From positions 3,286,001 to 3,350,000 of the forward strand of contig NZ_CP155551.1 of NCBI RefSeq assembly GCF_039679125.1: a stretch of 64,000 nucleotides of DNA, given 5' to 3'. The stretch comes from Blastococcus sp. HT6-4. GTDB lineage: Bacteria; Actinomycetota; Actinomycetes; Mycobacteriales; Geodermatophilaceae. The position numbers and the translations under genes were made by a program. Positions within the stretch are counted from its first letter, which is position 1; each line of letters starts with the position of its first letter. Positions 1 to 64,000 of the stretch are shown piece after piece. A model generated the notes under the pieces. It was not told the origin of the DNA, searched no databases, and saw only the letters and a list, made by a program, of their open reading frames with translations.

Positions 1-1
1 T

Positions 2-29
2 GCGTAGGCATGGCTTCCTATGCCTACGC
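2..29 (-). terminator. Hairpin downstream of smc
   Basis: A perfect 10-bp inverted repeat (positions 2-11 with 20-29, 8-nt loop) lies 7 nt past the smc stop codon. It has no U-run, so it is either an intrinsic-like 3' stabiliser or a weak terminator. This is a reading from sequence only. Confidence 0.45.
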
Positions 30-36
30 GCGGGGA

Positions 37-3000
37 TCAGGCGGGTTCCGCCTCGCGGAGCCGCTGGCTGATCACCCCGGTGATGCCGTCGCCCCGCATG
101 CTCACGCCGTAGAGGGCGTCGGCGATCTCCATCGTCCGCTTCTGGTGGGTGATGATGATCAGCTGCGACGTCGACCGCAGCTGCTCGACCAGGACGAGCA
201 GCCGGCCGAGGTTGACGTCGTCGAGCGCGGCCTCGACCTCGTCGAGCACGTAGAACGGCGAGGGCCGGGCGCGGAAGATCGCCACCAGCAGCGCGACCGC
301 CGTCAGCGACCGCTCGCCGCCGGAGAGGAGCGAGAGCCGCTTCACCTTCTTGCCCGGAGGGCGGGCCTCGACCTCGATGCCGGTCGTGAGCATGCTGTCG
401 GGCTCGGTGAGCACCAGCCGTCCGGAGCCACCGGGGAAGAGCGTCGCGAACACCTGCTCGAACTCGCGGGCGACGTCGGCGAAGGCCGCGGCGAAGACGT
501 CGTGGATGCGGTTGTCGACCTCACGGACGACGGTCAGCAGGTCCTTGCGGGTGCTCTTGAGGTCCTCCAGCTGGGTGGCGAGGAAGGTGTGCCGCTCCTC
601 CAGCGCCGCGAACTCCTCCAGCGCCAGCGGGTTGACCTTGCCCAGGGTGGCGAGGTCGCGCTCGGCACGGGCGACCCGGCGCTCCTGCACCGCCCGGTCG
701 TAGGGCCGGGCGTCGGGGGCGGGCTGCCCGGCCGCCTCGGCCTCGGCGACCAGCTGGGGTGACGGCGGCACCGGCGTCGCGGGCCCGTACTCGGCGAGCA
801 GGGTCGGCAGGTCGACGCCGTACTCCTCGGCGGCCCGGTTCTCCAGCGACTCGATGCGGTAGCGCTGCTCGGTGCGCGCCACCTCGTCGCGGTGCACCTC
901 GTCGGTGAGCCGGTCGAGCTCGGCGGTGGCCGCGCGCACCCGGCCGCGCACCTCCAGCAGCTCCGCCTCGTACGTGCTCCGGGACGACGCGAGGGCGTCC
1001 CGCTCGGCGGCGGCGCGGGCCAGCGACGCACCCAGCGCGGTCAGCGCGGACTCGGCGTCCCGGCGCACGGCGGCGGCCACGGCCGCGCCGCGTTCCCGTG
1101 CGACCCGCGCCGCGGCGGCCCGCTCCCGGGCCGCCCGCTCCTGCCGGGCCTGCCGGCGCAGCGACTCCGCCCGCCCCTGCAGGGCCCGCGCCCGCTCCTC
1201 CGCGGTGCGGACGGCGAGGCGCGCCTCCGTCTCGGCCCGCCGGGCCGTGGCGACCTCGGCGCGCAGCCGGTCCCGGTCCTCGGTGGGCGGCTCGTCGGCC
1301 ACCGGCGCCGCCTGCGCCCCGGCCAGCCGCGCCTCCAGCGTCGCCAAGGCGGCGCCCGCCCGCTCCAGCGACTCCTCGGCGCGCACGCGGGCGGCCGCGT
1401 GGCGGTCGGCCTCCGCGGACGCCGAACGGGCGGCGGCGCCCAGCTCGGCCAACGCGGTCGCCTCGGCCGAGCGGGTGCGGTCGGCGGCCTGCCGGGCGGC
1501 GAGCGCCGCCTCGACGTCGGCGGAGCGGGCCTGCGCGGTACGGCGGGCCTCGGCCAGCTCGTCGGCGAGCCGCGCCGCGGCGGCGCTGGCGGTGGCGAGC
1601 TCGGCCTCGGCCTCGTCGACGCGGGCCCGGACCTCCAGGTTCGACGGCGCATCGGTCTGCCCGCCGAGCGCCCAGTCGGCGCCGAGCAGGTCGCCGGTCG
1701 CGGTGACCGCCCGCACGCGGGGGTGGGTGCGCACCAGGGTGACGGCGGCGGCGAGGTCGGGGACGAGCGCGACCCGCTCGAGGGCCCGGGCCAGCGCGGG
1801 GCGCAGCGGCTCGGGCGCCCGCACCGCGTCCAGCGCCCAGCGGATGCCCTCGGGCAGCTCCGGCCAGCCGTCACGGGGCACGGGGGGCAGTCCGCCGGTG
1901 ACCAGGAGGCCGGCCCGCCCACCGCCGGTGCTGGTCAGGTGGGTCAGCGCGGCGGCGGCCTCGGCGACCCCGGAGACGACGACGGCGTCGGCCATGCCCC
2001 CGAGCGCGGCGGCGACCGCCACCTCGTCGCCCGGCGCCACGGTCAGCTGCTCGGTCAGCGGGCCGAGCACGCCGGCGAGGTCGGCGCCGAGCACGGCGGC
2101 GGCGCCGTCGGCCGGGGCGAGCCCCATCGCGAGGGCGTCCCGGCGGGCCTGCCAGGAGGCGCGGTCGCGCTCGGCGGCGCGCTCGGCCTCGGCCAGCTCG
2201 GTGACCCGGCGGGCCGCGGCGGCGTGCAGGGCGACGGCGTCCTCGTGCGCGGCGACGAGGGCGACGTCGGTGTCCTCCTGCTCGGTGACCCGGCCGCGGC
2301 GGTCGGCCAGCCGCTCGGCGGCGACCTCGGCGCGGTCGGCGGCCTCGGCGGCGGCGAGCGTCAGCCGGTCGATCTCGGCCTGACCGGCCCCGACCCGGGA
2401 CCGCGCCGCGGCGACCTCGCCCGACAGCCGGGCCAGGCTCTCGCGCCGGTCGGCGAGCGCGCGGGCCGCGGCGACCCACGCCGTCTCCGCGTCGGCGAGC
2501 GACCGCTCCAGCTCCGCGCGGCCGGCCACGACCCTGCCGAGCCGCTCCCGCTCGGCAGCCAGACCGGCGGCGAGCTCGGCCTCGGTCGCGGCGACCCTGT
2601 CGGCCTCGGCCTCCAGCTGGTCGGGATCACGCCCGGCCGCGGCGGCCGGCGCGGCCGCGGACAGGTGCCGGTGCCGCTCGGCGGCCAGCTGCGCCACGCT
2701 GCGGAAGCGCTCGCCGAGCGCGGAGAGCCGGTACCAGGTGTCGGAGGCGACCTGCAGCTGCGGGGCCGTCTCCGCCAGCGTGCTCTCCAGCGCCCCCTCC
2801 CGGCGGGAGACCTCGGCCAGCTCGCGCTCGACGAGCGTGCGCCGGGCCCGGGCGGCGGTCTCGTCGGCGACGTCCCGGTCGAGGGCGTCGCGCAGCTGCA
2901 CGAGGTCGTCGGCGAGCAGCCGGAGGCGGGCGTCGCGCAGGTCGGCCTGGACGCCTGCGGCGCGGCGGGCCACCTCCGCCTGCCGGCCGAGCGGCTTGAG

Positions 3001-3603
3001 CTGACGACGCAGCTCGGCGGTGAGGTCGGCGAGCCGGTCGAGGTTGGCCTGCATCCCGTCGAGCTTGCGGAGCGCCTTCTCCTTGCGCTTGCGGTGCTTG
3101 AGGACGCCGGCCGCCTCCTCGATGAACGCGCGGCGGTCCTCGGGACGGCCGGACAGGACGGCGTCGAGCTGGCCCTGACCGACGATGACGTGCATCTCGC
3201 GGCCGATGCCGGAGTCGCTGAGCAGTTCCTGGACGTCGAGCAGCCGCACCTTGTCGCCGTTGATCTCGTACTCGCTCTCACCGGAGCGGTACATGCGGCG
3301 GGTGATCGACACCTCGGTGTACTCGATCGGCAGGGCGCCGTCGGCGTTGTCGATCGTGAGCGTCACCTCGGCCCGGCCCAGCGCGGGGCGGCCGGCGGTG
3401 CCGGCGAAGATGACGTCCTCCATCTTGCCGCCGCGCAGGCTCTTGGCGCCCTGCTCGCCGAGCACCCAGGCGATGGCGTCGACGACGTTGGACTTGCCCG
3501 ACCCGTTGGGGCCGACGACGGCGGTGATCCCCGGCTCGAGCCGCAGTGTGGTCGCGGACGCGAAGGACTTGAAGCCCTTCAGCGTGAGGCTCGACAGGTG
3601 CAC
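37..3603 (-). CDS. smc: Chromosome segregation protein SMC
   Basis: This is the SMC ATPase that, with ScpA/ScpB, organises and separates the chromosome. The 1188-aa product has the family layout: N-terminal Walker A (GPNGSGKSN, about residues 31-39), a long Ala/Glu/Arg-rich coiled coil, a hinge in the middle (about 500-660), a second coiled coil, and a C-terminal ABC signature (LSGGE) and Walker B (YVLDEVEAALD). The start is GTG. A TAGAGT box lies 9 nt upstream of it, so the mRNA may have almost no leader. acyP, mutM and rnc lie upstream on the same strand, the same order as in mycobacteria. Identification is secure. Confidence 0.98.
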   Translation of the reverse strand: MHLSSLTLKGFKSFASATTLRLEPGITAVVGPNGSGKSNVVDAIAWVLGEQGAKSLRGGKMEDVIFAGTAGRPALGRAEVTLTIDNADGALPIEYTEVSITRRMYRSGESEYEINGDKVRLLDVQELLSDSGIGREMHVIVGQGQLDAVLSGRPEDRRAFIEEAAGVLKHRKRKEKALRKLDGMQANLDRLADLTAELRRQLKPLGRQAEVARRAAGVQADLRDARLRLLADDLVQLRDALDRDVADETAARARRTLVERELAEVSRREGALESTLAETAPQLQVASDTWYRLSALGERFRSVAQLAAERHRHLSAAAPAAAAGRDPDQLEAEADRVAATEAELAAGLAAERERLGRVVAGRAELERSLADAETAWVAAARALADRRESLARLSGEVAAARSRVGAGQAEIDRLTLAAAEAADRAEVAAERLADRRGRVTEQEDTDVALVAAHEDAVALHAAAARRVTELAEAERAAERDRASWQARRDALAMGLAPADGAAAVLGADLAGVLGPLTEQLTVAPGDEVAVAAALGGMADAVVVSGVAEAAAALTHLTSTGGGRAGLLVTGGLPPVPRDGWPELPEGIRWALDAVRAPEPLRPALARALERVALVPDLAAAVTLVRTHPRVRAVTATGDLLGADWALGGQTDAPSNLEVRARVDEAEAELATASAAAARLADELAEARRTAQARSADVEAALAARQAADRTRSAEATALAELGAAARSASAEADRHAAARVRAEESLERAGAALATLEARLAGAQAAPVADEPPTEDRDRLRAEVATARRAETEARLAVRTAEERARALQGRAESLRRQARQERAARERAAAARVARERGAAVAAAVRRDAESALTALGASLARAAAERDALASSRSTYEAELLEVRGRVRAATAELDRLTDEVHRDEVARTEQRYRIESLENRAAEEYGVDLPTLLAEYGPATPVPPSPQLVAEAEAAGQPAPDARPYDRAVQERRVARAERDLATLGKVNPLALEEFAALEERHTFLATQLEDLKSTRKDLLTVVREVDNRIHDVFAAAFADVAREFEQVFATLFPGGSGRLVLTEPDSMLTTGIEVEARPPGKKVKRLSLLSGGERSLTAVALLVAIFRARPSPFYVLDEVEAALDDVNLGRLLVLVEQLRSTSQLIIITHQKRTMEIADALYGVSMRGDGITGVISQRLREAEPA

Positions 3604-3679
3604 GGGAAGAGGACTCTAGCCGCGATCCTCCCCGGTCAGGGGAACGGCGAGGCCGGTGGTGCCGGTGGGACGGGGCCGG

Positions 3680-3871
3680 TCAGGCCAGCGCGGGCTCGGC
3701 GTTGTCGCCGGCCAGGGAGAGCAGCTCGTGGGCGATGGCGTGGTCGCGCTGCGCCCGCATCTCGGCGAGCTCCTCCTCGAGCCGGCGCACCTTGGCCCGG
3801 AGAGCGGCGTTCTCCTCCACCATCCGGAGTTCCGCGAGGGTGACGACCGAACCGAACAGGGCCTTGGCCAT
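3680..3871 (-). CDS. Small coiled-coil protein of unknown function
   Basis: This is a 63-aa protein starting MAKALFG, followed by a heptad-rich charged helix (about residues 17-45, with many Glu, Arg and Leu) that should form a short coiled coil. It has no signal peptide or membrane segment. It sits alone between smc and acyP with about 75 nt and 150 nt of free space on either side. The MAKALFG-type start resembles small uncharacterised proteins common in Actinobacteria, from memory of the family. Function is unknown; interaction with a larger coiled-coil partner is only a guess. Confidence 0.75.
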   Translation of the reverse strand: MAKALFGSVVTLAELRMVEENAALRAKVRRLEEELAEMRAQRDHAIAHELLSLAGDNAEPALA

Positions 3872-4020
3872 GGCTGTGACGGCCTTTCACGAGCGAGAGG
3901 GGGTGACTGGCGCCCCGGGAACCGGTCGGCGCGGTGCTGGTCCTCCCAGGGTGACAGTCACCGCCTGCCTTGGCAACGGCGCCACAGCGAGGCTCACGTG
4001 TCCGGGTGATGTCGCGTTCG

Positions 4021-4290
4021 TCACTCCGTGGTGAACGTCCGCACCCCGCGCGGCTGCTCGTCGCGGACGTCGACCCGCGTCACGGTGCCGGGTGCGTCCG
4101 GGCCGTCCAGTGCGCCCAGGACCCGGGCCACGGCGTCGTCGTCGCCCTCGAGGACGACCTCGACCCGGCCGTCGGGGAGGTTGGTGGCCGAGCCGGACAC
4201 CCCCGCGCGCTCGGCGCGGCCGCGCACGAACCACCGGTACCCGACGCCCTGGACGTGCCCCGAGACGACGGCGACCGCGCGGCGGCTCAT
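4021..4290 (-). CDS. acyP: Acylphosphatase
   Basis: This 89-aa protein hydrolyses acyl phosphates to carboxylate and phosphate in the cytosol. It shows the family signature [12 protein letters not shown] near residues 11-22, with the catalytic Arg in the RWF stretch region and the conserved Asn in [11 protein letters not shown] (about residues 35-45). The length is typical. The ATG overlaps the mutM stop codon (ATGA), so translation is probably coupled. The order smc-acyP-mutM-rnc is conserved in Actinobacteria. Confidence 0.93.
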
Positions 4291-5162
4291 GACCGCCGGG
4301 TCCGCGGGCGGGGCTGGCAGGCCGGGCAGCTGTAGCTCGACCGGTTCATGAACGACTCGCGGCGGATCGCCGTCCCGCACCGCGGGCACGGCCGGTCGCC
4401 CTGCCCGTAGACGGCCAGGAACCGGGAGAAGTAGCCGCTCTGGCCGTTGACGTCGACGTACAGCGAGTCGAACGAGGTCCCGCCCTGGGCGAGCGCCTCG
4501 CCCAGCACGTCGCGGACGCCGTCGAGCAGGTCGGCGACCTGGGCGCGGGTGAGCTTGTCGGTCGGGCGGGCGCCGTGCAGGCGGGCCCGCCACAGCGCCT
4601 CGTCGGCGTAGATGTTGCCGACGCCGCCGATGAGGGTCTGGTCGAGCAGCGCCCGCTTGACCTCGGTGCGGCGGCGGCGGAGCGCGGCCGAGAAGGCGTC
4701 GACGTCGAAGGAGGGGTCGAGCGGGTCGATCGCGATGTGCGCGAGGCGGGCCGGGATCCTCTCCCCCTCGCTCTCCTCCACGGCCAGGCCCCCGAACGTG
4801 CGCTGGTCGACGAAGCGCAGCTCCCGGCCGCCGTCGGTGAAGGTGAACCGGGCCCGCAGGTGGGTCTCGTCCGGCGCCGAGGGCTTCTCGACCAGGAGCT
4901 GACCGCTCATGCCGAGGTGGGCGACGAGCGACCGCCCCGACGGGGCGCCGTCGGGCTCGGCGAGGGGCAGCCAGAGGTACTTGCCGCGCCGGTGGGCCGC
5001 GGCGAGCGTGCGCCCGGTGAGCACCTGCACGAAGTGGTCGGGGCCCTCGAGGTGCCGGCGGACGGCGCGCGGGTGGTGCACCTCGACGGCGGCCACGGTG
5101 CGGCCGGCCACCCACTGCTCCAGGCCCCGGCGCACCACCTCGACCTCGGGCAGCTCCGGCAT
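4287..5162 (-). CDS. mutM: Formamidopyrimidine-DNA glycosylase (Fpg/MutM)
   Basis: This bifunctional base-excision-repair enzyme removes 8-oxoguanine and cuts the abasic site. The 291-aa protein begins MPELPEVE, which supplies the catalytic Pro2 and Glu3. It carries the central helix-two-turn-helix region and ends in a zinc finger ([10 protein letters not shown]...CPACQ, about residues 246-285). It starts 3 nt after the rnc stop and overlaps acyP downstream, so it is part of one operon. Confidence 0.97.
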
Positions 5163-5165
5163 GGC

Positions 5166-5951
5166 TCAGTCCTCCGACAACGAGCGATAGGCGGCCTCGG
5201 CGGCCTCCTGCTCGGCGGCCTTCTTCGTGCGACCGTGGCCGGTGCCGCGGACCAGGCCGGCCAGCAGCACCGCCGCGGTGAACGTCTTGGCGTGGTCGGG
5301 GCCCTCGTCGTCCACCCGGTAGACGGGCGCACCGAGGCCCTGGGCGGCGCCGAGCTCCTGGAGGCTGGTCTTCCAGTCCAGGCCGGCCCCGCGGGTGGCC
5401 GCCTCGACCAGCAGCGGGTCGAACAGCCGGTGCACGATCGCCGCGGCGGTGTCCAGCCCGCAGCCGAGGTGGATCGCGCCGATCAGCGCCTCGAGCGCGT
5501 CGGCGAGGATCGAGTCCTTCTCCCGGCCGCCGGTGGTCTCCTCGCCGCGCCCGAGCAGCAGGTGCGGGCCGAGGCCGCCGTCGCCGAGCCGGCGGGCGAC
5601 CTTCGCCAGCGAGGTCATGTTGACCACCGAGGCACGCAGCTTGGCCAGCTGACCCTCGGGGAGGTCGGGCTGGCTGCGGTAGAGCTCGTCGGTGACGACC
5701 AGCCCGAGCACCGAGTCGCCCAGGAACTCCAGGCGCTCGTTGGTCGGCAGGCCGCCGTTCTCGTACGCGAACGACCGGTGGGTCAGCGTCAGCCCGAGCA
5801 GGTCACCCGGCAGTGCGACGCCCAGGGCGTCGTCCAGCCAGGCGGCGGCCCGCTCGGTGTGCGCCGCTCCCCCGGGGTCGGGGACCGTGCCGGGGGCGCG
5901 GCCGCCTCCGGCATCCTCGGCAGGATGCGTGGCGGCGGCCGTCGTCCCCAT
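5166..5951 (-). CDS. rnc: Ribonuclease III
   Basis: This double-strand-specific endoribonuclease matures rRNA and processes structured mRNAs. The chosen ATG at 5951 gives 261 aa. The RNase III signature [12 protein letters not shown] is present with its acidic Mg2+ ligands, and a C-terminal dsRNA-binding domain follows ([10 protein letters not shown] to [10 protein letters not shown]). The N-terminal Ala/Gly-rich extension of about 35 residues is variable in the family. An in-frame start exists upstream but would overlap rpmF, so it was rejected. rnc lies 20 nt after rpmF, an arrangement also common outside Actinobacteria. Confidence 0.95.
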
Positions 5952-5971
5952 GGCGGTGGTGGTGCGAGAGG

Positions 5972-6151
5972 TCAGACGGAGAGGACCTGGCGGCCGTCGT
6001 ACTGGCCGCAGGTGGGGCAGGCCTGGTGCGGGGGCTTGAGCTCGCCGCAGGCGCGGTTGGGGCACGGCGACAGGGTCGGCGCGGTGGCCTTCCACTGCGA
6101 CCGGCGCATGCGGGTGTTGGCCCGCGACATCTTCCGCTTCGGAACGGCCAC
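5972..6151 (-). CDS. rpmF: 50S ribosomal protein L32
   Basis: This 59-aa basic protein is a component of the large ribosomal subunit. It starts GTG as [17 protein letters not shown] and has a four-Cys zinc-ribbon pattern (CPNRAC and CPTC), so it is the zinc-binding form. It begins 2 nt after the stop of the DUF177 gene, and its GAGGAG ribosome binding site lies inside the end of that gene. This is the classical yceD-rpmF coupling. Confidence 0.97.
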
Positions 6152-6153
6152 GA

Positions 6154-6780
6154 TCAGTTCTCCTCTGGGGTGGTGGATTCGCCGGGGGTGTCCGGCGAGG
6201 AAGCGAAACGGTCCGCGAGGGCGGCCCAGCGCGGGTCGGTGACCTCGTGGGTGTGGTCGGCCGGCAGGTCGTCGACCCGCTGACCGCAGCCGACGCAGAG
6301 GCCGCCGCAGTCGTCGGTGCAGACGGGCGCCAGCGGGAGGCTCAGGACGACGGTGTCCCGCGCCAGCGGCTCGAGGTCGAGGAAGTCGCCCTCGACCCGG
6401 CGCACCTCGTCCTCCTCGCTCGTCGCCTCCGTGGTGCTGCCCGAGTAGGCGTACAGCTCCTGGACGTCGAGGGAGAGCGTGTCCTCGATCGGCTCGAGGC
6501 AGCGGGCGCAGGAGCCGACGACGGGGACGTCGAGCTCGCCGGTGACGAGCACGCCCTCCATGACCGACTCGAGCCGCAGCCGGACGCGGACCTCGGCGGA
6601 CTCGGGGACCCCGATGAGCTCGACCCGCCAGTCACCCGGCGCGGGCGCGGTCCGCTCGATCTCGTGCAGCGAGCCCGCGCGCCGGCCCAGTTCCCGGAGG
6701 TCGACCTTCCAGGGGTTGGCGGCGGGACGCCGGTCCTCGGAGGACGCGGCGCCGGGGCGGTTCGGCTGAGCGCTAGGCAT
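6154..6780 (-). CDS. DUF177 / YceD family protein, 23S rRNA-linked
   Basis: This 208-aa member of the YceD (DUF177) family is linked to 23S rRNA accumulation in other bacteria and plants. It has the GSCARCLEP motif near the middle and a C-terminal Cys cluster ([13 protein letters not shown]) that could bind zinc. The ATG at 6780 was chosen because the similarity to the family begins shortly after it ([13 protein letters not shown]). It directly precedes rpmF and probably controls its translation by coupling. The homologous position in M. tuberculosis is Rv2926c. Confidence 0.88.
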
Positions 6781-6896
6781 GTCGGTACTCGCGGTCGGTA
6801 GCGGGGGGATGGCCGGCCGGGGCGGAGAGCCACCGATGGCCGGACCAGGGATCGAGACTACCCGATCGCCCTGCGGGTCGGTCCGTGCGGAAGGTC

Positions 6897-7577
6897 TCAG
6901 GGCTCGCGCAGGGTGGTGCGGGCCTTGTCGACGGAGCGGAGCATCCGCTCCAGCGTCGCCCCGAACTCGGCGAGCCGGGTGTCGACGTACTCGTCGACCT
7001 CGCTCCGCATCCGGGCCGCGTCGGCGTGCGACTGCGCCCCGAGCTCGTCGGCGCGGTCGACCGCCGTGCGGTACACCTCGGTCTCGGTGATCAGCCGCTC
7101 GTGCTCGGCGTGGGCCTCGGCGATGAGGGCGGCGCGGTGCCGGCGGCCCTCGGCGACCAGCGCCTCGGCCTCGGCCTCGGCATCGAGGACGATCTGATCG
7201 GCGTCGGCCTGCGCCGCGGCGAGCAGGTCGTCGCGCTGACGGCGAGCGGTGCCGAGGATCTCGTCGCGCTGGCGGCGGGCCTGCGCGATCAGCTGCTCGG
7301 CCTCCGCCCGGGTGCTGCCGGTCAGCCGCTCCGCCTCGGCCTGCGCCGCGGACAGGATCTCGGTGCGCTGCTCGACGATGGCGCCGGCGGCCTGGACGTC
7401 CTCGGGCAGCGACTCCCGCAGGTCGTCGAGCAGGTCCAGCACGTGGTCGCGCGGCACCATGCAGGAACTCGACATGGGCATGCTGCGGGCGTTCTCGATG
7501 ACCGTCGTCAGCTCGTCGACCGTCTCGTAGAGCCGGTAGACGACCTCGGTCGTGGAGCTGCGCGGCGGGCGGGTCAT
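6897..7577 (-). CDS. sepIVA: SepIVA-type DivIVA-domain septation protein
   Basis: This 226-aa protein is almost wholly coiled coil, rich in Ala, Glu and Arg with repeated AEAE/RRQRDE stretches. An N-terminal segment (about residues 9-60) resembles a DivIVA-like region. It occupies the position of Rv2927c (SepIVA), an actinobacterial septation factor, between coaD and the DUF177 gene. Its ATG overlaps the coaD stop by 4 nt. The assignment rests on position plus architecture, not on a catalytic motif. Confidence 0.78.
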   Translation of the reverse strand: MTRPPRSSTTEVVYRLYETVDELTTVIENARSMPMSSSCMVPRDHVLDLLDDLRESLPEDVQAAGAIVEQRTEILSAAQAEAERLTGSTRAEAEQLIAQARRQRDEILGTARRQRDDLLAAAQADADQIVLDAEAEAEALVAEGRRHRAALIAEAHAEHERLITETEVYRTAVDRADELGAQSHADAARMRSEVDEYVDTRLAEFGATLERMLRSVDKARTTLREP

Positions 7578-8059
7578 CGGCCGGCCCGCCGGGCGTGCTC
7601 GGCCAGCCGGTCGTGCACCGCCTTGGGCACCAGCCGCGAGACGTCACCGCCGAAGGTGGCGATCTGCTTGACCAGGCTGGAGGACAGGTGGCCCACCTGC
7701 GGTGCGGTGGGCACGAAGAGGGTCTCGACGGCGGCCAGCTCACGGTTCATCTGGGCCATCTGCAGCTCGTACTCGAAGTCGCTGACCGCGCGCAGCCCCT
7801 TGACGATCACCGGGATGTCGTGGCTGCGGCAGTAGTCGACCAGCAGGCCGGAGAAGCTGTCGACGGTGACGTTGGGCAGCTCGGAGACGGCGTCGCGCAG
7901 CAGCTCCATGCGCTCCTCGACCGGGAAGAGCCCGGCCTTGCCCGGGTTGACCAGCACGGCCACGACCAGCTCGTCGTAGAGCCCGGCGGCCCGGTTGATG
8001 ACGTCGACGTGCCCGTTGGTGACCGGATCGAAGGAACCTGGGCAGACGGCACGCCTCAC
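7574..8059 (-). CDS. coaD: Phosphopantetheine adenylyltransferase
   Basis: This enzyme transfers AMP from ATP to 4'-phosphopantetheine, the penultimate step of coenzyme A synthesis. The GTG at 8059 gives 161 aa, the usual size. The nucleotidyltransferase motif GSFDPVTNGH is at residues 8-17, and the SSSLVKQ motif is near residue 128. It overlaps both rsmD (GTGA) upstream and sepIVA (ATGA) downstream, so all three are translationally coupled. Confidence 0.96.
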   Translation of the reverse strand: MRRAVCPGSFDPVTNGHVDVINRAAGLYDELVVAVLVNPGKAGLFPVEERMELLRDAVSELPNVTVDSFSGLLVDYCRSHDIPVIVKGLRAVSDFEYELQMAQMNRELAAVETLFVPTAPQVGHLSSSLVKQIATFGGDVSRLVPKAVHDRLAEHARRAGR

Positions 8060-8610
8060 GGACGCCGACCGTACCGGAGCACGGCCTCGCCGTAGCGGCG
8101 ATCGCGCAGACCTTCCAGGGGTGTCGGCCATTCCCAGGGCTGTTCGCGGCTGGACCGCTCGACCACGACGACGCCGCCGGGCAGCAGCCACCCGCCGGTG
8201 ACCAGGGTGCGGAGCACGTCCTGCACCTCGTCCGCGGCGACGTCGTAGGGCGGGTCGGCGAGCACGACGTCGAAGGCAGCCGGCGGCGCGCCGGCGAGGA
8301 CCGCGGGCACCGAACCGGCGATCACACGGCCCCCGGGCAGCCCGACGGCGGCCAGGTTGGCCCGCAGGACGGGCAGCACGCGGGGGCCGGACTCCACGAA
8401 GACGACGGACGCCGCCCCGCGGGAGAGCGCCTCGAGGCCCAGCGCTCCCGAGCCGGCGTACAGGTCGAGCACCGCCGCGCCGTCGAGGTCCACCAGCGAG
8501 CCGAGCGAGTTGAACAGCGCCCCGCGGGCCTTGTCACCGGTCGGCCGCACGCCGGCCGGCGGCACCGCGAGCCGCCGCCCGCGGGCGAGCCCCGAGATCA
8601 CCCGTGTCAC
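8056..8610 (-). CDS. rsmD: 16S rRNA (guanine966-N2)-methyltransferase RsmD
   Basis: This 184-aa SAM-dependent methyltransferase modifies G966 of 16S rRNA. Visible features are the N-terminal RVISGLARGRRL, the SAM-binding DLYAGSGALGLEALSRGA and the catalytic N6/N2-MTase motif DPPY (VVLADPPYD). The GTG start overlaps the recG stop and the stop overlaps the coaD start. The rsmD-coaD pair is widely conserved. Confidence 0.95.
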   Translation of the reverse strand: MTRVISGLARGRRLAVPPAGVRPTGDKARGALFNSLGSLVDLDGAAVLDLYAGSGALGLEALSRGAASVVFVESGPRVLPVLRANLAAVGLPGGRVIAGSVPAVLAGAPPAAFDVVLADPPYDVAADEVQDVLRTLVTGGWLLPGGVVVVERSSREQPWEWPTPLEGLRDRRYGEAVLRYGRRP

Positions 8611-10817
8611 GCCTTCTCCAACCACTCGGCGCGCTCGTCGCTGGCGAGGGCCGCGACCTCCGCGGCCAGGCCGGGGTGGTCGGCGAGCCCGCGGTCGGTG
8701 GACAGCAGCGCGGTCGCCTCGGCGCGGGCCCCGGCGATCAGCTCCTCGTCCGCCAGCAGCGACAGCAGCTTGATGCCCGAGCGCCGGCCGGACTGCGCGG
8801 CGCCGAGGACGTCGCCCTCCCGCCGGGTCTCGAGGTCCAGCCGGGCGAGCTCGAAGCCGTCGGAGGTGGACGCGACGGCGGCCAGCCGCTGCCCGGTGGG
8901 CGACGACGACGGCGCCTCGGTGACCAGCAGGCAGAGACCGGCGTGCGCGCCGCGGGCGACCCGGCCGCGCAGCTGGTGCAGCTGGCTGACGCCGAACCGG
9001 TCGGCGTCCATGACGACCATGACCGTGGCGTTCGGGACGTCCACCCCGACCTCGACGACCGTGGTGGCGACGAGCACGTCGATCTCCCCCGCGGCGAAGG
9101 CGCGCATGACGGCGTCCTTCTCCTCGGGGGTCATCCGGCCGTGCAGGACGTCGAGCCGCAGGCCGGCCAGCGGGCCGCTGCGCAGGATCTCGGCGACGTC
9201 GAGGACGGCCAGCGGTGGCCGCCGGTCGCTGCGGCCCTCCTCCTCGGCGGGGGCGCCGTCGGCGTCCTCGGGCTCGTCGTCGGGGCCGGCCTTGTCGTCC
9301 GGGCTGTCGCCGATGCGCGGGCACACCACGTAGGCCTGGCGGCCGGCGGCGATCTCCTCCCGGAGCCGCACCCACGCGCGGTCCAGCCAGGCCGGCTTCT
9401 CGACGACCGGCACCACCGAGCTCGTGACGCCCCCGCGGCCGCTCGGGAGCTGCCGGAGGGTGGAGATCTCCAGGTCGCCGTAGACGGTCATCGCCACCGT
9501 GCGGGGGATCGGCGTGGCCGTCATCACGAGGACGTGCGGCGGCCGGCTGCCCTTGGCGCGCAGCGCGTCGCGCTGCTCCACGCCGAAGCGGTGCTGCTCG
9601 TCGACGACGACGAGGCCGAGGTCGGCGAACTCGACGCCCTCCTGCAGCAGGGCGTGGGTGCCGACGACGATGCCCGCCCGCCCCTCCGCGACCTCGGCGC
9701 GCGCCTCGCGTCGGGCGGCGGTCCTGAGCGAGCCCGTGAGCAGGGTGACCCGGGTGCCGGCGGGGTCGCCGTCGAGCTCCCCGGCACGGCCGAGCGGGCC
9801 GAGCAGCGCGCGGATGCCGCGGGCGTGCTGGGCGGCGAGGACCTCGGTGGGAGCGAGCAGCGCGGCCTGTCCCCCGGCGTCGACGACCTGGGCCATGGCG
9901 CGCAGGGCGACGACGGTCTTGCCCGACCCCACCTCGCCCTGGAGCAGCCGGTGCATCGGCTGGTCCCGGTCGAGCTCGGCGGCCAGCTCCTCCCCCACGG
10001 CCCGCTGGCCGTCGGTGAGGGCGAAGGGCAGGGCGGCGTCGACGGCGTCGAGCAGGCCGCCGGCCTTCCGGGGGCGGGCGGTGCCCGGCTCCAGCGCGGC
10101 GGCCCGCCGGCGGGCGGCGAGGGTGAGCTGGAGGGTGAGCGCCTCGTCCCACTTCAGCCGGTGCTCGGCGCGCTCGACGTCTTCCGTGGTGGTGGGCCGG
10201 TGGATGTCGAGGAGGGCCGCGGCGAGCGGGAGCAGGCCGTGCCGCACGCGGATCTCCTCGGGCAGCGGGTCCTCGACGAGGTCGCCGAACCCCCCGCCGC
10301 CGCCCACCAGCAGCCGGATCGACTTCTGGATGACCCAGCTGGAGACGTCCTTGCTCGCCGGGTAGATCGGTACGAGCGCGCGCGCCCAGTCGGTGTCGTC
10401 GTCCGAGGCGTCGATCAGGTGCATGTCGGGGTGGGCGAACTGCTTCTCCCCCCGGTACTCGCCGACGGTGCCGGCGAACATGCCCCAGGCGTTCACCTTC
10501 AGGTGTGCGTGGCGGTGGTTGAAGAAGACCAGCTTCATCCGGCCGCTGCCGTCGCCGACGACGACCTCGGTGAGGCTGCCCCGGCGGTTGCGCATGGGGC
10601 GCGTCGTGACGCTCCTGACCTGCGCCAGGACCGTGACGCGGTCACCCACCTGGACGTCGGCGAGGTCGGCCTGCTCGCCCCGCCGGGCGTAGCGGCGGGG
10701 GTAGTGCCGGAGCAGGTGGCGGACGGTGTGCAGGCCGAGCTGCTCGGCCATGCCGGTGGCGGTCTTCGGGCCGAGCACCTTGGCCAGCGGCGTCTCCAGC
10801 GTCACCGCCACGGTCAC
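8607..10817 (-). CDS. recG: ATP-dependent DNA helicase RecG
   Basis: This 736-aa branch-migration helicase rescues stalled forks and processes Holliday junctions. It contains an N-terminal OB wedge domain, Walker A GEVGSGKT, the motif II variant VDEQHRFG, motif III ATPIPRT, and C-terminal helicase motifs with the QLHQLRGRVARG TRG-like region. A less conserved Pro/Asp/Glu-rich insertion (about positions 9230-9300, PDDKAGPDDEPED) interrupts the region after motif III. The GTG start overlaps the upstream gene (GTGA). Confidence 0.96.
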   Translation of the reverse strand: MTVAVTLETPLAKVLGPKTATGMAEQLGLHTVRHLLRHYPRRYARRGEQADLADVQVGDRVTVLAQVRSVTTRPMRNRRGSLTEVVVGDGSGRMKLVFFNHRHAHLKVNAWGMFAGTVGEYRGEKQFAHPDMHLIDASDDDTDWARALVPIYPASKDVSSWVIQKSIRLLVGGGGGFGDLVEDPLPEEIRVRHGLLPLAAALLDIHRPTTTEDVERAEHRLKWDEALTLQLTLAARRRAAALEPGTARPRKAGGLLDAVDAALPFALTDGQRAVGEELAAELDRDQPMHRLLQGEVGSGKTVVALRAMAQVVDAGGQAALLAPTEVLAAQHARGIRALLGPLGRAGELDGDPAGTRVTLLTGSLRTAARREARAEVAEGRAGIVVGTHALLQEGVEFADLGLVVVDEQHRFGVEQRDALRAKGSRPPHVLVMTATPIPRTVAMTVYGDLEISTLRQLPSGRGGVTSSVVPVVEKPAWLDRAWVRLREEIAAGRQAYVVCPRIGDSPDDKAGPDDEPEDADGAPAEEEGRSDRRPPLAVLDVAEILRSGPLAGLRLDVLHGRMTPEEKDAVMRAFAAGEIDVLVATTVVEVGVDVPNATVMVVMDADRFGVSQLHQLRGRVARGAHAGLCLLVTEAPSSSPTGQRLAAVASTSDGFELARLDLETRREGDVLGAAQSGRRSGIKLLSLLADEELIAGARAEATALLSTDRGLADHPGLAAEVAALASDERAEWLEKA

Positions 10818-12418
10818 TCCACCCCGATCTGCAGCGGGAGCGAGCTGGGACCGCCGTCGTAGCGGACGACCTCGATGGTGGGGTGGGCCGAGGAGAGGTG
10901 GCCGCACACGGTGTCACCGAGGCCGGTGTCCGTGCCGACGACGAGGGTCGCCATCTCCCCGCCCGCGGAGAGCAGCCGGTCGAGCAGGTCGCAGGCGACG
11001 GCGGACGGCTCCGCCCCGATCACCACGACGTCGCCCTCCGCCGAGCCCAGGACGTCGCCCGGGTGGCAGCGGCCGGCGGAGGTCAGCGCCTCCTGGTCGG
11101 CGACGGTGACCTCGGCCCAGCGGGTGGCCGCGGCGGCCTCGGCCATGGCGATGACGTCGTCGCCGAAGCGCCGTCCGGGGTCGGTGACCGCCACGGCGGC
11201 GAGCCCCTGCACCGGGGACCGGGTGGGCACCACCCCGATCTCGCGACCGGCCTCGCGGGCCCGCGTGGCCGCCCGGGATGCGTCCGGGAGGAGGCCGACG
11301 TCGTTGGGCAGCACGACGACCTCCTGCGCACCCGAGGCGACGATCTCGTCGACGAAGTCGTCCTCGGTGATGCCGCCCGGGCCGCAGACGAGGACGCGGG
11401 CGCCCTCGGCGCGGAACAACTCGGCCAGGCCGTCGCTGTGCACGGCCGCGACGACGGCGCGCAGCCCCGCCACGGGTGCCGGCGGGGGCACCGGCGCGAG
11501 CGGGGTGACGGAGATGCGGTGCGGCCGGCCGGCCTCGATGCCGGCCTCGATGGCGGCGCCGACGTCGGAGACGTGCACGTGGACGTTCCACTCCCGGCCG
11601 GTGGGCGTGTCGACCCCGACGACGACGAGGCTGTCACCGAGCGCGGCGAGCCGCTGGTGCAGGCGGGCCACGGCGGCCTCGTCGGTGTCGGCCAGCAGGT
11701 ACTGCACCTCGCTGCCCGGGCCGGGCGGCGGTTGGTGCGGTGCGTGCTCGTGGCCGTGCCGCCGGCGGTGCCGGTCGGGACCGTCCAGGGCCGGCCGGAC
11801 CGGCTGGACGCCGGTGACGGTGCGCACGAGGGCGTCGAGGACGAGGCACAGCCCGGCACCGCCGGCGTCGACCACTCCGGCCTCGCGGAGGACGGCGAGC
11901 TGCCCGGGGGTGCGGTCGAGGGCCGCGCGGGCGCCGTCGGCGGCGGCCCGGACGACGTCGGCGAGCGTGGTGCGCCTCTCGTCGACGGCGGTGACGGCAC
12001 CCTCCCCGGCGGCCCGGGCGACGGTGAGGAAGGTGCCCTCCTCCGGATCGGCGACCGCCGCGTAGGAGCCCTCGGCGGCCTTCCGCAGCGCGCCCGCGAG
12101 GGCCGGGCCGTCGGCCGGTGGCTGGTCGGCTAGCTGGTCGGCCAGCCCGCGCAGGAGCTGGGCGAGGATCGTGCCGGAGTTGCCGCGTGCGGCGAGGACC
12201 GCGCCGCGGGCCATGACGGCCCAGGCGGGCTCGTGGGCCTCCGCCGACTCCAGGGCGGCCAGGGCGCCTTCCGCGGTGTGCAGCAGGTTGGTGCCGGTGT
12301 CGCCGTCGGGGACCGGGAAGACGTTGAGGTCGTCGAGCCGGCTCCGGGAGTCGGACAGCGCCTCGACCGCGGCGCGGCACCACTGACCGACCGCGGCGTC
12401 GTCCAGCGCCGGCAGCAC
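10814..12418 (-). CDS. DAK2-domain kinase, FakA/YloV-like
   Basis: This protein of about 534 aa has an N-terminal DAK2 phosphatase/kinase domain (NVFPVPDGDTGTNLL, GARGNSGTILAQLLRG, about residues 35-110) and a C-terminal FakA-type domain (about 330-534). FakA phosphorylates fatty acids bound to FakB/DegV proteins in Firmicutes; actinobacterial homologues such as Rv2974c are uncharacterised. The start is uncertain: GTG codons at 12418, 12436 and 12502 are all in frame. I prefer 12418 because family similarity begins right there. It overlaps recG and faces away from rpmB. Confidence 0.85.
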   Translation of the reverse strand: MLPALDDAAVGQWCRAAVEALSDSRSRLDDLNVFPVPDGDTGTNLLHTAEGALAALESAEAHEPAWAVMARGAVLAARGNSGTILAQLLRGLADQLADQPPADGPALAGALRKAAEGSYAAVADPEEGTFLTVARAAGEGAVTAVDERRTTLADVVRAAADGARAALDRTPGQLAVLREAGVVDAGGAGLCLVLDALVRTVTGVQPVRPALDGPDRHRRRHGHEHAPHQPPPGPGSEVQYLLADTDEAAVARLHQRLAALGDSLVVVGVDTPTGREWNVHVHVSDVGAAIEAGIEAGRPHRISVTPLAPVPPPAPVAGLRAVVAAVHSDGLAELFRAEGARVLVCGPGGITEDDFVDEIVASGAQEVVVLPNDVGLLPDASRAATRAREAGREIGVVPTRSPVQGLAAVAVTDPGRRFGDDVIAMAEAAAATRWAEVTVADQEALTSAGRCHPGDVLGSAEGDVVVIGAEPSAVACDLLDRLLSAGGEMATLVVGTDTGLGDTVCGHLSSAHPTIEVVRYDGGPSSLPLQIGVE

Positions 12419-12527
12419 GGGTGGGAGGCTACCCACCCGGGGCGACAGGTCCCGGCGCCGCGGGGCGCTCGGCACCCGGATCGGGGCGCGTCCGGAGGCC
12501 ACCGCGACGCCCCGTCCGGGAAGCGGT

Positions 12528-12533
12528 TAGACT
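12528..12533 (+). promoter_or_regulatory. Probable -10 box of rpmB
   Basis: TAGACT matches the actinobacterial TANNNT -10 consensus and lies about 70 nt before rpmB in the divergent gap to the DAK2 gene. No convincing -35 is visible. The resulting 5' UTR would be about 60-65 nt. Confidence 0.45.
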
Positions 12534-12604
12534 CGACGACGGTCTTGATGCGGGTGCTGCCTTGCCCCGCCGTCTGTGAACGATTCTTCTGGGAGTGATC
12601 AACC

Positions 12605-12796
12605 GTGGCTGCCAACTGCGATGTGTGTGGCAAGGGCCCCGGTTTCGGTATGTCGGTGTCGCACTCGCACCGCCGCACGCCGCGCCGTTGGAACCCGAAC
12701 ATCCAGTCCGTGCGGGCGCTGATCGCCCCCGGCAACCGTCGCCGGATCAACGCGTGCACCTCGTGCATCCGCGCCGGCAAGGTCGTCCGCGGCTGA
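12605..12796 (+). CDS. rpmB: 50S ribosomal protein L28
   Basis: This 63-aa large-subunit protein starts at a GTG with GGGAG 7-11 nt upstream. It has the L28 pattern HSHRRTPRRWNPN and two CxxC pairs (CDVC near residue 5 and CTSC near residue 51). It is therefore the zinc-containing (C+) paralogue type, which in Actinobacteria often coexists with a zinc-free copy under Zur control. No Zur box is obvious upstream. It is transcribed alone and ends in a strong terminator. Confidence 0.97.
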   Translation: MAANCDVCGKGPGFGMSVSHSHRRTPRRWNPNIQSVRALIAPGNRRRINACTSCIRAGKVVRG

Positions 12797-12820
12797 GCCG
12801 AGGGGCCTGACCCTCGAACT

Positions 12821-12871
12821 GAGCACGACGAACCCCGGAGGTCACCGGCCTCCGGGGTTCCTCGCGTGCTC
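12821..12871 (+). terminator. Strong hairpin terminator of rpmB
   Basis: An 11-bp perfect stem (12831-12841 with 12849-12859, arms AACCCCGGAGG) is flanked by a second pairing of 12821-12827 with 12865-12871. Together they form an extended two-segment hairpin just after the rpmB stop. No long U-run follows, as is usual in this GC range. Confidence 0.75.
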
Positions 12872-12885
12872 GGCGCCCACCTAGC

Positions 12886-13049
12886 TGTAGTGCCACGAGC
12901 GTTGTCGACGGCATGGCGGGATGCGACAGCAGGAGGACCTCCGGGCGAAGGTGTGGGTGCCGACGCCTCACCGACGACCCGGAGGTCCCGCGTCTCACGC
13001 CCAGGCCTGGCTGACCGTTCACGGCCGGGCGGAACTGGTTCGCTCCTAG
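12886..13049 (+). mobile_element. Relic of an IS481-family insertion sequence (left end only)
   Basis: The reading frame at 12990-13049 encodes ASHAQAWLTVHGRAELVRS followed by a stop. This closely resembles the usual start of IS481-type transposases (SHANA-LTVHGR-LV). A GGAGGT ribosome site precedes it at 12981, but the expected start codon has become GCG and the frame ends after 19 codons. The likely element end is TGTAGTGCCACGAGC at 12886. No downstream part of the transposase or right end is visible. Family recognition is from memory of IS481 proteins. Confidence 0.6.
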
Positions 13050-13215
13050 CGGTCGCGGTGGCCAAGGAGAGCGCCTCCAGGTCCTCGGTCCGTGTTAACC
13101 CGGTGTTTGCCGACTCGATTACCGGCGTTCCGATCACGTAGCGGAACCGCCCCGCTCCCGTGCGGTAGGAATTGCAGGCCACAAGGGGTGGCAAGGTCCT
13201 CACGGGTCGGAGTGG
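13050..13215. other. Non-coding stretch between IS relic and protease gene
   Basis: No gene or clear repeat was recognised here. The base composition is a little lower in GC than the neighbours, with runs such as GTGTTAACCCGGTGTTTG. It probably carries the promoter of the protease gene, but no confident -10/-35 pair could be assigned. Confidence 0.4.
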
Positions 13216-14547
13216 ATGAATGCGCGCTCGCACAAGCTTTCCTCGATCTCACTGCTGACCATCGGCGCTCTCGTCCTGGGAGCACCCCACGCCTCGGCCG
13301 ATCCGACGAAGCCGCCCGTGCCCGTAGAAGCAGGTGTTCCGGCTCGGCCAGGTGAGTCCCCTCCCGGCGGCGACACAGAAATCGGTCTCACCCCCGAGGA
13401 GACATCGACGATCGGCGCCATCCCACTGGTGTCGCCGGAGATGGATGACCTGGCCGACGAGATAACCGCAACGTTCAGCGAGGACCCCAGGTTCTCGGCC
13501 GCCGAGATCGGCAAGAACAACGAGAAGATCATCGTTCACTGGCATGGAGAGATCGACTCTGCTCTGAGGAAGATGGTCAAGCGGCATCCCAAGGTGCCCG
13601 TCATCTACCACCAGACGGCGCATCTCCCAGGAGATCTGCGGAGTGCCGCCGACACGCTCATGGACTCGGTGCCGGAGGTGACCGGCGTCGCCGTCAACTT
13701 CGACGGGTCGGGGATCGAAGTGTCCATCGGCCAAGCCGCTGGAGCCAGCCGCCTGGAGGTGGTCGAGCGCTTCATCGAGACGACCGTCGACTTCCCGGTG
13801 GAGGTCACGCATGAGGACGAGGCGCTCGCCGCAGCGGATCGCGGTTTCGACGAGTACCACTTGGGCGGCGGTCTGCTGCACGACTACGTAGCCGGATACT
13901 CGTTCCATTCCTGCACCGCTGGCTTCGCGGTCGAGAAGGACGGCGTGGATGGAATGATGTTCGCTGCCCATTGCGGCCCCGAATCCATGCAATGGATAAT
14001 CTCGGACCGCGTGAACAACCCCGGCGTGGCGCAGTACTACGGGAAGACGATCCTGCGGAACACCAGCTACGACGGTGCCATCATCAGCTCCACATACTCT
14101 TATCCATATGTGCATGTAGGTGGAGTGCGCAGCACCACGATCTCCCCCATCTCAGGGCAGGCGTACGCCAATCCGGGTGACCGCGTCTGTTACAGCGGCG
14201 CCTTCACCGGAACCAGGTGCGACAGCATCGTCCAGAACACCTACCGGCGGATCGCGCTGAGCGGGCAGCCCGACCTGCAGGATGTCCGCGTCTTCGAAAC
14301 GGTGTCGGCGGATGGCAACGCCGCAGCGGGAAATGGGGACAGCGGCGGACCGGTCTACACCATCCGTAACGACGGCACCCGGACCGCCGTGGGAATCATC
14401 TCGGCGATGCCCATGACGGCCACGGCGGAAGCCTGCGCGACCACCGCAACGCCTGGGGGCGCCGGTCGCCTGTGCAGCGCCACGGTCTATGCCGGCGCCG
14501 TCTCGTCCATCGCGATCCAAACCGGCTGGAACGTGAAGGTCAGGTGA
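13216..14547 (+). CDS. Secreted streptogrisin-like serine protease (S1 family)
   Basis: This 443-aa preproprotease is predicted to be exported. It has a Sec-type signal peptide (residues 1-28, ending ASA-D), a pro-region (about 30-210) and a chymotrypsin-fold domain with the triad His252 (FAAHC), Asp286 (SYDGAI) and Ser376 (GNGDSGGPV). Cys233/Cys253, Cys325/Cys335 and Cys407/Cys420 fit the disulfides of the streptogrisin/alpha-lytic protease group. Base composition is visibly lower in GC and the codon choice is more mixed (ata, aat, tat) than in flanking core genes. It also follows an IS relic, so horizontal acquisition is likely. The substrate is unknown. Confidence 0.9.
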   Translation: MNARSHKLSSISLLTIGALVLGAPHASADPTKPPVPVEAGVPARPGESPPGGDTEIGLTPEETSTIGAIPLVSPEMDDLADEITATFSEDPRFSAAEIGKNNEKIIVHWHGEIDSALRKMVKRHPKVPVIYHQTAHLPGDLRSAADTLMDSVPEVTGVAVNFDGSGIEVSIGQAAGASRLEVVERFIETTVDFPVEVTHEDEALAAADRGFDEYHLGGGLLHDYVAGYSFHSCTAGFAVEKDGVDGMMFAAHCGPESMQWIISDRVNNPGVAQYYGKTILRNTSYDGAIISSTYSYPYVHVGGVRSTTISPISGQAYANPGDRVCYSGAFTGTRCDSIVQNTYRRIALSGQPDLQDVRVFETVSADGNAAAGNGDSGGPVYTIRNDGTRTAVGIISAMPMTATAEACATTATPGGAGRLCSATVYAGAVSSIAIQTGWNVKVR

Positions 14548-14660
14548 GCGCGGAGGCGGCAGGGTGCACCGGATGTCCCCGCCGCCTCCTGCTCCACCGG
14601 GTCGAGCACCCCGCTGCACTCGGGCCAAGGGGAGAGACTGAGGCTCGTCGAGGAGGAATC

Positions 14661-15074
14661 GTGCGTGAAGCGTCCGTCGTGAGGCAGTTCATCGGCTTCC
14701 CTCCCGCTGTGGGAGCGCTCCGGCCGGTGCTTCCCCCAGGCGTCGGCCCGGAGGCCGCACCCCCGTTCCCGCTGCCGCCGTACCCGGGGCAGGAGCACTG
14801 GGTCGATACGTGGATCGGATGGCTGGATGACGGTGCACTCCTGGCCCTGGTGACCTGGGGCAGCCCATCTCTGCTCCCGACGATCGCTCTCGATGCCGAC
14901 GAGCAGGGCACCCTCGAGCTCCAGATCGGATACGACACATCCCTTCCACCTGGCCACGCCATAGCTGGAAGCCTGTCTGCCATCACGTCCGTCGTCGCGC
15001 CGGGGGCTGCGGCGACAGGTGGCAGAACCCTGCGGGTGGTCGTGAAAGGTGTCGGAACGGCGCAGCTCGACTAG
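14661..15074 (+). CDS. Uncharacterised 137-aa protein
   Basis: I do not recognise this protein. A GTG preceded by a near-perfect AGGAGG site (5 nt spacing) sets the start at 14661. The protein has a Pro-rich segment (about residues 15-45, PPGVGPEAAPPFPLPPYPG), a Trp-rich patch (HWVDTWIGWLDD) and a beta-rich C-terminus. No signal peptide or membrane helix is present. It lies 113 nt downstream of the protease on the same strand and may share its transcript or its origin. A role as a partner or inhibitor of the protease is speculation. Confidence 0.65.
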   Translation: MREASVVRQFIGFPPAVGALRPVLPPGVGPEAAPPFPLPPYPGQEHWVDTWIGWLDDGALLALVTWGSPSLLPTIALDADEQGTLELQIGYDTSLPPGHAIAGSLSAITSVVAPGAAATGGRTLRVVVKGVGTAQLD

Positions 15075-15098
15075 GGGTCCCGCCTCCCCGCCCCGGTG

Positions 15099-15630
15099 TC
15101 ACAGGTGGGAGCAGGTACCCGCCGTCAGCTGTACTGACGGCGGGCATGGCGGGGGGCTGCAGCAGCAGGACGACCGGGTCCCACCCGTGTCGAGGATCCG
15201 GCGGCCCACCTCCGCGAACCCGTGATCCCGGTAGTAGCCGCGCAGTCGGTCATCGGTCTCCACACACTCCAACCGGAGGTGTGCCCGGCCGGCCCCGACC
15301 GCCTCGCCGGCAACCCAGTCCAGCAGTCGCGCACCGTGCCCACCACCGGCGTGGGCCGAGAGACCATCAGGCCGTGCACGTGGGCGGCGTCGTCCGGACG
15401 CGCCGCCCAGACGTCGGGATCGGACCACAGGAGGCGCAGCGCACCACCGCGGCACCGGCGCGGAGCACGTGCCATTCCCCCGCCACCACCTGCGCGGCCA
15501 TCTCCGCCAGCCGCACCTCACCCGGGAGCCACTGCCGGATGCCCGTCCCGACCATCCACCAGGCGCGGGACTCGCGCAGCTCAGACAGCGCCGCCACGTC
15601 CTCGGTGGTCACCGGCCGGGGCGCCGTCAT
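15099..15630 (-). pseudogene. GNAT acetyltransferase broken by two frameshifts
   Basis: The start is intact at 15630 (MTAPRPVTTEDVAALSELRES, overlapping the upstream kinase-like gene as ATGA). Similarity then continues in three successive frames. Frame one runs to about 15450 (EWHVLRAGAAVV), frame two to about 15362 (LLWSDPDVWAARPDDAAHVHGLMVS), and frame three carries the acetyl-CoA binding part (GGGHGARLLDWVAGEA) to the end (YYRDHGFAEVGRRI). Each piece fits a normal GNAT fold, so the gene was functional before two single-base changes near 15450 and 15362. Sequencing error cannot be excluded. Confidence 0.75.
15118..15144. terminator. Bidirectional hairpin between convergent genes
   Basis: A perfect 11-bp stem (CCCGCCGTCAG at 15118-15128 with its complement at 15134-15144, 5-nt loop) sits between the 137-aa plus-strand gene and the broken GNAT gene on the minus strand. 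No U-run is present. Confidence 0.55.
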
Positions 15631-16247
15631 CGACCGCCGAGGCCGCGCCCGCGTGCGGCGGCGACGACCAGCTCGACGCAGGTCTCCAGCGGCAGCGCCG
15701 TGGTGTCCACGACGAGGTGGTAGTTCCCGGCCGCCGCGGGGTCGCAGCGGTAGAAGTGCCGCACGTATGCCTCCCGCCCCCGGTCGACCGCCGCCATCTC
15801 CCGTGCGACCTCGTCGCGGGGGCGGCCCGACCGCGCCACCGCCGCGGCCAGGCGCCGGTCGCGCGGGCCGTCGAGCCGCACGTGGAGGGCATCGGCCCGG
15901 CCCCGCAGCACCATCGCCGCAGCCCGCCCCAGCACCACACCGCCGTCCCCCGTGGCGATCTCGGTGAGGATCCGCTCGGTCTGCTCCCGGTAGGCCCGGG
16001 CGTCGGGAAGCGGTGCGCCCGGCACGACGCCACCCACCGGGTCGGGCATCGTCCCCAGCGAGGCGACCAGCCGCCACAGCCCGCGGACGACGGTCTCGTC
16101 GTTGGCCTCCGCCTCGGCCACCGGCACGCCCAGCCGCCCGGCCACCTGGGCGGGGATCGCCCGGTCGTGGAACGGCAGCCGCAGCCGCTCGGCGACCGCC
16201 GGGGCGATCTCCGCGCCCGCCGCACCGTAAGGGGCCGAGATCGTCAC
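15627..16247 (-). CDS. Cytidylate kinase-like P-loop protein
   Basis: This 206-aa protein resembles the cytidylate-kinase-like family: VTISAPYGAAGAEIAPAVAERL forms an N-terminal nucleotide-binding loop variant, followed by helical segments with YREQTERILTEIA and VVLGRAAAMVLRGR. It is distinct from the essential Cmk and its substrate is unknown. The GTG start overlaps the stop of the upstream GNAT gene, and its own stop overlaps the broken GNAT gene, so the three are one coupled unit downstream of thiL. Confidence 0.75.
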   Translation of the reverse strand: MTISAPYGAAGAEIAPAVAERLRLPFHDRAIPAQVAGRLGVPVAEAEANDETVVRGLWRLVASLGTMPDPVGGVVPGAPLPDARAYREQTERILTEIATGDGGVVLGRAAAMVLRGRADALHVRLDGPRDRRLAAAVARSGRPRDEVAREMAAVDRGREAYVRHFYRCDPAAAGNYHLVVDTTALPLETCVELVVAAARGRGLGGR

Positions 16248-16774
16248 GACACCCACGTCGCCTCCCCCTCGTCCGCCGCGGCGGACAGCTCCTTGCCGAG
16301 GAACACGGCATCCGGGGAGCACGCGTAGACGCCGTACCCCGGCACCGGCCGGTAGCCCAGCTGCGCGTACAGCGCGACGGCCTCGAGCTGCTTCCGGCCG
16401 GTGTTGAGCACCACCGACCGGTGGCCCGCCCGGGCGGCCGTCGACTCCAGCTCCGCCATCAGCACCTGCGCGAGCCCCCGCCGCCGGAAGCCCGGCGCCA
16501 CGTAGACCCGCTTGATCTCCACACCCCCGGGCGGGTAGACCCGCCAGGCCCCGCACCCCGCGGCGACGCCGTCGACCTCCGCGGCCAGGAACAGCCCGTC
16601 CGGCGGGGAGAACTCCGCCGGGTCCACCACGGCGGAGTCCCGGCCGCCGTACCGGGTGACGTACTCCTGCTGCACCGCCTCGACCAGGGTCTGCGCCAGG
16701 GGGTCGTCGTAGGGAACCGGCCGCAGCCGTACCGCGGCGCCGTCCCCGAGCACCCGCTCAGCCGAAGTGGACAT
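16244..16774 (-). CDS. GNAT family N-acetyltransferase
   Basis: This 176-aa protein has a GNAT acetyl-CoA site, with a beta-bulge segment (VEIKRVYVAPGFRRRGLAQVLMAELE, about residues 87-112) carrying the R-x-x-G-x-G/A-type loop, and C-terminal LYAQLGYRPVPGYG. The acceptor substrate cannot be inferred. It overlaps the end of thiL by 17 nt and the next gene by 4 nt. Confidence 0.85.
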   Translation of the reverse strand: MSTSAERVLGDGAAVRLRPVPYDDPLAQTLVEAVQQEYVTRYGGRDSAVVDPAEFSPPDGLFLAAEVDGVAAGCGAWRVYPPGGVEIKRVYVAPGFRRRGLAQVLMAELESTAARAGHRSVVLNTGRKQLEAVALYAQLGYRPVPGYGVYACSPDAVFLGKELSAAADEGEATWVS

Positions 16775-17798
16775 GACCCGCCGTCCTCGCCCCGACGCCG
16801 TGCAGCGCCGTCTCCGCGTCCTCGCCGCTCACCCGCACCCCGGGCTTCCCGTTCCCGGCCCGGACGGTGCCGACCACCGTCCACCCGTCCGGCAGGGACG
16901 CCGATGCCGGGAACGTCGCCAGCAGGGCGTGATCCTCCCCACCGCTGAGCACCCAGGCCATCGGATCGGTGCCCAGCGCCGAGGCGACCTGCTGCAGCGG
17001 GCCCACCGGCTCCAGGCAGGCCCGCTCCAGCGCGGCGCGGTCCAGGTCGATCACCACGCCGCTGTCGGTCGCGATGTGCCGGGCGTCGGCGACCAGGCCG
17101 TCGCTCACGTCGCACATCGCGGTCGCGCCCGCGTCCGCGGCTGCCGGCCCCGCCGCGTACGGCGGGGTGGGCCGGCGGTGCGCCGACACCACGGCCAGCG
17201 GGCTGGAGAATCCGCGGCGCAGCACGGCGAACCCCGCCGCCGACCAGCCCAGGCGCCCGGCGAGCGCGACGACGTCGCCCGGCCGCGCACCGGAGCGCAG
17301 CACCGGCGCCCGCCCGTCCAGGTCGCCCAGCGCCGTGACCGACAGGACGACGCCGGCGCTGTCGGGCGCGGCCGCCACGGTGTCCCCGCCGACGACGGCG
17401 GCCCCCAGCGGGGCGCACTCGGCGGCCAGCCCGGCAGCCACCCCTTCCAGCCAGCTCGTGAGCGTGTCGGGCGGGCAGGCCAGCCCGACCACGAGCGCGG
17501 TCGTCGTGGCGCCCATCGCCGCGACGTCGGCCAGGTTCGCCGCCGCCGCCTTGTGCCCGACGTCCTCCGCGGACGACCAGTCCCGCCGGAAGTGCCGGCC
17601 CTCCACCAGCACGTCGACGGTCACGACGACCCGCCGGTCCGGGGTCCGGAGGACGGCGGCGTCGTCGCCGGGGCCCACCTCCGCCGCGGTCGCCGTGCCC
17701 GAGCGGGCGAGCACCCGGGCGATCACGCCGAACTCGCCGACGACCCGGACGCTGTCGGCCGGATCACCACGCGGGACCAGCGGGCGGGGTCGGCTCAT
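16758..17798 (-). CDS. thiL: Thiamine-monophosphate kinase
   Basis: This enzyme phosphorylates thiamine monophosphate to the active cofactor thiamine diphosphate. The ATG at 17798 gives 346 aa. PurM-like motifs are visible: GDDAAVL, VTVDVLVEGRHF, HKAAAANLADVAAMGA and the C-terminal SGGEDHALLATF. A GGAG site precedes the start. In M. tuberculosis thiL also lies in this neighbourhood (Rv2977c). Thiamine diphosphate is the cofactor of IlvB, encoded later in the window. Confidence 0.95.
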   Translation of the reverse strand: MSRPRPLVPRGDPADSVRVVGEFGVIARVLARSGTATAAEVGPGDDAAVLRTPDRRVVVTVDVLVEGRHFRRDWSSAEDVGHKAAAANLADVAAMGATTTALVVGLACPPDTLTSWLEGVAAGLAAECAPLGAAVVGGDTVAAAPDSAGVVLSVTALGDLDGRAPVLRSGARPGDVVALAGRLGWSAAGFAVLRRGFSSPLAVVSAHRRPTPPYAAGPAAADAGATAMCDVSDGLVADARHIATDSGVVIDLDRAALERACLEPVGPLQQVASALGTDPMAWVLSGGEDHALLATFPASASLPDGWTVVGTVRAGNGKPGVRVSGEDAETALHGVGARTAGHVHFG

Positions 17799-17890
17799 CG
17801 GTGCACTCCAGTCGCTGGGGTAGGTTGCCGACGAGTCCGCCACCCGGCGGGGACGACGTCTCGGCACTGCTTCCGGAGGAAGGATCTCCC

Positions 17891-18124
17891 GTGGTCCACG
17901 CCTACATCCTCATCCAGACCGAAGTCGGCAAGGCCGCCCAGGTCGCCTCGACCATCAGCGAGATCAGCGGCGTCACCAGGGCCGAGGACGTCACCGGCCC
18001 GTACGACGTGATCGTCCGCGCCGAGGCCGAGACCGTCGACGAGCTCGGCCGGCTGGTCGTGGCGCGCGTGCAGTCGGTCGACGGCATCACCCGCACGCTG
18101 ACCTGCCCGGTCGTCAACATCTGA
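17891..18124 (+). CDS. Stand-alone Lrp/AsnC ligand-binding (RAM) domain protein
   Basis: This 77-aa protein consists only of the alpha/beta RAM sensor fold of Lrp/AsnC regulators (VHAYILIQTEVGKA ... GPYDVIVRAEAETVDEL) with no DNA-binding domain. Such proteins bind amino acids or related ligands and may modify a full-length Lrp. GGAGGAAGG 14 nt before the GTG supports the start. It is divergent from thiL and 11 nt upstream of the DUF3515 gene. Confidence 0.9.
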   Translation: MVHAYILIQTEVGKAAQVASTISEISGVTRAEDVTGPYDVIVRAEAETVDELGRLVVARVQSVDGITRTLTCPVVNI

Positions 18125-18135
18125 GCGGTCGCCCC

Positions 18136-18696
18136 GTGGACCCGCTCCGCCGGGCCGCGCTGCTGGTGACGGTCCTCACCGTTCCGGTGGTGATCGCGCT
18201 CGTCGTCATGGTCAACGTGCTCGGCGACCGGGCCGCCGACCGGTCGGCCGCTCCCGCCGTCGTCGACGGCGCCGAACCCGTCCGCCCCGAGGACCTGCCC
18301 GTGCTGGAGCTGGCCACCCCGCCGGTCACCGCGGAGGCGGAGGCGCACTGCCCGGCCCTCATGGCGAACCTCCCGCTGGAGCTGGCCGGGGAGACCTCCC
18401 GGCGGGTGCAGTCCGACACCCCGTACGTGTACGCGTGGGGCGACCCACCCGTCGTGCTGACCTGCGGCGTCGAGCGCCCCGCCGGCTGGACCGTCGGTGC
18501 GTCGGCGATCCAGATCAACGGCGTGCAGTGGCACGTCGACACCAGCGATCCCGAGGCCACGGTGTGGACGGCGGTGGACCGCCCCGTCTACGTCGAGATG
18601 CGCCTCCCGGCGGGGGTCGACAGCGCTCCGGTCACCGCCCTCACCGTGCCGCTGGCCGAGGCCCTGCCGTACCGGGAGCCCGACCCCGGCCCCTGA
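18136..18696 (+). CDS. DUF3515 membrane-anchored protein
   Basis: This 186-aa protein has an N-terminal membrane segment (about residues 7-29, LLVTVLTVPVVIALVVMVNVL) and a predicted extracellular domain with two conserved Cys (AHCPAL and LTCGVE). It matches the actinobacterial DUF3515 family, whose member Rv2980 likewise sits next to ddl. Function is unknown. It starts with GTG 11 nt after the AsnC-type gene, probably in one transcript. Confidence 0.82.
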   Translation: MDPLRRAALLVTVLTVPVVIALVVMVNVLGDRAADRSAAPAVVDGAEPVRPEDLPVLELATPPVTAEAEAHCPALMANLPLELAGETSRRVQSDTPYVYAWGDPPVVLTCGVERPAGWTVGASAIQINGVQWHVDTSDPEATVWTAVDRPVYVEMRLPAGVDSAPVTALTVPLAEALPYREPDPGP

Positions 18697-18722
18697 GGCC
18701 CGCTGCGCGCCGCCGGACGGCT

Positions 18723-19403
18723 TCACGCCGGCGGCAGCAGCGCCAACTGCTCCTCGAGGACGGCGCCGACCTCCCGGACGGCGTCGGCCTTCGTCTCCGC
18801 CACCGCGGTCACCGAGACGCTGAAGACGCCGTGCCAGCACCAGGCGAAGGCGGCCGGGTCGACCAGACCGGCCTCGGGCACGGGCGCGTCCACGGTCAGC
18901 AGGCGGCAGTTGGCGGGCAGCTCCGGCGGGTCCTCGCTCAGCACCCCCGGGTAGAGCTCGGCGTCGTTGCGGGCCAGGTCCTGGGCGTAGGACCGGGCGC
19001 CGGACCGCCGGTCGAACTGGTCGACGAAGACCCCGGTGATGGGGCCGTCCCCGTGCCCCCAGAACCGCTCCCAGCCGTAGCGGTAGCCGTAGCTCTCGAG
19101 CACCTCGCGCTCGCGCGCCGGGTCGGTGGAGTAGCCGGCGACGTCCTCCAGGCGTTTCTCCCCCGCCGGCGGCTCGAGGTCCTCGTCGGGCAGCCGGGGC
19201 CGGCCCGAGGGCACGTCGGTGACGATCAGCCGCTCGAGCTCGGCGGGGTCCGTCGGCCGGTTGGAGGGCGCCACGGCCGTCGGCACGCCGTCGACCGCGC
19301 GCCCGCAGCCCGGCAGCACGGCGACGGCCACGGCCACGGCGGCCAGGGCGCCCGCGGCGAGCGGGGACCGGGCGGCGCGCCGGGCCCGCCGCCCGAGGAT
19401 CAC
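18723..19403 (-). CDS. Putative lipoprotein, unknown function
   Basis: This 226-aa protein has an Arg-rich N-terminus, a hydrophobic stretch and a lipobox LPGC with the lipidated Cys at residue 33. It is therefore expected on the outer face of the membrane. The mature part has scattered aromatic residues and Cys ([15 protein letters not shown]). I do not recognise the fold. The GTG overlaps the ddl stop (GTGA), so it is coupled to D-Ala-D-Ala ligase, which hints at an envelope role. Confidence 0.8.
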
Positions 19404-20536
19404 CGGGCCGGCCGCGGACCGCCGGTGAGGGCGCCGGTCACCAGCCGGTCCACCAGCGCGGCGAAGTCGACGCCCGTGGACGCCCACATGCGCGCGAACA
19501 TCGAGATCGGGGTGAACCCCGGCATGGTGTTCACCTCGTTGATCACCAGCCGGTCCGACCCGTCCGGGCCGGTGCCGAGGAAGAAGTCGACCCGGGCGAG
19601 CCCGCGGCAGTCCAGCGCCAGGTAGGCCCGGCGGGCGGCGTCCTGGACGGCGGCCACCTGCTCCGGGGAGAGCTCGGCGGGGATGTCGAACTCCGCGGCG
19701 TCGTCGAGGTACTTGGCCGCGAAGTCGTACCAGTCGACGCCGGGCCGCAGCCGGATCTCGGCGGGCAGGCTCGCCTCCGGGAGACCGGACCCGCGGGCGG
19801 CCAGGACACCGCACTCGATCTCCCGGCCGGGGACGGCCGCCTCCACGATCACCTTCGGATCGACCGCGGCGGCCGCGGCGACGGCCGCGGGGAACTGCGC
19901 CCAGTCGGTGACCTTGCTGATGCCGATGCTGGAGCCGGCACGCGCCGGCTTGACGAAGACCGGCAGCCCGAGGCGGTCCCGCCCGGCCTCGTCGAGGACC
20001 GACGGCTCGGCGCACACCGCGCCGTGCGAGTCGCGCAGGACGACGTGCTCCCCCTGCGGCAGGCCCGCGGCGGCCAGCAGCTTCTTGGTGAACTCCTTGT
20101 CCATGGACGCCGCGCTGGCGAACACGCCCGACCCCACGTAGGGCAGCCCGGTCATCTCCAGCAGCCCCTGGACCGTGCCGTCCTCGCCGAACGTGCCGTG
20201 CAGCACGGGGAAGACGACGTCGACCTCGGTGAGCGCCCGCCCGACCGCCGCGCCCGGCTCCAGGACGGCCAGCCCGCGGGCCTCGGGATCGCCGACCAGC
20301 GAGACCGCCGTGCCACCGGTCACCTCGGGCAGGACGCCGTCGGTGATCGTCAGCCGCTGATCGGCCGCGGGCAGCACCCAGCGGCCGTCGCGGGCGATGC
20401 CGACGGGCACCACCTCGTACCGCTCGGGATCGAGCGCGGCCATCACGCTGCTCGCGGAGACGCAGGAGATCGCGTGCTCCTCGCTGCGGCCCCCGAACAC
20501 GACCGCCACACGCACCTTGCCGCCCACGCCGCTCAT
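19400..20536 (-). CDS. ddl: D-alanine--D-alanine ligase
   Basis: This ATP-grasp enzyme joins two D-Ala for peptidoglycan precursors. The 378-aa protein has N-terminal [22 protein letters not shown], the substrate segment [19 protein letters not shown]-grasp residues ([16 protein letters not shown]) and the C-terminal metal site ([12 protein letters not shown]...[11 protein letters not shown]). The ATG at 20536 was chosen because the conserved beta strand begins ten residues in. It corresponds to Rv2981c. Confidence 0.97.
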
Positions 20537-20633
20537 CCCCGCGACCCTAACCGAGCCCGGTTCCGCCGCCCTGACGCGTCGTCGAACACGGCGTCGAGCC
20601 GCCGAGGGGCCCGTGGTGTGGCAGCCTCGTCGC

Positions 20634-21434
20634 GTGCACGACGACCCAGCCCACCAGACCGCACCCGGGACGGCGCGCACCACGGACGGGCCCGGGCACT
20701 CCCGAGGACTGCGCCTGGCCGGAGCGGCGGTGCACCTGTACACGGCCAGCGGCTCGGTGCTCGGCCTGCTCCTCGTCCTCGCGGCCTTCGACGGCGCCGT
20801 CGAGACCGCCCTGTGGCTCATCCTCGCGACGCTGTTCATCGACGGCACCGACGGGATGCTGGCCCGGCGGTTCCGGGTCAAGGAGACGATCCCCTGGTTC
20901 GACGGCGCCCGGATGGACGACATCGTCGACTACCTGACCTACGTCTTCGCCCCGATCGTGCTGCTCTGGACGACCGACCGGATCCCCGGCGGCGCCCTCG
21001 GCTGGGTCCTGGCCGCGCTCCCCCTGCTGGCGTCCTGCTACCAGTTCTGCCGGATCGACGCGAAGACCGAGGACCACTACTTCCTCGGCTTCCCGAGCTA
21101 CTGGAACGTCGTGGCCTTCTACGCGATCGTCCTGGACGTCGGCACCACCGGCGTCGGCATCGCGCTCGCCGTCCTGACCGTGCTGGTGTTCATCCCGGTC
21201 AAGTACGTCTACCCGTCGCGCACCAAGCTGCTGCGCGGCCTGAACCTCGGGCTGGCCACCGTGTGGCTGGTCACCTTCGCGGTGCTGATCGTCCAGTACC
21301 CCGACCCGCACCCGCTGGTCGTCGCGCTGAGCCTGGTGTACCTCGTCTACTACTTCGGCGTGAGCATCTGGCTGACCGTGGCCGGCAGCCGCCGCCGGTC
21401 CGCGTCAGCCGAGGGCGTCGAGCGCGCGGGATAG
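20634..21434 (+). CDS. CDP-alcohol phosphatidyltransferase family membrane protein (Pcs-like)
   Basis: This 266-aa integral membrane protein has about eight hydrophobic segments. It contains a DG(x)2AR-type motif in the form [34 protein letters not shown], the pattern of CDP-alcohol phosphotransferases. The arrangement is closest to phosphatidylcholine synthase (CDP-diacylglycerol plus choline), but the actual alcohol is not certain. The GTG start is a choice among several; similarity begins around [11 protein letters not shown]. Its 3' end overlaps the converging PLP-enzyme gene by 30 nt. Confidence 0.8.
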
Positions 21435-22541
21435 GTCGGCGACGAGGTCGGCGGTGTCCTCGATGCCGCAGGACAGCCGGACGAAGCCGGCCGGGACGTC
21501 GTCCCCGCCCCACTGCGCCCGCCGGTCGATCGTGCTGTGCACGCCGCCGAAGCTGGTCGCCGCCGCCCACAGCCGGCTCGCCCCCAGCAACCGGGAGACG
21601 GCGGCCTCGCCGGGCAGCTCGGCGGACAGGACCCCGTTCGGCCGGAGCATCTGCCGGGTGGCCAGCGCCGACGACGGGTCGCCGGCGCGCCACGGCCACC
21701 GCAGGTTCGTGACGGCGGGGTGGCCGGCGAGCACCTCGGCGACCGCCGCCGCGTTCGCCGCCTGACGGGCCAGCCGGAGATCCAGGGTGCTCATGGATCG
21801 GTGCCCCAGCCAGGCCTCGAACGGCCCCGGCGTGCTGCCGGTGCGGTCCCGGAAGCCCTTCACCCGGGCGTGCAGCTCGTCGTCGGTCATGGACACGTGG
21901 CCGAGCAGCAGATCGCTGTGCCCCGTCAGCGCCTTCGTGTCGCTGCCCACGGTGAGGTCAGCCCCCAGCGCGAGCGGCCGCTGGCCCAGCGGGGTCGCGG
22001 TGGTGTTGTCGACGGCCACGAGGGCGCCGGCCGCGTGCGCGGCCTCGGCCACGGCCGCGATGTCGCAGACGTCCAGCTGCGGGTTGCTCGGCGTCTCCAG
22101 CAGGACCATGCGCGCCCCGGCCAGCCCGCCGCCGGCGGCCACCCGCCCGATCTCCGGCGTGGGCACGTACTCAACGTCGATCCCGAAGCGGGCCAGCTCC
22201 TCGGCGGCCAGCAGCCGGGTCGTGTAGTAGCCGTCCGAGGGCAAGACGACGCGGTCACCGGTCCGGGTGCAAGCGAGGACGGCGGCGGTGAGCGCGGCCA
22301 TCCCGGTGGCGAAGGACAGGCAGCGCCCGCCGTCGAGCTCGCCGACGGCGTCCTCGAAGGCCCGGAGCGTGGGCTGCTCGGTGCGCGCGTAGGCATCGGC
22401 GCCACCGGCTCGCGGCGGCTGGTCGGCGAGGTGGAACGGCGCGGCGAACACCGGCGAGGGACGCAGCGGGGACCCCGGCACCGCGGGGCCCTCCCCCGCC
22501 CGCACCGACCGGGTCCCGTCGCCCCACCCGTTCTCGCTCAC
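21405..22541 (-). CDS. Cystathionine gamma-lyase/synthase family PLP enzyme
   Basis: This 378-aa fold-type I PLP enzyme belongs to the Cys/Met metabolism family (transsulfuration). It shows the PLP environment FATGMAALTAA, LLETPSNPQLDVCDI and the Schiff-base Lys in GSDTKALTGHSDLLLGHV. Sequence alone does not separate lyase from synthase activity. The GTG start at 22541 gives VSENGWGDGTRSVRAGEG, which matches the family N-terminus. A low-complexity repeat block lies just upstream. Confidence 0.85.
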   Translation of the reverse strand: MSENGWGDGTRSVRAGEGPAVPGSPLRPSPVFAAPFHLADQPPRAGGADAYARTEQPTLRAFEDAVGELDGGRCLSFATGMAALTAAVLACTRTGDRVVLPSDGYYTTRLLAAEELARFGIDVEYVPTPEIGRVAAGGGLAGARMVLLETPSNPQLDVCDIAAVAEAAHAAGALVAVDNTTATPLGQRPLALGADLTVGSDTKALTGHSDLLLGHVSMTDDELHARVKGFRDRTGSTPGPFEAWLGHRSMSTLDLRLARQAANAAAVAEVLAGHPAVTNLRWPWRAGDPSSALATRQMLRPNGVLSAELPGEAAVSRLLGASRLWAAATSFGGVHSTIDRRAQWGGDDVPAGFVRLSCGIEDTADLVADLSRALDALG

Positions 22542-22559
22542 TGCACCCTGTTCGCTCCC

Positions 22560-22690
22560 GCGGGGCGCTCCGCTCCTCGCTCGGAGGTCCAGGCCGGTTC
22601 CGCGGTCGGTCCGCTCCTCGCTCGTCCCTCGCTGCGATGCTCCCTCCCTGTCACCGGCCGCCTCGCTGCGATGCTCACGCCCCTGTCCGC
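22560..22690. repeat. Intergenic CGCTCCTCGCTCG / CGCTGCGATGCTC repeats
   Basis: The gap between gpsA and the PLP-enzyme gene is built from short repeated units. TCCGCTCCTCGCTCG occurs at 22569-22583 and 22610-22624, and CCTCGCTGCGATGCTC at 22627-22642 and 22661-22676, with further degenerate copies between. It does not code for a recognisable protein. Similar C/G/T-rich dispersed units occur in intergenic DNA of related actinobacteria, from memory. Confidence 0.65.
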
Positions 22691-23686
22691 TCACTCCGGC
22701 TTCGCCTCCCGCGACATGATCTCCCGCACCATCTGCCCGGGCGCCTCCCCCTCGTGGCACACGCGCACGACCGCCTCGGTGATCGGCACGTCGACGCCGT
22801 GCGCCCGGGCCAGGTCGAGCACCGAGCGGCAGCTCTTCACGCCCTCGGCGGTCTGCCGCGTGCTCCGCTGCACCTCCTCGACGGTCATCCCGCGGCCGAG
22901 CTTCTCCCCGAAGGTGCGGTTGCGCGACAGCGGCGAGCTGCAGGTGGCGACGAGGTCGCCCAGCCCGGCCAGCCCGGCGAACGTGGTCAGCTCCGCACCC
23001 AGCACCAGTCCCAGGCGGGCGGTCTCGGCGAGCCCGCGGGTCATCAGCGAGGCCCGTGTGTTGTCACCGAACCCGAGCCCCTCGGCGATGCCACAGGCCA
23101 GCGCGATGACGTTCTTCACCGCCCCGCTCAGCTCGCAGCCGACGACGTCGGGGTTGGTGTACGGCCGGAAGTAGCGGGTGTGGCAGGCCTCCTGGAGCAC
23201 CGCCGCCCGGCCGGCGTCGGAGCAGGCGATCACCGTGGCGGCCGGCTGCTCCTCGGCGATCTCCCGCGCCAGGTTGGGGCCGCTCAGCGCCGCCACCCGC
23301 TCCGGGCCGGCACCGGTGACCTCGCAGATCACCTCGCTCATCCGCTTGGTGGTGCCGAGCTCGATGCCCTTCATCAAAGACAGCAGCGTCGCGTCCGGCG
23401 GCAGCAGCTCCCGCCACTCGCCCAGGTTCCCCCGCAGCGACTGCGAGGGCACCGCCAGCACGACGACGTCGGCGTCGAGCAGCGCCTCGGCGGGGTCGGC
23501 GGTGGCCCGCAGCCGCTCCGGCAGCCGCACGCCGGGGAGGTACTCGAGGTTCTCCCGGCGCTCGGCGATGGCGGTGGCCAGCTCCGGACGCCGGGCGTGC
23601 AGCATCACCTGGCAGCCGGCGTCGGCCAGCACCTTGGCGAACGTCGTGCCCCACGAACCGGCACCGAGGACCGCGGCCCGCGTCAT
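22691..23686 (-). CDS. gpsA: Glycerol-3-phosphate dehydrogenase [NAD(P)+]
   Basis: This enzyme makes sn-glycerol 3-phosphate for phospholipid synthesis. The 331-aa protein has an N-terminal Rossmann motif [17 protein letters not shown], the segment [10 protein letters not shown] and the catalytic Lys region [24 protein letters not shown]. Its ATG overlaps the upstream acyltransferase stop (ATGA). This pairs the enzyme making the substrate with the acyltransferase that may use a downstream product. Confidence 0.97.
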
Positions 23687-24519
23687 GCCGCACTCCCCGC
23701 GGGGCCGTCGGAACGCCGGCGCCCCGGGCCCGGGTGGACGGCGAGCGGAGGACGCTCGCCCCGCAGCTCGGCCAGCTGGTCGCGCACCCTCGACATCATC
23801 AGATCGGTCGTCTCCCGCAGCAGCTCGGCGTTCAGCGGGCGCCCGGCCCGCACCTCCGCGCGCACGGCGGAGAGGTCGATCGGCTCGCCGACGAAGGAGT
23901 CGACGGGCACGCGGAGGGCCGGGCGCAGCTTCTTGTCGTGGTAGTCGTGCACCCGCTGCGGCCCCCACTGGGCCACCGGGACGACGACGGCGTCGGTGGT
24001 CAGCGCCAGGTGCGCGGCACCCGTGCGCGCCCGCATCGGCCACCAGTCCGGGTCCCGGGTGACCGAGCCCTCGGGGTAGATGACGACGAGGTTGCCCGCC
24101 CGCAGGTCGGCCCGCGCGGCGTCCAGGGAGCCGCGGGCGGCCGTGGTGTACCGGGCCACCGGGATCTGCCCCGCCGACCGGAGGATCGTGCCGGCCACCC
24201 CCGCGAAGACCGCCTCCTTGGCGAGGAAGTGCGGGATGCGGCCGTGGTCGAACACCAGCCGCGCGCACGCCAGGGGGTCGAGCACCGAGACGTGGTTGGC
24301 GACCAGGAGCACCGACCCGCGGACCGGGATGCGGTCGCCGTGGCGGTAGCGCAGCCGGAACAGCAGGGACGACACCGGGTAGATGACCAGGATGCACAGC
24401 AGCAGGGAGACCGAGAGCCGGCCGCGGGTGCGCCACCGGGCCGGCCGGTGGCCGACGGCCCCCTCGCCCGGGGTGGACCCGCCCGTGACCGGGCCGTGCG
24501 AGGACCTCTCCTCCGTCAC
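23683..24519 (-). CDS. Lysophospholipid acyltransferase (PlsC-like)
   Basis: This 278-aa membrane-associated acyltransferase has a hydrophobic anchor (about residues 36-52) and the glycerolipid acyltransferase motifs NHVSVLD (H-x4-D) and [20 protein letters not shown]. It probably acylates lysophosphatidic acid, but related enzymes use other acceptors. The GTG start has AGGGAGG 9 nt upstream. It is coupled to gpsA. Confidence 0.87.
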
Positions 24520-24626
24520 CGTCCCGCCTCCCTCTCTGCCGGCCAGCCCATGATCGACCCGCGCCGGCGATCGCGGGCCACCGGGGTCCGCACCGGCACC
24601 GCGCCCGGGGGCGGTGTGCTCACATT

Positions 24627-25277
24627 GTGGTCGTGGGCAGCTGGTCGGTCGTGATCCCGGCGAAGCGGCTCGCCGTGGCCAAGACGCGCCTGCGGCCCCT
24701 CACGGCACCCGGGAGCGACCACGACGGGCTGGTCCTGGCCCTGCTCGCCGACACGGTCGCGGCCGCCCTCGCCTGCCCGGAGGTGGGCTCGGTCGTCGTC
24801 GTCACCGACGAGCCGGCCGCCGCGGACCTCGTGCGCGGGCTCGGGGCCCGCCCCGTCCCCGACCGACCGGACCGGGGGCTCAACCCGGCGCTCGAGCACG
24901 GCGCCCGGCACGCGGGCGGCGCGGCGGTCGCGGCGCTCTCCTCCGACCTGCCCGCTCTGCGACCGGCCGAGCTCGCCGCCGCGCTGCGGGCGGCCGAGGG
25001 GGCGCCGCGCTGCTTCGTCGCGGACGCGCAGGGCACCGGCACCACGCTGCTCACCGCCACCGGCGCCGACCTGCTCCCGCGGTTCGGGCGCGGCTCGGCG
25101 CAGGCCCACCGCGGCGACGGGGCGGTGCCCCTGACCGGCGACTGGCCGGGGCTGCTGCGCGACGTGGACACGGCCGGGGACCTGCGCGCCGCGGTCGCGC
25201 TCGGGCTCGGCGAGCACACGGCCGACCTGCTCAGGCGCTCGCCGGGTCTCGCCGTTCACCTGCGTGCGGCACGATGA
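24627..25277 (+). CDS. fbiD: Phosphoenolpyruvate guanylyltransferase FbiD (F420 biosynthesis)
   Basis: This enzyme activates phosphoenolpyruvate with GTP for the assembly of coenzyme F420. The 216-aa protein shows the nucleotidyltransferase opening [17 protein letters not shown] and the motif [14 protein letters not shown]. The position next to ppk matches Rv2983. An alternative GTG at 24633 would sit 6 nt after CACATT and would suit a leaderless mRNA; the protein would lose only two residues. The gene implies F420-dependent redox chemistry in this organism. Confidence 0.88.
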
Positions 25278-25281
25278 CCGG

Positions 25282-27357
25282 GTGCCCCTTCCCCCCGATG
25301 ACACCACGGACGCTCTGCCCGCCGACCGCTTCCTGAACCGCGAGCTGTCCTGGCTGGACTTCAACGCCCGCGTGCTGGAACTGGCCGAGGACGACTCGCT
25401 GCCGCTGCTGGAGCGGGTGAAGTTCCTCGCGATCTTCGCCAGCAACCTGGACGAGTTCTACATGGTGCGGATCGCCGGGCTGAAGCGCCGGCAGAGCACC
25501 GGGCTCACCGTCCGCTCCCCCGACGGGCTGACGATCCGGGAGCAGCTGGAGCGGGTCACCGCGCGCACCCAGGAACTCGTGCAGCGGCACTCCGACGTCT
25601 TCAACAAGGACGTGCTCCCCCGGCTCGAGGACGCCGGCATCCGGATCATCCACTGGGAGGACCTGGAGGACGAGGCGGCGGTGCGCCTGCGCGAGTACTT
25701 CCGCGACCAGGTGTTCCCCGTGCTCACCCCGCTGGCGGTCGACCCGGCGCACCCGTTCCCGTACATCAGCGGGCTCTCCCTGAACCTCGCCGTGTCGGTG
25801 CGCGACCCCGACTCCGGCGCCCCCCGCTTCGCGCGGCTGAAGGTGCCCAACAACGTCCCCCGCTTCGTGCCCGTGCCCCCCGGCAGCGCGACCACCGCCA
25901 CGTTCCTCCCGCTCGAGGACCTCATCGCCGCGCACCTGGCGCAGCTGTTCCCCGGCCTCGACGTGCTGGACCACCACTTCTTCCGCGTCACCCGCAACGC
26001 CGACCTGGAGGTGGAGGAGGACCGGGACGAGGACCTGCTCCAGGCGCTCGAGCGCGAGCTCGCCCGGCGGCGGTTCGGTCCGGCGGTGCGCCTGGAGGTG
26101 GCCGAGCCGATGGACCCGCGGATCCTCGAGGTGCTCATGTCCGAGCTCGAGGTCTCACCGGACGACGTCGTCCACGTGCCCGGACTGCTGGACCAGGCCG
26201 CGCTGATGGCGCTCTACGACCTGGACCGGCCCGAGCTCAAGGACGAGCCGTTCGTCCCGGCCACCCACCCGCGCCTCTCCGAGGGCGAGACCCCCAAGAG
26301 CGTCTTCGCCACCCTGCGCGAGGGCGACGTCCTGGTCCACCACCCGTACCACTCGTTCGCCACCAGCGTGCAGCGGTTCATCGAGCAGGCCGCCGCCGAC
26401 CCGGACGTGCTGGCGATCAAGCAGACGCTCTACCGCACCTCGGGCGACTCACCCATCGTGCATGCGCTGATCGAGGCCGCCCAGGCCGGTAAGCAGGTCG
26501 TCGTCCTGGTCGAGATCAAGGCCCGGTTCGACGAGGAGGCCAACATCACCTGGGCCCGCTCGCTGGAGCGCGCCGGCTGCCACGTCGTCTACGGGCTGGT
26601 GGGCCTGAAGACCCACTGCAAGACCGCCCTGGTGGTCCGCCGCGAGCAGGGCCTGATCCGGCGGTACTGCCACATCGGCACCGGCAACTACAACCCGAAG
26701 ACCGCCCGCATCTACGAGGACCTCGGCATCCTGACCGCCGACCCGCGCGTGGGCGCGGACCTCACGGACCTGTTCAACACGCTCACCGGCTACTCCCGGC
26801 AGACCAACTACCGCACGCTGATGGTGGCGCCGCACGGCATCCGCAACGGGCTGCTCGAGAAGATCCGGCGCGAGGCGCGGCACGCGGCGGAGGGTCAGCC
26901 GTCCGGTATCCGGATCAAGGCGAACTCGGTGGTCGACGAGCGGATCATCGACGCGCTGTACGAGGCCTCGCGGGCCGGCGTCCCGGTCGAGCTGTTCGTC
27001 CGGGGCATCTGCGCGCTGCGCCCCGGCGTCCCCGGCCTGTCCGAGACCATCCGGGTGCGTTCGATCGTCGGCCGCTTCCTGGAGCACTCGCGGGTCATCT
27101 CGTTCGAGAACGCCGGCGACCAGGAGTGGTGGATCGGCAGCTCCGACCTGATGCACCGCAACCTCGACCGCCGGGTCGAGGTGCTGCTGCGGGTCTGCGA
27201 CGAGTCGGCCCGCGCCCAGCTGCAGGAGTCGCTCACGCCGGCGATGGCCCCCGGGGTGCGGTCCTGGGAGCTGCGCAGCGACGGGCAGTGGGAACGCCTG
27301 GCGGGACGGGACTACCAGGCCGAGCTGATGCGCCGCATCCATGCTGCCGCCGGCTGA
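25282..27357 (+). CDS. ppk: Polyphosphate kinase 1
   Basis: This enzyme reversibly polymerises ATP gamma-phosphate into polyphosphate. The protein is 691 aa from the GTG at 25282; a GTG at 25264 would overlap fbiD. It has the four PPK1 domains: N-terminal [19 protein letters not shown], head domain, and C1/C2 domains. The presumed phospho-histidine is His445 in GLKTHCKT, followed by [20 protein letters not shown] and C-terminal [10 protein letters not shown]. It is 4 nt downstream of fbiD and overlaps mutT1. Confidence 0.97.
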
Positions 27358-28270
27358 GCCCGCGGGGGCGATCGCGGCCGCCGGCGGGGTCGTCTGGCGC
27401 CCGGCCGGGGACGACGGCATCGAGATCGCGATCGTCCACCGTCCGCGCTACGACGACTGGTCGCTGCCCAAGGGGAAGCTCGACGCCGGTGAGCACGCCC
27501 TGGCCGCCGCGTGCCGCGAGGTCGTCGAGGAGACCGGGCTCGGCGTCGTCGCCGGACGCCGCGGGCCGACCACGCAGTACGCGGTCGACGGCGTGCCCAA
27601 GCACGTCGACTACTGGCTCATGCGCTGGGTGGGGGGCTCCTTCCTCCCCAACGACGAGGTGGACGAGCTGCGCTGGCTCGCCCCCGAGGAGGCCGCCGCA
27701 TGCTGCACCCACGAGCACGACCGGCTGGTGATCACCGACGCGGCACGCACCGACGTCCCGCGTGAGGTGAGCCTGCTGCTGGTCCGGCACGGCCGGGCCG
27801 GGAGCAAGCACGAGTTCGAGGGGCCCGACGAGCTGCGGCCGCTGGACGAGAAGGGACGGCGGCAGGCGCAGCAACTGGCCGAGGCGCTGGCGTGGTTCGC
27901 CCCGGACGACGTGCTCAGCGCCCCGAAGGTGCGCTGCACGCAGACGGTGGAGCCGCTGGCCGAGCGCCTCGGCGTGGACGTGCGCCCGTCACCCCGGATG
28001 GGCGAGGAGGCGTTCGCCGACGACCCCGACGCCGGCCTGGCCGTGGTGGAGGAGCTGCTCGCGCCCCGGGCCGACCCGGGGGTCACCGTGCTGTGCAGCC
28101 AGGGCGCGGTGATCCCGTCGGTGCTGCAGGCGCTCGGGGTGCACGGCCACGGCGTCCGGGGGCTGCTGCCGCCGGCCGCCAAGGGCAGCGTGTGGGCCCT
28201 CGGCGGCCGGCCGGGGGCTCTGGTCGCGGACTACTACCGCGACTTCGAGGCCGACCCCGACGCCCCCTGA
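27341..28270 (+). CDS. mutT1: MutT1-like Nudix hydrolase with histidine-phosphatase domain
   Basis: This 309-aa two-domain sanitation enzyme acts on oxidised nucleotides. An N-terminal Nudix domain carries the box [23 protein letters not shown]-like segment from residue 45 to 67. A C-terminal histidine phosphatase domain has the RHG motif at 149-151. In mycobacteria MutT1 degrades 8-oxo-GTP and 8-oxo-GDP and lies beside ppk as here (Rv2985). It overlaps the ppk end by 17 nt, so the two are co-translated. Confidence 0.92.
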
Positions 28271-28290
28271 GGGCGCCGGGGGCCGGCAGG

Positions 28291-28914
28291 TCAGGCGGGG
28301 AGGGCCGGGAGGGCCTTCGGCAGCCAGGACGGGCGCGCCGCCTCGTAGGTCTCGATGTCGTCGAGGTGCCGCTCGGTGAGGCCGACGTCGTCGAGCCCCT
28401 CCAGGAGCCGCCAGCGGGTGTAGTCGTCGACCTCGAACGGCACGGTCCGTTCCTCACCCGCCCGCGCCGACCCCCAGGTGACCTGCTTGGCCTGCAGGTC
28501 CACCGTCACCGGCGTCGCCGGGTCGGCCTCGATCGCCGTCCACAGCGCCTCGACGTCGGCCTGCGGCAGGACGACCGTCAGCAGCCCGGACTTGGTCGAG
28601 TTGTTGCGGAAGATGTCGGCGAACCGGGAACTGATGACGACCCGGAAGCCGCCGTCCAGCAGCGCCCAGTTGGCGTGCTCGCGGGAGGAACCGGTGCCGA
28701 AGTCAGGGCCGGCCACCAGGATGGAGGCGTCGGCGTACTCCGGGCGGTTGAGCACGAAGTCCGGCTCGTTGGTCCGCCAGGCGATGAACAGGCCGTCCTC
28801 GAAGCCGGTGCGGGTGATCCGCTTGAGGTACTCGGCCGGGATGATCTGGTCGGTGTCGACCGCGCTGCGGCGCAGGGGCGCGGCGGTGCCGGTGTGCGTG
28901 GTGAAGGCGTCCAT
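28291..28914 (-). CDS. leuD: 3-isopropylmalate dehydratase small subunit
   Basis: This 207-aa subunit pairs with LeuC to isomerise 2- to 3-isopropylmalate in leucine synthesis. It has the swivel-domain pattern [14 protein letters not shown] and the loop [17 protein letters not shown]. It starts 3 nt after leuC stops, so both come from one leuCD operon whose promoter faces ndgR. Confidence 0.97.
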
Positions 28915-28917
28915 GGC

Positions 28918-30324
28918 TCAGGCTCCGATCAGGTCGGCGGGGGCGGTGAGGCGGCCGGTCAGCGCGGTGGCGGCGGCCACCGACGGCGACACCAGGTGGG
29001 TGCGCCCGCCCTTGCCCTGGCGACCCTGGAAGTTGCGGTTGCTGGTCGAGGCCGACCGCTCGCCGGGCTTGAGCTGGTCGGGGTTCATGCCCAGGCACAT
29101 CGAGCACCCGGCCCCCCGCCACTCGGCGCCGGCCTCGGTGAAGACCTTGTCCAGGCCCTCCGCCTCGGCCTGCAGCTTCACGCCGACCGAGCCGGGGACG
29201 ACGAGCATGCGGGTGTCCGGGTCGATCTTCTTGCCCTGGAGGAAGGCCGCGGCGGTGCGCAGGTCCTCGATCCGGCCGTTGGTGCAGGAGCCCAGGAACA
29301 CGGTGTCGACCTGGATCTCGCGCAGCGGGGTGCCCGGGGTCAGACCCATGTAGGCCAGCGCCTGCTCGGCGGCCCGCCGCTCGCCCTCGTCGTCGAACTG
29401 GGCCGGGTCGGGCACCACGCCGTCGATGGGCAGACCCTGACCGGGGTTGGTGCCCCAGGTGACGAACGGCGTCAGCGTCGAGGCGTCCAGCGTCACCTCG
29501 CGGTCGAAGAGCGCGCCGTCGTCGGTGCGCAGCGTGCGCCAGTGCTCGACGGCGGCGTCCCAGTCGGCGCCCTGCGGGGCGTGCGGGCGGCCCTGCAGGA
29601 AGTCGAAGGTGGTCTGGTCGGGTGCGATGAGCCCCGCCTTCGCGCCGGCCTCGATCGACATGTTGCAGATCGTCATGCGGGCCTCCATCGACAGGGCCTC
29701 GATGGCGCTGCCCCGGTACTCGATGACGTGCCCCTGGGCGCCGTTGGTGCCGATCTGGGCGATGACGGCCAGGATGATGTCCTTCGCCGAGACGCCGGGA
29801 GCCAGCTCGCCCTCGACGGTCACCGACATCTGCTTCGGGCGGTACTGCGGCAGTGTCTGGGTGGCCAGCACGTGCTCCACCTCGCTGGTGCCGATGCCGA
29901 AGGCCAGCGCCCCGAACGCCCCGTGCGTGGAGGTGTGGCTGTCGCCGCAGACGATCGTCAGGCCGGGCTGGGTCAGGCCGAGCTGCGGGCCGATGACGTG
30001 CACGATGCCCTGGTCGCGGTCGCCCATCGGGGCGAGCCGGATGCCGAACTCGGCGGTGTTCTTCCGCAGCGCCTCCACCTGCGCCCGGCTCACCGGGTCG
30101 GCGATCGGGGCGAGGATGTCCAGCGTGGGGACGTTGTGGTCCTCGGTCGCCATCGTGAGCTCGGGACGGCGGACGGTGCGACCGGCCGCCCGGAGGCCGT
30201 CGAACGCCTGCGGGCTCGTCACCTCGTGCACGAGGTGCAGGTCGATGTAGAGGAGGTCGGGCTCGCCCGCGGTGCTGCGCACCACGTGGGCGTCGTAGAC
30301 CTTCTCGGCCAGGGTCTTCGGCAC
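28918..30324 (-). CDS. leuC: 3-isopropylmalate dehydratase large subunit
   Basis: This 468-aa aconitase-family subunit holds the [4Fe-4S] cluster. The cluster Cys residues lie in [11 protein letters not shown] and [11 protein letters not shown]. Substrate residues lie in [31 protein letters not shown]. The start is GTG with an AAGGGGA site about 9 nt upstream. The gene is divergent from the IclR-type regulator ndgR, and a palindrome in the gap is the likely control site. Confidence 0.97.
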
Positions 30325-30367
30325 GGTGGCGTCCCCTTCGGGTGACTGGTCGCTCCCGAGGTAGCCG

Positions 30368-30387
30368 TCTCATTCCGCGGGATGCGA
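30368..30387. promoter_or_regulatory. Candidate NdgR operator (20-bp imperfect palindrome)
   Basis: Positions 30368-30377 and 30378-30387 form an inverted repeat matching at 8 of 10 pairs around a CCGCGG core. It lies in the 73-nt divergent gap, 10 nt before the ndgR start and overlapping its probable -10 region (GAGTAT at 30386-30391). IclR-type regulators bind such palindromes. That it is bound by NdgR is inference. Confidence 0.5.
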
Positions 30388-30397
30388 GTATTGCTGT

Positions 30398-31099
30398 GTG
30401 GGACAGCCTAACCCGGTCGCGGTTCTGGACAAAGCGGTCTCGATCCTGCACGCCGTGGCGCAGGAGCCGGCGAGCCTCGCCGAGCTGGTCGCGCGCACCG
30501 GACTGCCGCGGGCGACGGCGCACCGGCTGGCCGTCGCGCTGGAGGGCCACCGCCTCGTGCGCCGCACCGACACCGGGAGCTGGGCCCCCGGTCCGGCGCT
30601 CGCCGAGCTCGGCCGCGCCACCGCCGACATCGGCGAGATCGCCGGGCGCCACCTGGTCACCCTGCGCGACGCCACCGGCGAGAGCGCGCAGTTCTACGTC
30701 AGGGACGGCGCCACCCGGGTCTGCGTCGCCGCGGCGGAGCGCACCAGCGGGCTGCGCGACACCGTCCCGGTCGGCGCCCGCCTGCCCATGACGGCCGGAT
30801 CCGCGGCGCACGCCCTGCTGGCCTTCATGCCCGCAGACGAGGTCACCCGACTGCTCCCGTCGGCCAGCTTCACCGCCCGCACGCTGCTCGACGTCCGCCG
30901 CCGGGGCTGGGCGCACAGCGTCGCCGAGCGCGAGGCGGGCGTCGCCTCGCTCTCCGCACCGGTCCGCGACGCGACCGGCGCGGTGCTGGGTGCGGTCTCC
31001 ATCTCCGGGCCGGTGGAGCGGCTCGGCCGGCGACCCGGCGCCGAGGTCATCGGCGCGGTGCTCGACGCGTCGGCCGCCATCTCCCGCGCGGCGCGCTAG
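30398..31099 (+). CDS. ndgR: IclR-family regulator NdgR/LtbR type
   Basis: This 233-aa regulator has an N-terminal winged helix (AVLDKAVSILHAVA ... LPRATAHRLAVALEGHRLV, residues 7-55) and an IclR effector domain (SAQFYVRDGATRVCVAAAERTSGLRDTVPVG ... RRRGWAHSVAEREAGVASLSAPV). It strongly resembles Streptomyces NdgR and Corynebacterium LtbR, which control leuCD and other amino-acid genes. It is divergent to leuC exactly as in those organisms. Autoregulation through the shared palindrome is likely. The mRNA may be leaderless. Confidence 0.93.
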   Translation: MGQPNPVAVLDKAVSILHAVAQEPASLAELVARTGLPRATAHRLAVALEGHRLVRRTDTGSWAPGPALAELGRATADIGEIAGRHLVTLRDATGESAQFYVRDGATRVCVAAAERTSGLRDTVPVGARLPMTAGSAAHALLAFMPADEVTRLLPSASFTARTLLDVRRRGWAHSVAEREAGVASLSAPVRDATGAVLGAVSISGPVERLGRRPGAEVIGAVLDASAAISRAAR

Positions 31100-31147
31100 A
31101 ACCGCTAAGCACTGGACGCCGCCGCCCGACCGGCCGGACACTGACCC

Positions 31148-32248
31148 ATGACCGCTACCGACAGCCGCGGGTCGGCCCGCGTCGCCGAGGCCGGCGAGGG
31201 CATCGGCCTCGACGAACTCGCCCTGGCCACCCGCAACCACGGCCTGCCGCTCGAGGCGCTCCGGTACGACGTGACCCCGCCGGGCCTGCATTACGTGCTC
31301 ACGCACTTCGACATCCCCGCAGCCGACCCCGGCTCCTGGGAGCTCCGGATCGGCGGCGCCGTCGACCGGCCGCTCACCCTGGGCCTGGACGACCTGGTGC
31401 GCCGCCCCGCCGTCACCTCCCGCGTGCTGCTCGAGTGCGCCGGCAACGGCCGGGCCCGGCTCGACCCTCGACCGGTCAGCCAGCCCTGGCTCCTCGAGGC
31501 CGTCGGGACGGCGGAGTGGACCGGCACTCCGCTGGCGCCGCTGCTGGAGGAGGCCGGGCTCTCCCCCGCCGCCGTCGACGTCGTCTTCACCGGCGCGGAC
31601 CACGGCGTGGAGCGCGGCGTCGAGCAGGACTACGCCCGCGGGCTGCCGGTGGCCGAGGCGCTGCGCGCGGAGGCGCTGCTGGTCTGGGCGATGAACGGGC
31701 AGCCGTTGCCCCCGCAGCACGGCGCCCCGCTCCGGCTGGTGGTCCCCGGCTGGTACGGCATGGCCCACGTGAAGTGGCTGACCCGGATCGACGTCCTGAC
31801 CGAGCCGTTCACCGGCTACCAGAACGCCACCGCCTACCGGCTCAAGGTGGAGGCGGACGACCAGGGCGAGCCGGTCACCCGGATCCGGCCGCGCGCCCTC
31901 GTCGCCCCGCCGGGCTGGCCGGACTTCATGACGCGGGAGCGGTTCGTCCGCGCCGGCGCCGTGCCGCTGTCCGGTCGGGCGTGGTCCGGTCGTGCGCCGG
32001 TCACGCGGGTCGAGGTCAGCACCGACGGCGGGCGGACCTGGGACGACGCCGTCCTCGCGCCGGCCGACCCCGCCCACCCGTTCGCGTGGCGGGCCTGGAC
32101 CTACGACTGGACCGCGACCGCTGGAGCGCACGAGCTGCTCGTGCGCGCGACCGACGAGCAGGGCGCCCAACCGGTCGAGCAGGAGTGGAACCGCCAGGGC
32201 ATGGCCAACAACCTCGTGCAGCGGGTCCCGGTCACGGTCCTCGCCTGA
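31148..32248 (+). CDS. Sulfite oxidase-like molybdopterin enzyme
   Basis: This 366-aa protein has the Moco-binding fold of the sulfite oxidase family, with the Mo-ligand Cys97 in VLLECAGNGR. A C-terminal dimerisation domain follows (about residues 240-366, RVEVSTDGGRTWDDAVL). There is no Tat or Sec signal, so it is expected in the cytosol, unlike periplasmic YedY/SorA types. The natural substrate is unknown. A GACACT box 5 nt before the ATG may be its -10. It ends at a perfect 15-bp terminator. Confidence 0.88.
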   Translation: MTATDSRGSARVAEAGEGIGLDELALATRNHGLPLEALRYDVTPPGLHYVLTHFDIPAADPGSWELRIGGAVDRPLTLGLDDLVRRPAVTSRVLLECAGNGRARLDPRPVSQPWLLEAVGTAEWTGTPLAPLLEEAGLSPAAVDVVFTGADHGVERGVEQDYARGLPVAEALRAEALLVWAMNGQPLPPQHGAPLRLVVPGWYGMAHVKWLTRIDVLTEPFTGYQNATAYRLKVEADDQGEPVTRIRPRALVAPPGWPDFMTRERFVRAGAVPLSGRAWSGRAPVTRVEVSTDGGRTWDDAVLAPADPAHPFAWRAWTYDWTATAGAHELLVRATDEQGAQPVEQEWNRQGMANNLVQRVPVTVLA

Positions 32249-32257
32249 CCGAGACGG

Positions 32258-32291
32258 CGAGAGCCCCCGACCGGGTGGTCGGGGGCTCTCG
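32258..32291. terminator. Bidirectional terminator, first copy
   Basis: A perfect 15-bp stem (CGAGAGCCCCCGACC at 32258-32272 with 32277-32291) and a GGGT loop. It can end the sulfite oxidase-like mRNA from the left and the tRNA-Glu transcript from the right. Confidence 0.85.
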
Positions 32292-32297
32292 ATCGCG

Positions 32298-32370
32298 TAG
32301 CCCCGAAGGGATTCGAACCCTCGCTACCGCCGTGAGAGGGCGGCGTCCTAGGCCGCTAGACGACGGGGCC
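32298..32370 (-). tRNA. tRNA-Glu (anticodon CTC), copy 1
   Basis: This 73-nt cloverleaf has the acceptor stem GGCCCCG with CGGGGCT and discriminator A. The anticodon stem CCGCC/GGCGG encloses a 7-nt loop CTCTCAC (anticodon CTC), and the T-loop is GGTTCGAATCC. CCA is not encoded. It is transcribed away from the sulfite oxidase-like gene. Confidence 0.95.
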
Positions 32371-32441
32371 GTGCAGGAACCATTTTGCCATGGCCGGATC
32401 GGCCCCCGGCAGCGGGGTCGGGAGGACGACGCCCGAGACGG

Positions 32442-32475
32442 CGAGAGCCCCCGACCGGGTGGTCGGGGGCTCTCG
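32442..32475. terminator. Terminator hairpin, second copy
   Basis: The same 15-bp stem and GGGT loop as at 32258, here between the two tRNA-Glu genes. It probably ends transcription of the second copy before it reaches the first. Confidence 0.75.
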
Positions 32476-32481
32476 GTCGCG

Positions 32482-32554
32482 TAGCCCCGAAGGGATTCGA
32501 ACCCTCGCTACCGCCGTGAGAGGGCGGCGTCCTGGGCCGCTAGACGACGGGGCC
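32482..32554 (-). tRNA. tRNA-Glu (anticodon CTC), copy 2
   Basis: Identical to the copy at 32298-32370 except for one D-arm base (C instead of T in the GGCCYAGG segment). The anticodon, T-arm and acceptor are unchanged, so both copies should be functional. Confidence 0.95.
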
Positions 32555-32598
32555 GTGCTGTGTCACTGCTGTACTGCGAGAGGAACCAGGCTTCCTCG

Positions 32599-32670
32599 CT
32601 GGGGTACCAGGACTCGAACCTAGACTAACGGAACCAGAAACCGTCGGGCTGCCAATTACCCCATACCCCA
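32599..32670 (-). tRNA. tRNA-Gln (anticodon CTG)
   Basis: This 72-nt tRNA has the acceptor stem TGGGGTA/TACCCCA, discriminator G, and anticodon loop TTCTGGT (anticodon CTG). The anticodon stem has four pairs plus a T-T mismatch next to the loop. The T-arm reads GGTTCGAGTCC. It lies 44 nt upstream of the tRNA-Glu pair on the same strand. gltX, encoded nearby, charges tRNA-Glu and in Actinobacteria also mis-charges tRNA-Gln for GatCAB. Confidence 0.93.
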
Positions 32671-32747
32671 TGGGTAGCACCTCGCGGCGCCGGAGAAGAC
32701 GATACCTGACTCCGCCGGCCCGGGTCGCACCACCCCCCCTGGCCGGG

Positions 32748-33920
32748 TCAGCGCGCCGGCACCGGCGCCCCCACCGCCGGACCACGCAGGTCCTGGGCCG
32801 CCGTGCACGTCTCCGCTCCCCCGCGCCGCCGCCACCACGCCACGAGCGCCACGTAGGCGCCCGTGCCCGCCAGCGTCAGCGCGAGCGAGGCCAGGCCGAC
32901 ACCGGCCGGCACCGGTCCCGCGGCGGCCAGGTCGTCGTCCAGGAGGCCGGCGAGCAGGAAGATCAGCACGTTGTTCACGGCGTGCAGCACGATCGCCGCC
33001 TCGATGCCCCCGGTCAGCCAGACCACCGCCGACGCGGCCAGCGCGAAGGCGAGGTAGTCGAGGAAGGCCACGGGAGTCGGTGGCAGGTGCGCCAGCGCGA
33101 ACAGCGTCGCGGTGACGAGGGCGGCCACCACCGCCCCGGCGGCCGGGCGGCCGATCCAGCCGGCGATCGCCTGGCTCAGGTAGCCGCGGAAGAGGTACTC
33201 CTCCGCCGCCGACTGCAACGGGGTGGTCAGCAGGACGACGGCGAGCAGCCAGCCCCACGACGCCACCGGCCCCTCCAGCTGGGCGTCGCCGACGGTGAAC
33301 GCCAGGAGGGCCGACAGGCCCACCGCGACGCCGAGGGAGCACAGGGCGAGCAGGGTCAGCCGGGGCAGCAGCCGCCATCGCAGCCTGGCCAGCACCGACG
33401 ACGACCACCCCGGGCGCATGCCGTGCGCCACCGCCCACGCCAGCCAGACCACCGGGATGGCCACGATCAGCGTGGCGTTGGTGACCAGCAGCACGCCCGG
33501 GTCGGTGAGATCGAGCAGGGCGAGGTCCGGGCTCACGCCGGTGAGGATCCCGATCACCCCGACGACGGCGCCCGCCACCAGGAAGACCACGCCGATCAGC
33601 AGCAGCCCGAGCACCGGGCGCCACCACGCCCAGTCCCGGGAGCGCATCGCGAGCAGGAACGGCTGCGGCACGTCGTGCGGCGGCGTCCCCGGGGGCAGGG
33701 CCCAGGCCACCGGCGGCGGGCCCGGGTAGGGCCCCCACTGCGGCGGCGGCGCCGGGTAGGGCCCCCACTGCGGCGGCGGGGCCGGGTAGGGCCCCCACTG
33801 GGGCGGCGGTGGGGGCGACCAAGGAACGGGCGGTGGCTGTCCCGGCCCCGGCCGGTGCGTCGGCGGCGGCCCGCCGTACCACTCGTCGGCCGGCCCGCCA
33901 CCGGCGCCGGGACGGGTCAT
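32748..33920 (-). CDS. CPBP family intramembrane metalloprotease
   Basis: This 390-aa membrane protein has a Pro/Trp/Tyr-rich cytosolic N-terminus with three PPPQWGPYP repeats (about residues 38-70), then about eight membrane segments. The CPBP (Abi, PF02517) motifs are present: EEYLFRG with Glu240, Glu241 and Arg245; His278 in FALAHL; and HAVNN at 313-317. Such proteases process membrane or prenylated substrates; the target here is unknown. The ATG overlaps the gltX stop. Confidence 0.85.
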
Positions 33921-35416
33921 CCCTCGCTGGCGACCGTGCGCGCAGCGGCGAGCCGCGCCAGCGTCCGATCCCGCCCGAGCAACTCCATCGACTCGTACAG
34001 CGGCGGGGAGACCGTGCGCCCGCTGACCGCCACCCGGACCGGGCCGAAAGCCTGCCGCGGCTTGCGGCCGAGCCCCTCGACCAGCGCCTCCTTGAGGGCC
34101 TGCTCGATGGCTGGAGTGGTCCACTCGTCCAGCGCCCGCAGGGCCGCCGTGGCGGCGTCCAGCACCTCGACGGCGCTCTCACCGGCCAACTGCTTCTCCG
34201 CCGCCGCGGGGTCGATCTCCACCTCGTCGACGAAGAGGAAGCCCAGCAGCCCGACGGCCTCCGACAGCACGATCATGCGCTCCTGCGCCAACGGGGCGAT
34301 GGCCCGCAGGACGGCGTCCTGCTCCGCGGTGGGCGGGTCGCCGACCAGGCCGGCGTCGGCCAGATGAGGGACGACGCGCGCGGTGAACTCCTCGACGGGC
34401 AGCCCGCGCAGGTGCGTGGCGTTGATCGCCTCCGCCTTCTTCAGGTCGAAGCGCGCCGGGTTGGCGCTCACCCGCGTGACGTCGAAGGCCTCGACCAGCT
34501 CGGCCGTGGAGAAGATGTCCCGGTCGTCGGCGATCGACCAGCCCAGCAGCGCCAGGTAGTTCACCAGGCCCTCGGGCAGGAAGCCGCGCTCCCGGTACAC
34601 GTCGAGGTTGGACGTGGGGTCGCGCTTCGAGAGCTTCTTGGTCCCTTCACCGGTCACCAGCGGCAGGTGCCCGAAACGCGGGGTGCCGGTGGCCACGCCG
34701 ATGTCGCTCAGGGCGGAGTACAGCGCCAGCTGCCGCGGGGTCGAGGGCAGCAGGTCCTCGCCCCGGAGCACGTCGGTGATGCCCATCAGGGCGTCGTCCA
34801 CCGGGTTCACGAACGGGTACAGCGGCGCGCCGTTGCCGCGGACCAGCACGAAGTCGGGCACGGCTCCGGCGGCGAAGCGGACCTCACCGCGGACGAGGTC
34901 GGTCCAGACGAGGTCCTCGTCGGGCATCTTCAGCCGCAGGACCGGCATCCGGCCCTCGTCCCGGAAGGCCGCCTTCTGGGCCTCGGTGAGGAACCGGTCG
35001 TGGTTGTCGTAGCCGAGCTTCGGGTCCTCCCCCGCGGCCCGCCGACGGGCGTCGACCTCCTCGTTGGTGGAGAACGACTCGTACGCGTGCCCGGACGCCA
35101 GCAGCTTGGCGGCCACCTCGCGGTAGATCTCGTGCCGCTCCGACTGGCGGTACGGCCCGTTCGGTCCGCCGACCTCCGGCCCCTCGTCCCAGTCCAGCCC
35201 GAGCCAGCGCAGGCTGTCGAGCAGGTGCCGGTAGGACTCCTCCGAGTCGCGGGCGGCGTCGGTGTCCTCGATGCGGAAGACGAACGTGCCGCCGTGGTGC
35301 CGCGCGTGCGCCCAGTTGAACAGCGCCGTCCGGATCAGGCCGACGTGGACGAGGCCCGTCGGGGAGGGGCAGAAGCGCGTGCGCACGGCGCCGGGCGGGG
35401 CGGGGACCTCCGTCAT
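33917..35416 (-). CDS. gltX: Glutamyl-tRNA synthetase
   Basis: This 499-aa class I synthetase has the HIGH-like motif [18 protein letters not shown] and the KMSKS-like motif [12 protein letters not shown]. In Actinobacteria it is non-discriminating and also forms Glu-tRNA-Gln, which GatCAB (53.4-57 kb) converts to Gln-tRNA. Two tRNA-Glu genes and one tRNA-Gln gene lie just downstream. The ATG overlaps the upstream FAH gene (ATGA). Confidence 0.97.
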
Positions 35417-36225
35417 CGGGCGCCGCCCGCGGTCGACACGGCGTCGGCAGCGGAGACCGAGTTGGTCAGGGTGCCCAGCCCCTGGATGCTGCAGGACACC
35501 GTCTGACCGGGCCGGATCGGCCCGACACCGGACGGGGTGCCGGTGAGCACCACGTCGCCGGGGAGCAGGGTCATCACCTGGGAGATGTGGGAGATCAGCG
35601 TCGGGACGCCGAAGAGCAGCTGGCTGGTGCGGCCGGACTGCCGGCGCTCGCCGTCGACGTCGCAGGTGACCTCGAGATCGGTCGCGTCCAGGCCGATGCC
35701 GGACAGGTCGGTCTCGATCCACGGGCCCAGGGGGCAGAACGAGTCGAAGCCCTTGGCGCGGGTCCACTGCCCGTCGCCGGCCTGCATGTCCCGCTCGGTG
35801 ACGTCGTTGCCGATGGTGTAGCCGAAGACGCTGCCCAGCGCCTGCTCCGGCGTCACGTTGCGCGCTCCCCGGGCACCGATCACGACGGCCAGCTCGACCT
35901 CGTGGTGCACGTTGGTGCTGCCCGGCGGGATGCGGATGGCGTCACCGGGGCCGATGACCGACGTCGAGGGCTTGAGGAACAGCAGCGGCTCCTTCGGCGC
36001 CTCGCCGGTGTTCATCTCCTTGACGTGCTCGGCGTAGTTCTTGCCGATGCAGACCACCTTGCTGGGCAGGATCGGCGAGAGCAGCCGGATGTCGGCCTGC
36101 GCGAAGCGCGTGCCGGTGAAGGAGATCTGGCCGAAGGGGTGGCCCTCGATCTGGGCGACCTGGCCGTCCCCGTCGAGGACGCCGAAGGACATGCCCTGAG
36201 GAGAGGCGAAACGGACGATGCGCAC
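35413..36225 (-). CDS. Fumarylacetoacetate hydrolase family protein
   Basis: This 270-aa protein carries the FAH fold with metal ligands in [12 protein letters not shown] (two Glu) and [10 protein letters not shown] (Asp), and the segment [13 protein letters not shown]. Family members hydrolyse or decarboxylate beta-diketo acids and catechol-pathway products, so the substrate stays open. It matches Rv2993c, which is also next to gltX. The GTG start lies 6 nt after TAACCT, suggesting a leaderless mRNA that continues into gltX. Confidence 0.88.
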
Positions 36226-36231
36226 ATCGCG

Positions 36232-36271
36232 AGGTTAGTCGTCGGCGGGCGACCGCCTCCCGACCTACCGT
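36232..36271. promoter_or_regulatory. Divergent -10 boxes for FAH and VOC genes
   Basis: On the minus strand TAACCT (36232-36237) is 6 nt before the FAH GTG. On the plus strand TACCGT (36266-36271) is 8 nt before the VOC ATG. Both would place transcription starts at or next to the start codons. Confidence 0.5.
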
Positions 36272-36279
36272 CTGCGCCC

Positions 36280-36660
36280 ATGGCCTGCCGCTTCTCCGAG
36301 CTCGTCGTCGACAGTCGTGATCCCGAGTCGCTGGCCGCTTTCTGGGCCGCCGTGCTCGACTACCGGGTGCTCGGCCGCGAGGAGGATGGCAGCGTCGAGA
36401 TCGGCCCGGAGGCCGGCTTCGGCGGCCCGGCGCCCACGCTGGTCTTCGGGAAGGTCGCCGATCCCACGCCGGGCAAGGTGCGGCTGCACATCGATCTCAA
36501 CCCCACCGACCGCGACCAGGACGCCGAGCTGCAGCGGCTGCTCGACCTGGGCGCGACGCCGGCCGACGTCGGCCAGTCCGGCGACGAGGGGTGGCACGTC
36601 CTGGCCGATCCGGAGGGCAACGAGTTCTGCCTGCTGAGGACCCGGCTGGATTCCGTGTGA
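36280..36660 (+). CDS. VOC / glyoxalase-like domain protein
   Basis: This 126-aa protein has a single vicinal-oxygen-chelate fold (FSELVVDSRDPESLAAFWAAVLDY, VRLHIDLNPTDRDQDAEL, WHVLADPEGNEFCLL). The metal ligands are likely His and Glu, with Glu in the final GNEFCLL motif. The gene type is common and its substrate unknown. The ATG follows TACCGT by 8 nt, so translation may be leaderless. Confidence 0.82.
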   Translation: MACRFSELVVDSRDPESLAAFWAAVLDYRVLGREEDGSVEIGPEAGFGGPAPTLVFGKVADPTPGKVRLHIDLNPTDRDQDAELQRLLDLGATPADVGQSGDEGWHVLADPEGNEFCLLRTRLDSV

Positions 36661-36684
36661 CGGGCGCGCGCCGGCGCACCACCT

Positions 36685-36746
36685 GTTCCGCGGGCAGTCT
36701 GTCTCTGCCCAGCTGAGGTGGGCAGAGACAGACTGCCCGCAGGAAC
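36685..36746. repeat. Long perfect palindrome (22-bp stem) between genes
   Basis: Positions 36690-36711 and 36719-36740 are perfect inverted complements (22 bp, 7-nt loop). After a one-base bulge, 5 more pairs form (36685-36689 with 36742-36746). It sits after the VOC stop but lacks a U-run. It may be a terminator or a dispersed palindromic repeat. Confidence 0.8.
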
Positions 36747-36884
36747 CTCACCGCGGGTCGGCGACCGGCCGCGGTGTCGCGGCGGGTGGGGCCCGGAGGG
36801 TCCCGGGCAGCCGTGCCACGTCGCTCCGCGCAGCAGGGGGACGGCAACTGGCCGCGGTGCCGGCCGGAGGCCGACAATGTCGTC

Positions 36885-37211
36885 GTGATCCTCATCGTCG
36901 TGAAGTTCCCCGTCCGTCCCGAGCGCGCCGACGAGTGGACCGGGCTGGCCGCCGACTACGCCCGTGCGGTGAACGCCGAGGAGGGCTCGCTGTTCTTCGA
37001 GTGGTCCCGGAGCCTCGAGGAGCCGAACACCTACGTCTGCGTCGAGGGCTTCCGGGACGCCGACGCGGGCGCCGCCCACGTCGCCACTGACGCCTTCAAG
37101 CGCTTCGTCGAGCAGGCGCCGGACCTGGTGTCCGCGCAGCCGCAGATCATCTACGTGGACGCGCCCGACGTCGCCGGCTGGGGCCCGATGGGTGAGATCC
37201 AGCCGCGCTGA
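36885..37211 (+). CDS. Antibiotic biosynthesis monooxygenase-fold protein (YgiN-like)
   Basis: This 108-aa ABM-domain protein has a ferredoxin-like dimer fold (VILIVVKFPVRPERADEWTGLAADYARAV, EEGSLFFEWSRSLEEPNTYVCVEGF). Relatives are quinol or polyketide monooxygenases and heme-binding proteins. The GTG at 36885 is the only start that suits the family N-terminus; a GGAGG lies about 14 nt upstream. It precedes the amidotransferase gene by 4 nt. Confidence 0.8.
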   Translation: MILIVVKFPVRPERADEWTGLAADYARAVNAEEGSLFFEWSRSLEEPNTYVCVEGFRDADAGAAHVATDAFKRFVEQAPDLVSAQPQIIYVDAPDVAGWGPMGEIQPR

Positions 37212-37215
37212 CCCG

Positions 37216-37953
37216 GTGCAGCCGTTCCTGCTGCTGTCCTCCCGGCCCGAGGACGACGCGGCCGACGCGGCCGACGCCGAGTACCGGTCGTTCCTGAGCT
37301 GCACCGCACTGCCGGCCGGGCGGCTGCACCGCATCCGGCTGGAGGCCGCACCGCTGCCGGCGCTGGACCTCGACGACTACGCCGGGGTCTTCCTCGGCGG
37401 TGGCCCGTTCAACTCCAGCGACGCGCCGGACGAGAAGTCCGCCGTCCAGGTCCGGGTGGAGCGCGACGTCGGCCGCCTGCTCGACGAGATCGTCGACCGG
37501 GACCTGCCCTTCTTCGGCGCCTGCTACGGGATCGGCACCCTCGGCACCCACCGCGGCGGGGTGGTCGACCGCACCTACGCGGAGCCGGTGTCAGCGGTAG
37601 AGATCAGCCTGACGCCCGAGGGCCGCGACGACGCCCTGCTGGCCGGCGTCACCGACCGGTTCGAGGCGTTCGTCGGGCACAAGGAGGCCTGCCGCGTGCT
37701 CCCGCCCGGCGCAGTGCTGCTGGCCTCGTCGGCGACCTGCCCGGTGCAGATGTTCAAGGTCGGCCGCAACGTCTACGCCACCCAGTTCCACCCGGAGCTC
37801 GACCTCGCCGCCATCGTGCAGCGGGTGCGCATCTACCAGCACGCCGGCTACTTCCCCGCCACCGAGGTCGAGGCGGTCATCGGCAGGCTGGGCAGCGCGG
37901 CGGTGACCGCACCGGGCCGGCTACTGGCCAACTTCGTCGCCCGCTACGGCTGA
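37216..37953 (+). CDS. Class I glutamine amidotransferase (GMP synthase-like)
   Basis: This 245-aa stand-alone GATase1 domain has the nucleophile Cys in FFGACYGIGTLG and the His-x-Glu dyad in YATQFHPELD. It resembles the GuaA-like amidotransferase group that may act as glutamine hydrolases or gamma-glutamyl peptidases. The true role is unknown. The GTG start is 4 nt after the ABM gene, so the pair is probably co-translated. Confidence 0.82.
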   Translation: MQPFLLLSSRPEDDAADAADAEYRSFLSCTALPAGRLHRIRLEAAPLPALDLDDYAGVFLGGGPFNSSDAPDEKSAVQVRVERDVGRLLDEIVDRDLPFFGACYGIGTLGTHRGGVVDRTYAEPVSAVEISLTPEGRDDALLAGVTDRFEAFVGHKEACRVLPPGAVLLASSATCPVQMFKVGRNVYATQFHPELDLAAIVQRVRIYQHAGYFPATEVEAVIGRLGSAAVTAPGRLLANFVARYG

Positions 37954-37963
37954 GCCGCGCCGC

Positions 37964-38521
37964 TCAGCGCGACCACGGGCCCCAACGGCGCCGTCGCCGT
38001 GCCGGTGGCGCGGCCGGAGTCGCTGCGGCGAGTGCCTCGTAACGGCGCAGCAGCTCGCCGAGCAGGCCCTCGTACTGCCGCCGGTCGAAGGAGTACGTGG
38101 GTAGCGGTCCGTACTCGTCCGGCGCAGGGACGAACTCCGCGAAGTCGCACTGCCAGCCGACGTCGCGCCACTGGACGGTGTCGTTGTCGATCACCAACCG
38201 CGTGCCGAGCGCGCGGCAGTTGATGTCCTGGTCGACCGAACAGACCAGCAGGGCGACACGGCCGTCGTCGAAGTCCGGAGCCCCTTCGCCGAGCAACGCA
38301 CGCAGACCGGCCACAGCCGCTCCAGGATCCTCCGGCCACAGCCGGGTGAGCTCGGACGGCAGGTCCGGCACCCCCCAGCGGTCGGCCACCAGCCGACGCA
38401 GCGGGACACCGTCGACGGTCCAGTCCTCGAACGCGGAGTCCCGCTCCGTCGGTCGCCGCTCCGACAGGTCGACTGTCCGGGTCACCGCGGCGACGGTTCC
38501 CAGCTCGTGTACCGGTGACAT
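37964..38521 (-). CDS. Uncharacterised 185-aa protein downstream of cimA
   Basis: I do not recognise this protein. It is soluble, acidic with a basic Arg-rich C-terminus, and has a central segment with two Cys (VCSVDQDINCRALGTRLVIDND) and an aromatic region (VQWRDVGWQCDFAEF). There is no signal or membrane helix. It starts 6 nt after the cimA stop, so it would fall under the same attenuator. It converges on the amidotransferase gene with 10 nt between. Confidence 0.65.
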   Translation of the reverse strand: MSPVHELGTVAAVTRTVDLSERRPTERDSAFEDWTVDGVPLRRLVADRWGVPDLPSELTRLWPEDPGAAVAGLRALLGEGAPDFDDGRVALLVCSVDQDINCRALGTRLVIDNDTVQWRDVGWQCDFAEFVPAPDEYGPLPTYSFDRRQYEGLLGELLRRYEALAAATPAAPPARRRRRWGPWSR

Positions 38522-38527
38522 CGCCCG

Positions 38528-40114
38528 CTACGGCGCCGGACGGCGCAGGACGGCGTAGGTGAGCGCGTCGACCAGCGCGTGCCACGACGCCTCGACGATG
38601 TTGGCGTGCACCCCGACGGTGGTCCACTCCCCCACCCCGTCGGTCGTGTCGATGAGCACGCGCGTGGTGGCGCTCGTGCCGCCCTTCCAGCCGAGGATGC
38701 GCACCTTGTAGTCGGCGAGGGCGACGTCGGCCAGCTGCGGGTAGCGGCTCACCAGCGCCTGCCGCAGCGCGTTGTCCAGCGCGTTCACCGGGCCGTTGCC
38801 CTCGCCGGTGCTGATGATCCGCTCGCCGTCGACGTGCACCTTCACCGTCGCCTCGCTGATCACCACGCCGTTGCCCCAGTGCTCGACGGAGGTCTTGTAG
38901 CTCTCCAGCTCGAACAGGGGCGCCGGGGCCCCGGGCAGCTGCGACCGGAGCAGCAGCTCGAACGAGGCGTCGGCGGCCTCGAACGACCAGCCGTCGGCCT
39001 CGAGCACCTTCACCTGGTCGACCACCCGGCCGATGGCGTCGGCCTGGCCGGTGAGGTCCACGCCGAGCTCGCGGCCCTTGAGCTCGACCGACGCCCGGCC
39101 GGCCATCTCGGTGACCAGGATGCGCATGTCGTTGCCCACGACCGCCGGGTCGAGGTGGTTGTACAGCTCGGGGCTCACCTTGATCGCGCTGGCGTGCAGC
39201 CCGGCCTTGTGCGCGAACGCCGAGGCACCGACGAACGGCTGGTGCTCGTCGGGCGCGATGTTGGCCAGCTCGGCGATCGCGTGGCTGACCCGCTGCAGCT
39301 CCGGCAGGCACTCGGCCGGGACGGCGGGGATGCCCATCTTGGTGACGAGGTTCCCGATCAGCGCGAAAGTGTCGGCGTTCCCGGCCCGCTCCCCGTACCC
39401 GTTCGCCGTCCCCTGCACGTGGGTGACGCCGGCCTCGACCGCCGCGAGCGTGTTGGCCACGGCGCAGCCGGTGTCGTCCTGGCAGTGGATGCCGAGCATG
39501 CCCGTGGTGCGAGCCCGCACGTCGGCGACCACGCGGCCCACGCCCATCGGCAGCATGCCGCCGTTGGTGTCGCACAGGACACCGACCTCGGCGCCGGCGT
39601 CGAACGCCGCCTGCAGCACGCGCACCCCGTAGTCGGGGTCGGCGGCGTAGCCGTCGAAGAAGTGCTCGCAGTCGAGGAACACCCGCCGGCCGTGGGCGAC
39701 GAAGAAGGCGACGGTGTCGGCCACCATCGCCAGGTTCTCCTCCAGCGTCGTGCGCAGCGCCTCGCGCACGTGCCGGACGTCGGACTTCGCGACCAGGCAC
39801 ACGACCGGCGTCTGCGCGTCCAGCAGGGCGCGCACCTGGGCATCGTCCTCCACCGCCACGCCGGCCTTGCGGGTGGCGCCGAACGCCACCAGCTGGGCGT
39901 GCTTGAGCTGCAGCTCGGTGCGTGCCCGCGAGAAGAACTCGGTGTCCTTGGGCAGCGCTCCGGGCCACCCGCCCTCGATGAAGCCGACCCCGATCTCGTC
40001 CAGCAGCCGGGCGACGGCGAGCTTGTCGGCGACCGAGTAGCTGACGCCCTCCCGCTGGGCGCCGTCGCGCAACGTGGTGTCGAAGACGTGGAAGTCGGTC
40101 TCGGTGGTGGTCAC
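38528..40114 (-). CDS. cimA: Citramalate synthase
   Basis: This enzyme condenses pyruvate and acetyl-CoA to (R)-citramalate, giving a threonine-independent entry into isoleucine synthesis. The 528-aa DRE-TIM enzyme shows DTTLRDGAQREGVSYS (residues 13-28), GGWPGALPKDTEFF, the metal-binding H-x-H type region GIHCQDDTGCAVANT, and a C-terminal regulatory domain (about 400-528). The FDTTLRDG start and overall pattern fit CimA rather than LeuA. LeuCD and LeuB, encoded here, would carry out its next steps. It is preceded by an Ile-type attenuator. Confidence 0.92.
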   Translation of the reverse strand: MTTTETDFHVFDTTLRDGAQREGVSYSVADKLAVARLLDEIGVGFIEGGWPGALPKDTEFFSRARTELQLKHAQLVAFGATRKAGVAVEDDAQVRALLDAQTPVVCLVAKSDVRHVREALRTTLEENLAMVADTVAFFVAHGRRVFLDCEHFFDGYAADPDYGVRVLQAAFDAGAEVGVLCDTNGGMLPMGVGRVVADVRARTTGMLGIHCQDDTGCAVANTLAAVEAGVTHVQGTANGYGERAGNADTFALIGNLVTKMGIPAVPAECLPELQRVSHAIAELANIAPDEHQPFVGASAFAHKAGLHASAIKVSPELYNHLDPAVVGNDMRILVTEMAGRASVELKGRELGVDLTGQADAIGRVVDQVKVLEADGWSFEAADASFELLLRSQLPGAPAPLFELESYKTSVEHWGNGVVISEATVKVHVDGERIISTGEGNGPVNALDNALRQALVSRYPQLADVALADYKVRILGWKGGTSATTRVLIDTTDGVGEWTTVGVHANIVEASWHALVDALTYAVLRRPAP

Positions 40115-40149
40115 GGTGTCTCCCGGGGATGGCGGCCGACCCGAACACG

Positions 40150-40205
40150 AAAAAGACCCCCCGGGTACGGGAGGTCTGCGCGCAGTCGGGGAGGTGACTG
40201 CGCGC
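40150..40205 (-). promoter_or_regulatory. cimA transcription attenuator
   Basis: The RNA forms a perfect 10-bp hairpin (40205-40196 with 40187-40178, loop ACCUCCCC) directly after the leader stop codon. A terminator follows (arms GACCUCCCG and CGGGGGGUC, 40176-40168 with 40163-40155, then five U). The loop of the first hairpin repeats the 5' arm of the terminator (ACCUCCC), so it can pair with the terminator 3' arm as an antiterminator. Ribosomes stalled on the Ile codons at 40211-40219 would open the first hairpin. Confidence 0.8.
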
Positions 40206-40237
40206 TAGGCGATGATGATCGTGCCGCTGCTGTGCAT
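40205..40237 (-). CDS. cimA leader peptide with three Ile codons
   Basis: The peptide is M-H-S-S-G-T-I-I-I-A-stop from the ATG at 40237. An in-frame GTG at 40255 would add M-L-S-W-S-A. Three successive ATC (Ile) codons lie at 40211-40219. The stop TAG ends at 40205, the first base of the attenuator hairpin. No ribosome site is visible, and a TTTCAT box 8 nt upstream with TTGCCG 19 nt before it suggests a leaderless transcript starting at or near the ATG. Confidence 0.7.
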   Translation of the reverse strand: MHSSGTIIIA

Positions 40238-40313
40238 CGCCGACCATGAAAGCACGGGAGGCGCGGTGCGCGGCAACCCCGGTCCCGGAAACCCGGCTCG
40301 GCCCCGCCCTGGC

Positions 40314-40347
40314 GGCCGGCGGTCTGCTGCGGGAGCAGCCGCCGGCC
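40314..40347 (-). terminator. Hairpin downstream of leuB
   Basis: The arms at 40314-40328 and 40334-40347 (GGCCGGCGG plus TGCT, with a 2-to-1 internal loop) form a strong stem 7 nt after the leuB stop. It separates leuB transcription from the cimA leader. Confidence 0.55.
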
Positions 40348-40354
40348 GGGGGGC

Positions 40355-41377
40355 TCAGCCGCCGGCGAGCGCCGCGAGCCGGTCGCCGACGTCGGACGTG
40401 CGGATCGGCGCCCGCGGGTCGCGGGTGGACAGGTCGAAGGCGACGGCGGCGTCGACCTTCTTCGCCTGCTCGGTGCGGCCGAGGTGCTCCAGCAGCAGTG
40501 CGACGGACAGGACCGTGGCCGTCGGGTCGGCGACGCCCCGGCCGGCGATGTCGGGCGCGGAACCGTGCACCGGCTCGAACATGCTCGGGTTGGTGCCGGA
40601 CGCGTCCAGGTTCCCGCTGGCCGCCAGCCCGATGCCGCCGGTGACGGCGGCCGCGACGTCGGTGACGATGTCACCGAAGAGGTTGTCGGTGACGATGACG
40701 TCGTAGCGGCCCGGGTCGGTGATGAAGAACATCGAGGCGGCGTCGACGTGCTGGTAGGCGACGGTCACCTCGGGGAACTCGACCGACACCTCCTCCACCG
40801 TGCGCGACCACAGACCACCGGCGTGGGTGAGCACGTTGGTCTTGTGGATGAGGGTCAGGTGCTTGCGCGGGCGGGCGGCGGCCCGCTCGAACGCGTAGCG
40901 GGCCACGCGCTCCACCCCGAAGGCGGTGTTGAGGCTGACCTCGGTCGCGACCTCGTGCGGGGTGTCCTTGCGGAGCACGCCACCGTTGCCGACGTAGGGG
41001 CCCTCGGTGCCCTCGCGGACGCAGAGCATGTCGATCGGGCCCGGATCGGCCAGCGGGCTGCGCACCCCGTCGAACAGCTTCGCCGGCCGCAGGTTGACGT
41101 GGTGGTCGAGCTCGAACCGCAGGCGCAGCAGCAGGCCGCGCTCGAGGATCCCCGGCGGCACGCTCGGGTCGCCGATGGCGCCGAGCAGGATCGCGTCGTG
41201 CTGACGCAGCTCGTCGAGCACCGTGTCCGGGAGCAGCTCGCCGGTGCGCTGCCACCGCGCCGCCCCCAGGTCGTACGGGGTGGTCTCCAGGTCCGGCGCG
41301 ACCGCGTGGAGGACCTTGAGGCCCTCCGCCACGACCTCGGGACCGATGCCGTCTCCAGGGATCACTGCCAGGCGCAT
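40355..41377 (-). CDS. leuB: 3-isopropylmalate dehydrogenase
   Basis: This 340-aa NAD-dependent beta-decarboxylating dehydrogenase acts in leucine synthesis and, with citramalate products, in isoleucine synthesis. It has [11 protein letters not shown] at the N-terminus, substrate-binding [28 protein letters not shown] and [19 protein letters not shown] box lies 8 nt before the ATG, indicating its own leaderless transcript rather than simple read-through from serA. Confidence 0.97.
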
Positions 41378-41393
41378 GGGAAGCGACCCTAGG

Positions 41394-42995
41394 TCAGAGG
41401 CTCGTGAGGTCGGCGGCCTGGGCGGCGCGCGCCCCGATGCGCCCGGCGATCTGCTGCAGCAGCTCCGGCCCCACCGGGCTGTCCACGGTCACGGCCATGA
41501 GGGCCTCACCACCCTCGGTGGCCCGGCTGACCTGGGCACCGGCGATGTTGACGGCGGCCTCCCCGAGCGCCGCGCCCACCGTGCCGACCACCCCGGGCCG
41601 GTCGGCGTAGACGAAGAAGAGCAGGTAGCCCGATGCCGCCAGGTCGATCTCGAACCCGTCGACCTCGGTCAGCCGCGGCACCTGGTTCTTCCCGAACAGC
41701 GTGCCGGCGACGGTCACCTGGGTGCCGTCGGCCATCGCTCCGCACACCCGGACGTAGTTGCGGTAGGTCGGGCTCTCCGGGTCGCTGGTCAGGGCGACGT
41801 CCAGACCGCGCTGCTCGGCGAACAGCGGCGCGTTCACGTACGTGACCTGCTCCTCGACGACGTCGGAGAAGACGCCCTTCAGCACGGCGAGGGAGAGCAC
41901 GGAGACGTCGAACTCGGCGAGCTTGCCGCGTACGTCCACCGTGACCGACTGGGCCAGGCCGCCGGCCACGGCCGTGAACACCCGGCCCAGCTTCTCGGCC
42001 AGCGGCAGACCGGGACGCACGTCCTCCGCCACCACGCCGCCTGCCTGCACGTTCACCGCGTCGGGCACGAACTCGCCCCGCAGCGCCAGGCGCACCGAGC
42101 GGGCCACCGCGGCGCCGGCCTTGTCCTGCGCCTCGGTCGTCGAGGCGCCCAGGTGGGGGGTGACGACCGTGTTCGGCAGGCCGAACAGCGGGCTGTCGGT
42201 GCAGGGCTCGGTGGCGTAGACGTCGATGCCGGCCGCACCGACCTGACCGGACCGGAGGGCGTCGGCCAGGGCCGCCTCGTCGACCAGCCCGCCGCGGGCG
42301 GCGTTGACGATGATCACGCCCCGCTTCGTGGTCGCCAGCTCGGCAGCGCCGATGAGCCCCAGGGTCTCCGGCGTCTTGGGCAGGTGGATGGTGATGAAGT
42401 CCGACTCGGCGAGCAGCTCCTCCAGCGTGACCAGCCGGACGCCGAGCTGCGCCGCGCGACCGGGCTGGATGTAGGGGTCGTAGGCGATCAGCTCGACACC
42501 GAACGCCGCGAGCCGCTGGGCGACCAGCACGCCGATGCGGCCGAGACCGATGACGCCCACGGTCTTCTCGGTGACCTCGACGCCGGTGAACGCCGAGCGC
42601 TTCCAGGTGCCCTCGCGCAGGGAGGCGTCGGCCGCGGGGATGTGCCGGGCGGCGGAGAGCAGGAGAGCGACGGCGTGCTCGGCGGCGCTCACGATGTTCG
42701 AGGTCGGGGCGTTGACCACCATCACGCCGCGCTCGGTGGCGGCGGCGACGTCGACGTTGTCCAGGCCGATCCCCGCGCGGGCGACCACCTCGAGCTTCGG
42801 GGCCGCGGCGAGGGCCTCGGCGTCGATCTGCGTCGCGCTGCGGATCATCACCGCCGCCGCATCCGCGAGCGCGGGCAGCAGGGCCGACCGGTCGGCGCCG
42901 TCGACATGACGGATCTCGACGTCGGTCCCGAGGACCTCCAGCACGCTCGGTGCGAGCTCCTCGGCGATCAGGACGACGGGCGCGGTCGTGGTCAC
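41394..42995 (-). CDS. serA: D-3-phosphoglycerate dehydrogenase
   Basis: This is the first enzyme of serine synthesis. The 533-aa long form has a catalytic/Rossmann unit ([21 protein letters not shown] about residue 143; Arg in [11 protein letters not shown], Glu in TEPC, His in TPHLGAST). An intervening substrate-regulatory domain (about 310-450) and a C-terminal ACT domain (about 457-533) that senses serine follow, as in M. tuberculosis SerA1. The GTG start is 8 nt after TACGCT. Confidence 0.97.
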
Positions 42996-43151
42996 GGGAA
43001 CACAGCGTAGGAGCGCTCCTCCGTGTCCACTGCGGGCCCCCGCCGACCGGTCCACCCGCGAGCCCGGCCCGTGGGCTTGCCCGGGCGCGCCGGACGCGGA
43101 CATGCTGGTGATCGACTGCGCCGGCCCCAGCGGCGCCCACCGGAGGGAAGC

Positions 43152-43835
43152 ATGAGCCAGTCCGACGATCCCGGCCGTCCCGAGACCACTCCGCACGGCC
43201 CGACCGGCGGCCCGCCGGCGCACGGCCAGCAGCCCTGGGACCAGCAGGGGTACGGGCAGCAGCCCTGGGGCCAGCAGGGGTACGGGCAACAGCCCTACGG
43301 CCAGCAGGGGTACGGCCAGCAGGGGTACGGGCAGCCCTACCCGGGCCACGGCCCCTACGGCGCGCCCGGCCGGCCGGCACGACCGGCTCCCGTCGTCGTC
43401 GCCGCGGTGCTCGGCTTCCTCTTCGCCGCGTTCGGCCTGCTGGCCGTCCTGGGCGTCGTCGTCGGCGGCGCGGCGTTCCTGCAGCTCGCCGAGTCCGACC
43501 CGGCGTTCGCCGACCTCGGGGCCGAAGCGGAGACGGCGGTCGGATTCGGGCTCGTCGTCGCCGGCCTGCTGTTCCTCGGCTACACGGCGCTGATGATCTG
43601 GGGATCGGTCTGGGCCCTGACCGGGCGCAGCCGGGTGCCGCTGATCGTCGGGGGCTCGCTCACGATCGGTTTCGCCGGCCTGATCTTCATCGGCGCCCTC
43701 GCGGAGGGTGAGCCGGCCAGCATGCTCGTCCTCCTGCTGGTGCTCGCCGCCGCGATCGCCATGGTCGTGCTGCTCACCCTCCGCAGTTCGGCCCAGTTCT
43801 ACGCCGCCCACCGGTTCCGCCGCGCCGGTCGCTGA
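43152..43835 (+). CDS. Gln/Gly/Tyr-repeat membrane protein
   Basis: This 227-aa protein has an N-terminal low-complexity cytosolic tail with repeated [16 protein letters not shown] units (about residues 26-62). Four hydrophobic membrane segments follow (around 80-105, 130-150, 160-180, 188-205). GGAGGGAAG 5 nt before the ATG is a good ribosome site. Function is unknown; the tail could drive protein interactions or phase separation. The following gene has the same build. Confidence 0.8.
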
Positions 43836-43961
43836 ACCGGGTGATCCACCGACGGCGCGCATCCACAGCCGGCCGCGGAGAACCCACTCGCGGGTGATCG
43901 TCCCTACGATCGGTCGTCAGGTGGCCACCACGGGCCGCCACACCACCAGGAGGACGCTGCG

Positions 43962-44663
43962 ATGTCCAGCCCCACCGGTTCCGACCCCGACTACCCGCAG
44001 GGGGGTGCGCCGCAGGGACAGCCCGGCTGGGGTCCGCCGGCGGGCCAGCAGCCCGGCCAGGGGCCCGACCAGGGCTACGGCCAGCAGCCCGGCCAGGGTT
44101 ACGGCCAGGGTCCCGCCCAGCAGCCCGGCCAGGGTTACGGCCAGGGTCCCGCCCAGCAGCCCGGCCAGGGCTACGGCCAGCAGCCCGGCCAGGGCTACGG
44201 CCAGGGTCCCGGCGGATACCCCGCCGCCCCGGCCGGCTACGGCCAGGCCCCCCAGAGCCAGCGCCCGGGGCAGGTGACCGCCGCAGGGGTCATCGGCCTC
44301 GTGTGGGGCGGCCTCGGCGCCCTGCTGGGCCTGCTCGGGCTGGTGGGGGCCTCGATGGTCGACGACCTCGGGATCGAGATCACCGGTATCGACATCCTCC
44401 TGGGCATCCTCGGGATCGCCGTCTCCATCGCGATGGTCGTCGGCGGCGTGCGGGTCCTCCAGGGGAAGTCGCCCACGCTGCTGCTGTACGCCGCCTACGC
44501 CACGGTGGCCCTGTGGCTGCTCGGGGTCATCTCCCTGCTCGTGCAGGGCTTCGAGTTCAGCCCCGCAGGCATCCTGAGCCTGGTCATCGCCGGCCTCATC
44601 GTGTTCCTGCTCCGGCAGGAGAGCTCCAAGCAGTACTTCGCCTCCCGGGGCATCAGCTACTGA
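43962..44663 (+). CDS. Pro/Gln/Gly/Tyr-repeat membrane protein, second of a pair
   Basis: This 233-aa protein has an N-terminal tail of near-perfect [12 protein letters not shown] repeats (about residues 28-85) and four hydrophobic segments in the remainder. It has the same architecture as the preceding gene but a different membrane part, so it is a paralogue or convergent. It has its own TACGAT -10 (43905-43910) and an AGGAGG site (43948-43953). The near-identical DNA repeats make it prone to expansion and contraction. Function is unknown. Confidence 0.82.
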
Positions 44664-44680
44664 GCGCCCCGCAGACGACG

Positions 44681-44715
44681 AACGGCCCCCGCTGCCTCGG
44701 GCAGCGGGGGCCGTT
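44681..44715. terminator. Bidirectional terminator between membrane protein and ilvC
   Basis: A perfect 15-bp stem (AACGGCCCCCGCTGC at 44681-44695 with 44701-44715, 5-nt loop) lies between converging genes. It can stop transcription from both sides. Confidence 0.85.
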
Positions 44716-44726
44716 CTCGTCCGTCG

Positions 44727-46343
<1,617 letters not shown>

Positions 46344-48227
46344 TCAGACCTGGTTGTCGCCGAAGACCGGGCGCACGTCGCGCGCGGCCAGGATCGCGTC
46401 GTTGCTCGCGCCCGCGGCGACCATCGGCCACACCTGGGCGTCGGAGCCGACGACGAAGTCGATCACCACCGGGGCGTCGTTGATCGCCATGGCCTTCTCG
46501 ATGACCGCGTCGACGTCGTCCGCGCTCTCGCACCGCAGCCCCACGCAGCCCAGTGCCTCGGCCAGGGCCACGAAGTCGGGGATGCGCACGGGCTTTGGGG
46601 TGCCGTCGGGGTTGCGCGCGTGCAGCTTGGTGTTGGAGTAGCGGCCTTCGTAGAAGAGGGTCTGCCACTGCCGGACCATGCCCAGGTTGCCGTTGTTGAT
46701 GACGGCGACCTTCACCGGGATGCCCTCGATGGCGCAGGTGGCCAGCTCCTGGTTCGTCATCTGGAAGCAGCCGTCGCCGTCGATGGCCCACACGGTGGTC
46801 TCCGGGCAGCCGTACTTGGCACCCATGGCGGCGGGGACGGCGTAACCCATCGTCCCGAGGCCGCCGCTGTTGAGCCACGTGCCCGGCTTCTCGTAGCGGA
46901 TGAACTGCGCAGCCCACATCTGGTGCTGGCCCACGCCGGAGGTGTAGATCGCCTCGGGGCCGGCGATCGCGCCCAGCCGCTCGATCACGTACTGCGGCGA
47001 CAGCGCGCCGTCCTCGGGCCAGTCGTAACCGAGCGGGTAGCGCGTCCGCCAGTCGTCGAGCTGGGCCCACCAGGCCGCGAGATCCGGGACGCGACCGGCC
47101 GCGTGCTCGGCGCGCAGGGCGTCGGTCAGCTGGGTGATCGTCTCCCTGGCGTCGCCCACGATCGGGACGTCGGCCTTGCGGTTCTTGCCGATCTCGGCCG
47201 GGTCGATGTCGGCGTGGACGACCAGCGCCTCCGGGGCGAAGCTCGACAGCTCACCGGTCACGCGGTCGTCGAAGCGCGCCCCCAGGGCGACGATCACGTC
47301 GGCCTTCTGCAGCGCGGTCACCGCCGCGACCGTCCCGTGCATGCCCGGCATGCCCAGGTGCTGGGGGCTGCTGTCGGGGAACGCCCCGCGGGCCATGAGA
47401 GTGGTGACCACCGGCGCCCCGGTCAGCTCGGCCAGCTCGGCCAGCTCCTCGCTGGCCTGCGCCTTGAGCACCCCGCCGCCGACGTAGAGCACCGGCCGGC
47501 GGGCGGCGGCGATCAGCGCGGCCGCCTCGCGCACCTGCTTGCCGTGCGGACGGGTGGTGGGCTTGTACCCGGGCAGGTCCAGCCGCGGCGGCCAGGCGAA
47601 GTCCGTCGTCGCCTGGAGCACGTCCTTGGGGATGTCGACCAGGACGGGGCCGGGCCGGCCGGTGGCGGCCAGGTGGAAGGCCTCGGCGATCCGCTGCGGG
47701 ATCTCCGCCGCCGTCGTCACCAGGAAGTTGTGCTTGGTGACCGGCATCGTGATGCCCCGGATGTCCGCCTCCTGGAAGGCGTCGGTGCCGATGGCCGCAC
47801 TCGGCACCTGGCCGGTGATCGCCACGATGGGCACCGAGTCCATGTAGGCGTCGGCCAGCGGGGTGACCAGGTTGGTGGCCCCGGGGCCGGACGTGGCCAT
47901 GCAGACCCCGACCCGACCGGTGGCCTGCGCGTAGCCGGTCGCCGCGTGCCCGGCGCCCTGCTCGTGGCGGACCAGGACGTGGCGGACCTGGGAGTCGAAC
48001 AGCGGGTCGTAGGCGGGCAGGATCGCCCCGCCCGGGATACCGAAGATGACGTCCACGCCGACGGCCTCGAGCGAGCGGACGAGGCTCTGCGCCCCGGTGA
48101 TGCCGGTGGCCGGCTCGGCGGCGCTCTCGGCCACCGATCGGGCGGTCGTCTCGACGCCGGTCAGCGACGCGGCGGCCTCGCGGGTGGCGGCCTCGGAGCC
48201 CGGGGCCTCGTTCGGGGTGCTGGTCAT
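46344..48227 (-). CDS. ilvB: Acetolactate synthase large (catalytic) subunit
   Basis: This thiamine diphosphate enzyme makes acetolactate (Val/Leu) or acetohydroxybutyrate (Ile). The 627-aa protein has the catalytic Glu89 in [10 protein letters not shown], an FAD-binding middle domain, and the ThDP motif [15 protein letters not shown] ... NN near the C-terminus. The first 40 residues are an Ala/Ser/Thr-rich extension before the conserved core. A ribosome site AGGAG precedes the ATG. The transcript begins about 200 nt upstream and is controlled by an attenuator. Confidence 0.97.
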
Positions 48228-48310
48228 CTCGCGGATCTCCTGTGCCTTGCGGCGTGGTACGGGCTGGTGCGACGGGCGGCGTGCTCACCCGGCGTCGGGT
48301 CACGGCCAAC

Positions 48311-48370
48311 AAAAAACCCCTCGTGCCACGGGCACGAAGGGTCAGCGCGTCGGTCGGTGACCGGACGCGC
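48311..48370 (-). promoter_or_regulatory. ilvBNC transcription attenuator
   Basis: After the leader stop, the RNA folds an 11-bp hairpin with one bulge (48370-48364 with 48351-48345, and 48362-48359 with 48355-48352). An 11-bp terminator follows (48341-48331 with 48327-48317, ACG-complement loop of 3 nt) with six U (48316-48311). The layout is the same as before cimA. Stalling on Val/Leu codons should disrupt the first hairpin and relieve termination. Confidence 0.82.
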
Positions 48371-48429
48371 TACGCGAGTACGAGGACGCCGCGGGTGCGG
48401 GCGTCGGCGAGCATGCTGGTGCGAGGCAC
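48370..48429 (-). CDS. ilvB leader peptide (Val-Leu-Val-Leu)
   Basis: The peptide reads MPRTSMLADARTRGVLVLA then TAG, from the GTG at 48429, or 14 aa from the ATG at 48414. Codons GTC-CTC-GTA-CTC lie at 48387-48376. There is no Ile codon. The GTG lies 6 nt after the -10 CACAGT, so the leader mRNA is probably leaderless, as known for some actinobacterial ilvB leaders. Confidence 0.75.
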   Translation of the reverse strand: MPRTSMLADARTRGVLVLA

Positions 48430-48435
48430 CCCGTC

Positions 48436-48465
48436 ACTGTGCGCCCCCTCGCGGCCCGGCGTCAA
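48436..48465 (-). promoter_or_regulatory. ilvBNC promoter
   Basis: The -35 TTGACG (48465-48460) and -10 CACAGT (48441-48436) are separated by 18 nt. The predicted transcription start coincides with the leader GTG at 48429. Confidence 0.65.
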
Positions 48466-48489
48466 CCACCTCGTCCCACTAGGTGGACA

Positions 48490-48520
48490 CCGGCGTCCAG
48501 ATCTGACATCCGGACGCCGG
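48490..48520 (-). terminator. Hairpin downstream of ilvD
   Basis: A 9-bp perfect stem (CCGGCGTCC at 48490-48498 with 48512-48520, 13-nt loop) lies 12 nt past the ilvD stop. It isolates ilvD from the ilvB promoter. There is no U-run. Confidence 0.55.
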
Positions 48521-48532
48521 CGTCCCCCGCGG

Positions 48533-50257
48533 TCACCCGCAGATGGCACCCTGCGCGGCGGAGCCGACCAGCTTCGCGTACTTGCCGAGCACCCCGGTGG
48601 TGTAGCGCGGCGGCAGGGGCTCCCAGCTCTCGCGGCGGGCGGCGAGCTCCGCGTCGTCGACCAGGAGGTCGAGGGTGCGGGTCGTCAGGTCCAGCCGGAT
48701 CCGGTCGCCGTCGCGGACGAGCGCGATCGGGCCGCCGTCGGCCGCCTCGGGGGCCACGTGCCCGATGCACAGCCCCGTGGTGCCGCCGGAGAACCGGCCG
48801 TCGGTGAGCAGGAGGACGTCCTTGCCCAGGCCCGCGCCCTTGATCGCCCCGGTGACGGCGAGCATCTCCCGCATGCCCGGACCACCCCGCGGGCCCTCGT
48901 AGCGGATGACGACGACGTCGCCGGCGTTCAGCGTGCCGTCGGTGACGGCGTCCATGGCGCCCTGCTCGCCGTCGAAGACGCGGGCGGTGCCCTCGAAGAC
49001 CTCGGCGTCGAAGCCGGCCGACTTCACGACCGCCCCCTCGGGCGAGAGTGATCCGCGGAGGACGACGATGCCGCCGGTCCGGTGGATGGGCTCGTTCATC
49101 GCGTGGATGATCGTGCCGTCCGGGTCCGGCGGGGCGATCTCGGCCAGGTTCTCCGCCATCGTCTTCCCGGTCACGGTGAGCGTGTCCCCGTGCAGCAGCC
49201 CGGCGTCGAGCAGCGCCCGCAGCACGACCGGGACACCGCCGATCCGGTCGACGTCGGTCATGACGAAGCGGCCGAAGGGCTTGACGTCGGCCAGGTGCGG
49301 GGTGCGGTCGCCGATCCGGTTGAAGTCCTCGAGCGTGAGGTCGACCTGCGCCTCGTGCGCGATCGCCATCAGGTGCAGGACGGCGTTGGTCGAGCCGCCG
49401 AGCGCCATGACGACGGTGATCGCGTTCTCGAAGGCCTCCCTGGTCATGATCTGGCGCGCGGTGATGCCCTTGCGCAGGAGGTTCACGACCGCCTCGCCGG
49501 AGGCGACGGCGAACGCGTCGCGCCGGCTGTCGGGAGCCGGCGGGGCCGCGCTGCCGGGCAGCGCCATGCCCAGCGCCTCGGCGACGCTGGCCATGGTGTT
49601 GGCCGTGTACATGCCGCCGCAGGAGCCCTGCCCGGGGCAGGCCGCCTTCTCGATCTCGGCCAGCTCGTCGCGGGTGATGAGGCCGCGGGCGCAGGCCCCC
49701 ACGCCCTCGAAGACGTCGATGATCGTCAGATCGCGGTCGCCGAGCTTGCCCGGCATCGTCGAGCCCGAGTAGAGGAACACGCTGGCGAGGTCCAGCCGCG
49801 CGGCGGCCATCAGCATGCCGGGCAGCGACTTGTCGCACCCGGCCAGCAGCACCGAGCCGTCCAGCCGCTCGGCGAACATGACGGTCTCGACGGAGTCGGC
49901 GATGACCTCGCGGGAGACCAGCGAGGCGCGCATCCCCTCGTGGCCCATCGAGATGCCGTCGGACACCGAGATGGTGCCGAACTCCAGCGGGTAGCCGCCG
50001 GCGGCGTGCACGCCCTCCTTGGCCCGCTTGGCCAGCCGGTCCAGCGAGAGGTTGCACGGGGTGATCTCGTTCCACGACGAGGCGACGCCGATCTGCGGCT
50101 TCTCCCAGTCGTCGTCGCCCATGCCCACCGCGCGCAGCATGGCCCGGGCCGGCGCCTTCGCCAGGCCGTCGGTCACCTCGTAGCTGCGCGGCTTGAGCGG
50201 GCTGTGCGTCTCGCTGGCCGGTTCGTTGCCGGGGATGAGGTCCTCGCCGATCGTCAC
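48533..50257 (-). CDS. ilvD: Dihydroxy-acid dehydratase
   Basis: This Fe-S dehydratase forms the 2-keto acids of Val and Ile. The 574-aa protein shows cluster Cys in [10 protein letters not shown] and [14 protein letters not shown], and the segment [19 protein letters not shown]. The GTG at 50257 gives [16 protein letters not shown] 8 nt upstream suggests a leaderless mRNA separate from ilvBNC. In M. tuberculosis ilvD lies elsewhere, so its place next to ilvBNC is a local difference. Confidence 0.96.
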
Positions 50258-50322
50258 GAGCGGCGATGGTAGGCCGGTGCCCGTCCCCGGGGGCGCGGCC
50301 GGGGGTGGCAGCATCGTTCCGC

Positions 50323-50736
50323 GTGCCCCCTCCCGCCCGGTTCCGGATGGGCCGGACCGCGCTGCTGCCCGTGGTCGTGCTCGCGGTCTGCGTCGTCCCG
50401 ACGGCCGCCGCGTCGCCGTGGCTGCTGCTCCTGCTGCTCGTCCCGGTCGCCGTCGCCGCATGGGTGCTGCGGGCCGGGGTCGACGTCGGCGAGGACGGGG
50501 TCACCGCCCGCTCCCTGGTCGGTTCCCGCACGGTGCCCTGGTCCGAGACGGCCGGCCTGCGGGTGGGCGAGCGCGGAGCGCTCTGGCTGGTCACCACCCG
50601 GGGCACCGAGATCCGCCTGCCGGTGCTGCGGTCGCGCGACCTGCCCCGGCTGGCGGCGGCCTCGGGCGGCCGGCTGGAGGTCCCCCTCCCCCGGCCCGGT
50701 AGCGCCCGGCCCCTCAGTACTCGCCGACGACGTTGA
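50323..50736 (+). CDS. PH-domain membrane protein (Cfp6-like)
   Basis: This 137-aa protein has two closely spaced hydrophobic segments (about residues 12-45) followed by a bacterial PH domain ([28 protein letters not shown] ... [14 protein letters not shown]). It matches the Rv3004/Cfp6 position and type. Function is unknown. The GTG at 50323 is preferred; an ATG at 50347 is also possible. Its 3' end overlaps the converging dehydrogenase gene by 23 nt. Confidence 0.8.
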
Positions 50737-51661
50737 TCAGCGGCTGCCCGGCGAGGACCCGGCGGAGCTGCTCGGTGACCGCCGCGGTCGCCCGCGCGTC
50801 GGTCTGGGGCACCGCGCCGCCGACGTGCGGGGTGAGGAGCAGCCCGGGGGCCGACCACAGCGGGTGGCCCGCGGGCAGCGGCTCGGGGTCGGTCACGTCC
50901 AGCGCCGCGCGCAGCCGCCCCGTGGTCAGCTCGGCGACGAGGGCGTCGGTGTCGACGACGACGCCCCGGGCGGCGTTGACCAGCAGCGCTCCGTCCGGCA
51001 TCGCGGCGAGGAACTCCACGTCGACCATGCCGGTGGTCGCCGGTGTCACCGGCACGATGAGGATCACGACGTCGGCCTGCGGGAGCAGATCGGGGAGCTC
51101 GCTGATGGCCCGCACACCGTCGCGGGCGGTGCGCGCGACGTAGGTCAGCTCGACGTCGAACCCGGCGAGCATCCGGCCGATGGCCCGGCCGATGTCGCCC
51201 GCGCCGACCACGAGCACGCGGGCCCCGACCAGCGACCGGTGGGTGCTGAACGACCACCGGCCGGCGTCCTGCTCCCGGACGAAGAACGGCAGCCCGCGCT
51301 GGGCCGCGAGCGTCGCAGCGACCGCCCACTCCGCCGTCGACGGCGTGTGCGCCCCCCGGGCGTTGCACAGGACGACCCCCGCTGGCAGCCGTCCGGCGAA
51401 CTTCTCGGCGCCCGCGGTGAGCAGCTGCACGAGGCGCAGGCCGGGCAGCGCGGCGAAGAACTCATCATCCGGCACCGGGGCGCCACCGGAGCGCGGCACC
51501 CAGACCTGCGCGAGCGCGGCGTCACCGGCCGGCGCGCCCTCCGCGGGGTCGACGCGGTGTGCGCGCACGCGGGGGGACAACGCCTCCACGGCGGCTCCGA
51601 GGGCGCGGGAGGGCACCAGGACGTGCAGCGCCTCGTCGGCCGGCAGTTCCAGGGTCGTCAC
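50714..51661 (-). CDS. D-isomer 2-hydroxyacid dehydrogenase
   Basis: This 315-aa NAD(P)-dependent dehydrogenase has the Rossmann motif VLVVGAGDIGRAIGRML and the catalytic set Arg (VNAARGVVVD), Glu (DVTDPEPLP) and His (LTPHVGGAV). It is a short form without an ACT domain, so it is not SerA; substrate unknown (glyoxylate/hydroxypyruvate type possible). The GTG lies 6 nt after TAGCGT, which suggests a leaderless mRNA. It is divergent from the LppZ-like gene. Confidence 0.87.
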   Translation of the reverse strand: MTTLELPADEALHVLVPSRALGAAVEALSPRVRAHRVDPAEGAPAGDAALAQVWVPRSGGAPVPDDEFFAALPGLRLVQLLTAGAEKFAGRLPAGVVLCNARGAHTPSTAEWAVAATLAAQRGLPFFVREQDAGRWSFSTHRSLVGARVLVVGAGDIGRAIGRMLAGFDVELTYVARTARDGVRAISELPDLLPQADVVILIVPVTPATTGMVDVEFLAAMPDGALLVNAARGVVVDTDALVAELTTGRLRAALDVTDPEPLPAGHPLWSAPGLLLTPHVGGAVPQTDARATAAVTEQLRRVLAGQPLINVVGEY

Positions 51662-51735
51662 GGCCTCACGCTAGCCAGCGGCACAGGGCTCGCGCACACG
51701 GCGTCCGGCTCCCCGGCGCACGTACTGTGGGCCGG

Positions 51736-52866
51736 GTGAGGCCGACGAGGGCGCGGAGCGCACCGCGGGTGCTCGCCACCCTGCTGGCCGGCGTGCTGCT
51801 CTCCGGCTGCGGGGGCGGCGGGTACGAGCCCGCCGGCCCGTTCCGCCCCCTGCCCGAGGGCGCACCGCCGGAGGTCGGGCCGCCCCCGGCCCCCGTGCCG
51901 GCCCCCGCCGAGCCGGCCCAGCCGGGATCGGGCGAGGAGGCCGGCGACCCCAACGTCGTCGCCTCCGGGCTGAGCGTCCCCACCGGCCTGGTGATCCTCC
52001 CCGACGGATCGGCGATCGTCGGCGAGCGGGACACCGGGCGGCTGCTCCAGGTGTTCCCCGACCGCTCCCCGGTGCGGGAGCTCATGACCCTGCCCGGCCT
52101 GGACACGACGGGCGACGGCGGACTGCTGGGGCTGACGCTGTCCCCGACGTTCCCCGAGGACGGCCTGCTGTTCGCCTACGTCTCCACCGCCGCCGACAAC
52201 CGGGTGGTCCGCTTCCCCATCGGTGGCACCCCCAACCCGGTCCTCACCGGGATCCCCCGCGGCGAGGTCGGCAACGGAGGCGGGCTGCTCACGGGTGCCG
52301 ACGGGTACCTCTACGTCGGCACCGGGGACGCCGGCGACCCCGCGCTGGCGGCCGACCCGGCGTCGCTGGCCGGCAAGGTGCTGAGGATCGACGTCTTCGG
52401 CCACCCCGCCGGGCCCGGCGGCCCGGTGTTCAGCCGGGGCCACCGCGACGTCACGGCGCTGTGCCAGGACCAGCAGCGGATGTACGCCACGGACGAGGCC
52501 CGCGAGGGCCCCGACGAGTTCGACGTCGTCCAGGAGGGCGGCGACGGCGCACCGCTGTTCGAGGTCCCCGCCGAGCAGGGCGGGCTCGGCGGCTGCGCCG
52601 TGGCCAACGGCACGGTCTTCCTCGGGGCGCTGGACGGCGAGCGCGTGCACGTCATGACCCTCGACCGCAGCGGCGCGCCGCTCGAGGACACCACCGGCGA
52701 GGTGCTGGCCGACCGGTACGGCCGGCTGCGCAGCGTCGTCCTCGACACCGAGGGCGCGCTGTGGATCACCACCTCGAACCGCGACGGCATCGGCACCCCC
52801 GCCGAGGACGACGACAAGGTGCTGCGCATCCGCCCGCCCGGCGGCCAGCCCGACTCCCCGCTGTAG
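51736..52866 (+). CDS. lppZ: LppZ-like lipoprotein, PQQ-dependent sugar dehydrogenase fold
   Basis: This 376-aa lipoprotein has a lipobox LLSGC (Cys25), a Pro/Ala/Glu-rich linker (about 30-70) and a six-bladed beta-propeller of the soluble glucose/aldose dehydrogenase type. Propeller motifs include VPTGLVILPDGSAIVGERDTGRLL, GLLGLTLSPTFPEDGLLFAYVS and GYLYVGTGDAGDP. Actual PQQ use and substrate are unproven. The position matches Rv3006 (lppZ). The GTG follows TACTGT by 7 nt. Confidence 0.83.
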   Translation: MRPTRARSAPRVLATLLAGVLLSGCGGGGYEPAGPFRPLPEGAPPEVGPPPAPVPAPAEPAQPGSGEEAGDPNVVASGLSVPTGLVILPDGSAIVGERDTGRLLQVFPDRSPVRELMTLPGLDTTGDGGLLGLTLSPTFPEDGLLFAYVSTAADNRVVRFPIGGTPNPVLTGIPRGEVGNGGGLLTGADGYLYVGTGDAGDPALAADPASLAGKVLRIDVFGHPAGPGGPVFSRGHRDVTALCQDQQRMYATDEAREGPDEFDVVQEGGDGAPLFEVPAEQGGLGGCAVANGTVFLGALDGERVHVMTLDRSGAPLEDTTGEVLADRYGRLRSVVLDTEGALWITTSNRDGIGTPAEDDDKVLRIRPPGGQPDSPL

Positions 52867-52880
52867 ACCGGTCCCCGCCG

Positions 52881-53423
52881 TCACCGCCGGAAGCGGTGGA
52901 CGACGTGGTCGGGCGGGTCCACCGGATTGTCCGGCTCGAGGTCGCCCTCGGCGTACCAGGTGGCGCCCGCGCGGCGCAGCGCCCGCCAGGACGCCTCGTT
53001 GCCCAGCGCCACGGGCACCAGGACGTCCCGCGCGTCGGGGTGGCCGGCGAACCCGCGCGCGACGGCGGCCGCGATGAGCGCCGCCCCCAGGCCCCGGCCG
53101 CGGGCGTCCGCGGTGCCGACCAGGTAGTCGATGCTCAACGCGCCCGGCGGCACCGGGCACACCGCGCTCAGCTCCGCGAGCGAGCCCGGCTCGTCGGCCA
53201 GCCGGTACACCTGCACCAGCCCGAACGGCTCGCCCGCGTGCACCCCGACGTACACCGCGGTGGGATCGGTGCCGTCGACGCTGGAGCCGTACTGCGCCTC
53301 GACGGCCGCCGCGCCGGGGTCGTCGGCCCACCAGCGGGCCACGAGCGGCTCCGCGAGCCAGCGCGCGATCAGCGGGAAGTCCGCACGCCGGAGGGGCCGC
53401 AGCGCGACCTCGGGCAGGTCCAC
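52881..53423 (-). CDS. GNAT acetyltransferase, AAC(6')/RimJ-like
   Basis: This 180-aa protein begins LRPLRRADFPLIARWLAEPLVARWW, the pattern of the aminoglycoside 6'-acetyltransferase-like and siderophore acetyltransferase-like branch. Its acetyl-CoA loop is GTADARGRGLGAALIAAAV. The substrate cannot be told from sequence. The GTG is 7 nt after TAGCCT, which overlaps the gatB stop codon, so it may have its own promoter inside the gat operon end. Confidence 0.82.
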   Translation of the reverse strand: MDLPEVALRPLRRADFPLIARWLAEPLVARWWADDPGAAAVEAQYGSSVDGTDPTAVYVGVHAGEPFGLVQVYRLADEPGSLAELSAVCPVPPGALSIDYLVGTADARGRGLGAALIAAAVARGFAGHPDARDVLVPVALGNEASWRALRRAGATWYAEGDLEPDNPVDPPDHVVHRFRR

Positions 53424-53433
53424 GCCGGACAGG

Positions 53434-54936
53434 CTAGGAGCTGACCAGCCGCTCCTCCAGCATCCGCTTGACCGTGGCCGCGTCGGCCTTGCCGCGGGTC
53501 GTCTTCATGACCGCGCCGACCAGCGCCCCGATCGCCTGCACCTTCCCACCGCGCACCTTGTCGGCGACGTCGGGGTTGCTCTCGATCGCCGCGTCGACGG
53601 CGGCGACCAGCTCGTCGGACTCCCCCATGACCGCCAGGCCGCGGGCCTCGACGACGGCGGCCGGATCGCCCTCACCGGCGAGGACCCCGTCGAGCGCCTG
53701 CCGGGCCAGCTGGTCGTTGATCGTGCCGGCGGAGATGAGGCCGATCAGCTCGGCGACCTGCGCCGGGGTCACGGCCAGCTCGCCCAGGTCGGTGCCGGCG
53801 TCGTTGGCCCGGCGGGCCAGCTCGCCGAGCCACCACTTGCGGGCGTCGCCGGGCGAGGCGCCGGCGGCCACCGTCTCGCTGACCAGCTCGACGGCGCCCG
53901 CGTTGACCAGCCACGCCATCTCCGTCGGCGAGATCCCCCACTCGTCGGAGAGGCGGGCCCGGCGGGCGGCGGGCAGCTCGGGCAGCCCGGCCCGCAACTT
54001 CTCCACCCACTCCTCGTCGGGGGCGATGGGCACCAGGTCGGGCTCGGGGAAGTACCGGTAGTCGGTGGCCTCCTCCTTGCTGCGACCCGAGGAGGTGGTG
54101 CCGGTGTCCTCGTGGAAGTGGCGCGTCTCCTGGACGACGCGCTCACCGGCGTCCAGGACGGCGGCCTGGCGGCGCATCTCGAAGCGCACCGAGCGCTCCA
54201 CCGAACGCAGCGAGTTCACGTTCTTGGTCTCGGTGCGGGTGCCCCACTCGAGGCTGCCGATCGGCGCGAGCGAGGTGTTGACGTCGCAGCGCAGGTTGCC
54301 CTGCTCCATGCGCACCTCGGAGACGCCGAGGGCGAGCAGGATCTCGCGCAGCTCGGTGACGTAGGCCTTGGCCACCTCGGGGGCCTTGGCCCCGGCGCCC
54401 GGGATCGGCCGGGTGACGATCTCCACCAGCGGGATGCCGGCGCGGTTGTAGTCGACCAGCGAGTGGTCGGCGCCGTGGATGCGTCCGGTCGAGCCGCCGA
54501 CGTGCAGGTTCTTGCCGGTGTCCTCCTCGAGGTGCACCCGCTCGATCTCGACGCGGTAGCTCTCGCCGTCGACCTCGACGTCGAGGTGCCCGGCGGTGCA
54601 CAGCGGCTCGTCGTACTGGCTGGTCTGGAAGCCCTTGGGGATGTCCGGGTAGAAGTAGTTCTTCCGCGCGAAGCGCGACCAGGTGGCGATCCGGCAGCCC
54701 AGTGCGAGGCCGATGCGGATGGTGGCCTCGATCGCGGCGGCGTTCGCCGCCGGCAGCGAGCCGGGCAGGCCCAGGCAGACCGGGCAGGTCTGGGTGTTCG
54801 GCTCGGCGCCGAAGGTGGTCGAGCAGCCGCAGAACATCTTCGACGCGGTGCCCAGCTCGACGTGGGTCTCCAGCCCGATCACCGGCTCGTAGCGGGTGAG
54901 GACCTCGTCGTAGTCGACCAGGGTGTCGGTGCTCAT
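53434..54936 (-). CDS. gatB: Asp/Glu-tRNA amidotransferase subunit B
   Basis: This is the kinase and tRNA-recognising subunit of GatCAB, which turns Glu-tRNA-Gln (and Asp-tRNA-Asn) into the correct amide. The 500-aa protein has [10 protein letters not shown], zinc Cys ([20 protein letters not shown] split as CGC and CPVC), the cradle domain and a C-terminal YqeY-like tail ([16 protein letters not shown]). Its ATG overlaps the stop of the small membrane-protein gene. Confidence 0.97.
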
Positions 54937-55130
54937 GAGGGGGTGTTCTCCTTGGGGCCGGGGCGGCCGGGAGGCTGCGTGCGCCCGGTCAGCCACGCGC
55001 CGATCCCGGTCAGCACGCCGAGGACGATGAACGCGGCGAAGATCACCTCGCCGGTGGTCAGCCAGAGCACGAGCCCGGCGACGACGACGAACGCGGTGAG
55101 CGCCCAGGCCGCTTTCAGGGCACCGTTCAC
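54933..55130 (-). CDS. Small two-helix membrane protein between gatA and gatB
   Basis: This 65-aa protein starts GTG and overlaps the gatA stop (GTGA); its own stop overlaps the gatB start (ATGA). It has two hydrophobic helices (about residues 8-27 and 30-48) and a polar, Pro-rich tail. I do not recognise the family. In M. tuberculosis pfkA lies at this place, so the insertion is lineage-specific. Tight coupling on both sides suggests dosage linked to GatCAB, but its role is unknown. Confidence 0.78.
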
Positions 55131-56653
55131 GCCGCACCACCCGCCGCGGTGCGGCCGAGCTCGTCGAGCAGCCGGTGCCCGCGCGCGGCGTCCTGTGCGG
55201 CCTCGAGGGCGGCGGCGACCCGGTAGCAGCGGTCGTCGGCCAGCGCCGGCGCCATGATCTGGAAGCCGACCGGCAGGCCCTCGGACAGCCCGCAGGGCAC
55301 CGAGATGGCCGGCACGCCGGCCAGGCTCGCCGGCAGGGTGCACAGGTCGGCGGCGTACATGGCGATCGGGTCGTCGACGCGGGCGCCGACCGACCAGGCC
55401 ACCGTCGGGCTCGTCGGGCTGACCAGCACGTCGACGTCGTCCCAGGAGCTGGTGAAGTCGCGGGTGATCAGCGTGCGGACCTTCTGCGCCTGGCCGTAGT
55501 AGGCGTCGTAGTAGCCGGCCGACAGCGCGTAGGTGCCGAGGATGATCCGGCGCTTCACCTCGGGGCCGAAGCCCTGCTCGCGGGTGAGCGCCATGACCTC
55601 GTCGAGGTCGCGGGCGCCGTCGTCGCCCACGCGGACGCCGTAGCGGACCCCGTCGAAGCGGGCCAGGTTCGACGACGCCTCGCTCGGCGCGATCAGGTAG
55701 TACGCCGGCAGGGCCAGGTCGAAGGCCGGGCAGGAGACCTCGCGGACCTCGGCTCCCATGCTCTCCAGCAGCGCCACCGCCTCCTGGAAGCGGGCGAGCA
55801 CGCCGTCCTCGTAGCCGTCGGCGTGCCCCTCGCCGCCGAGCTCCCGGACGACGCCCACCGTCAGACCGGCGAGCTCGCCCGCGGCCCCCCGGCGCGCGGC
55901 CTCGGCGAGCACCGGGACGGGCGCGTCGATGCTCGTGGAGTCGTACGCGTCGTGCCCGGCGATCGCCTCGTGCAGCAGCGCCGCGTCGAGGACCGTGCGG
56001 GTCATCGGGCCGGCCTGGTCGAGGCTGGAGGAGAACGCGATCATCCCGTACCGGGAGACCGAGCCATAGGTCGGCTTGTGCCCGACCAGGCCGGTCAGCG
56101 CCGCCGGCTGGCGGATGGAGCCACCCGTGTCCGTGCCCAGCGCCCACGGCGCGAGCCCACCGGCGACGGCCGCGGAGGAGCCGCCCGAGGAGCCGCCGGG
56201 GATCCGGCTGCGGTCCCACGGGTTGCGGGTCACCTGGTAGGCCGAGTTCTCCGTGGACGAACCCATGGCGAACTCGTCCATGTTCGTCTTGCCGAGCAGC
56301 ACGGTGCCCGCGGACTTCAGCCGCGCGGTGACCGTGGCATCGTACGGCGGGCGCCAGCCCTCGAGGATCTTCGACCCGCTGGTGGTGGGGACGCCCTCGG
56401 TGACGAAGACGTCCTTCAGCGCCACCGGGACGCCGGCCAGGGGGCCGAGCTCGCTCCCGGCCGCGCGCGCGGCGTCGACGGCCTCGGCGGCCCCGATCGC
56501 GGCGTCGGCGTCCACGTGCAGGAAGGCACCCAGCTCGCCGTCCACCGCGGCGATGCGCTCGAGGTAGGCGCGGGTGACCTCGGCGGAGCTGACCTCACCG
56601 GCCGAGAGCGCGCGGGACAGCTCGGCGACGTCGGTCGTCGTCACGTCGCTCAC
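55127..56653 (-). CDS. gatA: Asp/Glu-tRNA amidotransferase subunit A
   Basis: This is the glutaminase subunit of GatCAB. The 508-aa amidase-signature enzyme has the triad Lys80 (ALKDVF), cis-Ser155 ([11 protein letters not shown]) and nucleophile Ser179 (GTDTGGSIR). The GTG start overlaps the gatC stop (GTGA). No glnS-type synthetase is present in the window, in line with the indirect route for Gln-tRNA. Confidence 0.97.
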
Positions 56654-56967
56654 GACTCCTCCCCGAGGATGCGCGGCACGCGGAAGCGGTCGTCCTCCGC
56701 GGCGGGGGCGCCGGCGAGGACGACGTCGCGGGGCAGGCTCGGCCGGGCGACGTCGGGCCGCATCACGTTGGTCATCGGGACCGCGTGCGTGGTGGGCGCG
56801 ACGTCGGTGACGTCGGCCTTGCCGACCTGCGCCACCGCGTCCAGCACGGCGGCGAGCTGGCCGGCGAAGAGATCGAGCTCCTCGTCGCTGCACGCCAGCC
56901 GGGACAGGTGCGCCAGGTGCGCCACCTCGTCGCGGGTCAGTTGGCCCTTCGGGGAGGGGGTGCTCAT
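56650..56967 (-). CDS. gatC: Asp/Glu-tRNA amidotransferase subunit C
   Basis: This 105-aa subunit stabilises the GatA-GatB complex. It shows [29 protein letters not shown] and the C-terminal [10 protein letters not shown]. The ATG at 56967 (MSTPSPKG) fits the family better than an in-frame start 18 nt upstream. It is the first gene of the gat operon. Confidence 0.95.
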
Positions 56968-57134
56968 GCTGCGGTGGAACTCCACTTCGGCAGTGCCCGT
57001 CGGCCCGCTCTCGGCCCGGGACGTGACCGGGTCACTGTACGTGGGGGCCTCCGTCGCTGGTCAGCGTGAGAGGCTGACCCCGATCGCGATCGACGGAGAT
57101 CGGCCCGCACCGGCGAGGACTTCCCGGAGGAACC

Positions 57135-57815
57135 GTGTCCTATCTCCTGCGCTTGGTCCTGCCCGACCGCCCCGGCGCCCTCGGTGCCGTGGCGACCGCT
57201 CTGGGCACCGCCGGCGTCGACATCGTGTCCCTGGACGTGCTGGAACGGGGCAACGGCATCGCCGTGGACGACGTCGTCGTCGACCTGCCCGACGACCGGT
57301 TGCCCGACGGCCTGATCACCGCCGCGCAGTCGGTGCCCGGGGTGCAGGTGGAGTCGCTGCGACCCTTCGCCGGCCCGCTGGACACCCACCGCGAGCTGGA
57401 GCTCCTCGACGCGCTGGCGCGCGGCGGGGACGGGGCGGCGGCCCGGCTGCTCGCCGCCGAGCTGCCCCGGGTCTTCCACAGCGGCTGGGCGGTCATCCTC
57501 GACGGCGACGGGCAGCCGGCCCCCCTCCCCGAGGAGTCGGTGCTGGCCGCCTCGGAGGCGGCCCCGTCCTTCCTCGGCCTCACCCTGCCCTGGCTGCCGC
57601 TGACCGGGCCGCGGCTGCTCCCGAGCGACGACTCGTGGCTGCCCGAACGCTGGCAGGAGATGGCCATCGAGATGATGACGGCGCCCTACGGCAGCGGGAC
57701 CCGCGCCGTCGTGATCGGCCGCTCGGGCGGCCCGGCGTTCCGGCGCTCGGAGCTGCTGCGGCTGGCGCACCTGACCGGGATCGCCGCCACGGTCACCCAC
57801 CTGCCGCCGGACTGA
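57135..57815 (+). CDS. ACT-domain amino-acid-binding protein
   Basis: This 226-aa protein has an N-terminal ACT domain (YLLRLVLPDRPGALGAVATALGTAGVDIVSLDVL, residues 3-37) and a less conserved C-terminal part that may be a degenerate GAF/acyltransferase-like region. It matches Rv3013 in position. It is probably a small-molecule sensor. GGAGGAACC precedes the GTG. It converges on ligA with a 91-nt gap that holds no clear terminator. Confidence 0.82.
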   Translation: MSYLLRLVLPDRPGALGAVATALGTAGVDIVSLDVLERGNGIAVDDVVVDLPDDRLPDGLITAAQSVPGVQVESLRPFAGPLDTHRELELLDALARGGDGAAARLLAAELPRVFHSGWAVILDGDGQPAPLPEESVLAASEAAPSFLGLTLPWLPLTGPRLLPSDDSWLPERWQEMAIEMMTAPYGSGTRAVVIGRSGGPAFRRSELLRLAHLTGIAATVTHLPPD

Positions 57816-57906
57816 GCAACTCCCCACCGCGCCGGCACGCTCACCACCACCACACCCACCGGCCCGGTCGCCCGGACCATCCCGCCACCGTTCCGACGCC
57901 GGGCGG

Positions 57907-61213
<3,307 letters not shown>

Positions 61214-61248
61214 GACAGCGACGGTATCCCGCCGCCCGGTGCGTCAGG

Positions 61249-63114
61249 TCAGCACGCAGACCGCTGGTCCGTCGGCACGGCGGCACCCAGCGCCGGCGGG
61301 GTCACGGGCGAGTTGGCCTCGAGATAGCCGAGCAGGGCCTTCCTGTCCGACGCCCCTCTGACGACGTCCTCACCACCGGCGAAGGAGGTGTAGCCCTCGC
61401 CGCCCTGCCGGAGATAGGCCGTCATCGCCACCCGGTACCTGCCCTCCGGCTCGATCCGCGTGCCGTGGAGGCGCACCGAGCAGGGGTCGACGCGGTCGCC
61501 CGCCGGCAGCGCCGGGTCGTACCGGTAGGTCAGCCCACCGGAGGTGCTCAGGCCGACGGCGTCACCGCGGGTGAACTGGTGTTCCAGCGCCTCGTGGATG
61601 GCGGCGCCGGTGACGGTGAGGGTCTCGACGCGGAACCCGAACGGCAGCGCGCGGAAGACGTCCCGGTAGGTCACGACTCCGGCCGCTCCCGGCGGATCGC
61701 CGTCGTCGGTGAGCAGGCCGGCCCGCAGCATGGGCACGGTCGTGAAGGCGAGGACGGGACGCCCGTGGCGCTCGTCCTGCACGGCCGCGAGAAGGGCATC
61801 GGCCACGAGCACGCCCATGGGGGACTCCGGCTCGGGCCCGGGCCGGATGTCCTCGAGCACCTCGCCCACCACCCGGTCACCCTCGGGCTGGGCTCGGGCC
61901 ACCCAGTGGTCGACGATGCTCTCCACCCGCGGGTCGGCGTCGGTCCGCAGGACCGGTACCGCGGTCGCCCTGGTGCGCTCCCGGTCCACGTCCCCGTCGA
62001 CGCCGACGACCAGGCGGAGGTCGGTGACCGACCGCCCGTACGTGGCCGCCTGCGTCACCGGTCGCGGGCGCCCCGCGGGATCGGCGAGCGTGCAGGTGTA
62101 CGGCGCGTGCGTGTGGCCGCCCACGATCGCATCGACGGCCGGCGAGACATCGGCGTTCAGCCGGCCGGCCGGGGTTCCGGCGAGGTCCCCGGCGCACGTG
62201 TCCGGCCGCACGCCCTCCGACTGCACGCCGCCCTCGTGCGCGAGGAGGACGATGGCCTCCACCCCGCGGTCCTGCAGCTCGGCGGCGTACCGGTTCGCCG
62301 CCGCTGCCGGGGGTTCGATCGTCAGGCCGTCGACCGCGGAGGCACGGACGTAGTCGAGCGTCTCCCGGGTGACGACGCCGATGATCCCGATCCTCGTGCC
62401 GCCGGTGGTGGACACCACCGCGTACGGGGGGAGCACCGGGTCCCCCGTGGCCGTGTCCCGGACGTTGGCCGCGAGGTACCCGAAGCTCGAGCCGGAGAAG
62501 GTCGTGCCCTCGCTGTCGCGGAAGCAGCCGTCCGTCCCCGGGTCGACGCCGTCGCAGGCCTCGACGTCGTCGGAGAACTGCCCGTCCGTCGCACCGGACA
62601 GGCGGAACAACTCGTCCTTGCCGAAGTCGAACTCGTGGTTGCCGACGGCGGAGAAGTCCAGGCCGAGAGCATCGAGGACCTCGATGGTCGGCTCGTCCTG
62701 GTAGTGCGCGGAGGCGAACGTGGAGGCGCCCACCAGGTCGCCCGCGGCGAGCGTGAGGGAATCCTGCTCGTTCCCGCCGAAGTCCGCGCGCCGGTCCGCC
62801 AACGCCCTCGCCAGGTGCGCGGCTCCCCCGGCGAGCTGGGGACCGTCGTCCGGCGTGCCCGGGACCCCGTCCTCCCCCGGCCCCGGCTCCCCCGTCTCGA
62901 GGAGACCGTCCCGTCCCACGGGTGCGTCCAGGCGACCGTGGAAGTCGTTGATGGCCAGCACCTGGACCTCGGTCTCGGTGACCGGGAGGTCGATCCCGCC
63001 CCGTTCCCCGGTGGCGGCGTCGGCCGACGGAGCCGTCGAGCCCTCGCACGCCGTCAGTGCCAGCGACAGCGACAGCGCGACGACGATCGCCGCGTCTCGA
63101 CGGCACGGCAGCAC
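61249..63114 (-). CDS. 5'-nucleotidase / metallophosphatase lipoprotein
   Basis: This 621-aa surface lipoprotein (lipobox LTAC, Cys23) has an N-terminal calcineurin-like metallophosphatase domain (INDFHGRL with Asp57 and His59; GDL; GNHEFDFG at about 158-165; GGHTHAPYTC) and a C-terminal 5'-nucleotidase substrate domain (about 400-600, MGVLVADALLAAVQDERHG, GFRVETLTVTGAAI). It probably scavenges nucleotides outside the cell. AGGAGG 5 nt before the GTG is a strong ribosome site. Confidence 0.9.
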   Translation of the reverse strand: MLPCRRDAAIVVALSLSLALTACEGSTAPSADAATGERGGIDLPVTETEVQVLAINDFHGRLDAPVGRDGLLETGEPGPGEDGVPGTPDDGPQLAGGAAHLARALADRRADFGGNEQDSLTLAAGDLVGASTFASAHYQDEPTIEVLDALGLDFSAVGNHEFDFGKDELFRLSGATDGQFSDDVEACDGVDPGTDGCFRDSEGTTFSGSSFGYLAANVRDTATGDPVLPPYAVVSTTGGTRIGIIGVVTRETLDYVRASAVDGLTIEPPAAAANRYAAELQDRGVEAIVLLAHEGGVQSEGVRPDTCAGDLAGTPAGRLNADVSPAVDAIVGGHTHAPYTCTLADPAGRPRPVTQAATYGRSVTDLRLVVGVDGDVDRERTRATAVPVLRTDADPRVESIVDHWVARAQPEGDRVVGEVLEDIRPGPEPESPMGVLVADALLAAVQDERHGRPVLAFTTVPMLRAGLLTDDGDPPGAAGVVTYRDVFRALPFGFRVETLTVTGAAIHEALEHQFTRGDAVGLSTSGGLTYRYDPALPAGDRVDPCSVRLHGTRIEPEGRYRVAMTAYLRQGGEGYTSFAGGEDVVRGASDRKALLGYLEANSPVTPPALGAAVPTDQRSAC

Positions 63115-63200
63115 ACGGCCTCCTCGGTGACGCGGAACGGTTGATCAACATCACCAGCCCGACGGGACATCCGCCACTCGAGCCGCCCGCGCGACCGTCG

Positions 63201-64000
63201 TCAGCCGGCGTGCACCACCCGGCCCTGGCCCAGCACCCGATCACCGCGCTCGGCGTCGGGCGCGTACAGCACCGCCGACTGACCCGCGGCGACGCCGCGC
63301 TCCTCGGCCGCGAGCACGATCCGCAACCCGCCGTCCCCGGCTCCGGACACCGTGCAGGCCACCGGCCTCCCGTGCGCCCGCAACTGGACCTCGGCGTCGA
63401 TCGGCAGCGCCGGCGGCGCACCGGTCCACGTCGGCGGTCCGGTGCGCACCTCGGCGATCCCCGCCTGGTCCGCGGTGCCGATCGTCACCGTGCGGCTGAC
63501 CGGCTCGATGCTCAGGACGTACCGCGGCCGCTGGTCGCCGACGCTGACGCCCAGCCCGCGCCGCTGACCGACCGTGAAGCCGTAGGTGCCGTCGTGCTCG
63601 CCGACGGTGGCCCCGGTGGCCGCGTCGACCAGCGGCCCGGGCCGGCTGCCCAGCGTGCGGGCCAGGAAGCCGCGGGTGTCGCCGTCGGGGATGAAGCAGA
63701 TGTCGTGGGAGTCGGCCTTGGTGGCCACCGCGAACCCGCGCTGGGCCGCGATCTCGCGGACGCGGTCCTTGGTCATGCCGCCGAGCGGGAACCGGGCCGC
63801 CGCGAGCTGCTCGGGGGTCAGCACCCCGAGCACGTAGGACTGGTCCTTGGCGGCGTCCACCGACCGGCGCAGCTCGCCGTCGGCGAGCCGGGCGTGGTGC
63901 CCGGTGACCACGGCGTCGAAGCCCAGGGCCCGGGCCCGGTCGAGCACCGCGGTGAACTTGATCTTCTCGTTGCAGCGCAGGCACGGGTTCGGCGTCCGCC
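63201..64000 (-). CDS. mnmA: tRNA-specific 2-thiouridylase MnmA (3' part)
   Basis: This enzyme thiolates U34 of Glu, Gln and Lys tRNAs. The gene runs off the window end, so its start is missing. The visible part has [12 protein letters not shown] (catalytic Cys), [33 protein letters not shown] with the second catalytic Cys and a C-terminal beta barrel. Its position matches Rv3024c (trmU). The tRNA-Glu and tRNA-Gln genes in this window encode likely substrates. Confidence 0.96.

Follow-up and report, generated by a model that had tools for sequence, protein, structure and literature searches.

Whether cimA of Blastococcus sp. HT6-4 is controlled by isoleucine is the question raised by a short reading frame and two hairpins that precede this gene on the minus strand. 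The window, which is the whole stretch of 64,000 nucleotides analysed here, contains cimA next to leuB, with ilvC and ilvB located farther upstream than leuB. By profile, cimA codes for a citramalate synthase, as had been claimed in a sequence-only reading of the region, in which the gene was regarded as the threonine-independent entry to Ile. However, a threonine ammonia-lyase match above the cut-off was also identified in the genome (422.6 bits, cut-off 378.75), so that cimA is probably not the sole Ile entry, with 2-oxobutyrate likely being reached by two routes, one of them through cimA. The element in front of cimA is probably an Ile-responsive, ribosome-mediated transcription attenuator of this gene, an assignment which is supported on the sequence level by its parts, its conservation, the pairing of its first hairpin and the match between sensor codons and downstream gene.

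The first base of the leader element is located 123 nt from the cimA start. The leader frame was read as ATG CAC AGC AGC GGC ACG ATC ATC ATC GCC TAG, in agreement with the previous claim of a leader peptide with three consecutive Ile codons followed by Ala and stop. The perfect 10-bp hairpin and the following U-run terminator noted on the same occasion are both present: the first hairpin, P1, consists of GCGCGCAGTC-ACCTCCCC-GACTGCGCGC (40205-40178), and the predicted terminator, T, of AGACCTCCCG-TACC-CGGGGGGTCT (40177-40154), followed by five T residues (40154 to 40150). T was also called, with 10 pairs, by a terminator scan. The fold of the region is more stable than that of 200 out of 200 dinucleotide shuffles (z -5.16). 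The coordinates are compiled in Table 1.

Table 1. Features of the leader element, its neighbouring genes and the sister element in the window
Feature	Positions	Strand	Basis	Remarks
-10-like hexamer TTTCAT	40246..40251	-	sequence	8 nt upstream of leader-frame start
Leader frame MHSSGTIIIA-stop	40205..40237	-	sequence	10 codons; ATG at 40237, stop codon 40207-40205
Sensor codons ATC ATC ATC (Ile)	40211..40219	-	sequence	first base of first codon 14 nt upstream of P1
Hairpin P1	40178..40205	-		10 perfect pairs, 8-nt loop; first base is final base of stop codon
Intrinsic terminator T (predicted)	40150..40177	-		10 pairs (one G-U), 4-nt loop, five U; spacer to P1 0
cimA, citramalate synthase	38531..40114 (without stop codon)	-	TIGR00977 equivalog, 615.6 bits, cut-off 450	
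leuB, upstream neighbour	40355..41377	-	NF002898 equivalog, 578.5 bits, cut-off 393	end 118 nt from leader-frame start
Sister element before ilvB	48311..48429	-	R1 match, E 6.3e-8	frame VPRTSMLADARTRGVLVLA-stop; P1 from stop codon; abutting terminator

A -10-like hexamer was found to end 6-8 nt before a start codon in 29 of 38 representative leaders, with 4.9 being expected from shuffles; the pattern was defined after inspection of the sequences and includes the TTTCAT of this very site. A sigma-70 promoter scan gave no match, and by eye no Shine-Dalgarno sequence was found ahead of the leader frame in this window. The arrangement suggests that the transcript begins at or adjoining the leader start codon, i.e., that the frame is leaderless. 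Several leaders of S. lividans have been reported to be leaderless (PMC8079986).

For the conservation of the element, cimA upstream regions were taken from the 80 nearest relatives and the 30 best loci of the family, a sample which is biased to close cimA. It contains 103 distinct regions of at least 200 nt, with three others (L034, L039, L051) being too short. In 91 of the 103, the element was identified by a leader-finding script, which had been loosened for weak U-runs and thereby recovered six of seven family leaders missed by a stricter version; a covariance model added three more (L029, L071, L113; E 5e-20 to 5e-17), resulting in 94 of 103. Nine regions (L007, L054, L056, L057, L078-L081, L095) are devoid of the element, the best E value of the model there being 0.34. 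At least two Ile codons are present among the five codons preceding P1 in 90 of the 91 leaders. Thus, conservation of the Ile codons and hairpins upstream of cimA in relatives, for which the sequence-only reading had proposed to look, was found. The spacing is also conserved: the distance from the first Ile codon to P1 is 14 nt in 61 leaders, 11 nt in 21, 13 nt in seven, and 16 and 29 nt in one each, the stop codon starts 2 nt before P1 in 67 of the 91, and the spacer between P1 and T is 0 nt in 80, 1 nt in ten and 2 nt in one.

The covariance model, designated R1, was built from an alignment, A1, of 31 of the 38 representatives (L049, L069, L098, L101, L102, L108 and L110 are omitted). Searching the own genome with R1 resulted in two matches at E <= 0.01, namely the cimA site (1.2e-20) and the ilvB leader listed in Table 1, and in three further matches at E 0.77 to 9.5. 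In the family, cimA was identified in 102 of 112 genomes, and an R1 match is located 38-460 nt upstream for 98 of the 103 cimA matches, a placement which used 98 of the 150 R1 matches listed. Among the five cimA matches lacking R1, the one in G060 stops 36 nt short of the contig end; in the other four (G065, G070, G072, G074) upstream sequence is present and cimA lies close behind an apparent leuB. In these four genomes lacking the element (loci L229-L232), cimA may share the leuB transcript.

In a sample of 295 genomes from the class, R1 was found in 205 of the 235 genomes with cimA, a genome-level count that may include an ilvB-type match in some genomes, versus five of the 60 without cimA; 20 of the 30 cimA genomes without R1 come from a single family with small genomes. 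Among the 150 R1 matches listed for the class, 98 could be placed, and every one of those is located 28-233 nt before cimA. For this placement the 150 listed R1 matches were set against 150 listed cimA matches plus the own one, which left 52 R1 matches unplaceable and 53 listed cimA genomes without a listed R1 match nearby. In the phylum sample, R1 matches were obtained in 68 of 246 genomes, the own class being included, and these conservation counts as a whole ignore kinship among genomes. Weak R1 matches include false ones, like L179 and L187, which represent a tRNA gene plus terminator and were excluded from the codon count described below; another such match, L218, with FVAIA codons, lies ahead of an isocitrate-lyase-like gene.

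The pairing of the two hairpins was analysed in A1. Here, 94.2% of the cells are paired, and changes on both sides were identified for 11 of the 21 pairs. The covariation score of 0.322 compares to 0.161 after shuffling, is reached by none of 500 shuffles, and amounts to at most 0.115 when slid; one of five covariation measures, further pair types, is not outstanding, being reached by 78 of 500 shuffles. Compensatory changes are present in seven of ten pairs of P1 and in four of 11 pairs of T (31 sequences). RNAalifold, unaided, recovers P1 and the core of T. A U-G wobble within the terminator stem (A1 columns 65 and 82) is kept in 20 of the 31 sequences, with U-A and C-G occurring in five each.

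Beyond the cimA leaders of the family, sensor codons were read in weaker R1 matches from ten genomes of the class, picked for multiple R1 matches, and in 19 loci from the phylum search. The sensor codons match the downstream gene. In the five codons preceding P1, 103 Ile, 20 Leu and 8 Val codons were counted before cimA (n=42), 11 Ile, 27 Leu and 29 Val before ilvB (n=19), and 26 Leu, 3 Ile and no Val before leuA or leuS (n=9); three of these windows are one codon off, and one (L177) is out of frame. The gene names in this count were mostly obtained from translated gene starts, with eight of the 19 ilvB windows lying directly before a listed TIGR00118 match, and seven of 39 windows fall outside the three counts (four before an unknown gene, one ACT-like, one leuB-like, and L218). 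In the same register near P1, Leu/Val/Ile codons are found before ilvB (e.g., VLVLA-stop in the own genome) and Leu codons before leuA (NLLLT, GLLLR) and leuS (TLLLT); three cimA-like genes of other classes are preceded by Ile codons (IIIIR, IIIIA, IIIIR). Since the codons switch with the downstream gene, the AUC run is unlikely to act purely on the nucleotide level, and a response to charging of the cognate tRNA is indirectly supported. The claim of an Ile-codon attenuator of cimA, made on the window alone, is thus strengthened by conservation within and beyond the family and by the match of codons and gene.

In this genome, the leaders of cimA and ilvB appear to respond to different amino acids. 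The sensor codons of the own ilvB leader are of the Val/Leu type (VLVLA-stop), and CACAGT is found as a -10-like hexamer ahead of its GTG start. Eight ilvB upstream regions were taken, of which six, belonging to a single family within the same order, were folded, L223 and L228 being left out for lack of the search word; all six contain LVV-type codons, P1 and an abutting T. GTA, CTT and ATT are rare codons in high-GC actinobacteria. These codons often occupy the sensor positions of ilvB-type leaders, and stalling might be more sensitive if they are rare. Several leaders precede other genes. In L205, L209, L210 and L220, from other classes, a leader of the LVLIT- or VLLIT-type lies before an unnamed gene, the product of which starts like MKFEIYNGEHVGTAEWQGPG in L209, L210 and L220. 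In L152, the leader MFALVIIM-stop and both hairpins are present ahead of a gene for an apparent ACT-domain protein, and in L208, a VIIIE-stop leader precedes a gene for a leuB-like dehydrogenase and not cimA.

In the proposed mechanism, transcription would begin at the leader start codon or right beside it, and the ten leader codons would be translated by a ribosome. When Ile is ample, the ribosome at the stop codon would cover the 5' arm of P1, P1 would not be formed, and formation of T would terminate transcription before cimA. When charged tRNA-Ile is scarce, the ribosome would stall as early as the first of the Ile codons, at a distance of 14 nt from P1, so that P1 remains free to form; the formed P1, abutting the base of T, would hinder T, and RNA polymerase would continue into cimA. 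The size of the ribosome footprint is well established. By geometry, the 5' arm of P1 (10 nt, located 2 to 11 nt ahead) is covered when the stop codon occupies the A site of the ribosome, and for a ribosome stalled at the first Ile codon P1 lies at or just beyond its edge (14 nt ahead). Because of this position of P1 relative to the footprint, P1 is expected to form during starvation, but not with the ribosome at the stop codon. Speaking against such gating, a 26-nt footprint, as used in PMC13236596, would cover most of the P1 5' arm when the ribosome is at the third Ile codon.

P1 itself is inferred to be the antagonist of T, since the ribosome position should alter P1 and since P1 abuts T. 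In nested folding, T has a mean probability of 0.84-0.85 both without a ribosome and at three ribosome positions, and no pairing of a T arm with upstream RNA reaches a mean probability of 0.18 in these four ribosome states, nested structures only being considered and pseudoknots thus being invisible. Because T is predicted in every ribosome state tested, no base-pair switch would account for read-through. The feature conserved instead is contact, with the end of P1 adjoining the start of T, and this was also found for the six ilvB leaders with a stalled ribosome. The preferred guess, which might equally turn out right or wrong, is that P1 antagonises T by steric hindrance of its basal pairs at the polymerase exit. 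Against contact speaks a P1-T spacing of up to about 4 nt in other classes, and in L225, which belongs to the six folded ilvB leaders, the P1-loop region folds onto the 3' arm of T in the stop-codon state, contrary to the proposed model.

Two other explanations leave the attenuator untouched and dispute only the P1 step. By the first, P1 would aid termination or only pace RNA polymerase as a pause hairpin, with regulation coming from elsewhere, e.g., from transcription-translation coupling or Rho. Pausing is the classical role of the first hairpin in trp attenuation, and without a ribosome both P1 and T are predicted to be present at once, but the near-fixed positions of stop and sensor codons relative to P1 fit a gated P1, and a free-standing pause hairpin need not adjoin T; this explanation is regarded as rather unlikely.

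By the second, the P1 loop (ACCUCCCC) would act as antiterminator by pairing with the 3' arm of T, a proposal made in the sequence-only reading, where the loop was described as a copy of the T 5' arm. Seven contiguous bases of the loop are indeed complementary to the T 3' arm in this window, but this is unremarkable for a loop of that composition, since shuffled loops average 5.7 contiguous bases (p = 0.27). Over the 38 representatives, the median p versus shuffled loops is 0.54, with p <= 0.1 in four of 38; as composition is fixed in this test, it is blind to selection on composition, and the pooled C+U content of P1 loops is somewhat pyrimidine-rich (0.59). Loops permuted among loci equal the real ones in 73 of 300 permutations, and compared to reversed loops 17 are better, 18 worse and three tied. 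In addition, the loop duplex falls short of T in strength in 37 of 38 representatives, and the loop is variable, being 6 nt or shorter in six of 38. A published precedent exists in the Corynebacterium ilvB-II leader (PMC10272879), and L225 folds in this way in the stop-codon state. The idea was thus a reasonable one and retains some probability for this one species, but pairing that is no better than in shuffled, reversed or swapped loops makes a loop antiterminator improbable.

The remaining explanations dispute attenuation as such. In translational control, the leader would gate the cimA ribosome-binding site, as was proposed for other actinobacterial leaders, namely the LEU element, which relies on pairing between Leu codons and the Shine-Dalgarno box of leuA (PMC1262725); T, however, has a U-run and excludes the cimA start, a GTG at 40114 located 36 nt beyond this U-run, which renders such a control very improbable. 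Ordinary intergenic terminators combined with a chance reading frame would be conceivable from the frequency of hairpins in high-GC intergenic DNA and a possible need for a terminator of the upstream leuB, but are scarcely credible, being already contradicted by class-wide conservation beside cimA, P1 covariation and codons tracking the downstream gene.

Sensing by leader codons, on which the Ile-responsive attenuator relies, has been analysed for ilvB leaders. For M. tuberculosis ilvB1, which has an LVVI leader, an abundant transcript of ~120 nt ending in the leader was described, an IlvB1 inhibitor was shown to induce the gene, and the exchange of LVVI to AAAA abolished the induction; the authors propose an antiterminator which is masked by the ribosome at the stop codon (PMC13236596). 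Against codon sensing, a codon substitution in the S. coelicolor ilvB leader, cited in PMC1262725, was without effect.

If the attenuator is confirmed, the threonine-independent entry to Ile would be under direct control of tRNA-Ile charging in many actinobacteria containing cimA, with a division of labour in branched-chain synthesis, since in this genome the leader before ilvB reads Val and Leu codons. The leader codons also point, indirectly, to a function of the TIGR00977 enzyme in the synthesis of isoleucine and not of leucine. More tentatively, an attenuator class extending over the Actinomycetota could be envisaged, comprising cimA, ilvB, leuA and leuS, in which a separate hairpin gated by the ribosome blocks the terminator by contact without alternative pairing, and in which the sensor codons form an interchangeable cassette. 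The apparent absence of an overlapping antiterminator makes the read-through of such leaders directly testable.

Among the known systems, a T-box leader has been described before ileS in Actinobacteria. A T-box was rejected for cimA: Rfam at gathering scores gave three tRNAs only in the window, and a lax search of the region gave nothing related. At the gathering score, families of Rfam release 15 matched neither the element nor 12 related loci. The LEU element of leuA, to which a pseudoknot also belongs, was rejected as well, the codons here being Ile and a terminator being present. In E. coli trp attenuation, the position of the ribosome, stalled or at the stop codon, decides which hairpin is formed, and antiterminator and terminator share a strand. 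The logic of stall versus stop would be the same for cimA, whereas here P1 and T share no strand.

Leaders of ilvB, leuA and leuS were described by Seliverstov 2005 (PMC1262725), and ilvB is covered by Narunsky 2023 (PMC10272879). In S. lividans, the leaderless frames ilvL, leuL1, leuL2, trpL1 and others, several of them followed by hairpins and a U-rich stretch, were mapped by RNA-seq and resemble the cimA leader; the eight leaders in Table 4 of that paper include none for cimA (PMC8079986). The cimA element is placed among the ribosome-mediated attenuators, and cimA was not found as a target in the literature searched, most subscription papers lying outside its scope. The suggestion that an Ile attenuator on cimA may be undescribed "in this group" is in line with this search, but was too narrow in scope, the element being class-wide with related ones in other classes.

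The closest likeness is to ilvB leaders. Corynebacterium ilvB-II also comprises P1, a terminator P2 and a leader frame, and a fusion gave high values in minimal medium and low ones in rich medium; its frame, however, extends over the greater part of P1, the loop of which was proposed to pair with P2 (PMC10272879). An assignment of the cimA element to the ilvB-II motif was rejected, since before cimA the frame ends at P1 and loop pairing is not conserved. With the ilvB attenuators of Corynebacterium, Mycobacterium and Streptomyces in general, the cimA element shares a short frame of branched-chain codons followed by a terminator; R1, which was derived from cimA leaders, also matches ilvB leaders, and the ilvB leader of the own genome is built in the same way. 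In contrast to these, the target here is cimA, the codons are mainly Ile, and in 67 of 91 leaders the stop codon provides, with its final base, the start of P1.
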